A stretch of 48,334 nucleotides of DNA from Pseudomonadota bacterium (GTDB lineage: Bacteria > Pseudomonadota > Gammaproteobacteria > Burkholderiales > Rhodocyclaceae), in NCBI GenBank assembly GCA_018241725.1, contig JAFEDI010000133.1:1-48334 (forward strand), read 5' to 3'. The notes beneath the pieces are model-generated. The model had not been told where the DNA came from, did not search any database, and saw only the letters and a list, made by a program, of their open reading frames with translations. This document shows, piece by piece, positions 1 to 48,334 of the stretch. Each line of letters starts with the position of its first letter. Within the stretch, counting starts at the first letter, position 1. Both the position numbers and the translations under genes were made by a program.

Positions 1-318
1 CGCGCCGTCGCCTTCATGATGGACGACGCCCTGCTCTACGGCGAAATGGCCAAGGCCAAGCGCCCGACCGACTGGGTCGTCACCGGCACGCCCCAGAGCT
101 TCGAGGCCTACGGCTGCATGCTCAGGAAGGACGACCCCGGCTTCAAGAAAGTTGTCGACGCCGCCCTCGCCAAGACCATGACCTCCGGCGAGGCCGAGGC
201 GATCTACAAGAAGTGGTTCACCCAACCCATCCCGCCCAAGGGGCTGAACCTCAACTTCCCGCTCTCCGACGCCATGCAGAAGCTCTACGCAGCGCCCAAC
301 GACAAGTCCTTCGAATAA
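1..318 (+). CDS. gltI: Glutamate/aspartate ABC transporter substrate-binding protein, C-terminal part
   Basis: Only the last 105 residues are present; the frame is open from the first base (R-A-V-A-F before the first Met), so the gene begins outside the window. The residues YGEMAKAK, the mixed alpha/beta C-terminal lobe and the ending PNDKSFE resemble the GltI/AatJ family of periplasmic acidic-amino-acid binding proteins, which deliver glutamate and aspartate to a membrane permease. The usual gltJKL permease genes do not follow; a porin gene starts 40 bases on. Either the permease lies upstream or this is an orphan binding protein. The position before a porin, an asparaginase and a sigma-54 two-component system supports acidic amino acids as substrate. 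Confidence 0.85.
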   Translation, partial: RAVAFMMDDALLYGEMAKAKRPTDWVVTGTPQSFEAYGCMLRKDDPGFKKVVDAALAKTMTSGEAEAIYKKWFTQPIPPKGLNLNFPLSDAMQKLYAAPNDKSFE

Positions 319-358
319 GCCCCAGCCCCAATCCCAACCGCCCCGAGTCCGACAAAAG

Positions 359-2541
<2,183 letters not shown>

Positions 2542-2709
2542 GCAAGGACGGCTGGCGGCGGGGCACCCGCCCCGCCAGCCCGGCAAGGGCGGCGCCGGGG
2601 TTGTATCCTTGTGCGGAGACGCTACCGTTCGCCTGCGACCTGGATTCGATGGACGGGCGTATTCCCCCGCCCGCCCCCCTCCAACGGAACGGAACCAAAC
2701 CGACACGCG

Positions 2710-4607
2710 ATGACCGACTCATCTCCGGCCCCCCAGCAGAAGCTGCCGCCCTCACGCTCCGTGTCGCCGAACCCGCTCATCGTTGCGGCCTTCCTTCTGG
2801 TGATCGGCCTGATCGGCATCGGCGGCTACCGGGCCAGCGAATACCAGGGCATGCAGACCCTGCGTACCGACGCCGGCCACCGCCTGGACCTGTTCGCCGC
2901 TGCAGTGGACGGCATCGTCAACCGTTACGCCCACATCCCGGCCACCATCCAGCTCAACGAGGAAGTCCTCAACCTGATGCGCAGCCCGCACAGCCCGACC
3001 AGCGTGCACGCCGCCAACCGCTTCCTGCAGCAGCTCAACGAGCACATCGGCAGCATCGCGATCTTCGTGATGGACCAGCGCGGCATCGTGCTCGCCTCCA
3101 GTAACTGGAATCAGGCGAGCGAGAACTTCGTCGGCGAGGACCTGTCCTTCCGCAGCTATTTCGCAGAAGGCCTCGCCGGACGCGTCGGGCGCCACTTCGC
3201 CATCGGCACCACCCGCGGCGAACCGGGCTACTTCGTGTCCACGCCGATCCGCGACGGCGAGCGGGTGGTCGGCGTGGCCGTCATCAAGATCAGCCTCGGA
3301 CAGCTCGACCAAGCCTGGGAACTGCTGGGTGCGCCGGCCCTGATCGCCGATGGCAACGGCGTGGTGATCCTGTCGTCGGTGCCCGAATGGCGTTACACCG
3401 CCCTCAAACCGCTACCCCTCGACACCCGGGTGGACGTCAAGATGAGCCGCCTCTACAACGAAGGGCCGATCGGCGACTTCCCGGTACGCATCGAGGAGGA
3501 CTCGAGCCCGGAAGGCCAGGTCGTGCATATGTCGATCCAGGGCGCCCGCTCCAAACCGCATCCCGGCTTCGCCGGCAGCTACCTGGTACATGGACGCGGC
3601 CTGCAGGACGTGGGCTGGCGCCTGCTGATCTTCTCCGACCTGCGTCCGGTGCGCACCCAGGCCCTCGGCCACGGAGCACTGGCCGCGGTGGCCACCGGCT
3701 TCGTGCTGCTGCTGCTCCTCGTACTGGCCCAACGCCGGCGCATCGTGCGCCAAAAGCTGGAGGCCAAGGAACTGCTCGAACAGGCCAACGCCCAGCTCGA
3801 AAGCAAGGTCGCCCGCCGCACCCGCGCGCTGACCGACACCAACGCCCGCCTGCGCAAGGAAGTGGCCGAACGCAAGCAGGCCGAACAGACCCTGCGCGCA
3901 GCCCAGGACGAGCTGGTACAGGCCGCCAAGCTGGCCGTACTCGGCCAGCTCGCCGCCGGCATCACCCACGAACTGGCCCAGCCGCTGGGCGCCATGCGCA
4001 CCCTGTCGGGCAATGCCATCGAATTCATGAAACGCGGCAACCTGCCGACCGTCGAGCAGAATCTGACAATCATCGCCCGCCTGGCCGACCAGATGGGGCG
4101 CATCATCACCCCGCTGAAGACCTTCGCCCGCAAGTCGCCGGCGGTGCCCGCCGCCACCGACCTGGCCCACGCGGTCAGCGCCGCGCTGTTCCTGCTCGAC
4201 CAGCGTCTGAGCAAGGCCGGCATCACCATCACCAACCGCTGCGAACCGGGCCAGGCCATCGCCTGGTGCGACCAGAACCGCCTCGAACAGGTGCTCATCA
4301 ACCTGATCCGCAACGCCGGCGACGCGATGGCCGACAGCGAGCGCAAGGAGCTCCTCATCGAAGCCGCGCCCCGTGCCGACGGCGACCTGGAGCTCGTCAT
4401 CGCCGACAGCGGCTGCGGCCTGCCCGACGACGGTGCGCTGTTCGAACCCTTCTTCACCACCAAGCCGGCCGGCGAGGGACTGGGCCTCGGCCTGGCCATC
4501 TCCCGCGACATCGTCCGCGAATTCGGCGGCGACCTGCGCGCCGAAAGCCGCCCGGAAGGTGGCGCCCGCTTCATCCTGCAACTCCCCGCTGCTCCGAAAG
4601 AACCGTC

Positions 4608-4611
<4 letters not shown>
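2710..4611 (+). CDS. DctB/AauS-type sensor histidine kinase
   Basis: A 633-residue membrane kinase starting at ATG 2710 (MTDSSPAP); the frame is open further upstream but that extension is low-complexity and unlike the family. First membrane helix at about residues 20-40 (IVAAFLLVIGLIGIGG), a periplasmic double-PAS/Cache sensor of about 270 residues, second helix near 315-340, a coiled coil, then HisKA with ITHELAQPLG (phospho-acceptor His420) and HATPase_c with NLIRNAGDAM, DSGCGLP and GLGLGLAIS. The architecture is that of DctB, which senses C4-dicarboxylates, and of AauS, which senses acidic amino acids. The stop overlaps the start of the response-regulator gene by four bases (ATGA), indicating translational coupling. 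Confidence 0.93.
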
Positions 4612-5945
<1,334 letters not shown>

Positions 5946-5965
5946 GGCGACGTGTCCGCTCGGCG

Positions 5966-5984
5966 CTGCGACATCGTGTCGCAG
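5966..5984. promoter_or_regulatory. Perfect 8-bp dyad CTGCGACA-TCG-TGTCGCAG
   Basis: The two arms 5966-5973 and 5977-5984 are exact reverse complements around a three-base centre. The site lies 20 bases after the response-regulator stop and about 78 bases before the next gene. It could be an activator/operator site or a small RNA hairpin; there is no T-run, which argues against an intrinsic terminator. Confidence 0.45.
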
Positions 5985-6061
5985 GGTCGGGGCAGCGCCC
6001 TCGGCTAAGCTCCGTCGCGTTCCGCTTGGCCGGCCGGCCGCGGCAACCGAGAACGCGCCCG

Positions 6062-7057
6062 ATGAAAAGAACCCTCTGCTCCCTGCTGGCTGCCTTGCTG
6101 GCCTCCGCCGCCCACGCATCCTGCGGCTCCTCCTTCTGCACGGTGGACACCAACTGGGATACCCAGGGCCTGGCCAGCAGCGAAGGCCTGCGCCTCGACG
6201 CCCGCTATTCCTACGCTAAAGCCAACACGCTGCGCGCCGGCCATTCCCGCATCGCCGCCGCCACGCCCAGCGGCAGCGACGAGGAGATCGAGAACCAGCG
6301 TACCCTCAACCGGCTCCTCAACCTGGACGCCGAATACACCTTCAATACCCGCTGGAGCGCCACGCTCAGCCTGCCGATCGTGATGCGCGACCACCGCCAC
6401 ACCTTCGACTCGTCGATCGACGGCCCCTTCACCCAGTCGGCCAGCTTCCACGAGATTGGCGACATGCGGGTCATCGGCCGCTACCGCCTCGATCCGGGCA
6501 ACCCGTTCTCCGGCGTCGGCCTGCGCTTCGGCCTCAAGCTGCCGACCGGCGCCACCAACAAGACCATGAGTCCCCCCGATCCGGCCGATCCGGGCACACC
6601 CTACGCGCTGGAGCGCTCCGCCCAGCCTGGCAGCGGTAGCACCGACGCCATCCTCGGCGCCTACTACTTCCAGACCCTGCCGGGCACCGGCTGGGGCTGG
6701 TTCGCCAGTACCCAGCTGCAGACCGCCCTCGCCACCCGCAGCGACTACCGTCCAGGCACAGAAGTGAAGTTCGATCTAGGTACCCACTATGCGCTGGCCC
6801 CCGGGCTCACCGGCCTGTTGCAGCTCAATGCCGTGCACCGCCCGCGTGACGGCGGTGCCACTGCCAACCCAGCCTCAGGCGGGCACGCCTTCTACATCAG
6901 CCCCGGCTTCAGCTACACCGTCACACCTCGCACCCAGGTCTATGGGCTGATGCAGCTGGCGGTCAGCCAGTACGCCAAGACCGACCCACAGGACCCGCAG
7001 GCCGGCCAGCTCACCGCACCGCGCAGCTTCACCGTCGGCCTCAGCCAGCGCTTCTGA
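6062..7057 (+). CDS. Putative outer-membrane beta-barrel protein (unknown function)
   Basis: 331 residues from ATG 6062 (MKRTLCSLLAALLASAAHA), chosen because it gives a clean signal peptide; the frame runs 12 codons further upstream. Mature protein begins SCGSSFCTVDTNWDTQG, with a possible Cys pair, and is rich in alternating amphipathic strands (LDARYSYAKANTL, WSATLSLPIVMRDHRHTF, EVKFDLGTHYALAPG) ending in the aromatic C-terminus SQRF, as expected of Bam-assembled barrels. It resembles in style proteins of the MetA/transporter-like outer-membrane families, but I do not recognise the family. It follows the two-component system on the same strand after 116 bases that contain a perfect dyad, so it may be one of its targets. 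Confidence 0.7.
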   Translation: MKRTLCSLLAALLASAAHASCGSSFCTVDTNWDTQGLASSEGLRLDARYSYAKANTLRAGHSRIAAATPSGSDEEIENQRTLNRLLNLDAEYTFNTRWSATLSLPIVMRDHRHTFDSSIDGPFTQSASFHEIGDMRVIGRYRLDPGNPFSGVGLRFGLKLPTGATNKTMSPPDPADPGTPYALERSAQPGSGSTDAILGAYYFQTLPGTGWGWFASTQLQTALATRSDYRPGTEVKFDLGTHYALAPGLTGLLQLNAVHRPRDGGATANPASGGHAFYISPGFSYTVTPRTQVYGLMQLAVSQYAKTDPQDPQAGQLTAPRSFTVGLSQRF

Positions 7058-7090
7058 GCCGCCTCCGGTCTGCGCCTTCCCGCTTCCAGC

Positions 7091-7109
7091 TCCCCACCCA
7101 GAGTGGGGA
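7091..7109. terminator. Hairpin TCCCCAC-N5-GTGGGGA between two genes
   Basis: A 7-bp perfect stem with a five-base loop, 33 bases after the barrel-protein stop. No T-tract follows, so it is a weak candidate terminator or mRNA-end stabilising hairpin. Confidence 0.35.
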
Positions 7110-7194
7110 ATTCGTCACTCGTCCGCCCCGCAGCAGGTCATAAGACAAGCCCCGAACGCCCTCCATACTCACGCCATTTTCATAAAAGAAAGGC

Positions 7195-8346
7195 ATGAAG
7201 ATGCTGAACACATGGAGACAAAGGGTACTCGGTGGGTGTCTACTGACACTCATCCTGGGTTTTTCGGCAAACCACCCGGTGCGGGCCGAAACGGTGGTGA
7301 TCGGCCAGAGCGCGCCGCTCAGCGGCGTGCTGGCCAGCACCGGCAAGGCGATGGCGCTCGGCGTGCGGATCGCCATCGATGCGGCCAATGCAGCAGGTGG
7401 GGTCGGCGGACGTACCCTCACCCACGTGGTCAAGGACGACGGCTACCAGACCGCCGAGACCGTGCGCCTGACCCACGAACTGATCAACCGCGACAAGGCG
7501 GTGGCACTGATCGGCTATGCCGGCACCGGTAACATCGCCGAATTGCTCAAGCACGGAGTGCTGGCCGACGGCAACATCGCGTTGATCGCCCCTTACACCG
7601 GTGGCGAGTCGCTGCGCTCACCCTACAACCCGTGGATCTTCCATATCCGCGCCAGCTACGGCGACGAGACCGAGGCCATGGTGCGCCAGTTCGTCGCCTC
7701 CGGTCTGCAACGCATCGCCGTGTTCTACCAGAACGATCCCTTCGGCCAGGCCGGCCTGGCCGGCGTCGAACGGGCCCTGGAGAAGCACAAGCTGAAGATC
7801 GTCAGCAAGGGTAGTTACGAGAAGAACACCGAGGACGTCGCCACCGCCGTGCGCGACATCTCTGCCGGCGCGCCGCAGGCCGTCATCATGATCGGCGTGG
7901 TCCGGCCGACTGCCGCCTTCGTGAAGGCCTACCAGCCGGTCAGCCCCGGCACCCAGCTGTTCAGCATCTCGGTGGTGAATGGGCGCGAATTGCACCAGTT
8001 GGCTGGTGGTGACGCGGCCCGCGGCGTCGGCATCACCCAGGTCATGCCCTCGCCGTTCAGCGGCGTAACGCGCATCGCGCGGGACTACAGCGCCGCGCTG
8101 CAGCGCTTCGCGCCGGGCGCCGAACCGTCCTACACCAGCTTCGAGGAATACGTCGGCGCCCGCGTGCTGATCGAGGCGATCCGCCGCATCAAGGGCACAC
8201 CGACCCCGGCGGCAGTCATGCAGTCCCTCGAAAGCCTGGACGTGGACCTGGGCGGCTTCCAGGTGCGCTTTGGCCACGGCAACCGCATCGGCTCCCAGCG
8301 CGTCGAGGTCACCCTGCTCGGCCGCGACGGCCAGCACCTGCGCTGA
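7195..8346 (+). CDS. Orphan LivK-type ABC transporter substrate-binding protein
   Basis: 383 residues with an N-terminal signal peptide ending near NHPVRA, then a type I periplasmic-binding fold: VVIGQSAPLSGVLASTGKAM at the start, GYAGTGN and YQNDPFGQAGLAGVE in the middle, all typical of branched-chain amino acid/urea/amide binding proteins (Peripla_BP_6). No permease or ATPase genes adjoin it, so it is an orphan binding protein that may serve a transporter elsewhere or feed a sensor. The start at 7195 is preceded by AAGAAAGG; a second Met two codons later is an alternative. Ligand cannot be told from the sequence. Confidence 0.88.
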   Translation: MKMLNTWRQRVLGGCLLTLILGFSANHPVRAETVVIGQSAPLSGVLASTGKAMALGVRIAIDAANAAGGVGGRTLTHVVKDDGYQTAETVRLTHELINRDKAVALIGYAGTGNIAELLKHGVLADGNIALIAPYTGGESLRSPYNPWIFHIRASYGDETEAMVRQFVASGLQRIAVFYQNDPFGQAGLAGVERALEKHKLKIVSKGSYEKNTEDVATAVRDISAGAPQAVIMIGVVRPTAAFVKAYQPVSPGTQLFSISVVNGRELHQLAGGDAARGVGITQVMPSPFSGVTRIARDYSAALQRFAPGAEPSYTSFEEYVGARVLIEAIRRIKGTPTPAAVMQSLESLDVDLGGFQVRFGHGNRIGSQRVEVTLLGRDGQHLR

Positions 8347-8409
8347 AAACCGGACAGCGCTTCGCAAGGAAACGTCGGGCCACCCCAAGTGTCCTTCTCC
8401 CCTCGGGGT

Positions 8410-8429
8410 TCGGGCAGCGCGCAGCCCGA
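8410..8429. terminator. Weak hairpin between convergent genes
   Basis: TCGGGC (8410-8415) pairs with GCCCGA (8424-8429) around an 8-base loop, with flanking GG/CC that could extend the stem past a bulge. It lies in the 103-base gap between the converging binding-protein and rsmI genes, where a two-way terminator would be expected. No T-run is present. Confidence 0.3.
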
Positions 8430-8449
8430 CCTGGGGGGCACTCGGCGCT

Positions 8450-9328
8450 TCAGCTGTCGCGTAGTTCCAGTGCCCGCTCGTACAGCGCGTTCTTCGACGC
8501 CCCGGTGATCGCCGCCGCCAGCTTGGCGGCCTGCTTGACCGGCAGCTCGGCGAGCAGCAGGCCCAGCACCCGCTCGGCCTCCGGCGACAAGCCTTCACTG
8601 GCGGGGGCCGCAGATACCAGCAGCACGAACTCACCGCGCGCCCGATTGGCATCGGCGGCCAGCCAGGCTGGCGCGTCGACCAGCGGCATGCGCACGATCT
8701 GCTCGAACATCTTTGTCAGCTCACGGGCGACGACGATCTGGCGCGTCGGCTCCAGCGTCGCCGCCAGATCGTCCAGCGTCTCGGTGATGCGGTGCGGCGC
8801 CTCGTAGAACACCAGCGTGCCCGGCACCCCTCGAAGGCTCTCAAGCGCCGTCTTGCGAGCCGCCGACTTGGTCGGCAGGAAGCCGTGGAAATGGAAATGC
8901 CCATCGGCGAGGCCGGAGGCCGACAGCGCAGCGATGGCCGCGCAGGCGCCCGGCACCGGCACCACCGGGAAGCCGGCATCCTGCACCCGCGCCACCGCCC
9001 GCGCGCCGGGATCGGACACCGCCGGCGTGCCGGCGTCGGTGATCAGCGCCACCTGCTTGCCCTCCTCCAGCATGCGGATCACCAGCCCGGCGGCCTCCTG
9101 CTCGTTGTGTTCGTGCAGCGCGACCAGCCGCGTGCGGATGTCGAAGGCATCGAGCAGGCGCTGACTGTGGCGGGTGTCCTCGGCGGCGACCGCATCCACC
9201 GCCTTCAGCACAGCCAGCGCGCGCAGACTCATGTCCTGCAGATTACCCAAGGGCGTGGCCACCACATATAATGACGACGTCTTATTCAGCGGAGAGGCGG
9301 ACGATGCGTCGGAAAGAACAGGATGCAT
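8450..9328 (-). CDS. rsmI: 16S rRNA (cytidine(1402)-2'-O)-methyltransferase RsmI
   Basis: 292 residues of the tetrapyrrole-methylase fold. The N-terminal [44 protein letters not shown] and the FHGFLP segment are diagnostic of RsmI (YraL), which methylates C1402 in the ribosomal P site with SAM. The ATG at 9328 is the only good start before LYVV, although it makes the protein about 15 residues longer than usual and overlaps the divergent yraN gene by 25 bases. rsmI next to yraN, diaA and dolP is a gene order shared with Escherichia coli, where the lpoA gene is inserted. Confidence 0.95.
9267..9272 (+). promoter_or_regulatory. Perfect TATAAT -10 element inside the start of rsmI, probable yraN promoter
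   Basis: TATAAT at 9267-9272 reads toward yraN, with a weak -35 (TTACCC, 9243-9248, 18-base spacer). Predicted transcription would start near 9279, giving about 25 bases of leader with GGAG at 9291-9294 before the ATG at 9304. The promoter would lie within rsmI coding sequence on the other strand. Confidence 0.5.
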
Positions 9329-9753
9329 GGCAGAACTGGGGACAGGAGGCGGGGGAGGCAGATTGTGGGCGCGCCACCCCGTCGATGCAAGCCGAACACC
9401 TGCGCCGTGGCGCGGCCGCCGAAGCGCTCGCTGCCGACCATCTGGAAAAGCATGGACTGACGATCCTGGCCCGCAACGTGCGCTGCCGCGGCGGCGAGGT
9501 GGACCTGATCGCCATCGACCGGGCCAGCCTGGTCTTCGTCGAGGTCCGCCTGCGCAGCAACAGCCGCTTCGGCGGCGCAGCAGCGAGCATCACTGCGGCC
9601 AAGCGCCAGCGCGTGATCCTGGCCGCCCGCTACTGGCTGAACGGCACCGGCCGGCGCTACGCCAACCAGCCCTGCCGCTTCGACGCGGTGCTGCTCGAAC
9701 GCCTCGACAGCGACGGCATCGAATGGCTAAGGGGCGCCTTCGATGCGTCTTGA
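9304..9753 (+). CDS. yraN: YraN family protein (UPF0102, endonuclease-like fold)
   Basis: 149 residues. The start at 9304 is chosen for GGAGAGG nine bases upstream; ATG 9271 sits on the -10 element and is unlikely. After an unusual charged 30-residue N-terminal extension the conserved domain begins at [18 protein letters not shown] and carries the restriction-endonuclease-like core [11 protein letters not shown] and VFVEVR. The last residue of the core is usually Lys (VEVK); here it is Arg, so nuclease activity is doubtful. The cellular role of YraN proteins is unproven. The gene overlaps the following HIRAN gene by 11 bases and is divergent from, and overlaps, rsmI. Confidence 0.9.
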
Positions 9754-10120
9754 GCATGTGCTGCTGACCTTGCTGCTCGGCGTCGGCGTCCTGCCGCCGG
9801 CCACCGCGCAACAAGTGCGCATCCTCGTGCAGAGCTCGCCGCTGGCCGGCTTCCAGTACTACGGCGGCAAGATCCTGTGGGACGAAATGCACGAGGGCGA
9901 CACGCTGACGCTGGTCCGCGAACCCGACAACCCCCACGACCGCTTTGCGGTGCGCGTGGAATGGCGCGGCCAGAAACTCGGCTACCTGCCCCGCGCCGAG
10001 AACCAGGCGGTGGCCGAGGAGATGGATCGGGGCAGCTCCATCGGCGGCCGCATCGGCAAGCTGGCGAAAGATCCCAATCCCTGGAAGCGGCTGCGCGTGG
10101 ACGTGCTTGTCGGTTTGTAA
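9743..10120 (+). CDS. Exported stand-alone HIRAN-domain protein
   Basis: 125 residues. Residues 1-22 form a signal peptide ([19 protein letters not shown]). The remainder is one HIRAN-like domain: [49 protein letters not shown], then ending in [14 protein letters not shown] domains bind DNA ends in eukaryotic helicases such as HLTF/Rad5, and bacterial small versions are of unknown function. The signal sequence implies action in the periplasm, where DNA binding is not an obvious task. Translation overlaps the end of yraN by 11 bases, so the two are probably expressed together. Family assignment rests on the NPxDxxAVxV and GYLPR motifs. Confidence 0.8.
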
Positions 10121-11421
<1,301 letters not shown>

Positions 11422-11445
11422 GCCTGGCGCTCCGCCTCATTGCCC

Positions 11446-11478
11446 AAAGGCCCTGCCCGACTCCGGCAGGGCCTTTGC
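11446..11478 (+). terminator. Strong rho-independent terminator after dolP
   Basis: AAAGGCCCTGCC (11446-11457) pairs perfectly over 12 bp with GGCAGGGCCTTT (11465-11476), loop of seven bases, ending in a short T-rich run. The A/T ends suggest it can also stop transcription from the converging MFS gene. Confidence 0.85.
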
Positions 11479-11511
11479 ATTTGAGGGCGCGATCAGCAGC
11501 GGCGCACCCCC

Positions 11512-12726
11512 TCAGCCCTGCGCGCAGGGCTGCAAGCCGGCGGTGGACATCTCACGCTTTTCGAGGCTGCGCAGCAGCACCAGCAACAACGTGCCCACCG
11601 CCATCACCGCCGCCGCCAGGTACACACCCGCCGTATAGCTGCCGACCGCCGTGGCCAGCCAACCGGTAACTGCCGGACCGAGGATCTGCGCGGCACCGTA
11701 GGAGAGTGTCATCTTGCCCATCATCTTCGCCGGGCGGGTCGGGTAGTAGCGACCGGCCATCGTCAATACCAGGCTCACCATGCCGATGAAGGTGGCGCCG
11801 AACAGCAGCGCCCCGACGAGCGCCGCGGCCAACCCACCCACCGTGACCGGCAGCACGATGCCGACGATCTGCAGCAGCGCCGCGCCAATCAACGCGTTCA
11901 GCTCACCGGTGCGGCGCGCCACCAGATCCCACAGGATGCAGGCCGGCGCAGCCGCCACGCCGATCGCCAGGAACACCAGTGAGCCCTTACCGGCGAGGCC
12001 CGGCAGACGGTCCACGATGGCGACGATGAAGGTTGCGCTCACCACGTAGCCGATGCCGGCGCAGAAGTAGGCCGCCATGAACAGGCGCAGGAAGCCCGCC
12101 GTCGGCGGCCGGTCCGCCATCTGCGCGGCGCTGTGGCTGACCGGGTTGCGCCCCGGCGACGGCAGCCAGCGCAATGCCGGCACCAGCAGCACGGCACCGA
12201 AGACAGTCAGCACGAACCATTGCTGGCGCCAGTCCAGCCACTGACTCATCAGCGCGACCGCCGCCGCACAGGCGGTGATGCCGATACCGATGCCGGCGAA
12301 ATGGATGCCCAACTCGCTGCGGTGGTTGTGGCGGATCAGCCAGTTGAGGATCAGCCCGGTACCGAACAGCATGCCCGCCGCGCTGGCCAGGCCGGCGACG
12401 AAGCGCGACAGCGCCCACACCAGCGGATCGGTGGTCAGCCCCATCACCGCAGTACTCGCCACCGCCAACACCATGCCGATGCGGTACAGGCGGTCCTTCA
12501 AGACAAGATCGCCGATCAGCGACGCGAGCAGCGCGCCGCTCAGATAGCCGGCGTAATTGACCGCCGCCAGAAGTCCGCCTTCGGCCACGCCGAGACCGGC
12601 CTGCTGCTGCATCAGCGGCAACAGCGGTGTGTAGGCGAAACGAGCGACGCCCAGCGCCAGCACCAGGCTGAAGATACCGGCACCGAGCACGCGGAAACGT
12701 TCGGCGGCAGAACTGTGTTCGCTCAT
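11512..12726 (-). CDS. YbfB/YjiJ-family MFS transporter
   Basis: 404 residues with twelve predicted membrane helices, starting MSEHSSAAERFRVLGAGIFSL. The early ALGVARFAYTPLLPLMQ and NYAGYLSGALLASLIGD segments are typical of the YbfB/YjiJ branch (MFS_4) of the major facilitator superfamily; substrates are largely unknown and export is likely. AGGAGG lies 11 bases before the ATG. It is divergent from a LysR-type regulator gene, the classic arrangement of an exporter controlled by its neighbour. Confidence 0.9.
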   Translation of the reverse strand: MSEHSSAAERFRVLGAGIFSLVLALGVARFAYTPLLPLMQQQAGLGVAEGGLLAAVNYAGYLSGALLASLIGDLVLKDRLYRIGMVLAVASTAVMGLTTDPLVWALSRFVAGLASAAGMLFGTGLILNWLIRHNHRSELGIHFAGIGIGITACAAAVALMSQWLDWRQQWFVLTVFGAVLLVPALRWLPSPGRNPVSHSAAQMADRPPTAGFLRLFMAAYFCAGIGYVVSATFIVAIVDRLPGLAGKGSLVFLAIGVAAAPACILWDLVARRTGELNALIGAALLQIVGIVLPVTVGGLAAALVGALLFGATFIGMVSLVLTMAGRYYPTRPAKMMGKMTLSYGAAQILGPAVTGWLATAVGSYTAGVYLAAAVMAVGTLLLVLLRSLEKREMSTAGLQPCAQG

Positions 12727-12786
12727 GGCAGCAGCCTCCTCGTGATTGGAGCGGACACGATAAACAGGCTAAACTATCTCATCAAA

Positions 12787-12796
12787 TGATTTATCA
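12787..12796. promoter_or_regulatory. Candidate LysR-type operator TGATTTATCA
   Basis: A 10-bp palindrome in an AT-rich patch between the divergent MFS and LysR genes; the surrounding CTCATCAAATGATTTATCA contains a second overlapping dyad. Position fits an autoregulatory and activating site for the LysR protein. Confidence 0.4.
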
Positions 12797-12828
12797 AGAA
12801 CATTCAATTCTCTAATGGAGATATGAAT

Positions 12829-13704
12829 ATGGAACTCGTCGCACTGCGCACCTTCCAGGCTGTGGTTGAGGAAGGTGGCATCCTCGCCGCCTCCCGCAAG
12901 CTGAACACCGTCCAGTCCAACGTGACGGGCCGTATCCGCCGCCTGGAAGAGGAACTCGGCACCGAGCTGTTCCACCGCAAGGGCCGCGGACTGGAACTGG
13001 CTCCGCCGGGCCGCGTACTCCTCGACTACGCCCGCCGCATGCTGCTGCTCGAACGGGAGACCAGCGCAGCTGTCCGCCAAGTCGGCGAGAGCGCCGGCGA
13101 GCTGCGCATCGGCGCGATGGAGACCTTTGCCGCGGTGCACCTTCCCCGCGCACTGAAAGCGGTGCGAGCCCGCCATCCGCGCGTCGAGCTGCGGGTCAGC
13201 ACCGACACCAGCGCCGCGCTGATTGAGCGCCTGCTCGACCACAAGCTCGACTGCGCCTTCGTCGGCGGGCCGGTGATCCATCCTGAACTGGTCTTCGAGG
13301 AATTGGTGGTGGAGGAACTTGTGCAAGTCTGCGCGGCCGGCGCCGACCCGGTGCTTCAACCAGTGATCCTGTTCCGCGAGGGCTGCGCCTACCGCACCCG
13401 CGCGCTGGCCTGGCAACGGGCCAGCGGGCACGCGCTGGCCGACGCGATGGAGTTCGGCACGCTGGAAGGCATCATCGGCTGCGTGTCGGTCGGACTGGGC
13501 TGGACGCTGCTGCCGCGCCGAGTGGTGGAACAATCTCAGCACCGGGCCGACCTGACGATTCGCGAAGTACCGCCCCAGATCAGCCATGTACAGACCGGCG
13601 TCGCCTACCTCCGCGCGGCGCCGCCGATGGCCGCGATCAAGACCCTCGCCGACGCAGCGGCGACGCTGGCCAACGGCACGGCCGAAGCCTCAACCCAGGT
13701 CTAA
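12829..13704 (+). CDS. LysR-family transcriptional regulator
   Basis: 291 residues. ATG 12829 (MELVALRTFQ) is preferred over the in-frame ATG at 12823 because GGAG at 12817-12820 is eight bases from it and only two from the other. The N-terminal winged helix (FQAVVEEGGILAASRKLNTVQSNVTGRIRRLEEELG) is that of LTTRs; effector domain of periplasmic-binding-protein fold from about residue 88 (GELRIGAMETFAAVHLP). It probably controls the divergent MFS gene. Its 3' end overlaps the convergent PPC-protein gene by 15 bases. Confidence 0.92.
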   Translation: MELVALRTFQAVVEEGGILAASRKLNTVQSNVTGRIRRLEEELGTELFHRKGRGLELAPPGRVLLDYARRMLLLERETSAAVRQVGESAGELRIGAMETFAAVHLPRALKAVRARHPRVELRVSTDTSAALIERLLDHKLDCAFVGGPVIHPELVFEELVVEELVQVCAAGADPVLQPVILFREGCAYRTRALAWQRASGHALADAMEFGTLEGIIGCVSVGLGWTLLPRRVVEQSQHRADLTIREVPPQISHVQTGVAYLRAAPPMAAIKTLADAAATLANGTAEASTQV

Positions 13705-14100
13705 AGCTCGCTGGCGCACTACCAGCTCGGCGTAGCCGGTCTGCAGGTCGGGCTCGCGCTGGAAATCCCAGCCAGGCAGGCGCATCAGCAGGACTTCGGC
13801 GGTCGTGCGCACGACACAACCGTAGCCCAGGTGCCCGCCGATCACCGTGCCGGACGCCGTCGCCACCGCCCCGTGCAGGTGGGAACCGTTGGCAGCGATG
13901 GTGCCGCTGAGGCTCAGCAGCTCGATGTCGCCCTCCAGCGCCTGCAACTCGCCCGCGCCAGCCAGACGCAGATGCGCACCGCTCAGGCTGCCGATTCCCG
14001 CCAGCACGAAGGCCGCCGCACCGCCTTCGGCGAACAGCACGCACTCCAACGCCCGGCGCAAATCCTGGCCGGGGGTCAGGCGTATCGGTTGCACGTCCAT
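13690..14100 (-). CDS. PPC (DUF296) domain protein, putative DNA-binding
   Basis: 136 residues from ATG 14100, preceded by GGAG; in-frame ATGs at 14106 and 14112 are alternatives. One PPC/DUF296 domain covers the protein: RLTPGQDLRRALECVL, ELLSLSGTIAANGSHLHGAVA and GGHLGYGCVVRTTAEVLL. The His residues of HLH and GGHL form the metal site found in bacterial stand-alone PPC proteins, which are trimers; in plants the domain accompanies AT-hooks. Function in bacteria is unknown. It follows the kinase gene by 25 bases on the same strand and is likely co-transcribed with it. Confidence 0.88.
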   Translation of the reverse strand: MDVQPIRLTPGQDLRRALECVLFAEGGAAAFVLAGIGSLSGAHLRLAGAGELQALEGDIELLSLSGTIAANGSHLHGAVATASGTVIGGHLGYGCVVRTTAEVLLMRLPGWDFQREPDLQTGYAELVVRQRALDLG

Positions 14101-14125
14101 GCTCATCTCCATGCCGGACCGGTGC

Positions 14126-16144
14126 TCATTCCTCCGGGCCGGCCTCGGTCATGAAACGCCGACGCTCGGCATCCTTGTCGATATGGCTGGCCAGCGCCCG
14201 GCACAGCGTCGCCACGCTGTTGGCGGTGCGGGATTCGCGGCGCACCAGCACCTTGGCCATAGGCCCGATGTAACGGGCGAAAATCTGCTCGACCCGTGCC
14301 AACTCGGCTTCCGGAATCACGCTGACCGCACCGGCCGCCGACGACGACACGCTGGCCGAGCTGCGCGCGGCCGTACCAAGCACGCTGCGCGACGAAGCCG
14401 CCCCCGACACGGGCCCGGAGGCCGCCACCACGCCGGACAGAAAAGCGCTGCGCGGCGCCGGATCGGGGATCATCGCCGCCAGCAGTTCATGCAGCCCCGA
14501 CAGATTCTCGGCCCGCGGCAGGGTCTTGCGGACCAGGATCTTCGCCATCGGCCCGATGTGCAGGGCCAGGATGCGCTCAGCCGCTTCGATGGCCGCCGGG
14601 CTCAGGTCACCGCCCACCGCCGCCTGGCGGATCGACAGGTCGGCCACCCGCGCACTGGCGAGCAGACTGACCCCGCTGTAAGCGTAAAGCTCATGGTCGC
14701 GGGCCTGTGGGTCGCGGCGCAAACCGATGTGGCGGAAGTAGTCGCCAGCATTCTTCTTGAGCTGGTGGATGACCTCGTAGTAAGCCCGCGCCACCAGCAC
14801 CTGGCCGGGGCTGGAGAAACGCATGACCCGGAAAGCCGTAGTGATGCCGTCGCCAAGGATGCGTGAGCGCCCGTTGGGGTCGGGCGCCACCCGCACCGGG
14901 CCGAGGTTGATACCCATGTGCACGCCGATCCCGGCGCCCGCCGCGGCGTCCCCCAACTGAACCGCGGTGCGCAGCGCGTCTTCCGGATCACCGACATAGC
15001 AGACCGCGCAGCCTTCCTTGGTATTGACCGCCAGCCGCGTGGTGGGCGGCACCGGGGCGATGGCCTGGGTAAGCATCTGCACCAGGCGCGAGCGCCCTTC
15101 CCGCTGGGCCGCCTCGTCGGTGGCAGCCACGGCCACGTCGGCGAACAGCACCGCGCCGATGAAGGTGCGCGCCTCCGACGCCGACAGCCCGAGAGGCAGC
15201 GGCGCTTCCACCGGCGGTTCGGACGCCTCGCCGCCGGTCGGCGGTGCCAGACAGGCCCGGCGGAAATCCGCCACCTGGCGCGGGCGCTTGTCCTCGTCCG
15301 GGTTGAGCGCCCAATCGATGGCCTTCAGCATGCCTGCGCCAAAGGCATCCACGTTGCCAATATCGGCAGCCTTCGGCATGGCGTCCTCGCGCAGGCGTGC
15401 AAAGGCTTCCATCGGCAACTTGCCAGTGATCATCCAGTACATCACGCCGGCCAGCGCGTAGAGATCGGTCCACGGCCCCTGCTTGCCGTGGCGGTGGTAC
15501 TGCTCGGCCGGCGCGAAGCCCGGCGTCACCACCGCGGTGAGGGTCTGGTCGATGCCATCCAGCTCCAGCCGGCGGGCCGAGCCGAAATCGAGCAGCACCG
15601 GCGAGCCGTCGGCACGGATGTAGATGTTGCCGGGTTTGATGTCCCGGTGCAGGAAACCCGCCGCATGGATCGCCTCCAGCCCATCGAGCAGCGGCCGCAC
15701 GATGCGCACCAGGCTCGCCCGGTCGAGGGGCAGGCGCCCCACCAGCCAGCGCTGCAGCGGCTGGCCGGTTTCGTATTCCATCACCATGTAGGCGGTGTCG
15801 TTGCCGCGGAAATAACGCAGCACCCGCACGATGCCCGGATGATGGAAGCTGGCCAGTGCCCGCGATTCGAGCAGGAAGCGCTGCAGGCCCCACTCGAAGC
15901 CCTTGGCCGCCTCGCTGGAGCGCGGCCGCACGGCAAGACCGTCGCGCCGCACGGCGAGATCCTTGGGCAGGTATTCCTTGATCGCCACCTGGCAGTCCAG
16001 GTGGGTGTCACGGGCGAGGTAGGTGATACCGAAGCCGCCCCCGCCGAGCACCCGCTCTATCCGATATTCGTTGATGACGTAGCCCGACGGCAGGGCGAAC
16101 AGGTCGTCCTGGCCCGGCCCGGGCGGAAGCTTCTCGTCGCTCAC
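14126..16144 (-). CDS. Ser/Thr protein kinase fused to a degenerate class III cyclase domain and two C-terminal repeats
   Basis: 672 residues, soluble (no membrane helix). Kinase domain about 25-300 with Gly loop LGGGGFGITY, Lys56, HRDIKPGN (Asp168) and DFG (Asp186): all catalytic residues present. Residues about 325-455 match adenylate/guanylate cyclases (AVLFADVAVAATDE, GIGVHMGINLGPV, ILGDGITTAFRVM, SSPGQVLV), but the second metal Asp region reads TKEGCAVCYVGD and the usual catalytic Asn is Thr, so cyclase activity is doubtful. Two related segments end the protein, 515-562 (HIGPMAKILVRK) and 611-658 (YIGPMAKVLVRR), joined by a Ser/Ala-rich linker; they resemble DUF8082-type repeats. It starts 13 bases after the heme-c sensor gene. 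Confidence 0.85.
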   Translation of the reverse strand: MSDEKLPPGPGQDDLFALPSGYVINEYRIERVLGGGGFGITYLARDTHLDCQVAIKEYLPKDLAVRRDGLAVRPRSSEAAKGFEWGLQRFLLESRALASFHHPGIVRVLRYFRGNDTAYMVMEYETGQPLQRWLVGRLPLDRASLVRIVRPLLDGLEAIHAAGFLHRDIKPGNIYIRADGSPVLLDFGSARRLELDGIDQTLTAVVTPGFAPAEQYHRHGKQGPWTDLYALAGVMYWMITGKLPMEAFARLREDAMPKAADIGNVDAFGAGMLKAIDWALNPDEDKRPRQVADFRRACLAPPTGGEASEPPVEAPLPLGLSASEARTFIGAVLFADVAVAATDEAAQREGRSRLVQMLTQAIAPVPPTTRLAVNTKEGCAVCYVGDPEDALRTAVQLGDAAAGAGIGVHMGINLGPVRVAPDPNGRSRILGDGITTAFRVMRFSSPGQVLVARAYYEVIHQLKKNAGDYFRHIGLRRDPQARDHELYAYSGVSLLASARVADLSIRQAAVGGDLSPAAIEAAERILALHIGPMAKILVRKTLPRAENLSGLHELLAAMIPDPAPRSAFLSGVVAASGPVSGAASSRSVLGTAARSSASVSSSAAGAVSVIPEAELARVEQIFARYIGPMAKVLVRRESRTANSVATLCRALASHIDKDAERRRFMTEAGPEE

Positions 16145-16157
16145 GGTGGCGGGCGGA

Positions 16158-17030
16158 TCAGGCGTCGATCATCTGCATCGCCTTCTCGAGGCTGCGACGC
16201 ATGCGGTTGAAGGAACTGGCCAGCACAGACACTTCGTCCTTGCCGCCCTCCGGGAACTCCGGCTGGTTGAAGTCGCCGGTGCTGATCTTGTCCGCCGCGT
16301 CCGACATGCGCGACACCGGGCGGATGATCAGCCAGGACAGCATCAGGTTGAGCACCGCGAAGACCGCCACGAAAACCGCCGCCAGGGACATCATGAAGGT
16401 GCTGAAGGCCTGAGCGGCGTTGTCCAGCGGCACCGACATCGGTACCGACACCACCTGGGCGCCGACCACCTCGTTGAGCTTCCAGCCGAAGCCGTTGGCG
16501 CTCCCATACACCTTGATCATGCTCGGCGGCGCCGCCTCGGGCGAGCTGTGACAGGGCAGACAGGCCGCCGTCTCGATGCGGATCGGATGCGCCACGTACA
16601 GCGCAGGTCCGGTGGGCGTGTCGCGCTGGCCGGTGATCTCCTTGCTGTCCGGCGTGTTGCGGAAGGTGTTGACGAGGTCCGCCTCCCAGTCCGCTGCCCG
16701 GTCGCGCGGGTTGGTCGGGTTGAGGGTGGCTTCCTTGTAGGCGTAGTTGGGGTACTTCTTGTGCAGCTCGTTGAGGGTCTCGGTGGCCGCATAGGCCGGC
16801 ACCGTCTGCGGCAGGAACTGCTTGTCCATCAGCAGGTTGAGGTGCGGCTTAACCTGGCCAACCGTATAGCCGCGGATCGCCAGCGCCGCCTCCATGACCA
16901 GCCGCGCCTCGCCGAGCACCTGCTCGCGGGCGTGGCGGTACAGCAGGTCGTGGGAGATGTAGCCGGCCACACCGAATCCGGCCAGGAACACAGCCAGCAG
17001 TACCAGGTTGAACTTGAGTCGCAATCCCAT
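16158..17030 (-). CDS. Membrane heme-c sensor: Tll0287-like (DUF3365) plus HAMP, no output domain
   Basis: 290 residues from ATG 17030 (MGLRLKFNLVLLAVFL), with GGAG upstream; the frame extends further but without family resemblance. Membrane helix 1 at 7-26, a periplasmic Tll0287-like/DUF3365 domain about 35-195, helix 2 about 205-230 and a HAMP domain about 230-285 (RPVSRMSDAADKISTGDF). The sensor domain holds the heme c motif CLPCH (Cys157, Cys160, His161), so it should carry covalent heme and could sense redox state, NO or O2. The protein stops right after HAMP (MQMIDA), with no kinase, GGDEF or chemoreceptor output; the next gene encodes a soluble kinase, the obvious partner. Confidence 0.88.
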   Translation of the reverse strand: MGLRLKFNLVLLAVFLAGFGVAGYISHDLLYRHAREQVLGEARLVMEAALAIRGYTVGQVKPHLNLLMDKQFLPQTVPAYAATETLNELHKKYPNYAYKEATLNPTNPRDRAADWEADLVNTFRNTPDSKEITGQRDTPTGPALYVAHPIRIETAACLPCHSSPEAAPPSMIKVYGSANGFGWKLNEVVGAQVVSVPMSVPLDNAAQAFSTFMMSLAAVFVAVFAVLNLMLSWLIIRPVSRMSDAADKISTGDFNQPEFPEGGKDEVSVLASSFNRMRRSLEKAMQMIDA

Positions 17031-17046
17031 GGGAATCTCCAAAAAT

Positions 17047-17058
17047 GGCCCATGGGCC
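17047..17058. promoter_or_regulatory. 12-bp perfect palindrome GGCCCATGGGCC
   Basis: Located in the 246-base divergent region, 17-28 bases upstream of the heme-c sensor start. It could be an operator or leader hairpin of the sensor-kinase operon. The rest of the region has scattered AT-rich stretches but no convincing promoter by eye. Confidence 0.35.
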
Positions 17059-17276
17059 GGAAGGGCTATCATTTTTGCACATTGCGAAGTCATATTGCAG
17101 ACCGTCAGCATTGCGCCACCCGTCATTTCGAGCCATCGGGCAACCTGCGCTCTCCACGCAACCTGCCCCACGGCACCGACTTCACTCCTCTTACGCATGG
17201 ACGCAAGAATATCGTCATGCTTTCGCAACCAGCAGCGGCGATCCTCCCTGGCTTTCCTTCGCCCGCCTGGTGTTCC

Positions 17277-19316
17277 ATGTCTTCCACGACCTATTCCCGC
17301 CTCGAAGTGGCCGCCGGCTGCCTGCTGGCCAGCCTGTTCCTGCACGGCTGCGGTAGCAGCAACCACGACAGCCAGAACGTGCCCACCGGCACCAAGGCCA
17401 CGCTGGCCCTGCTGGAAACCACCGACCTACACACCAATGTGCTGAGCTATGACTACTTCAAGCTCGCCGAAGACAAATCCCTCGGTTTCGAGCGCACCGC
17501 CACACTGATCACCCAGGCCCGCCAGGAATTCCCCAACACACTGCTGCTCGACAACGGCGACACCATCCAGGGCACCGCGTTGTCCGATTACCAGGCGCTG
17601 GTCAACCCGGTGTCCTGCAGCCAGCCGCTGGCCATCTACAAGGTGATGAACGCCGCCGGCTTCGAAGGCGGTGGCATCGGCAACCACGAGTTCAACTATG
17701 GCCTGCCCTTCCTGAGCCAGGTCACCGGCAACCGCTTCAACGTGGATGGCCTGGCCGATCCGGCCGCCCAGCCGACCTGCAAGGGCCCGAGCTTCCCGCA
17801 GGTGCTGGCCAACGTGAACAGCGTCAAGACCAGCGCCCCGCTGTTCCAGCCCTACACGATCATCAACAAGACCGTCACCGCCACCGGCCCGGACGGCAAA
17901 CCGGTCACCGGCACCGTCAAGGTCGGCATCATCGGCTTTACCCCGCCCACCATCATGAGCTGGGACAAGCGCTGGCTGGACGGCAAGGTCTACACGGTCG
18001 GAGTCAAGGAAGCCGCCGAGAAGTACATCCCCGAAATGCGCGCCAAAGGCGCCGACCTGGTGGTGGTGATCTCCCACGGCGGCCTCGACGACAGCACCTA
18101 CTCGCCGACGATGGAGAACGGCAGCTACCACCTGTCCAAGGTGGCCGGCGTGGACGCCATGCTGATCGGCCATTCCCACCAGATCTTCCCCAACGCCACC
18201 AGCACCGTGTCCCAGTTCAATCTGCCCGGCGTGGACAAGGTGGCCGGCACCGTGAACGGCGTGCCGACCGTGATGGCCAACTACTGGGGCAAGCACCTGG
18301 GCGTCATCAAGTTCGATCTGACCTACGACGGTAAGACCTGGACCATCGACAAGAGCAAGACCGTCGTGCAGGCCCGCTCCACGCAGAACGCCGACAAGAG
18401 CTACGTGGCCGTCGATCCGACCGTCGCCGCCGCGATCGCCACCGAACATCAGGCCACCATCGACTACGTGAAGACGCCGATCGGCAGCACTGACTTCGAG
18501 ATGTCCAGCTACTTCGCCGACGTCGGCGATCCCGGCGCCATCGAGTTGGTGAACCAGGCCCAGGCAGACTACGTAGCCAAGTACGTAGCCGCCAACCTGC
18601 CCCAGTACGCCGCGCTGCCGGTGCTGTCGGTCAGCGCCCCGTTCAAGAGCGGCTTCGCCGGCGGCACCGACTACACCGACGTGCTGCAGGGCAGCCTGGC
18701 CATCAACAACGCAGCCGACCTCTACCTGTACCCCAACACCATCTATGCGGTGAAGGTCAGCGGCTCAGATATCAAGAACTGGCTGGAAACCGCCGCCAAG
18801 CGCTTCAACCAGATCGACCCGGCGAGCACAGCCCAGCAGGAACTGATCAGCAGCTTCCCCGGCTACAACTTCGACATGTTCACCAGCGCCGACATCCGCT
18901 ACGAGATCGACGTGACCAAACCGGTCGGCAGCCGCATCGTCAACCTCAAGTACAAGGGCATGGCCATCGATCCGGCCAAGGAGTTCATCGTCGCCACCAA
19001 TAACTACCGGGCCAGCGGCGGCGGCAGCTTCCCCGGCCTGGACGGCAGCAAGACCATCTACGCCTCGCCGGATGCCAACCGGGACGTGCTGATCCAGTAC
19101 ATCAAGACGGCGAAGACGATCACCCGCGCCGCCAATGGATCGGACCGCAGCTGGCGCTTCACGCCGGTGACGACCGCCGGGCAGGTGGTCTTCCACTCGG
19201 CGCCGGGCAAGCTGGCCCTCGCCCAGGCCGCCGGCCTGGGCGGTATCACCCAGCTGCAGGCCGACGACGGCAGCGGCAAGAGCCTCGCTCTGTATGCGAT
19301 CGATCTTTCCAAGTAA
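17277..19316 (+). CDS. Lipoprotein 2',3'-cyclic-nucleotide 2'-phosphodiesterase / 5'-nucleotidase
   Basis: 679 residues from ATG 17277 (MSSTTYSRLEVAAG), chosen because it gives a lipoprotein signal with lipobox LHGC (Cys25); ATG 17217 is an alternative and the frame is open far upstream. Calcineurin-type metallophosphatase domain: TTDLHTN (Asp50, His52), DNGDTIQG, GNHEFNYG, ISHGG and GHSHQIFP supply the dimetal ligands. The C-terminal 5_nucleotid_C domain (about 400-600; SAPFKSGFAGGTDYTDV, NNYRASGGGSFPG) binds the nucleoside. It would release nucleosides and phosphate from extracytoplasmic nucleotides, like CpdB, but anchored by lipid. It overlaps the next gene by 23 bases. Confidence 0.9.
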   Translation: MSSTTYSRLEVAAGCLLASLFLHGCGSSNHDSQNVPTGTKATLALLETTDLHTNVLSYDYFKLAEDKSLGFERTATLITQARQEFPNTLLLDNGDTIQGTALSDYQALVNPVSCSQPLAIYKVMNAAGFEGGGIGNHEFNYGLPFLSQVTGNRFNVDGLADPAAQPTCKGPSFPQVLANVNSVKTSAPLFQPYTIINKTVTATGPDGKPVTGTVKVGIIGFTPPTIMSWDKRWLDGKVYTVGVKEAAEKYIPEMRAKGADLVVVISHGGLDDSTYSPTMENGSYHLSKVAGVDAMLIGHSHQIFPNATSTVSQFNLPGVDKVAGTVNGVPTVMANYWGKHLGVIKFDLTYDGKTWTIDKSKTVVQARSTQNADKSYVAVDPTVAAAIATEHQATIDYVKTPIGSTDFEMSSYFADVGDPGAIELVNQAQADYVAKYVAANLPQYAALPVLSVSAPFKSGFAGGTDYTDVLQGSLAINNAADLYLYPNTIYAVKVSGSDIKNWLETAAKRFNQIDPASTAQQELISSFPGYNFDMFTSADIRYEIDVTKPVGSRIVNLKYKGMAIDPAKEFIVATNNYRASGGGSFPGLDGSKTIYASPDANRDVLIQYIKTAKTITRAANGSDRSWRFTPVTTAGQVVFHSAPGKLALAQAAGLGGITQLQADDGSGKSLALYAIDLSK

Positions 19317-20058
19317 GCCCCACCAAGCGCGCCTCGCCGCAGCCCTGCTGGCCGCGGCGGCGGCCTTGGGCGGCATCGCCTGGGCCAGCCGCACACCGGC
19401 CCCTACGACGGCCGAACTCGCGCAGTTGCAGATCCTCGCCGGCCCAGGCCGGCAGGACGCCGCGCTGGCCCGCCTGACCGCCCTGGCCGACGGTGGCGGT
19501 GCCGACGCCCGCCGCACGCTGGGCCTGGCCTTACTGAGCCGTGGCGACCAGGACGGGAAGGGGCTGCGGTGGCTGCGCCGGGCCGCAGAGGACGGCGACG
19601 TGGAGGCCCGCTTCCAGCTCGGCAAGCTTTACTCGGCCGGCGCCGCCGGGGTTTCCGCCGATGCGGCGCGCGCCTTCGCGTGGTTCTCGGCGGCCGGCAA
19701 GGCTGGCCATGCCGGCGCAGCCTACTACCTGGGCATCGCGTGGCGGGATGGCTACGGGGTGAAGACAGATCACGCCGAAGCGGCCCGCTGGCTACGCCAG
19801 GCCGCTGATGCCGACATCGCCGCAGCCCAGTTCCTGCTCGCCAACGCCTACCGGGAAGGCGACGGCGTCCCCCGCAACGACGCGGAAGCGCTGCGCCTGT
19901 ACGTCGCCGCCGCCGAGCAGGACCACCCGGAAGCCTGCCAGACCCTGGCGATGGCCCATCTCAACGGCGAGCTGGGCCTGCCGCGGGACGAAGAAGAAGG
20001 CCGCCACTACCTGATGGAAGCGGCCCACGCCCTGAAGCACCCAGCCCTCAAGCCCTGA
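19294..20058 (+). CDS. Sel1-repeat (TPR-like) protein with N-terminal membrane anchor or signal
   Basis: 254 residues; hydrophobic segment 12-30 (LAAALLAAAAALGGIAWA) then about five Sel1-like repeats of about 36 residues (DARRTLGLALLSRGDQDG, EARFQLGKLYSAGAAGVS, GAAYYLGIAWRDGYGVK, AAQFLLANAYREGDGVPRN, EACQTLAMAHLNGELGLPRD). Sel1 repeats are protein-interaction superhelices. The start lies inside the end of the nucleotidase gene (23-base overlap) with no strong ribosome site, so translation is probably coupled. The role is unknown; it may assist or scaffold the envelope nucleotidase. Confidence 0.85.
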   Translation: MRSIFPSKPHQARLAAALLAAAAALGGIAWASRTPAPTTAELAQLQILAGPGRQDAALARLTALADGGGADARRTLGLALLSRGDQDGKGLRWLRRAAEDGDVEARFQLGKLYSAGAAGVSADAARAFAWFSAAGKAGHAGAAYYLGIAWRDGYGVKTDHAEAARWLRQAADADIAAAQFLLANAYREGDGVPRNDAEALRLYVAAAEQDHPEACQTLAMAHLNGELGLPRDEEEGRHYLMEAAHALKHPALKP

Positions 20059-20068
20059 ACGGCCCCCT

Positions 20069-20101
20069 GTGACGGAGAGCACGCCCTGCGCGCTCCGTCA
20101 C
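20069..20101 (+). terminator. Hairpin GTGACGGAG-N15-CTCCGTCAC after the Sel1 gene
   Basis: A perfect 9-bp stem (20069-20077 with 20093-20101) 10 bases after the stop codon. The following bases are TTCTCC rather than a clean T-run, so termination is likely but not certain. Confidence 0.55.
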
Positions 20102-20379
20102 CTTCTCCGCCACGACCCCGCCTCCGCCATCGGTTTGCCCGCCACCGGCAGGCATATCCATTCTTTTAGCGATCTCCTTCCCCCCGCAGCAGCAGGAGTA
20201 CCACACGACGGCGTACGGTGTAATCTGTCGCCCGCCTTACACCCGCGCACGCGTGGATGAGGCCCCGCCCACGAGCACCGGCTTGCGACAGGTCAATATC
20301 GGCGGAAGCCAGACCCGGACAATAGACCGGTGACCGCAAGCAGCGCCTTCCCGATCAACAAAAAAGAAAGAGCCCGGCC
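20102..20379 (+). other. kup upstream region with paired inverted repeats
   Basis: No gene is seen between the Sel1 terminator and kup. The region holds GGTGTAA (20217-20223) / TTACACC (20237-20243), a 7-bp stem with a 13-base loop, and CTGTCGC (20225-20231) / GCGACAG (20285-20291), a second pair that shares the first loop and would compete or form a pseudoknot-like fold. A promoter could not be placed with confidence. The layout suggests a structured leader or protein-binding sites. Confidence 0.35.
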
Positions 20380-22251
20380 GTGTCCTCCGAACACTCCCGA
20401 AAGCCCCTCGCCCCCATCGTCGTCAGCGCCATCGGCGTCGTCTTCGGCGACATCGGCACCAGCCCGCTGTATGCCCTCAAGGAAATCTTCAACGGGCATC
20501 ACCCCATCCCGGTCACCCCGGACAACATCCTCGGCGTGCTGTCGCTGGTGTTCTGGTCGATCATGGCGCTGGTCACCGTCAAGTACGTCAGCGTGATCAT
20601 GCGCGCCGACAACCGCGGCGAAGGCGGCTCCCTGGCCTTGCTGTCGCTGATCACCGAGAACTCCCGCAACCGGGTCGTGACCTGGGCCATCTCGCTGCTG
20701 GGCATCTTCGCCGCGGCGCTGTTCTACGGCGACAGCATGATCACCCCGGCCATCTCGGTGTTGTCGGCGGTGGAAGGGCTGGAGATCGTCTCGTCGGAGC
20801 TCACCCGCTACGTGCTGCCGCTGACGCTGGTGATCCTGACCATGCTGTTCTTCATCCAGAAACGCGGCACCGGCACCGTGGGCATGTTCTTCGGGCCGGT
20901 GATGATCGGTTGGTTCGCGGTCCTCGGCCTGCTCGGCATCCTCGAGATCAGCCGTCACCCGGCGGTGCTGACAGCCCTCAACCCGGCCTACGCCATCGGC
21001 TTCATCACCCATCACCCGCAGCTCGCCTTCCTGGCCCTCGGCTCGGTGGTGCTGTCGGTGACCGGCGGCGAGGCCTTGTACACCGACATGGGCCACTTCG
21101 GCCGCTTCCCGATCCGCCTGGCCTGGTTCGGCTTCGTGATGCCGGCGCTGGTGCTCAACTACTTCGGCCAGGGCGCCCTGCTGCTCAACGAACCGGCCGC
21201 TATCGAAAGCCCCTTCTTCCACCTGGGCCCCAACTGGGCGACTATCCCGCTGGTCATCCTGGCCACGCTGGCCACCGTGATCGCCTCCCAGGCGGTCATC
21301 TCCGGTGCCTTCTCGGTGGCCCGCCAGGCGGTGCAGATGGGCTTCCTGCCACGCATGCTGATCGTCCATACATCGGGTGCCGAGGCCGGCCAGATCTACG
21401 TCCCCTTCACCAACTGGACCCTCTACCTGGCCGTGGTGGCGCTGGTGCTGGGCTTCAAGAACTCGTCCAACCTGGCCGCCGCCTACGGCATCGCAGTCAC
21501 CGGCACGATGCTCATCGACACGGTACTGGTGGCCTTCGTGATGGTCCTGCTGTGGCGCTGGCATCCGGTCGTGGTGGCGCTGGTGATCGGCGCCTTCCTG
21601 GCGGTGGACATCGCCTTCTTCGCTGCCAATGCGCTGAAGATCCCCGAAGGCGGCTGGTTCCCGATCGCCGCCGGCTTGGTCTCCTTCACCGTGCTGACCA
21701 CCTGGCGCCGCGGCCGCCGGCTGGTGCGGCGGGAGCTCGCCAAGCAGGGCATCCCGATGTCGGTCTTCCTCGACACCCTGTGCGACGTGCACCGCGTGAA
21801 TGGCACCGCGGTCTTCATGACCAGCTCCAAGGAAGGCGTGCCGGCCGCGCTGCTGCACAACCTCAAGCACAACCAGATCCTGCACGAACGGGTCGCCCTG
21901 GTGACCGTCGAGACCGCCGACACGCCGCACGTGAACGAGATGGAGCGCATCTACCTGCACCGCATGAACAAGAGCTTCCTGCGCATCGTGATCCGCTACG
22001 GCTTCATGGAGGATCCGGACGTTCCGCAAGCCTTGCAGTGCTGCAAGCGCTACGGCGAATCCTTCGACATGATGGAGACGACCTTCTACGTGTCCCGCGA
22101 GACCGTCATCCCGAGCGTGCTCGGGCGGCGCATCAACCCATGGCGCGCGCGGCTGTTCGCCTTTATGTCGAAGAACGCCACCAGCGCCACGGATTTCTTC
22201 AGAATCCCGAACAACCGCGTCGTCGAGCTGGGCACCCAGCTGGTGATCTAG
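20380..22251 (+). CDS. kup: Low-affinity K+ transporter Kup (TrkD)
   Basis: 623 residues starting at GTG 20380 ([18 protein letters not shown]), with the diagnostic [19 protein letters not shown]. About twelve membrane helices to about residue 450, including [20 protein letters not shown] and [18 protein letters not shown], then a cytosolic tail of about 170 residues. Length matches the E. coli protein (622). Kup is a proton-coupled K+ importer that works at low pH or high osmolarity. AAGAAAGAG lies about 10 bases before the start. It stands alone, converging on the MocR-type gene 15 bases away. Confidence 0.97.
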
Positions 22252-22266
22252 CGGCGCGGGCGGCCG

Positions 22267-23718
22267 TCAGCGGCCGTCCACCACGATCTGCGCCAGGCGC
22301 CGCAGGGCCGCGTCGATCCGCGACGAGAAGGGAAAGCCGCAGCTGATGCGCAGGAAATGATCGAAACGCGTGGAGTTGGAGAACATCGCCCCCGGCGCCA
22401 CGCGGATGCCTTCCGCCAGCGCAGCTTCGAAAACCGCCCGCGACGACCGCCCCTCCGGCATCTCCACCCATAACAACATGCCGCCCCGCGGCATGTTGAG
22501 ACGCGTGCCCGGCGGGAAATAGCTGGCGATGGCTTCAGCCATCGACGCCCGCTGGGCCTTGAGCAGCCTGCGCAGCCGGACCAGGTGGCGATCGAAGGCG
22601 TGGCTACCCATGAACTCGCCGAGGGCGATCTGCGCCAGAGCATCGTTGGGCCGGCTCTGGGCGTGCTTGAGCATGCGCACCCGCGCCTGCCAGCGCCCGC
22701 TGATCATCCATCCGATCCGCATTCCGGGCGCCAGAGTCTTGTGCAGCGAACCGCAATAGATCACGTTGCCGGTCCGGTCCCAGGCCTTGCAGCTCTTCAG
22801 CGGCAGATCGTCATCCCCGAGGGCGCCATAGATGTCGTCCTCAACCAGTGAGACCCCATGGGTTTCACACAACGCCACCAGGCGGGCCTTCTCGGCGTCC
22901 GGCATGACGGAGCCGAGGGGGTTCTGGAAGTTCGGCACCACCACCACCGCGCGGATCCGCTCGTGGGTCTGGAGAGCCAGCTCGAGGGCCTCCACAGACA
23001 GGCCGCGGCTTGGGCTGGTGGGAATCTCCAGCGTCCGCAAGCCCAGGCTCTCGATGACCTGCAACAGGCCGAAATAGGTCGGCGATTCCACCGCGACCAC
23101 GTCGCCGGGCTGGGCAACGGCCCGCAGGGCGAGGTTGATCGCCTCGGTGCAGCCGTGGGTGACGAGGATCTCGTCCGCCGTCGGCTGCATGCCAGCCGCC
23201 AAAGCACGCTGTGCCAGCACCTTGCGGAAGCCGGGATCACCCTGCGGCGGCACCGGGCTGACCAGCACCTCGGGATGCCGCCGCAGGGCACGCAGCGCGG
23301 CGTTCTTCAGCGCCTCCTGGGGATAGGCCTCGGGCGCGCCGAAAGCCAGCGCCAGGTTGGTATGCACCGGGAAGCGCTCGCACTTGGCGACGAAATCCGA
23401 CACCCGGTCGTGGATGCCGCTGAAGGATGCCGGATCGGGCAGCGCCTGCCGCGGGTCCGGTTCGCGTACCGGTTGCAGCAGCGCGTGACGCGGACGCAGC
23501 ACGTAATAGCCGGAACGCGCCCGCGCCTCCAGCAGGCCTTCGTCCTCCAGGCTGCGGCAAGCCTGCAGCGCCGTGCTCAGGCTGACCCGGTGAGTTCGCG
23601 TGAGGGTCCGCAGCGACGGCATGCGAGCTCCCGGCGCCAGCACACCGGCGTGGATGGCGCGCCGGTAGTGGCCGGCGACGCGGGCATACAGCAGGTCTTC
23701 GAATTCGGCGTTTTCCAT
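22267..23718 (-). CDS. MocR-type regulator: GntR winged helix fused to PLP aminotransferase fold
   Basis: 483 residues from ATG 23718 (MENAEFEDLLYARVAGHYRR). N-terminal GntR helix-turn-helix 1-75 (RMPSLRTLTRTHRVSLSTALQACRSLEDEGLL); the rest is a fold type I aminotransferase with HGCTEAINLAL, NFQNPLGSVMPD, EDDIYGAL and the PLP Schiff-base Lys327 in GSLHKTLAPGMRIGW. MocR proteins (PdxR, GabR) use the bound cofactor to sense PLP or an amino compound and rarely catalyse. It is divergent from a small DUF2917-like gene, a pairing common in betaproteobacteria, and the shared region contains repeat motifs that may be its operators. Confidence 0.92.
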   Translation of the reverse strand: MENAEFEDLLYARVAGHYRRAIHAGVLAPGARMPSLRTLTRTHRVSLSTALQACRSLEDEGLLEARARSGYYVLRPRHALLQPVREPDPRQALPDPASFSGIHDRVSDFVAKCERFPVHTNLALAFGAPEAYPQEALKNAALRALRRHPEVLVSPVPPQGDPGFRKVLAQRALAAGMQPTADEILVTHGCTEAINLALRAVAQPGDVVAVESPTYFGLLQVIESLGLRTLEIPTSPSRGLSVEALELALQTHERIRAVVVVPNFQNPLGSVMPDAEKARLVALCETHGVSLVEDDIYGALGDDDLPLKSCKAWDRTGNVIYCGSLHKTLAPGMRIGWMISGRWQARVRMLKHAQSRPNDALAQIALGEFMGSHAFDRHLVRLRRLLKAQRASMAEAIASYFPPGTRLNMPRGGMLLWVEMPEGRSSRAVFEAALAEGIRVAPGAMFSNSTRFDHFLRISCGFPFSSRIDAALRRLAQIVVDGR

Positions 23719-23801
23719 CGCCCGATGATCTCCGATCGGAACGCACCGACACAGGCACAGATCGGCACAAGACGCACCATAACAGTCCATCGCTAGCGCC
23801 G

Positions 23802-23815
23802 CTGTACCGGCACAG
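23802..23815. promoter_or_regulatory. Candidate MocR operator CTGTACCGGCACAG
   Basis: A near-perfect palindrome (CTGT/ACAG arms around CCGG) in the 176-base divergent region. Related pieces, CGACACAGGCACAG and CTGTGTCTGTCCGTACAC, flank it, giving several CTGT/ACAG half-sites on both strands. GntR/MocR proteins typically bind such arrays. Confidence 0.45.
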
Positions 23816-23894
23816 AAAGTCAGGCCCTGTGTCTGTCCGTACACACCCCCGATCCGTAGGCTGGAGCCATTCCTCACCGCCAGGAGTCGCCACG

Positions 23895-24605
23895 ATGCCA
23901 GCCCCCGTTTCCGCCATCCGCAGCCTGCGCTTTCACGCCGGGGAAACGCGCCTGCTCCAGCTCGACGCCGGTACACGCTTGATCGTCCAGGACGGCCGCC
24001 TGGCCTGCACGCCACCGCCGCGCTGGCTCGGCGAACAGCTTCAGCACGCTTCGCAGATCCTCGAACCCGGTGTTCCGCTGCAGCTGGAGGAAGCCGGATG
24101 GACCAGCTTGCGGGCGGCCAGCGACGGCACCCTGCTGATTGTGCCGCCCCCCGCCGGCGACGGCCTCCTGGCCGCCGTACTGACCCACCTCCGTCGGCTG
24201 CGCCAGCTTGAACTGGACTGGCTGCGCCGCGAACGCCAACTATTGCAGCGGTTGCTGGGCACGCCGGAACCGCCCACCGGGCTACAGGCCATCCCCTCGC
24301 GAGATGAGGTGGAAGTAGACCCGGTCCGGCAGCCAGCGCAACACCTTCATGATCCGCGTGAAGCGGTGCGGGAAATGGATTTCGAAGGCACCGCCGGCGA
24401 AGCCGTGGATGATGCGCCGGGCGGCGTCCTCGGCCGAGATCAGCGCCGCCGTCTCCAGGTCGTTCCTGGCGCTCAGCGGTGTGGCGACGAAGCCGGGATT
24501 GATCAGGAAAACCGACACGCCCCGCGGCGCCAGGTCGAGATAGAGGATTTCGGCAAAGTTGATCAGTGCCGCCTTGCTCGGCCCGTAGGCCAGGGCCTGG
24601 GGTAG
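23895..24605 (+). CDS. DUF2917-like small protein with an unusual antisense C-terminal extension
   Basis: ATG 23895 is preceded by AGGAG at an ideal distance. The first about 115 residues (SLRFHAGETRLLQLDAGTR, LIVQDGRLACTPPPRW, GTLLIVPPPA) look like a DUF2917/cupin-like domain, and LRRERQLLQRLLG is a plausible C-terminal helix. The frame then stays open for a further 108 codons that lie antisense to the end of the convergent SDR gene. In both other frames a stop occurs at once (24305-24307 TGA, 24316-24318 TAG), so the true protein probably ends near residue 135 if a frame change exists. The natural product is therefore uncertain, 236 residues as read. Confidence 0.55.
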   Translation: MPAPVSAIRSLRFHAGETRLLQLDAGTRLIVQDGRLACTPPPRWLGEQLQHASQILEPGVPLQLEEAGWTSLRAASDGTLLIVPPPAGDGLLAAVLTHLRRLRQLELDWLRRERQLLQRLLGTPEPPTGLQAIPSRDEVEVDPVRQPAQHLHDPREAVREMDFEGTAGEAVDDAPGGVLGRDQRRRLQVVPGAQRCGDEAGIDQENRHAPRRQVEIEDFGKVDQCRLARPVGQGLG

Positions 24606-25067
24606 CCCCCGGTAGCCGGCCACCCCACCGAAGATGGCGATGGCGCCAGCGCCCTGGCGGATCAACTGGGGCACCACCGCGGCAACGCCGTCCATCACGC
24701 CCAGAAGATTGGTGTGCACGGTCTGGCGTGCCGAGTCGGTGGTCAGGTCCCAGGCCCGTAGCGGGGTGTAGGTTCCGGCGCTGATGATGACCAGATCCAC
24801 GCCGCCCCAGCTATCGAGGATGTCCAGCATGGCCGGAGTAAAGGCGCCGGCATCGGTCACATCGAGGGGCAGCACCAGCGCGTCATGCAGTTCCGCCGCC
24901 AACTGGCGCAAACGCGGCGCATTACGCGCAGACAGGGCCAGCCGCGCGCCGCGCCGGTCCAGTTCCAGTGCCAGCGCCGCCCCGATGCCCCTGGATGCAC
25001 CGATGATCCACACCCGCCGGCTCCGCCAGTCGGTGATGGGTGTATTCGTCGGACCGAACCAGGTCAT
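24282..25067 (-). CDS. Short-chain dehydrogenase/reductase (SDR) family oxidoreductase
   Basis: 261 residues from ATG 25067. The Rossmann motif is WIIGASRGIGAALA (Gly23-xxx-Gly27-x-Gly29) and the active site is YGPSK (Tyr161, Lys165). NNAG is replaced by ISAGTY, and the usual catalytic Ser before VAG appears to be Gly (IFGGVAGYRG). The C-terminal HRFTRIMKVLRWLPDRVYFHLI is typical of the YdfG/DltE-like SDRs that act near membranes. Substrate unknown. The end of the gene overlaps on the other strand the open frame of the DUF2917-like gene. Confidence 0.9.
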   Translation of the reverse strand: MTWFGPTNTPITDWRSRRVWIIGASRGIGAALALELDRRGARLALSARNAPRLRQLAAELHDALVLPLDVTDAGAFTPAMLDILDSWGGVDLVIISAGTYTPLRAWDLTTDSARQTVHTNLLGVMDGVAAVVPQLIRQGAGAIAIFGGVAGYRGLPQALAYGPSKAALINFAEILYLDLAPRGVSVFLINPGFVATPLSARNDLETAALISAEDAARRIIHGFAGGAFEIHFPHRFTRIMKVLRWLPDRVYFHLISRGDGL

Positions 25068-25189
25068 CGCGGCTCCCGCTTCCGGTGGCCCACAAACCAC
25101 CATCCGCAAGCGCGGATCGGCAGCCACCTCTTTTAAGCGTAGCGCACCGACGCGGGCTCCGCCGCCCGCGCCCCCTTCCAGCGCCGGTA

Positions 25190-25792
25190 TCAGGGACGTT
25201 CGGCGAGGGCCCGCTCGACGGCGGTGACGAAGGTTTTGTTGTCCGGCGCCGTCGAGCTCGGGAAACTGAGCACCCTCTGGCCGCTGCGGTCGATCAGGTA
25301 CTTGTGGAAATTCCACTTCGGCTTCTCGCCGGTGATGGAGGCCAACTGCTTGTAGAGCGGATTGGTGGTGCTGCCCACCACATCCGACTTGCCCAGCATC
25401 GGAAACTTGACGCCGTAGGTCAGCCGGCAGAAATCCGAAATCTCCTTGTTGCTGCCCGGCTCCTGGCCGCCGAAGTCGTTGGACGGGAAGCCGAGCACCA
25501 CCAGGCCCTGGTCCTTGTACTTGGCGTACATCTTCTCGAGGCCATCGTACTGGCCGGTGAAGCCGCAATAGCTTGCGGTATTGACCACCAGTACCACCTT
25601 GCCGCGGTATTGGCACAGGGGCTGCGGAGATTCATCCTGCAGGCGCGGGAAGGTGTAGTTGAGCAGCGCCGGACAGGCCTGCCCGCCCTCCTGTGCCGCG
25701 GGCACGGCCTGGGCTGCGGGTTCCGCCGCCGCCACCGGCAGCGCCAGCCCAAGCAGCGCGCTCAGCATGACGCGGGATAGAACTGCATTCAT
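25190..25792 (-). CDS. Exported glutathione peroxidase (thiol peroxidase)
   Basis: 200 residues with a signal peptide ending PVAAAE, so periplasmic, unlike the usual cytosolic BtuE-type. Mature domain has the peroxidatic Cys76 (NTASYCGFTGQY), Gln110 (GFPSNDFGGQEPG) and Trp160-Asn161 (KWNFHKYLI) of the catalytic tetrad. It uses Cys rather than selenocysteine and likely takes electrons from thioredoxin-like proteins. Between the signal and domain lie two more Cys (40 and 60). It is on the same strand as the SDR gene, 122 bases upstream of it. Confidence 0.92.
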   Translation of the reverse strand: MNAVLSRVMLSALLGLALPVAAAEPAAQAVPAAQEGGQACPALLNYTFPRLQDESPQPLCQYRGKVVLVVNTASYCGFTGQYDGLEKMYAKYKDQGLVVLGFPSNDFGGQEPGSNKEISDFCRLTYGVKFPMLGKSDVVGSTTNPLYKQLASITGEKPKWNFHKYLIDRSGQRVLSFPSSTAPDNKTFVTAVERALAERP

Positions 25793-25903
25793 TCTGATCT
25801 CCAGTCTGATCGTTCCAGCAGAAGCCCCTCGCCCCCGCCCGACAGCCGGTGGACCGGCCTCGCCGGCACGGAGTTCGCACTCAGTCCCCGCGACAACGCA
25901 CCT

Positions 25904-26830
25904 CTAAGCGTAACCGGGCGCCGGCTGGATGCGTCGGCGCGGCACCTTGTCCATCGACCAATTGTCACGCCCCCAGGCCCACACCGCCGCCAGGCCCGAC
26001 TCTGCCAGGTCGGCCGGCGGGCACTGGCCGAGGAAAGCCAGCACGTCCGCCAGCAGCCGGGCCGGCTCACCCTCGTCCACCGCGCGGGCGAGGGTCTGCT
26101 TGGAGAGCTTCTCGCCAGCGGTGTTGCAGGCCACCGGCAGATGGGCATAGGCCGGCACCGGATGGTCGAGCAGGTGCTGCAGCAATATCTGGCGACAGGT
26201 CGAATCGATCAGATCGGCGCCACGGACCACTTCGCTGATGCCCGCCTCCGCGTCATCCACCACCACCGCCAGCTGGTAGGCGAACAAGCCGTCGGCGCGC
26301 AGCAGCACGAAGTCCCCCACGTCGGCGGCGACGTCCTCGGCGATGGTCCCTTGCACCCGGTCGTCGAAGCTCACCATGCCGGGCTCCACCCGCAGGCGAT
26401 AGGCCCGCGCCACACGCCCCGGCGGCAGGCCGTCGCGGCAGGTGCCGGGGTAACGCCGCGTGCCGTCCCGGGCCAGCGCCGAGTCGGCCATCTCCTTGCG
26501 GGTGCACGCGCAGCCGAAGATCCAGCCGGCCGCCTGCAGGTGCGCGAAGGCATCCCGGTAGGCGTCGCCGCGGGCGCTCTGCCAGACCACCGGGCCGTCC
26601 CATTCGAAGCCGAAGCGCTCCAGCGTGCGCAGGATGCCTTCGGCGGCACCGGGCACGCAGCGCGGCGTATCGACGTCCTCGATGCGCAGCAGCCACTGCC
26701 CGCCCTGGCTGCGCGCCGACAAGCAGCTGCCGAGGGCTGCCACCAGCGACCCGAAATGCAGCGGGCCGCTCGGCGACGGAGCGAAGCGGCCGACCACCCT
26801 GCCGCGCTCCGCATCTGCCTCGGAACGCAT
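25904..26830 (-). CDS. gluQ: Glutamyl-Q tRNA(Asp) synthetase
   Basis: 308 residues from ATG 26830 (MRSEADAERGRVVGRFAPSPSG); ATG 26884 adds 18 residues with no ribosome site. A truncated glutamyl-tRNA synthetase lacking the anticodon-binding domain: the HIGH-like motif PSGPLHFGSL, a zinc site with FGCACTRKE and a later Cys, and the KMSKS-like EKLSKQTLA. It attaches glutamate to queuosine at position 34 of tRNA-Asp. Length matches the family. Confidence 0.94.
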   Translation of the reverse strand: MRSEADAERGRVVGRFAPSPSGPLHFGSLVAALGSCLSARSQGGQWLLRIEDVDTPRCVPGAAEGILRTLERFGFEWDGPVVWQSARGDAYRDAFAHLQAAGWIFGCACTRKEMADSALARDGTRRYPGTCRDGLPPGRVARAYRLRVEPGMVSFDDRVQGTIAEDVAADVGDFVLLRADGLFAYQLAVVVDDAEAGISEVVRGADLIDSTCRQILLQHLLDHPVPAYAHLPVACNTAGEKLSKQTLARAVDEGEPARLLADVLAFLGQCPPADLAESGLAAVWAWGRDNWSMDKVPRRRIQPAPGYA

Positions 26831-27042
26831 GCCCGCCCCCGCCCGAGGGCATCCCGGTGACGTGAAGTTAGAATCCAAACACATATATTATGACTTTTGG
26901 CATATTCCTCCCGCAGCCCGGTGCCAGGATAATCCCGGATTCCTGCGCAGGCCCATTACCCGCCATTGTCGCAGCCCTCGACGGCCACGCGAAACCCATG
27001 CGCGTCGGCGCCCAGTGCAACCGCCACGTTCCCATCCCTCGC

Positions 27043-28890
27043 ATGAAGTCAGGCTGCATCCTTCCACCCAATCCGTCCCTGCTGTTGGCGCCTGCCGACA
27101 GCAGCAGGCGCAGCTGGGCCCGCTTCCGCGTCCACATCATCGCCCAGCTGGCATGCATCCTGGCCGTGGCAGCCCTGTGGCCACAGCTGTCCCAGCCCTA
27201 CCCCTTGCTCGCCTGGTGGGTAGGCACAGCCAGTATCCAGCTGATGCTGGCGACGCGCAGCCTGAACCCGCGGGCCGCAGATCCGCTGGCCGACGACACC
27301 GCGCTGCACACCTATCTGGCCAGCGTCGGGGCCCTGCTGTCCGGGGCCGCCTGGGGCGCGCTGTCCCTTCTCGGCCCCTACGAATCCAGCCCCCACACCC
27401 AACTGACGCTGTTCCTCATCCTCGGCGGAGTGATCGTCGCGGGGGCTGGCTTGCTGGCGCGCAGCCGCGGCACCTACGCAATCTTCACCGGCGCAACCCT
27501 GCTTCCGCCGTTCATCCAGACCCTCGCCAGCCCGCCGCCGGCCCTGCCGCTGGCGGGGCTGTGGCTGGGCGTCTTCGCGCTGCTCGCGGTGGCCATCAAC
27601 GACCTGCTGCATGGCAGCCTGCGCGCTACGCCACTACCGGACGGCGAGCACTGGCGCCGCCATCAGACCATGCTCGACCACGCAAGCGAGGCGATCGTGC
27701 TGTCCCACGGCGGTCGGGTAGTGCACAGCAACCAGCGCTTTGCCGAACTCATCCACGACGGCCCGGGCAACATCGCCGGCCGCCGTCTGGCCTCCTGGCT
27801 GGCCGACCGCCGCGAGTGGCGACGCCACACCCGTGCCGCCGCCAGCGCCTTCCTGCGTGGCCAGCCCTACCGGGAATCCGCACGCCTTCGCCGCGGCGAT
27901 GGCAGCGTCTTCTGGGCCGACATCGCAGCCCAGGCGGTGGATCCGGGCCCGGCGCCGCGACAAATAGTGTGGATCGTCAGCGACATCAGCGAACGGGTCG
28001 GCGCGACGGCCCGCCAGCAACTGGCCAGCGCCCAGCTGCACGATCTGCTCGGACACAGCGCCGACTGGTACTGGCAGACCGACACCCAGCACCGCCTGAC
28101 CCGCATCACCCACCACGGCACCGACGACGACCACCTGGCGGACAGCATCGGCCGCCACTGGTGGCATTTCCACCGGGCCGACGGCGTGCCCGCCGGCCAG
28201 GCTGCCACGCTGCGTGCCTTCGAGAGCCGGCACGGCTTCCGCAACCTGCTCCTCGAAGTCCCCGACGACGAGCGTCAGCCCCGCTGGCTCAGCATCTGCG
28301 GCATGCCACGCGTCAACGAGCATGGCGCATTCGTCGGCCATCACGGCATCGCACTGGACGTCACCGAGCAGGTACGCGGCAACGAGCGGGTACGCCACCT
28401 CGCCTACCACGATGCCCTCACTGGCCTGCCCAACCGGCGCCTGCTCACCGACCGGCTGCACCAGGCGATCACCCGCGCCCAGCGCCTGCACAGCCAGGTC
28501 GGTGTGGTGCTGGTGGATCTCAACGACTTCAAGGGCTTGGACGATTTCGACGGCCAGGCCGCCGGCGACCGCCAGTTGCTCGACACCGCCAGCCGCCTGC
28601 GCGCCTGCGTACGGGCCTGTGACACGGTGGCCCGTCTGGACGACAACGATTTCGTGATCCTGCTCGCCGAACTGGAACGCCCGTCCGACGCCGACCAGGT
28701 CGCCGCGAAGGTGCTGGCCGCCCTCGACCGTCCCTTCGGTGACAGCGCGCCCTACACGCTGCTCGGCACGCACGTCGGCATTGCCATCTTCCCGCAGGAC
28801 GCCGATGACGCCGACGGTCTGCTGGCGCTGGCCGATGCCCGCGCACTGCGGGCCCGCCAACTCGGCGGCCCACGCATCGCCCACGCCTGA
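27043..28890 (+). CDS. Membrane PAS sensor with degenerate GGDEF domain
   Basis: About 615 residues if started at ATG 27043 (MKSGCILPPN); in-frame ATGs at 26890 and 26998 are alternatives and none has a good ribosome site. N-terminal region with about five hydrophobic helices (to about residue 190), then two PAS-like segments (HASEAIVLSHGGRVVHSNQRF ff. and HSADWYWQTDTQHRLTRI ff.), each ending in a DxTE/DISE linker (SDISERV, LDVTEQV), then a GGDEF-family domain beginning AYHDALTGLPNRRLLTDRL. The signature reads LDDND instead of GGDEF, so diguanylate cyclase activity should be lost; it may bind GTP or partners. No EAL domain follows. The ligand is unknown. Confidence 0.85.
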   Translation: MKSGCILPPNPSLLLAPADSSRRSWARFRVHIIAQLACILAVAALWPQLSQPYPLLAWWVGTASIQLMLATRSLNPRAADPLADDTALHTYLASVGALLSGAAWGALSLLGPYESSPHTQLTLFLILGGVIVAGAGLLARSRGTYAIFTGATLLPPFIQTLASPPPALPLAGLWLGVFALLAVAINDLLHGSLRATPLPDGEHWRRHQTMLDHASEAIVLSHGGRVVHSNQRFAELIHDGPGNIAGRRLASWLADRREWRRHTRAAASAFLRGQPYRESARLRRGDGSVFWADIAAQAVDPGPAPRQIVWIVSDISERVGATARQQLASAQLHDLLGHSADWYWQTDTQHRLTRITHHGTDDDHLADSIGRHWWHFHRADGVPAGQAATLRAFESRHGFRNLLLEVPDDERQPRWLSICGMPRVNEHGAFVGHHGIALDVTEQVRGNERVRHLAYHDALTGLPNRRLLTDRLHQAITRAQRLHSQVGVVLVDLNDFKGLDDFDGQAAGDRQLLDTASRLRACVRACDTVARLDDNDFVILLAELERPSDADQVAAKVLAALDRPFGDSAPYTLLGTHVGIAIFPQDADDADGLLALADARALRARQLGGPRIAHA

Positions 28891-28959
28891 AAGCGGCTCC
28901 ACGGCCGCGCCCGCCGCTACAATGGGGCGACGCCCTCACGCCAACCTGCGGCCCTGACG

Positions 28960-29802
28960 ATGAACACGCCCTCCTGCCCCCTCCCCTCCACCGACGGAGA
29001 ACACGCCTGGCCCGCCACCCGTCAGACCACGGTGTTGCGCATGGATGGCGACCAGGTCCACAGCGACCTCGACGAAGTCATCGAGGAAGTGCCGGTGGCG
29101 CTGGTCTACAACGGCATCTCCCACGCCGTGCTGCTGGCCACGCCGTCCGACCTGGACGACCTGGCCCTCGGCTTCAGCCTCAGCGAAGGCATCCTGGCCA
29201 CTCGCGGCGAGCTCTACGACAGCGAGCAACACCCGCATCCCAAGGGCATCGAGCTGCGCCTGCAGATCGCCTCCGAACGCTTCATGGCCCTCAAGGAGCG
29301 CCGCCGCAACCTGGCCGGCCGCACCGGCTGCGGCCTGTGCGGGCTGGAGAGCCTCGACGCCCTGGCCCGCCCGGTAACGCCGCTGTCCTCCGGCGAACCG
29401 GTTCCCGCCGCCGCCATCGCCCGCGGTCTGGCCGAGCTGCCCGGCTGGCAGCGCCTGCGTCACGCCACCGGCGCCGTGCATGCCGCCGCCTGGATGGACC
29501 GGGACGGACGCATCCACGCGCTGCGCGAGGACGTCGGCCGCCACAACGCCCTCGACAAGCTGCTCGGCCACCTGGCCCGCCAGGGGCGGCCCACGAAGGA
29601 TGGTTTCGTACTGGTCTCCAGCCGCGCCAGCTATGAGATGGTGCAGAAGGTCGCCGCGGTCGGCATCCGCACGCTGGTCGCCGTATCGGCGCCCACCGCG
29701 CTGGCGATCCGCCTTGCCACCGACACCGGCGTGACGCTGGCCGGCTTCGCCCGCGACCGGCGCCTAGTGGTGTACAGCCACCCGCAAGGCATCACGCCGT
29801 AA
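28960..29802 (+). CDS. fdhD: Formate dehydrogenase accessory sulfurtransferase FdhD
   Basis: 280 residues. The key CxxC loop is present as GRTGCGLCGLESL (Cys124, Cys127). It moves sulfur from IscS to the molybdenum-bis-PGD cofactor of formate dehydrogenase. Further family motifs are LALGFSLSEGIL, EDVGRHNALDKLLG and SSRASYEMVQKVAAVG. No formate dehydrogenase genes are in the window; a molybdate uptake locus lies about 10 kb downstream. It converges on the spermidine-synthase-like gene with a nine-base gap. Confidence 0.95.
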   Translation: MNTPSCPLPSTDGEHAWPATRQTTVLRMDGDQVHSDLDEVIEEVPVALVYNGISHAVLLATPSDLDDLALGFSLSEGILATRGELYDSEQHPHPKGIELRLQIASERFMALKERRRNLAGRTGCGLCGLESLDALARPVTPLSSGEPVPAAAIARGLAELPGWQRLRHATGAVHAAAWMDRDGRIHALREDVGRHNALDKLLGHLARQGRPTKDGFVLVSSRASYEMVQKVAAVGIRTLVAVSAPTALAIRLATDTGVTLAGFARDRRLVVYSHPQGITP

Positions 29803-29811
29803 GGCGTACGC

Positions 29812-30672
29812 TCACACGTAACGCAGGCGCCGGCTACGCTCCAGGCGCTCGGCGAATCTCGGGAAATCCAGCCCGGTGCGTGCGCGCAAGGCCTTGGCCT
29901 GGTTGGCGATGTCCCGCCAGCGGGGCGCGAAGGACGGCGCGCGGAAGGCCAGTACGATGTCGTTGCCATCTGGAATCGCCATCGTCAGCAAGCGGTCGTC
30001 GAAGACCTCGGCGATCATCGCCAGGTGGTCCTCCCGGTCGGCCTTGTCGCCAGCCAGGTTGGCCACCATCACACCGCGCCCGGCCAGCGCATCGTGCACG
30101 CTCTGGTAGAAGTGCGTCGAACTCACCGAGCCAGACAGGCCGTGACGGTCGAAGGCATCCATCATGATCACGTCCGGCCGCTCCTCCCAGCCCGCGCTGC
30201 GCAGCACGTGGTCAGCGCCGTCCCCTTCGATGACCTGCAGGCGCCCGTCGTCCGGCGGCAGCTCGAACTGGTCGCGGAAAGCAATCACATGGGGGTCGAT
30301 CTCCACCACGGCGATCTTCGCCGAGCCGACATGCCGGTAGCAGAACTTGGCCAGCGAACCGCCGCCAAGCCCCAGCATCAGCATCTGGCGCGGACGCGGC
30401 AGGAACAGCAGGAAGCTCATCATCGCCTGGGTGTAATCCAGCTCCAGCGCGAAAGGGTCTTTCAGACTCATCGTGCTCTGGATCAGCGACAGGGAGAAAT
30501 GCAGCGTCCGTGTTGTGCCGTCGTCGATGACAAAGGGCTTGTCGTAGGCGCCGGAGACCACTTGGCGCAATACCCACTGGGTATCGCAATCCGCCGCTTC
30601 GAGCAGGCGGATGGTGTCGGAATCGGAAAAGAAAGGGCTCGGCAGGACGAGTACGGAAGAGGCACGGGACAT
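29812..30672 (-). CDS. Spermidine synthase-like protein (aminopropyltransferase/methyltransferase fold)
   Basis: 286 residues from ATG 30672 (MSRASSVLVL); the frame is open further upstream. The nucleotide-binding motif MLMLGLGGGSLAKF, acidic loop VVEIDPHV and DVIMMDAFDRHG place it in the SpeE-like Rossmann family. The canonical polyamine-site motif (GGG-DGG/E and Tyr residues of true SpeE) is only partly met, so it may be a related protein with another substrate. No S-adenosylmethionine decarboxylase neighbour. N-terminal beta-hairpin region (ALELDYTQAMM) is as in SpeE. Confidence 0.82.
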   Translation of the reverse strand: MSRASSVLVLPSPFFSDSDTIRLLEAADCDTQWVLRQVVSGAYDKPFVIDDGTTRTLHFSLSLIQSTMSLKDPFALELDYTQAMMSFLLFLPRPRQMLMLGLGGGSLAKFCYRHVGSAKIAVVEIDPHVIAFRDQFELPPDDGRLQVIEGDGADHVLRSAGWEERPDVIMMDAFDRHGLSGSVSSTHFYQSVHDALAGRGVMVANLAGDKADREDHLAMIAEVFDDRLLTMAIPDGNDIVLAFRAPSFAPRWRDIANQAKALRARTGLDFPRFAERLERSRRLRYV

Positions 30673-30793
30673 CGGGGCAGAGCGTCGGCAAAACCGGCAG
30701 GGCAGTAAGACAGGCGTGGATTGTACGACCGTCCGCAGGCTCGCACCGTCCAACCCACGCAGCACCGACCTCCCCGCACGGACTTCACGCACC

Positions 30794-30820
30794 TAAAGTA
30801 ATGTTCAACACCGCCGTATT
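30794..30820 (+). promoter_or_regulatory. Sigma-28 (FliA) promoter for the chemoreceptor gene
   Basis: TAAA (30794-30797), exactly 15 bases, then GCCGTATT (30813-30820), against the consensus TAAA-N15-GCCGATAA. It is 66 bases before the chemoreceptor start. This would put the receptor under flagellar class III control. Confidence 0.7.
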
Positions 30821-30833
30821 TACCCGATAAAGG

Positions 30834-30851
30834 TTTCCGCCATGGTGGAAA
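30834..30851 (+). other. 18-base dyad in the chemoreceptor leader
   Basis: TTTCCGCCATGGTGGAAA is self-complementary except for one pair that is G-U in RNA. It lies just after the predicted FliA start site and 35 bases before the ATG, so it could form a leader hairpin or bind a regulator. Confidence 0.35.
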
Positions 30852-30886
30852 TCCCATAAACAGATGAATCAGAGGGAGACGCCACG

Positions 30887-32497
30887 ATGTCCATTCTTCA
30901 ACGCCTGCAGCTTTTGGTGGGCTGCGCGATCCTCGGACTGATCGTCCTGACCGCGGTGAATTACTACGAGACGGACCGCGTCTTCGAGACCACCAGCCAG
31001 GCCAGCGCCAACGTAATACCGAGCCTCATCCAGCTCAGCGAGGCGCGCCTGTGGTATAGCCGCAGCCGCCTGCGTGCCGACCGCCACGTGATGCAGGATG
31101 ACCCTGCGCAGATGGAAGCCACCGAGAAGACGATCCGCGATGCCCAGGCCAGCACCCAGAAGGCGCTCAATGACTACGAAGGCCTGATCTCCAATGCGCA
31201 GGACCGACAGTACCTCGACGCGGAAAAAGCCACCCTCGCCGAGTTCGACAAGCTTCTCGACGAGACCCTGGCCCTGTCCCGCGCCCAGCGCAAGGCCGAA
31301 GCCAGGGAACATCTGCTCAAGCACGTGCCGTTGGCCCGCAAGTTCGAGAGCCAGCTCGACGATCACTTCAAGTTCAACAGGGAATTCGGCGAGCAGGCCA
31401 CCGTGGAAGCCCGCCGGATCAAGGAAAGGGCCAGCACCACGGCCATCGTGGTGCTCGTCGTCGCGGCCATCCTGCAGGGCATCATCAGCGTGACGACGAC
31501 CCGCTACCTCAAGCTGCGCCTGTCCGACGCCAACCGGATCGCCGGGCGCATCGCCGCCGGCGACTTCACCGCCGGCAACGACAGCCACGGCCCGCGGGAC
31601 GAGATCGGCAAGCTGCTGGAGGCGCTGCAATCCATGCGCCAGGATCTGGCCCAGACCATCCGTGAAATCATCGCCAGCTCCGAGAGCGTGGCCAGCTCCG
31701 CCGCCCAGCTGTCCAGCACCGCCCAGCAGGTGTCCTTCAGCTCCAGCCAGCAGTCCAGCTCGACGGCCGCCGCCGCCGCCGCCGTCGAAGAGCTGACGGT
31801 GAGCATCGACCACGTGGGATCCGGCGCCGAAGACGCCAGCCGCCAGGCCGAGGACGCCGGCAACAAGGCCGTCGCCGGCGCCCGCGGCGTGGACGACGCC
31901 ACCAACCGCATCGGCCAGGTCGCCAACCAGGTGGACAGCACCGCCGAGCGCATCCAGGCCCTGTCCGAGCAGGTCCGACAGATCGACCGCATCACCGTGG
32001 TGATCCGCGAGGTGGCCGACCAGACCAACCTGCTGGCTCTCAACGCCGCCATCGAAGCCGCCCGCGCCGGCGAACAGGGCCGTGGCTTCGCGGTGGTGGC
32101 CGACGAAGTGCGCAAGCTGGCCGAACGCACGACCAGCTCCGTGCAGGAGATCAGCCAGGTGGTCGACGCGATCCAGCAGGGCGCGGTCGATGCCGTGAGC
32201 AGCATGCAGTCCAGCCGCGAACTGGTCGGCCAGGTGGTGATCAGCGCCCGTACCGCCGGCGAGTCGATGGGCGAGATCCAGACCTCCACGCAGACCATGC
32301 AGGGCGCCATCGAGAGCATCTCCGACGCCCTCCACGAACAGCGCGGCGCCTCCACCGAACTGGCCCGCAATGTGGAGAACATCGCGCAGATGTCCGAGGA
32401 AAACGCGGCAGCCGCCGCCTCCGCCGCCGATACCGCCGGCCGCCTGACCGGCGTCGCGGAGCAGCTGCGCAGCAGCGTGGCGCGCTTCCGCGTCTAA
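30887..32497 (+). CDS. Methyl-accepting chemotaxis protein with 4HB-type periplasmic domain
   Basis: 536 residues. Helix 1 about 8-28, periplasmic four-helix-bundle domain of about 150 residues, helix 2 about 185-205, HAMP about 205-260 and the cytoplasmic signalling coil. The hairpin tip reads [20 protein letters not shown] followed by [18 protein letters not shown], the MCP hallmark. No C-terminal CheR-binding pentapeptide (it ends SVARFRV). GAGGGAG precedes the start. The ligand cannot be read from the sequence. A sigma-28 promoter lies upstream; the gene converges on the sigma-54 activator with one base between stops. Confidence 0.95.
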
Positions 32498-32498
32498 G

Positions 32499-34451
32499 CT
32501 AGCCGGCTGCGCCCGCCGCCTCCAGCAGGCGCAGCTTGCGGTACATCGTCGCCCGCGCCACGCCCAGGCAGCGGGCGGCGGCCGACACGTTACCGGCGCA
32601 CTTCTCCATCGCCGCCCGCACCGCATCGAGTTCCACGTCGCGCAGGGACACCTGGCTGTCCGGCGGCGCCGCACTTGTCACGGCCACCGGCCGGCCCACA
32701 TCGTCCAGCAGTTCCTCGGGCAGATGCTGTACGTCGATCAGCGCCTCGCCGTCAGCCAGCGTCAGGGCCAGGCGCAGCACATAGCCCAGCTGGCGGATGT
32801 TGCCCGGCCAGGCATAACCCAGCAGCAGCCGGCGGGCGGCCGCCGATAAGGGCGGACAAGGCCCGTCGCCAGCCTCCCGGGCCAGCAGGCGATCGATCAG
32901 GGCCTCCCGGTCGGCCCGCTCGCGCAGCGCCGGCAGGCTGACCCGCACGCCCTTGATGCGGTAATACAGATCCTCCCGGAAGCCCCCGCTGGCCACCAGC
33001 TCATCCAGGCTGCGGTGGGTTGCGGCGACGATGCGGGCGTCGAAGGCGATCAGCTTGGCGCCGCCGAGACGCGTGAAGCTGCGCTCCTGCAGCACCCGCA
33101 GCAAACGCCCCTGCAGCTCCAGCGGCATGTCGCCGATCTCGTCGAGGAACAGCGTACCGCCCCGCGCCAGCTCGAACTTGCCGGGCGCCCCGCCACGCCG
33201 GCCGCCGGTGAAGGCACCGTCCTCGTAGCCGAAGAACTCCGACTCGATGAGCCCGGCCGGCAAGGACGAGCAGTTGATCGCCACGAAAGGTCCGCCCGCC
33301 CGCTCGCTGCCGTCGTGCAGGTGGCGGGCCAGCACCTCCTTGCCGGTGCCGGTCTCGCCGTTGATAAGCACCGGGATGTCGCGCTGGAAGGCCCGCCGGG
33401 CGATCTGCAGCGCGCGCTCCGCCACACCATCCACTTCGCTCGGCTCCGTCGCGGCAGGCGCCATGACCGGCAGCGTACCGGCCCGCTGCGCAGTACGCGC
33501 AGCCTCGCCCAGACGGGCCAACAGCGACCCCTTGCGGGCCGCTTCGAAGCGGGCCTCGAAACGCAGACCTCCGTCGCTCCACACCACGCCCTGGGCCAGG
33601 CGACCAGACAGGGCCTGGACAAAAGTCTCCGGCGGGCAGTCGAACAGGTGCCCGAAGTCCATGCCGGCCTGCCCCTCCGCCGCCAGTTCCAGCAACTGCC
33701 GGGCCGCTCCGTTGGCGCCCAGCACCTGCCCTGTCTCGGCAAAGGCGATCACCCCTTCCAGCGGCGTACCCAGCAGGTCCGGACGGTAGTGGAAACCCAT
33801 CGTCAGCGCCGCGCCGAGGCCAGCCAGCATGCGGTTCTCCACCGCCCGAGCAGCAATCGCCAACGGCTCCAGCACCGTCACCGGCCCGCCGTTGCAATAG
33901 CGGGTGGCATCGAGCACGCCAGCCAGATCGCCCGCCGGATCGAAGATTGGCACCGATGCGCAGGAGAAGCCACGGATCTCGTCGAGGAAATGCTCCGCGG
34001 CACGCACCACCACCGGCTGGCGGTCCACCAGCGCGCAGCCGGGGCCGCTGGTGCCGATGCTGCTTTCTCCGATAGGGCGGCCCACCTCGAAGATCCGGTC
34101 CATGTCCCGGTAGGCACTTCCGCTGCCGAACAAGGCCTTCACCACCACCCCGTCGGCGTCCGTGCATACGATCCCCCAGCCGCCGCGGGCCAACGCCGCG
34201 CGCAGCTTCTCCATCTCCGGCAGCGCATGTTCCACCAGGCGACGGTTGCGCTCCTCGATCCATGCCACCTGCCGGCGGGAGATCGGACTGAACACGCGCC
34301 GGTCGGCTGCCCCCAGCCCCTGCCCGCGCGAACGCTCCCACGAACGGATCACGGCGTCCGAAACGAGTCCGGTCGGCACCCGCCCCTCGTCGAAGAAATC
34401 GCGCCGGGCCCGTTGCACCCGCGCTTCGAAAGTTGTCAGCAGCTCGCCCAC
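32499..34451 (-). CDS. AcoR-like sigma-54-dependent activator of alcohol oxidation genes
   Basis: 650 residues, starting at GTG 34451 ([20 protein letters not shown]), preceded by AGGAGACAATTC; no upstream ATG exists, only a TTG. N-terminal GAF-type sensor region with [11 protein letters not shown] and a long ligand-binding section to about 330; AAA+ domain with [16 protein letters not shown] and [15 protein letters not shown]-terminal Fis helix-turn-helix ([19 protein letters not shown]). The sigma-54 contact loop is GAFTGG rather than GAFTGA. The gene is divergent from the PQQ alcohol dehydrogenase, whose promoter has a -24/-12 motif; a repeat cluster lies between. Confidence 0.93.
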
Positions 34452-34476
34452 GAATTGTCTCCTCGATGCGGCCAGT

Positions 34477-34522
34477 AACGAGTCAACCGTCAGCGCCGGA
34501 CTGACTCGTTTCAAGTCAACCG
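34477..34522. promoter_or_regulatory. Probable activator-binding cluster (inverted and direct repeats)
   Basis: AACGAGTCA (34477-34485) and TGACTCGTT (34502-34510) are a perfect 9-bp inverted repeat with a 16-base spacer. AGTCAACCG is repeated at 34481-34489 and 34514-34522, 33 bases (about three helical turns) apart. The cluster lies 84-129 bases before the -24 element and 26 bases before the activator's own start, fitting an upstream activating site that also permits autoregulation. Confidence 0.65.
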
Positions 34523-34603
34523 CCCATCCCGGCGCTTTCTCCGGGCGCTCCCCTGGCGGCTGCAAAGGCCTGATTCCTTGTGATTTTTACGTATCGCCCG
34601 AGG

Positions 34604-34620
34604 TCGGCACGGATGCTGCG
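34604..34620 (+). promoter_or_regulatory. Sigma-54 (-24/-12) promoter of the PQQ alcohol dehydrogenase
   Basis: TCGGCACGGATGCTGCG: GG at 34606-34607 and GC at 34618-34619 with exactly ten bases between, against TGGCACG-N4-TTGC. GGCACG at -24 and TGC at -12 are conserved. Transcription would begin near 34630, about 88 bases before the ATG. Confidence 0.75.
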
Positions 34621-34717
34621 AATCGATGTGTGCACCACCGGGAGTCTGCTCCGCGATCCCGCGGAAACGCATTCCACAGTAAAGAACTTCAACAAACGAA
34701 GTCAATCAGGAGACACG

Positions 34718-36856
34718 ATGCACCCTCACTCTCACGCCCCTCGCCGCCGGCTCGCAAAGGCGCTCGCGCTGGCCTTAATGATCACCTTCGGCCTGTCCAC
34801 CAGCGCCAGCTTCGCCGAGCCTGCCAAGACCTCCCGCGAACACATCGCCGCCGCCACCGCCCGGGTGGACGAAAAAGCCGTGCGCGCCAACACCGCCACC
34901 AGCCGCGACTGGCCGACCTACGGCCTCGACTACGCCGAAACCCGCCACAGCAAGCTCACCGAAATCAATGCCGGCAACGTGAAGCAGCTCGGCCTGGCGT
35001 GGAGCTACAACCTGGAATCGACCCGCGGCGTCGAGGCCACCCCGCTGGTGGTGGACGGCATCATGTACGTGTCGGCCTCGTGGAGCGTGGTGCACGCGGT
35101 CGATGTGCGTAGCGGCAAGAAGCTGTGGACCTACGACCCCAAGGTGCCCCGCGAGATGGGTTACAAAGGCTGTTGCGACGTGGTGAACCGCGGCGTGGCG
35201 CTGTACAAGGGCAAGGTCTTCGTCGGCACCTTCGACGGCCGCCTGGTCGCCCTCGACGCCGCCACCGGCAAACCCGTGTGGGAAAAGGACACCATCGAAG
35301 ACCACAGCCACTCCTACACCGTCACCGGCGCACCGCGGGTCATCAAGGGCAAGGTGATCATCGGCAACGGCGGTGCCGAATACGGCGTGCGCGGCTACAT
35401 CACCGCCTACGACGCCGAGACCGGCGAGCAGAAGTGGCGCTGGTACACCGTGCCCGGCGACCCGGCCAAGCCCTTCGAGAACAACGCCATGGCCAAGGCC
35501 GCCAAGACCTGGGACCCGGCCGGCAAGTGGTGGCTGAACGGCGGCGGCGGCACCGCCTGGAACAGCATGACCTACGACCCGGAGCTCAACCTGATGTACG
35601 TGGGCACCGGCAACGGCTCGCCGTGGAACCACCGCAAGCGCAGCCCCGGCGGCGGCGACAACCTCTACCTGGCGTCCATCGTCGCCCTCGACCCGGACAC
35701 CGGCAAGTACGTCTGGCACTATCAGGAGACGCCGGGCGACAACTGGGACTACACCTCGGTGCAGGACATGATCCTCACCGACCTCGTCCTCGACGGCAAG
35801 AAGCGCAAGGTGATCCTGCACGCGCCGAAGAACGGCTTCTTCTTCGTCATCGACCGGACCAATGGTAAGTTCATCTCCGCCAAGCCCTTCACCGAGGTGA
35901 ACTGGGCCACCGGTTACGACAAGAACGGCCGCCCCATCGAGACCCCCGAAGCCCGCTCCCGCGAGGCCTTCGACAGCGTGCCCGGCCCCTTCGGCGGCCA
36001 CAACTGGCACGCCATGTCCTTCAACCCGAAGACCGGCCTGGCCTACTTCCCGGTGCAGAACGTGCCGCTCAACCTGGCCGAGGACAACAGCTGGTCCCAC
36101 AACAACAAACAACCCGGCCAGCCCCAGGCCGGCACCGGCTGGAACACCGGCATGCTGATCAACACCCAGCCGCCGAAGAGCAAGCCCTTCGGCCGCCTGA
36201 TCGCCTGGGACCCGGTCAAGCAGAAGGAAGTGTGGCGCCAGGAATACGCCTCGCCGTGGAACGGCGGCACCCTCACCACCGCCGGTAACCTGGTCTTCGC
36301 CGGCACCGCCGATGGGCGCTTCGCCGCCTACAGCGCCGACAAGGGCGACAAGCTGTGGGAGGCCCCGATCGGCACCGGCATCATTGCCCCGCCGGTCACC
36401 TACGAGGTGGACGGCCGCCAGTACGTGTCCATCGCGGTGGGCTGGGGCGGTGTGTTCGGGCTGATGCAGCGGGCCACCGACAAGCAGGACCACGGCCGCG
36501 TCTACACCTTCGCCCTCGGCGGCAACGCCCCGCTGCCCCAGCCGCAGCCCTACGCCCTGGGTGAGCTGATCTCCGGCGTCAAGTACGACCCGGCCCACAT
36601 CCCCGAAGGCACCAAGCTCTACGTCAGCAACTGCGTGTTCTGCCACGGCGTGCCGGGTGTCGACAAGGGCGGCAACATCCCCAACCTGGGCTACGTGCCG
36701 GCCAAGGACATCGAGAACCTGTCCGACTTCGTCTTCAACGGTCCCTTCGTGAAGAAGGGGATGCCCGACTTCACCGGCAAGCTCAGCGCCGCCGACGTGG
36801 AGAAGATCAAGGCCTTCATCCAGGGCACCGCCGACGCCGTGCGGCCCAAGCCCTGA
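34718..36856 (+). CDS. PQQ-dependent quinohemoprotein alcohol dehydrogenase (type II)
   Basis: 712 residues from ATG 34718, with AGGAGACACG upstream; signal peptide of about 38 residues ending SFAEPA. An eight-bladed propeller binds PQQ: adjacent Cys152-Cys153 in KGCCDVVNRG make the vicinal disulfide, and NWDYTSVQD holds catalytic Asp344. The residue two after it is Thr rather than Asp, as in calcium-dependent, not lanthanide-dependent, enzymes. A C-terminal cytochrome c domain carries CVFCH (Cys639, Cys642, His643). It oxidises primary alcohols in the periplasm and passes electrons to cytochromes. No PQQ biosynthesis genes are in the window. Confidence 0.95.
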   Translation: MHPHSHAPRRRLAKALALALMITFGLSTSASFAEPAKTSREHIAAATARVDEKAVRANTATSRDWPTYGLDYAETRHSKLTEINAGNVKQLGLAWSYNLESTRGVEATPLVVDGIMYVSASWSVVHAVDVRSGKKLWTYDPKVPREMGYKGCCDVVNRGVALYKGKVFVGTFDGRLVALDAATGKPVWEKDTIEDHSHSYTVTGAPRVIKGKVIIGNGGAEYGVRGYITAYDAETGEQKWRWYTVPGDPAKPFENNAMAKAAKTWDPAGKWWLNGGGGTAWNSMTYDPELNLMYVGTGNGSPWNHRKRSPGGGDNLYLASIVALDPDTGKYVWHYQETPGDNWDYTSVQDMILTDLVLDGKKRKVILHAPKNGFFFVIDRTNGKFISAKPFTEVNWATGYDKNGRPIETPEARSREAFDSVPGPFGGHNWHAMSFNPKTGLAYFPVQNVPLNLAEDNSWSHNNKQPGQPQAGTGWNTGMLINTQPPKSKPFGRLIAWDPVKQKEVWRQEYASPWNGGTLTTAGNLVFAGTADGRFAAYSADKGDKLWEAPIGTGIIAPPVTYEVDGRQYVSIAVGWGGVFGLMQRATDKQDHGRVYTFALGGNAPLPQPQPYALGELISGVKYDPAHIPEGTKLYVSNCVFCHGVPGVDKGGNIPNLGYVPAKDIENLSDFVFNGPFVKKGMPDFTGKLSAADVEKIKAFIQGTADAVRPKP

Positions 36857-36900
36857 TACAGCGCCACATACCGCCTCCTCCGGAGCACCTGCTCCCTCTT

Positions 36901-36948
36901 GCCGCGGTCACAGCCCTCCCCTATCCGGCGGACCGCGGCCCTTTTTAT
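36901..36948 (+). terminator. Intrinsic terminator after the PQQ dehydrogenase
   Basis: GCCGCGGTC (36901-36909) pairs with GACCGCGGC (36931-36939), followed by CCTTTTTATT. The loop is 21 bases. The outer-membrane protein gene begins 55 bases downstream, so partial read-through or a second promoter is needed for the next genes. Confidence 0.75.
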
Positions 36949-36993
36949 TCCGCAGCACCCAAACCTAAACCATAACAACCAGGAGACAAGAAC

Positions 36994-37857
36994 ATGACCA
37001 CCACCCAGCGCTTCGCCCTGCGCCTGTGCGCCGCCAGCCTCCTCGCTGCCGGCCTGTCGGCCAGCCCGGCCTTCGCCGACGTGCGCCCCGATCCGGGCGA
37101 CTACACCGGCCTGCCCGCCGGCACCAACCTGCTCCTCGCCTATGCCCAGTTCCCCCGCGGCGACAAGGTGTATAGCAAGGGCAACAAGGTCGTCGACAAC
37201 CTGGACCTGTCGGTCAATGCCGGCATCCTGCGTTACGTGCACTTCATGAAGCTGGGCGACTACATCATCGACCCGCAGATCATCGTGCCCTTCGGCAACC
37301 AGAAGATCGGCCTGTCCGACAGCAAGACCAGCGGCCTCGGCGACGTGATCTTCGGCGCCACCCTATGGACCCTTGCCGATCTGGCCAAGGGCGAGCACCT
37401 GGGCTGGTCGGTGTTCTTCACCGCCCCCACCGGCGGCGACAAGAACCAGGGCTTCGCCCTCAGCAACAACCGCTGGGCCACCGACCTGCAGGTCGGCTAC
37501 ATCCGCAAGCTGTCCGACAAATGGACCGTCGATCTGATTGGCGAGACTGAGTTCTACCAGGACCAGCGCGACACCAAGGCCCAGAAGGACCCGCTGCTGC
37601 AGGCCCACGGCCACCTGCGCTACCACCTCAGTGACGCCACCTACGTCGCCGCCACCTACCGCCACGCCTGGGGCGCCAAGGAGAAGCTCGACGGCGTCGA
37701 GCTGGCCGGCGCCAAAAACAACGGCACCGCGATGCTCACCTGGGCGTCCTTCCTCGACAAGCAGTGGCAGGTGCAGCTCCAGTACAGCCAGGATGTGAAG
37801 ATCGAGGAAGGCCCCAAGACCAGCGCCGTGCAGGCCCGCGTGCTGTACGTCTATTGA
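36994..37857 (+). CDS. Outer-membrane transporter-like protein (phenol MetA / SphA family)
   Basis: 287 residues, signal peptide ending SPAFA, mature DVRPDPGDYTGLPAGTNLLL, typical of the Phenol_MetA_deg family (PF13557). Regular beta-strand pattern, TSGLGDVIFGATLW motif and C-terminal aromatic Tyr (RVLYVY). Members often accompany genes for oxidising alcohols, aromatics or hydrocarbons and are thought to bring the substrate across the outer membrane. CAGGAGACAAGAAC precedes the ATG; nearly the same leader occurs before the PQQ dehydrogenase and aldehyde dehydrogenase. Confidence 0.85.
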   Translation: MTTTQRFALRLCAASLLAAGLSASPAFADVRPDPGDYTGLPAGTNLLLAYAQFPRGDKVYSKGNKVVDNLDLSVNAGILRYVHFMKLGDYIIDPQIIVPFGNQKIGLSDSKTSGLGDVIFGATLWTLADLAKGEHLGWSVFFTAPTGGDKNQGFALSNNRWATDLQVGYIRKLSDKWTVDLIGETEFYQDQRDTKAQKDPLLQAHGHLRYHLSDATYVAATYRHAWGAKEKLDGVELAGAKNNGTAMLTWASFLDKQWQVQLQYSQDVKIEEGPKTSAVQARVLYVY

Positions 37858-37888
37858 TCGCCCCGCCAACCACCAGGAGACACGCAAC

Positions 37889-39391
37889 ATGAACCGCTTT
37901 CATGGAATCGAACTGAACCCGGCCACCGCGGCCTTCCTCGCCGCACCGCGCAAGATGCTGATCGGCGGCGAATGGGTGGATGCCTTGTCCGGCACCACCC
38001 TGCCGGTCATCGACCCGGCCAGCGGCGAGGCCTTCTGCTACGTGCCGGCCGGCGAGTCCGCCGACGTCGACCGCGCCGTGCAGGCCGCCCGCCGCGCCTT
38101 CGAATCCGGCGAATGGCCACGCCACCGGCCGGTGGATCGGGAACGCCTGCTGCTGAAACTGGCCGACCTGCTGGAAGCCAATGCCCAGGAATTCGCCGAG
38201 CTGGAAGCCCTCGACAACGGCAAGCCGGTGACCATGGCCCGCCACGTGGACGTGGCCCTGTCGGTGGACTTCATCCGCTACATGGCCGGCTGGGCCACCA
38301 AGCTCGAAGGCGCGACGATGGAGCTGTCGGCCCCGCTGGTGCGCGACCGGGAGTTATTCGGCTTCACCCGCCGCGAGCCGGTGGGCGTGGTCGGCGCGAT
38401 CATCCCGTGGAACTTCCCGCTGCTGATGGCGGTGTGGAAGGTCGCTCCGGCGCTGGCAGCAGGCTGCACGATGATCCTCAAACCCGCCGAGGACACCCCG
38501 CTGACCGCCCTGCGCCTCGGCGAACTGGCCCTGGAGGCCGGCTACCCGGCCGGCGTACTCAACGTGGTCACCGGCCTTGGCCACACGGCCGGCGCCGCGC
38601 TGGCCGCCCACCCCGGCATCAACAAGGTCGCCTTCACCGGCTCGACGGAAGTCGGCAAGCTGGTGGGCAAGGCGGCCATGGAGAACATGACCCGCGTGTC
38701 GCTGGAGCTGGGCGGCAAGAGCCCGGTGATCGTCCTCGACGACGTCGATCCGGCAGTCGCCGCGGCCGGCGCCGCCCAGGCCATCTTCTTCAACCAGGGG
38801 CAGGTGTGCACTGCCGGCTCGCGCCTGTACGTGCATCGGAGCCGCTTCGACGCGGTGGTGGAGCAGCTCGCCGGCATCGCCGACGGCATGAAGATCGGCC
38901 CGGGCATCGACCCGAGCACGCAGATCGGCCCGCTGGTTTCCAAGGTGCAGCAGAACCGCGTGCTCGACTACGTGCGCAGCGGCCTGTCGGAAGGCGCCCG
39001 CGCGGCGGCCGGCGGCACGGGCGGCGAAGGCCCGGGCTGCTTTGTGAAACCGACCGTGCTGGTGGATGTGCGTGAGGACATGCGCGTGGTGCGCGAGGAG
39101 ATCTTCGGCCCGGTGGTCGTCGCCCAGCCCTTCGAGGACCTGGACGACATCGCCCGCCGCGCCAACGACACGCCTTACGGCCTGGCCGCCAGCATCTGGT
39201 CCAACGACCTGGCGCGGGTGCACCGCCTGATCCCCAAGATCCAGGCCGGCACCGTGTGGGTGAACTGCCACAACATCATCGAGAGCGCGATGCCCTTCGG
39301 CGGCTTCAAGCAGTCCGGCATCGGCCGCGAGGCCGGCCGCTCGGCGCTGGAGCTGTACACCGAGCCGAAGTCGGTGATCATGATGCTCTGA
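37889..39391 (+). CDS. NAD(P)+-dependent aldehyde dehydrogenase
   Basis: 500 residues. Catalytic signature NQGQVCTAGSRL (active Cys) and general-base motif LELGGKSPVIVL (Glu), plus IPWNFPLLMAVWK and FTGSTEVGKLV for cofactor binding. Closest in style to phenylacetaldehyde/betaine aldehyde dehydrogenases; in this cluster it probably oxidises the aldehyde made by the PQQ alcohol dehydrogenase. CAGGAGACACGCAAC upstream is a strong ribosome site. Starts 31 bases after the MetA-like gene. Confidence 0.95.
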   Translation: MNRFHGIELNPATAAFLAAPRKMLIGGEWVDALSGTTLPVIDPASGEAFCYVPAGESADVDRAVQAARRAFESGEWPRHRPVDRERLLLKLADLLEANAQEFAELEALDNGKPVTMARHVDVALSVDFIRYMAGWATKLEGATMELSAPLVRDRELFGFTRREPVGVVGAIIPWNFPLLMAVWKVAPALAAGCTMILKPAEDTPLTALRLGELALEAGYPAGVLNVVTGLGHTAGAALAAHPGINKVAFTGSTEVGKLVGKAAMENMTRVSLELGGKSPVIVLDDVDPAVAAAGAAQAIFFNQGQVCTAGSRLYVHRSRFDAVVEQLAGIADGMKIGPGIDPSTQIGPLVSKVQQNRVLDYVRSGLSEGARAAAGGTGGEGPGCFVKPTVLVDVREDMRVVREEIFGPVVVAQPFEDLDDIARRANDTPYGLAASIWSNDLARVHRLIPKIQAGTVWVNCHNIIESAMPFGGFKQSGIGREAGRSALELYTEPKSVIMML

Positions 39392-39405
39392 TGCTACAAA
39401 GGGCC

Positions 39406-39445
39406 GGTGGCGCTGCCAGCCCTCGCTCAGGCCAGCAGCGCCACC
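39406..39445. terminator. Bidirectional hairpin between aldehyde dehydrogenase and modC
   Basis: GGTGGCGCTG (39406-39415) pairs perfectly with CAGCGCCACC (39436-39445), a 10-bp stem with a 20-base loop. The right arm lies in the last codons of modC. No T-run, so moderate support only. Confidence 0.4.
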
Positions 39446-40509
39446 GACTTGATCTGCGCGACGACCGGCAGGCCTTCGCGCAGCTCGAGCTGTTCCTTCG
39501 ACAAGCGGGTGATCCGCGCCAGCAGCGGCGTACCACCCGCATCCAGGCGCACCAGGCACTGGGCCGGGTGGGCCGCGTCACCGAAGCCGACGACGCGCGC
39601 CGGCAGACGATTGACGATGCTCGAACGGCACTCGCCGGTCAGCGCGATGCTCACGTCGCGGGCCTGGATCTTCAGGCGGGCCCGCTTGCCCACATCGAGG
39701 GCCTTGCGGGTCACCTTGATGACGCCGCCGGGAAAGCCCAGCCGGGTCAGCTGGTAATCCTCGTCATGGCCAACGACCTGGGTATCCACCAGCACCGCCG
39801 CGTCCTCGTCGAGGGCCAGCGGCAGATCGAGGCGGGCCAGCAGTTCGGCAGTCGGCCCACAGGCCACCACCTTGCCCTGTTCCAGCAGAACCATGTGATC
39901 GGCGAGCCGCGCCACTTCATCCGGCGAATGGCTGACGTACAGGATCGGCGTCGCCAGCTCGTCATGCAGGCGTTCGAGATACGGCAGGATCTCCTGCTTG
40001 CGCCGGCTGTCCAGCGCCGCCAGCGGTTCGTCCATCAGCAACAGCTGCGGACTGGTCAACAGCGCCCGGGCGATGGCCACCCGCTGGCGCTCGCCACCGG
40101 ACAGCGCCGCCGTGCCCCGGTCGAGCAGATGGCCGATGCCCAGCAGTTCCACCGCCGCATCCCAGCCGACCTTGCGCTCCGCCGCGGCGATGCGCTTCAT
40201 GCCGAACTCCAGGTTGGCGCGCACCGACAGGTGGGCGAACAGGCTGGCCTCCTGGAACACGTAGCCGAGGGGCCGCCGGTGGGTCGGCAGGAAGACTCCC
40301 CGGCCGTCGTCCTGCCAGCACTCGCCGTTGATTTCCACCCGCCCCGCCGGACGTGCCAGCCCGGCCACGCAGCGCAGCAGGGAGGTCTTGCCCGAACCCG
40401 ACGGCCCGAACAGCGCAGTCACGCCGCGGCCGGGCAACTGGAGATCAGCCTTGAGGACAAAGTCCGCCAGCGGCAAGCGGCATTGCAGCTGGATGCCGGC
40501 GTCGCTCAT
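39427..40509 (-). CDS. modC: Molybdate ABC transporter ATP-binding protein
   Basis: 360 residues with Walker [13 protein letters not shown], signature [16 protein letters not shown] and Walker [13 protein letters not shown], followed by a C-terminal Mop/TOBE molybdate-binding domain (about 290-355: [14 protein letters not shown]). Powers molybdate import. Start overlaps the modB stop by four bases, so translation is coupled. The order modE-modA-modB-modC on one strand matches the standard locus. Confidence 0.96.
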
Positions 40510-41192
40510 CGCGAGCCTCCCAGTGCATTGCGCCCGCCGACGGCATACAGCCCCAGCAGCACGATGAAGGAGAAGGCCAGCAGGCCGGCGGCGAGACCAT
40601 GGGCCTGACCGTATTCCATCGCTTCCACGTGATTGTAGATCTGCATCGAGATAACCCGCGTCTTATCGGGGATGTTGCCGCCTATCATCAGCACCACGCC
40701 GAACTCGCCGACCGTGTGCGCGAAGCCGAGGATGGCGGCGGTGATGAAGCCCGGCCGCGCCAGCGGCAGCGTGACGGTGAAGAAGGTCGCCAGCGGCGAC
40801 GCGCGCAGCGTCGCGGCGACTTCCAGCGGGCGGTCGCCCATCGCCATGAAGGCGTTTTGAATGGGCTGGACGACAAACGGCAATGAATAAATGATCGAGG
40901 CCACCACCAGGCCGGTGAAGGTGAAGGGCAGCCGCCCGAGGCCGAGGGCCTCGGTGAAGCGCCCGACCGCCCCCTGTGGCCCCATCAGCACCAGCAGGTA
41001 AAAACCCAGCACCGTCGGCGGCAGCACGATGGGCAGCGAGACCACCGCCCCGATCACGCCGCGCAGGCGCGACCGGGTGCGGGCCAGCCACCAGGCGATG
41101 GGAGTCCCGATTATCAGCAGCAACACCGTGACGAGGGTGGACAGCTCAAGGGTCAGGCGAACCGCCGACCAGTCTTCCGGTGTCAATTCCAT
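40506..41192 (-). CDS. modB: Molybdate ABC transporter permease
   Basis: 228 residues, about five membrane helices; [25 protein letters not shown] at the N-terminus and the ABC-permease EAA loop ([25 protein letters not shown]). Forms the homodimeric channel with ModC. Begins 14 bases after the modA stop. Confidence 0.96.
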
Positions 41193-41206
41193 CTATCGGC
41201 CATCGA

Positions 41207-42815
<1,609 letters not shown>

Positions 42816-42822
42816 TATTATT

Positions 42823-42846
42823 CCTATATATATCGATATACAACGG
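42823..42846. promoter_or_regulatory. Probable ModE operator
   Basis: An AT-rich imperfect palindrome of 24 bases whose centre, TATATCGATATA (42829-42840), is a perfect 12-mer. It lies 8-31 bases upstream of modE and about 136 bases upstream of the divergent Mop gene. The TATAT...ATATA arms resemble the ModE boxes of E. coli in composition and spacing. Confidence 0.6.
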
Positions 42847-42981
42847 AGCGTACTGTACTCCAGCAAATAGCGGGCCACCAACCCGCAGCGCGGCACGGTT
42901 GAAAGGAATCGACGCCCTTGCGTAAGCTGGCGGCACCATCGCATGCTGGCACCCGCAGCCATCGTTTCCGGAGAACGTCCC

Positions 42982-43410
42982 ATGAAGATCAGCGCCCGCA
43001 ACGCCTTCGACGGCACCATCGACGCCATCACGCTCGGCACCATCAATTCCGAGGTGGACGTGGCGCTGCCCGGCGGCCTGAAGATCATCGCCACGGTCGC
43101 CAACGACGCGGTCAGGGAACTCAACCTCGCCGCGGGCACGCCGGTCCAGGCCTTCGTCAAGGCCTCGTCGGTGCTGCTCGTAGCCGGTAGCGCGGGCGCC
43201 AGGCTGTCGGCCCGCAACTGCCTGGACGGCACGATCTCGGCGATCACCGAGGGGCCGATCAGCACCGACGTGGCCCTCACCCTCGGCAACGGGCAAATCG
43301 TCCACGCCACGATCACCCACGAAAGTTCGGTCGCCCTCGGCCTCAAAGTCGGCGCTCCAGCCACCGCCGCGTTCAAGGCCCCGTCGGTGATACTCGGCCT
43401 CGTCGGCTGA
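42982..43410 (+). CDS. Tandem Mop-domain molybdate-binding protein (molbindin/ModG type)
   Basis: 142 residues from ATG 42982, two 65-70-residue Mop repeats: ISARNAFDGTIDAITLGTIN and LSARNCLDGTISAITEGPIS, each ending FVKASSVLLV / FKAPSVILGL. Such cytosolic proteins form trimers or hexamers that store or buffer molybdate. Divergent from modE and likely under the same ModE site. GGAG lies 12 bases before the start. Confidence 0.93.
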   Translation: MKISARNAFDGTIDAITLGTINSEVDVALPGGLKIIATVANDAVRELNLAAGTPVQAFVKASSVLLVAGSAGARLSARNCLDGTISAITEGPISTDVALTLGNGQIVHATITHESSVALGLKVGAPATAAFKAPSVILGLVG

Positions 43411-43497
43411 GCGCACAGACACCGTTCCGCCTCCTTCCTCCGGCATGCGCGACGACACACTCGGCAAGAGTTGCAGCACTCCGCCGCGGCACCCTAT

Positions 43498-43535
43498 ATG
43501 CACTCAAATACAGCGAATGCCCAATCGCAGTGCAT
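43498..43535. repeat. Inverted repeat ATGCACT-N24-AGTGCAT in an AT-rich gap
   Basis: Arms 43498-43504 and 43529-43535 are perfect; a related TTTGCAC lies at 43548-43554. The 195-base gap between the converging Mop and di-heme genes is visibly richer in A/T than neighbours and has no obvious terminator T-run. It may be a regulatory or remnant sequence. Confidence 0.4.
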
Positions 43536-43605
43536 TTGGACAGCTTATTTGCACATCAATCGGCGCCCAGGTTTCTCCTCTCTGCAAGCCGACCGTCTCT
43601 TCGCC

Positions 43606-44946
43606 TCACAGGCTTTCAAGAAAGGCCAGCAGTGCTCGACGCTCCTTCGCCGGCAACGCCGCGAAACGCCGGCTCGCCACCTTCGCCTCACCGTCGTGCC
43701 ACAGGATCGCCTCCATCAGGCTGCGCGCGCGGCCGTCGTGGAGATAGCGCTCCTGCTCGCTGATCGTCCTCGTCAATCCAATCCCCCACAGCGGCGGCGT
43801 GCGCCACTCCCGTCCGGACGCCGCGAAATCCGGCCGGCCGTCGGCCAGGCCGGCACCCATGTCGTGGATCAGCAAGTCCGTATAGGGCGCGATGGTCTGC
43901 CCGGCGAGACGCGGAAAACGCGGTGATGCGCCGGTCTGCAGGCTCGGCCGGTGGCACTGTGTGCAGCCACTGCTTGCAAACAGCGCTTCGCCGCGCAGCA
44001 CTGCCTCACTGTCCGCATCCCGGCGGGCCGGCACGGCCAGATGGGCCAGGTAGAACTCCACGTCGTCCAACTGGCGGGCGCTGAGTTCCGGCGTGCCGCC
44101 GTTCGGCGCCTGCTGGCAGGCGGACTGCACGGCGGTGCAGTTCTGCGCCGGGTGCAGATCGGACGTGATGCCCAGGTCACCCAGGAAAGCACCGGCGATC
44201 TGCGCGCGCAGCGTCGGCATATTGGCCTTGTAACCGAAGCGACCGGCCTCCAGCGCCGCGCTCGAAGGATTCCACACCCGGTTCACCCGCCCTTTCACGC
44301 CGTCCGGCTTGCGTTCCGCGGCCAGCGCCGAGAGGGTCTCCGCCGACACGGCATCGAGCAGGCCCATGCCCACCACCTGCTGGCCGACCCGTGGCGAGGT
44401 CAGCACCTTGCCGATGGGCCCGTAGCCCAACTCGGTGAAGGCCAGCGTCGGACGGCGCAGCGACACCACCTCTCCATCCGCCAGCCTGCGCTTCGACTCG
44501 ATCCAGCCCAGGCGCACGCGCCCCTCGCCACGCACGCCGGGAATCCCTTCCTCGTTGAACTGGTCACCATAGGCCGGATGGGGCCGCGGGCCGCCGTGGG
44601 CGCCGCGCCCGGCCACCGACAGCCGTACCAGCATCGACTGCATACGCTCGTCCGTGCTCTCCGGTGGCAGGCCGCGGCCATTGCGGGCGTGGCAGGAGAT
44701 ACAGGCCAGCCGGTTGTAGAGCGGCCCGAGACCATCCACCTGGTCGTCCTTGGCCGGCGCCACCACCCAGCTCTGGTTGAACAGGGAGCGACCATGGAAG
44801 AAACGTTCCCGCTCCGCATCGCTCAGGCCGTCCAGCGGACGTGCGAAAGCCTCGCGACCGGCGTCCGCCACCTGCCAGTCCGCCGCCCTGACGCCCGCCC
44901 CGGTGAGAAGGCCGCACACCAACAACAGGAACCCCAGCCGCCGCAT
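43606..44946 (-). CDS. Di-heme oxidoreductase family protein (DUF1111, c-type)
   Basis: 446 residues, signal peptide ending VRAAD. Two heme c motifs, CISCH (Cys82, Cys85, His86) and CTQCH (Cys328, Cys331, His332), and conserved LFNQSWVVAP, HARNGRG and DFAASGREWRTPPLWGIGL typical of the di-haem oxidoreductase family (putative peroxidases/thiol oxidoreductases). Periplasmic; electron donor unknown. The stop/start junction with the upstream binding-protein gene overlaps by one base, so they are co-translated. Similar proteins accompany iron and metal uptake genes in other bacteria. Confidence 0.9.
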   Translation of the reverse strand: MRRLGFLLLVCGLLTGAGVRAADWQVADAGREAFARPLDGLSDAERERFFHGRSLFNQSWVVAPAKDDQVDGLGPLYNRLACISCHARNGRGLPPESTDERMQSMLVRLSVAGRGAHGGPRPHPAYGDQFNEEGIPGVRGEGRVRLGWIESKRRLADGEVVSLRRPTLAFTELGYGPIGKVLTSPRVGQQVVGMGLLDAVSAETLSALAAERKPDGVKGRVNRVWNPSSAALEAGRFGYKANMPTLRAQIAGAFLGDLGITSDLHPAQNCTAVQSACQQAPNGGTPELSARQLDDVEFYLAHLAVPARRDADSEAVLRGEALFASSGCTQCHRPSLQTGASPRFPRLAGQTIAPYTDLLIHDMGAGLADGRPDFAASGREWRTPPLWGIGLTRTISEQERYLHDGRARSLMEAILWHDGEAKVASRRFAALPAKERRALLAFLESL

Positions 44947-46247
44947 CAGGCCACCCCCAGCAGCTTGGCGGCCTTCGCATAACGCTCATCGACGCGGCTC
45001 GCCCAGGTCTTTTCCAGGCCGGCGGCCAGCGTCTCCGCCGCCGGGTCGTCGCGGCGGGCGAAGAAGGCACGCTGGATCGCCGGATCGTCGGCTTCCGCCT
45101 CCTTCAGCGGCGGTGTCGTCAGCAAGGGCCATACGCTGTTCCAGGTAGCACCGTCCGCCGCATGCAGACGCGTCCACAACTCGACGAGGCGCGCATGGGG
45201 GCGCACGAAGGCCTGCCCGAAGGCCGCCGCAATCGGCGCCGCGCGACCACGCCCGCGGCCGTTGTCATAGAGGTAGCCGCCCCGCGCCGCGGTGGCAAAA
45301 GGGTCGTGGTAGTCCGCCGGCAGGCCCGCGTAGGCAGACGGACGCACCGGCAACTTGCGGATGTCCGGGTGGGCCAGGATCTTCTGCCCGGCGTCGGACA
45401 GTACGAAGTCCACGAACGCCTTCGCGCCATCCGGGTTCGGGCTGCCGGAGGTCACCGCGATGTGAGCCGGATTGACGCCGCCCTGGCGCGGATAGATGAA
45501 CTGGACCGGCGCACCGTTTGCCACCGCCGAGGCCACGAAAAAGTCGATGGACAGCCCGATGCCCTTGCGCCCGCCACCGATCTCGTCGCTGACGAAGGTC
45601 CCGCCGCGCCCCGTGAAAGCCGCATTGGCGGCGATGGCGCTCCACAGGGCCCAGCCGATGTCCCAGCCGTAGGCCTGCAGCGGAATATCCACCAGCACCG
45701 GCGCGAAGCCCACCTCCACCGGGTCCGGCACCGCCAGGTGGCCGGCATAGACTGGATCGGCGAGGTCGCTCCAGTCGGCCACCGGCGGCAGCTTGTGGCT
45801 GTGCAGGTAGGCCGGATTCACCGCGAAGCCGTAGCCGGCCACCTCGGACGCCGCATAGAAGCCGTCCGGATCGTTGATGACACTGCCGCCGACCCGCCCG
45901 GGCAAGCCCTCCAGGCTCACCGGCAGCTTGCGGAAGGCATGCTCGTCCTTCAGTTGGGCATAGGTCTTCGGCGACGCGCTCCAGTACACGTCCACACCAC
46001 CTTGCCCCGGCTGGCGCAGGTAAGGCAAGGCGTCGTGGGGCATGCGCCAGACGATGCGCAGGCGGTACTGAGGCCAGGCCTTTTCGAAGGCGGCCTCGAA
46101 GCGCGAGACCACTGCATCCGGGTAGGCGGTGAGCACCACCACGTCCTTCGTCGGCGCCGCCCACAGGCGGCCGGACGCCCCCGCCGCCGCGAGGGCGCCG
46201 GCGGCACGCACGAAGGCGCGGCGGGAAGGCTTGCGCAGGCTGTCCAT
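44946..46247 (-). CDS. Tat-exported extracellular solute-binding protein (ABC type)
   Basis: 433 residues from ATG 46247 with GAGGAG upstream. The twin-arginine signal SRRAFVRAAG shows export of a folded protein. Binding-protein fold of the iron/spermidine family (VVVLTAYPDAVVSRFEAAFEKA, VDVYWSASPKTYAQL, DPVYAGHLAVPDP, SPNPDGAKAFVDFVLSDAGQKIL), then an extra C-terminal helical part of about 130 residues. It lies between a TonB-dependent receptor gene and the di-heme oxidoreductase gene, all on one strand with gaps of 10 and -1 bases. No permease or ATPase follows in the window. Confidence 0.88.
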   Translation of the reverse strand: MDSLRKPSRRAFVRAAGALAAAGASGRLWAAPTKDVVVLTAYPDAVVSRFEAAFEKAWPQYRLRIVWRMPHDALPYLRQPGQGGVDVYWSASPKTYAQLKDEHAFRKLPVSLEGLPGRVGGSVINDPDGFYAASEVAGYGFAVNPAYLHSHKLPPVADWSDLADPVYAGHLAVPDPVEVGFAPVLVDIPLQAYGWDIGWALWSAIAANAAFTGRGGTFVSDEIGGGRKGIGLSIDFFVASAVANGAPVQFIYPRQGGVNPAHIAVTSGSPNPDGAKAFVDFVLSDAGQKILAHPDIRKLPVRPSAYAGLPADYHDPFATAARGGYLYDNGRGRGRAAPIAAAFGQAFVRPHARLVELWTRLHAADGATWNSVWPLLTTPPLKEAEADDPAIQRAFFARRDDPAAETLAAGLEKTWASRVDERYAKAAKLLGVA

Positions 46248-46257
46248 GGCATTCTCC

Positions 46258-48309
46258 TCAGAACTTGTAGGACGCGTTGGTGAACCACATGCGGCCGGGC
46301 ATCGGGTAGCCATCGGCCAGCGCGTAGTTGGCGTCGAACAGGTTGGTCACGCCAGCCTCCAGCGCCCACGCCGGCTGCGGCTTGTACACCGCCTTCACGT
46401 TGGCCAGCGCAAAGCCGCCCATCTTCACGTAGGTCGCCGCGTTGCCGCTGCCGTAGGCGACCATGCGGCCGTTCTCTGCATCCACCGAAGCCTGGTATTC
46501 CCAGCGGTCGGAAGGCTTCCAGCTGGCGTAGGTGAACAGGCGGTTGCGCGGGGTGTCGGTGAGCGGGGTCGTCGAGGTCCGGTTCTCCCGGTCCAGGTAG
46601 GTGTAGTTGCCACCCACCGTCCAGCCACCGCCGAGGGTCTGCTCCAGGGACAGCTCGACGCCGGCATGGCGTGCCTCGGCAATGTTCTGCAGCTGCGCAC
46701 AGGAGGTTGCCGCGCCGATACCCGGCTGATTGCACAGGGACACCGGGATGATGTTCACCCGCTGCATCAGGTTCTCGATGCGGCTGTAGAACAGGCTGGC
46801 CTGGCCGCGGGCGCCGCCCCACGGGCTGCCGCGCAGGCCGGTCTCGACGTTGAGGGCGCGCTCGGGCTTGAGGTCCGGGTTCGGCAGGCCGCTGCCGAGG
46901 GACGCCGAGTAGCGGTCCTTGATGGTCGGGAAGCGGGTCTTGTGGGCGACGCTGGCAAAGGCTTCGGCCCCGCCGCCGAGCTTGCGGGTCAGCTCGGCCA
47001 GCCAGTTGGTGCCGGAGGTCGAGCCAGTCGGCCAGTAGTACACCTCCTTGGCATCGCGCTCGTCGTGGCTGGCGCCGAGGCGCAGGCGCCACAGGTCGGA
47101 CACGCGGATCATGTCCTCCACCGCGATGGAGGTGGTCACGTCCCGGTAGTTCTTGCTGAGGGCCAGGCCGTTGTCCTGATGCTTGTCTTCTTTGTAATGG
47201 TAGGCAATGGCCAGTTCGTGGCCGCTGAACGCGAAGCTGTCCAGTTCGACGGAAACGCCGGTGGTCGAATCCTTGTACCAGCTCGGAAAATTGGCGGTAT
47301 TGGCGATCAGCGTGGAGTAGCTGCCGTTGGTGTAGGCGAGGATCTTGTTGTCGTAGTTGTCCTGGTACACCCGTGCCTTGACGATGTGGTTCTGCCCCAC
47401 CGCCACATTGGCGATGAAATAGGTGCTCTCCAGGTTCCAGTACGGCCACTGCCAGAAGCGGCTGTTGGCGCCGCCGCCGATGCTCAGGTACTGCCCCGGC
47501 GCGTTGCCGGCGTAGGGCGGGTTGCCCTTGCGGCCGTTCTGCTGGACGTAGCCGATGGCGTACTCGTCGGTGGCGTTGGGGGTCAGGCCCAGCTTGAGGG
47601 ACAGGCGGGAATCGGTCTGGTAGGAATTCTCCCGGTGGCCGCCATCCTCCAGCACGTTGCGGGTCGCGTTGCTGGCGCTGGTCGGGATGGACTTCGCCGA
47701 GTAGTTGCTGGACAGCGGGAAATAGTTGCTGTCGGTGTAGGACGCACCGAGCTGCATGTACCACATGCCCTGATTGCTACCCACGTTGGCAGCGTACTTC
47801 TGCAAGCCACCGGAGCCGAAGCCGGCCCGCAGGTCGCCCTCCAGTTCCTTCACCGGCTTGCGACTGACCAGGTTGATCGCCCCACCGAGCGTGTTGGGGC
47901 CATACAGCAGCGACGCCGCGCCCTTGGCGACGCGGATCTCGGCCAGGTCGAAGGTCGTGAAGCGGCCGAAGTCCACATAGCCGTCATAGGGCACGTAGGC
48001 CGGAATGCCATCGATGAACAGCGGTACCTGGCGCACGTCGAAGCCGCGCAGGTAGACGATGTCCTCGTTGCGGCTGTTGCGGGACAGGCTGATGCCGGGC
48101 GTCAGCGCCACCGCATTGCCGAGGGTGTCGCGATTGAACTGGCGCAGAGCCTCTCCCTTGATCACGGTTTCCCCGGGTACGGCATCCACCGAGCTGGCCA
48201 CCACGTCCACCGTGCCGAGCTGGAACACCCCGTCTGCCGCCACCGCCGAACCAGCCAGCGCCGCCGACACGCTGCTCAATACCCACGCCTGCATCTGTTT
48301 CTTCTTCAT
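46258..48309 (-). CDS. TonB-dependent outer-membrane receptor
   Basis: 683 residues, signal peptide ending GSAVAADG. Plug domain about 30-155 (LGNAVALTPGISLS, VYLRGFDVRQVPLFIDGIPAYV, DLAEIRVAKGAASLLYGPNTLGG) and a 22-strand barrel ending in the aromatic SYKF. Imports a siderophore, metal complex or other large ligand using TonB energy. Upstream sequence ends the window after 25 bases, so promoter and any Fur site are not visible. The neighbouring Tat-exported binding protein and di-heme protein suggest a redox-active metal or metallophore as the cargo. Confidence 0.95.
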   Translation of the reverse strand: MKKKQMQAWVLSSVSAALAGSAVAADGVFQLGTVDVVASSVDAVPGETVIKGEALRQFNRDTLGNAVALTPGISLSRNSRNEDIVYLRGFDVRQVPLFIDGIPAYVPYDGYVDFGRFTTFDLAEIRVAKGAASLLYGPNTLGGAINLVSRKPVKELEGDLRAGFGSGGLQKYAANVGSNQGMWYMQLGASYTDSNYFPLSSNYSAKSIPTSASNATRNVLEDGGHRENSYQTDSRLSLKLGLTPNATDEYAIGYVQQNGRKGNPPYAGNAPGQYLSIGGGANSRFWQWPYWNLESTYFIANVAVGQNHIVKARVYQDNYDNKILAYTNGSYSTLIANTANFPSWYKDSTTGVSVELDSFAFSGHELAIAYHYKEDKHQDNGLALSKNYRDVTTSIAVEDMIRVSDLWRLRLGASHDERDAKEVYYWPTGSTSGTNWLAELTRKLGGGAEAFASVAHKTRFPTIKDRYSASLGSGLPNPDLKPERALNVETGLRGSPWGGARGQASLFYSRIENLMQRVNIIPVSLCNQPGIGAATSCAQLQNIAEARHAGVELSLEQTLGGGWTVGGNYTYLDRENRTSTTPLTDTPRNRLFTYASWKPSDRWEYQASVDAENGRMVAYGSGNAATYVKMGGFALANVKAVYKPQPAWALEAGVTNLFDANYALADGYPMPGRMWFTNASYKF

Positions 48310-48334
48310 AGAGACCCCCTGAACACCATCTATA

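What the first reader, a model, noticed from the sequence alone, without database searches (positions are those of the whole stretch)
13690..17030. Operon of heme-c membrane sensor, soluble kinase-pseudocyclase and PPC protein
The sensor carries a CxxCH heme in a Tll0287-like periplasmic domain, then HAMP, and ends with no output domain. The next gene, 13 bases on, is a soluble Ser/Thr kinase with an extra cyclase-like domain, and a metal-binding PPC/DUF296 protein follows 25 bases later. This suggests an unusual trans-membrane pathway in which the HAMP signal is passed to a separate kinase.
Basis: partly seen in the sequence, partly recalled or inferred. Interest (0 to 1): 0.75.

Follow-up and report, generated by a model that had tools for sequence, protein, structure and literature searches.

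The report
Split heme receptor with adaptor-tailed kinase
A bacterial membrane sensor that should carry a heme stops right after its signal-relay segment, and a separate soluble protein kinase appears to plug into it through a small paired adaptor domain; the same adaptor sits on other proteins beside other 'unfinished' sensors, which suggests how such sensors pass on their signal.

The parts
16158..17030 (-). Sensor gene: 2-TM, periplasmic heme-c Cache (Tll0287-like) domain, HAMP, then stop (290 aa)
16440..16937 (-). Tll0287-like (sCache_heme) domain, residues 32-197
   Evidence: PF11845 E 7.7e-40
16548..16562 (-). CLPCH heme-c attachment motif, residues 157-161; CxxCH present in 80 of 80 sensor-selected relatives
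16185..16340 (-). HAMP domain, residues 231-282; the frame stops 8 residues later
   Evidence: PF00672 E 9.2e-15
16161..16205 (-). C-terminal tail RMRRSLEKAMQMIDA, proposed docking helix; a like motif in 76 of 80 sensors, and similar tails on HAMP-ended receptors of other kinds
   Evidence: function inferred
14126..16144 (-). Soluble kinase gene (672 aa, GTG start)
15281..16066 (-). Ser/Thr kinase domain, residues 27-288; best PDB match PpkA (5x1r, 5hnv, 39% identity)
14681..15178 (-). Class-III-cyclase-like domain, residues 323-488; motif residues kept in relatives are lost here (probably not a working cyclase)
14429..14608 (-). STAC-like repeat 1 (IGPMAKIL), residues about 513-572, four predicted helices
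14141..14320 (-). STAC-like repeat 2 (IGPMAKVL), residues about 609-668, four predicted helices in the tandem model (three in the full-length model)
13690..14112 (-). PPC/DUF296 protein (140 aa); accessory, seen after the kinase only within the genus

Best explanation
The operon encodes a split transmembrane receptor kinase. A homodimeric membrane protein with a periplasmic heme-c Cache domain (most likely a nitric oxide or redox sensor) changes the state of its cytoplasmic HAMP bundle, which is the end of the protein. The separate kinase docks on the HAMP end through its C-terminal pair of STAC-like four-helix repeats, and the HAMP state switches the output in front of them: here a Ser/Thr kinase with a degenerate cyclase-like domain. 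The repeats are the constant plug, the output is exchangeable: another kinase lineage, cyclase-like, DUF4388-like or Roadblock-like modules in relatives. Shown here: the genes and domains, conserved adjacency, genome co-occurrence, exchange of outputs, and the spread of the same repeats to other HAMP-ended receptors. Inferred: physical docking, its direction and stoichiometry, kinase activity, the ligand, and homology with archaeal STAC. PPC is probably not part of the core.
Confidence: 0.7

Rival explanations
1. Co-regulation only: sensor and kinase serve one stress or T6SS-type programme but do not touch; the repeats bind another partner such as a target protein or each other.
For: Type VI secretion genes flank the pair on 4 of 5 proteobacterial plasmid loci opened and in a few other loci, so shared regulation is possible. 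Some repeat genes have no receptor beside them.
Against: The repeats, not the kinase, follow the receptor: the output is exchanged and the receptor's sensory domain changes too, while HAMP end and repeats stay paired. A common pathway would not require this.
Confidence: 0.15
2. The STAC-like repeats gate or sense a membrane transporter, as proposed for STAC in SLC5-histidine kinases; the HAMP-ended sensor is one input among several.
For: STAC was named for its SLC5 association and proposed to regulate solute transport, and the Af1502 operon holds an MgtE-type transporter gene (PMC4834066 passages); the CbrA cryo-EM structure shows STAC packed under the transporter (PMC13022988 passages). Four same-genus or near loci have a transporter-like membrane gene before the sensor (L083, L095, L136, L141) and L075 has an MgtE-like gene after the kinase (both labels are my reading of the sequence).
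Against: These kinases have no SLC5 part. The recurring neighbour, 77 of 80 loci, is the HAMP-ended receptor; no transporter-like cluster is among the two largest neighbour clusters on either side.
Confidence: 0.12
3. The heme-c Cache domain is a redox or electron-transfer module and not a gas sensor, so the kinase reports periplasmic redox state.
For: A stand-alone member of the family binds NO weakly and looks redox-like (PMC12889525, parts 1-3 of 6 read).
Against: The P. azotoformans 2-TM HAMP protein of the same build binds NO with slow release and lacks the axial Cys (same paper); the window sensor has only the two CxxCH cysteines, so no third Cys as axial ligand (8 of 80 relatives do have a third).
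Confidence: 0.35
4. PPC is an integral third member, for example a phosphorylation target or DNA-binding output.
For: 13 or 25 bases after the kinase in the window; present in 8 of 15 same-genus loci mapped, window included.
Against: Absent next to the pair in the other 7 of those 15 loci; the PPC cluster among downstream neighbours holds no locus outside the genus or Zoogloea-titled records.
Confidence: 0.15

Closest known systems
Af1503/Af1502 of Archaeoglobus fulgidus (HAMP-ended receptor with STAC protein; PMC4834066, passages seen)
   Same: Receptor whose only cytosolic part is HAMP; next gene encodes a small four-helix protein with an LGPx(x)A-type motif; tight gene coupling; best structural match of the window's repeats
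   Different: Af1502 is a lone 68-residue protein with no output; here the domain is doubled and fused to a kinase with a cyclase-like domain, in Pseudomonadota; the sensory domain is heme-c Cache
SLC5/STAC histidine kinases CbrA and CrbS (PMC13022988, PMC5715377, passages seen)
   Same: A STAC domain placed between a membrane module and a signalling output, proposed to relay conformational change
   Different: One polypeptide, SLC5 transporter as input and histidine kinase as output; here two proteins, HAMP receptor as input and Ser/Thr kinase as output
sCache_heme HAMP protein of Pseudomonas azotoformans, WP_033902098 (PMC12889525, parts 1-3 of 6 read)
   Same: Two TM helices, c-type heme Cache domain, cytoplasmic HAMP, no axial Cys; slow NO release measured there
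   Different: The parts read name no partner protein, and a word search of its main text found no 'operon', 'orphan' or 'in trans'; here a genetic partner is identified
PpkA, Ser/Thr kinase of type VI secretion (PDB 5hnv, 5x1r; T6SS role recalled)
   Same: Closest solved kinase domain, 39% identity; some relatives of this operon sit in T6SS clusters
   Different: The window kinase has a cyclase-like domain and STAC-like repeats, and its genome shows no TssK match

Membership tests
Tll0287-like / sCache_heme | Profile match above the curated cut-off | tested here: met
   137.1 bits against a cut-off of 24.1
Tll0287-like / sCache_heme | CxxCH heme motif | tested here: met
   CLPCH 157-161; 80 of 80 relatives
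Tll0287-like / sCache_heme | Covalent heme c and NO binding | not testable with these tools
   needs protein; only two cysteines, so no third Cys as axial ligand
HAMP-ended receptor (Af1503-like) | HAMP is the last domain of the protein | tested here: met
   stop 8 residues after HAMP; Pfam HAMP 55.2 bits
STAC | [LI]GPx(x)A motif | tested here: met
   IGPMA in both repeats
STAC | Four-helix bundle | tested here: met
   four helices per repeat in the tandem model, mean pLDDT 82.3, pTM 0.42; predicted, not solved; the full-length model gives three helices in repeat 2
STAC | Statistically clear homology with Af1502 | tested here: inconclusive
STAC | Genetic coupling with a HAMP-ended receptor (stand-alone STAC) | tested here: met
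STAC | Fusion to SLC5 and to two-component modules (multi-domain STAC) | tested here: not met
   no SLC5 or two-component family in P0002. Hence 'STAC-like', not filed as STAC
Hanks-type Ser/Thr kinase | Kinase domain with catalytic motifs | tested here: met
   PF00069 114.5 bits, cut-off 31.7; motifs in sequence; activity not tested
PpkA of the T6SS phosphorylation pathway | T6SS in the same genome | tested here: not met
   no PF05936 match in the genome
Class III nucleotide cyclase | Metal and transition-state residues (positions recalled) | tested here: not met
   window has NTKEG where relatives have DTGDG, and GDGITTAFR where they have GDGINVAQR; no Pfam call
PPC/DUF296 | Profile match above the curated cut-off | tested here: met
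   82.4 bits, cut-off 25; PDB relatives 2hx0, 2p6y

The most novel reading that the evidence does not exclude
HAMP-ended receptors and STAC-like effectors form a general two-part transmembrane signalling system in bacteria: a Cache-type sensor can end at HAMP, and varied soluble outputs (Ser/Thr kinases of at least two lineages, class-III-cyclase-like, DUF4388/PATAN-like, Roadblock/GTPase, ACT-like) can be plugged in by one or more STAC-like repeats. The ancestral job of STAC would then be to read HAMP, and Af1502 would be the missing downstream partner of Af1503, with SLC5-histidine kinases as a later, fused branch.
Probability: 0.55. Interest if true: 0.9.

Novelty: new variant of a known kind. 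Interest (0 to 1): 0.8.

Why it matters
HAMP relays are normally read by an output fused to them. One of the best-studied HAMPs, that of Af1503, belongs to a receptor that ends at HAMP; PMC4834066 says it lacks a recognizable effector. Here the same build recurs in Burkholderiales and other Pseudomonadota, with a recognisable effector in the neighbouring gene and a shared adaptor. This makes HAMP readout testable in trans with soluble parts, gives STAC-like domains a proposed role, offers a partner for the heme-c NO-binding sensors described in 2026, and gives a handle on Ser/Thr kinases in these bacteria, some beside type VI secretion genes.

Tried and rejected
Three-gene synteny as a unit: rejected, PPC is lineage-specific. 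'Kinase identity is the conserved element': rejected, kinase domains fall in several groups and one origin of the repeat-bearing kinases is rejected (quick tree with some long branches). T6SS control as the window's own function: not supported for this genome, no TssK match; kept for relatives. Active cyclase in the window: not supported. Known Pfam name for the repeat: none convincing for the whole protein, for four single repeats or for the 15 rows of A2 (best E 0.059). I recalled a DUF8082 annotation for similar sequences; no held paper has that word, and it was not tested further. Partner of the Pseudomonas sensor: not reached, since the one scan of named genomes was used. Phylum sample: 5 of 398 genomes at E 0.001, own included, so the system is uncommon in the phylum as sampled. 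Broad model in the class: 40 of 369 genomes at E 0.01; of the 10 class regions opened for its new weak hits, 7 have a HAMP-ended receptor beside the repeat gene (L365-L371), L372 gave no repeat gene (contig end), and L377 and L378 have no receptor and look like chance; four weaker places (G239, G288, G398, G113 C26) were not opened. A CbrA-type SLC5-STAC protein for direct comparison was not found among the SLC5 loci of this genome (for L379 and L381 the coding strand was not read). Literature: (Tll0287, DUF3365, T6SS with DUF3365, HAMP with Cache and kinase words, DUF4388 with HAMP, PATAN with HAMP words) showed no paper on this pairing; two searches listed only 15 of 24 and 12 of 109 papers, and the library holds only CC0, CC BY and CC BY-SA papers of PMC.

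Control and its limits: six kinases without the repeat that were fetched by kinase similarity alone (L084, L085, L086, L087, L089, L099) have no HAMP-ended neighbour, 0 of 6; a seventh, L088, is missing from the printed list, probably through the script's HAMP filter; L100, fetched likewise, gave no kinase call. The HAMP base rate was counted in the window's genome only. Gene maps come from a simple codon-usage caller of my own, which failed on a few low-GC loci and missed sensors in some loci (for example L131, L205, and the window itself); these were read by open frames.

Full report
What is there. The window is contig G000:C37 of a 5.9-Mb genome. Its closest named relatives by the sensor are an unnamed proteobacterial MAG (98%) and Zoogloea records (84-89%) (titles), so I take the genus to be Zoogloea. 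On the minus strand lie sensor (16158-17030), kinase (14126-16144) and PPC protein (13690-14112), separated by 13 and 13 (or 25) bases. The sensor has a Tll0287-like domain with CLPCH and a HAMP domain and ends 8 residues after HAMP. The kinase has a complete Pkinase match followed by a class-III-cyclase-like domain (140 bits to a model made from six other sequences). It then has two repeats of about 58 residues with an IGPMAK motif. The repeats match nothing convincing in the Pfam copy.

The pair is conserved, the trio is not. Among 100 near relatives, 32 genomes have a short (about 290-aa or contig-cut) sensor and 31 have the repeats; all 31 are among the 32, and the one miss (G005) has its kinase cut at a contig end (sets read from the tables, test). 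Six further genomes match the sensor only in frames of 422 aa or more; three long copies that I read (L076, L077, and a second copy in G090, L098) carry a GGDEF-like part (label recalled). PPC follows the kinase in 8 of 15 same-genus loci mapped, window included, and in none from elsewhere among the 49 clustered downstream genes.

The repeats are the constant part. In front of them stand a kinase with the cyclase-like domain (31 of 78 near partners), a kinase without it (39, both kinase lineages) or a cyclase-like domain alone (8). L184 and L194 carry both a kinase and a cyclase-like partner around one sensor. A tree of 70 kinase domains needs five changes of the repeat label, and the AU test rejects one clade (p 1.7e-5; quick tree, some long branches). 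No called gene fuses sensor or HAMP with the repeats.

Class sample. In 369 genomes of the class, sensor hits (E 1e-22) occur in 29 and repeats (E 1e-4) in 30; both in 26, sensor only in G369, G441 and G459, repeats only in G113, G141, G389 and G412; Fisher p 1.7e-32, which ignores shared descent and counts G186 as both although its sensor match is a long protein on another contig. G459 later proved to have a repeat protein beside its sensor. Of 33 sensor genes (two pieces in G363 counted once, own included), 27 have a repeat-bearing gene beside them; 5 do not (G384, whose repeat kinase lies about 260 kb away; G369 C143, with upstream cut; G441; G186; and a fragment in G346); one is cut (G369 C355) (the tally is mine). 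The G253 and G363 sensor frames are interrupted. In the phylum sample the four genomes other than the window's with repeats include four sensor-kinase pairs, 4 of 4.

The repeats reach beyond this sensor. Weaker hits led to 13 small repeat proteins (L290, L298, L299, L300, L303, L306, L365-L371), each with a membrane protein ending at HAMP next door. N-termini: weak DUF4388 hits in five (L303, L306, L365, L366, L367; E 0.0003 to 0.045, below Pfam's cut-off); L299, L300, L368 and L370 look alike to my eye but have no such hit, and L369 and L371 were not scanned; L298 is Roadblock-like by reading only (the gene before it has weak Ras and Roadblock hits); L290 has a weak ACT-like hit (E 0.0028, below cut-off). 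Pfam confirms HAMP in the nine receptors scanned; eight of them have Cache or HK-sensor matches (for L300, L366 and L367 below the curated cut-off) and L370 has no clear sensory match. L369 and L371 rest on my HAMP model, L306 on the sensor model and L290 on reading. L367/L369 and L370/L371 are near-copies, and L300 and L368 come from one family, so about ten cases are independent. Repeat genes without a receptor nearby: L302, L288, L280 and L296 (partly cut). A HAMP-ended sensor without a repeat gene in the 7.5 kb held: L327, a cyanobacterial plasmid.

Base rate. In the window's own genome PF00672 has 57 matches. Following each frame to its stop, two end within 30 residues of HAMP: the window's sensor and one on C91 whose next frame is an MCP signalling part, so probably a split chemoreceptor; one match on C26 runs off the contig and is undecided. 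Only one gene with the repeats was found in this genome.

What the sensor may sense. PMC12889525 (bioRxiv 2026; parts 1-3 of 6 and word-search passages read) shows that the Tll0287 family carries a c-type heme motif and that a P. azotoformans protein with two TM helices and HAMP releases NO slowly, while a stand-alone member behaves like a redox protein. The window's sensor has the first build and no third cysteine. NO is therefore my first guess and redox the second; neither was tested.

Mechanism and status of each step. (1) Heme attachment: motif only. (2) Signal to HAMP: by analogy with HAMP proteins. (3) HAMP end read by STAC-like repeats: inferred from pairing, exchange of outputs and the Af1503/Af1502 parallel. 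Two repeats could match the two-fold HAMP dimer, but partners with one or three detected repeats exist. (4) Output: kinase activity from intact motifs; the cyclase-like domain is probably regulatory here because motif residues kept in relatives are lost, yet the region is conserved in the genus (80% mean identity to the window in 14 sequences; kinase 85%, repeats 70 and 72%, linkers around the repeats 42 and 32%). (5) Targets: unknown here. In Caballeronia, Paraburkholderia and Skermanella plasmid records the pair lies in or beside type VI secretion genes, once with PP2C and FecR genes, but this genome has no TssK match.

Verdict. What is new, as far as the searched library shows, is the STAC-like tandem as the link between HAMP-ended receptors and varied bacterial effectors. 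Priority is uncertain because the 2015 STAC paper was not held; a 2017 paper that calls it the work of 'our group' (passages) mentions stand-alone STAC and fusions to SLC5 with histidine kinases or GGDEF, and the passages seen name no Ser/Thr kinase.

Noticed in passing
L322, L324, L325, L326 (plasmid records); L073, L199, L374: The sensor-kinase pair sits in or beside type VI secretion genes (TagF, TssM, TssH, TssB/C, Hcp; in L322 also PP2C and FecR), which suggests a heme-sensor input to T6SS control in these bacteria. Among the 78 named loci with a called sensor only 2 show a T6SS gene in the held flank.
   Followed up: partly
window 15281-16066: The kinase domain's closest solved structure is PpkA (5x1r/5hnv, 39% identity), although the genome has no TssK match.
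   Followed up: partly
L071-L075, L181, L188, L192, L199, L200, L203, L208, L210, L322: A secreted FecR-like protein gene directly precedes the sensor in a 17-member cluster, a candidate periplasmic partner (Pfam FecR over cut-off in L071 and L070, weaker in others).
   Followed up: no
L075:7839-9281: The gene after the kinase looks like an MgtE-type transporter (my reading); the Af1502 operon of A. fulgidus also holds an MgtE-type gene (PMC4834066).
   Followed up: no
L298:2661-4339: A Ras-like/Roadblock gene lies before a Roadblock-like protein with a STAC-like repeat, next to a HAMP-ended Cache receptor: a possible small-GTPase output (weak Pfam hits).
   Followed up: no
L405 (G000:C91, about 82300): A membrane HAMP protein stops just before an MCP signalling frame: a chemoreceptor split by a frame break or assembly error.
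   Followed up: no
L184 and L194: One sensor flanked by both a kinase-repeat and a cyclase-like-repeat gene, so one receptor may drive two outputs.
   Followed up: no
L198 and L204: MAGs named Myxococcaceae have a cyclase-like protein with three repeats and eroded cyclase motifs; naming of the MAGs not checked.
   Followed up: no
window 39427-42815: Genes that look like a molybdate ABC transporter with a ModE-like regulator (labels recalled from sequence).
   Followed up: no
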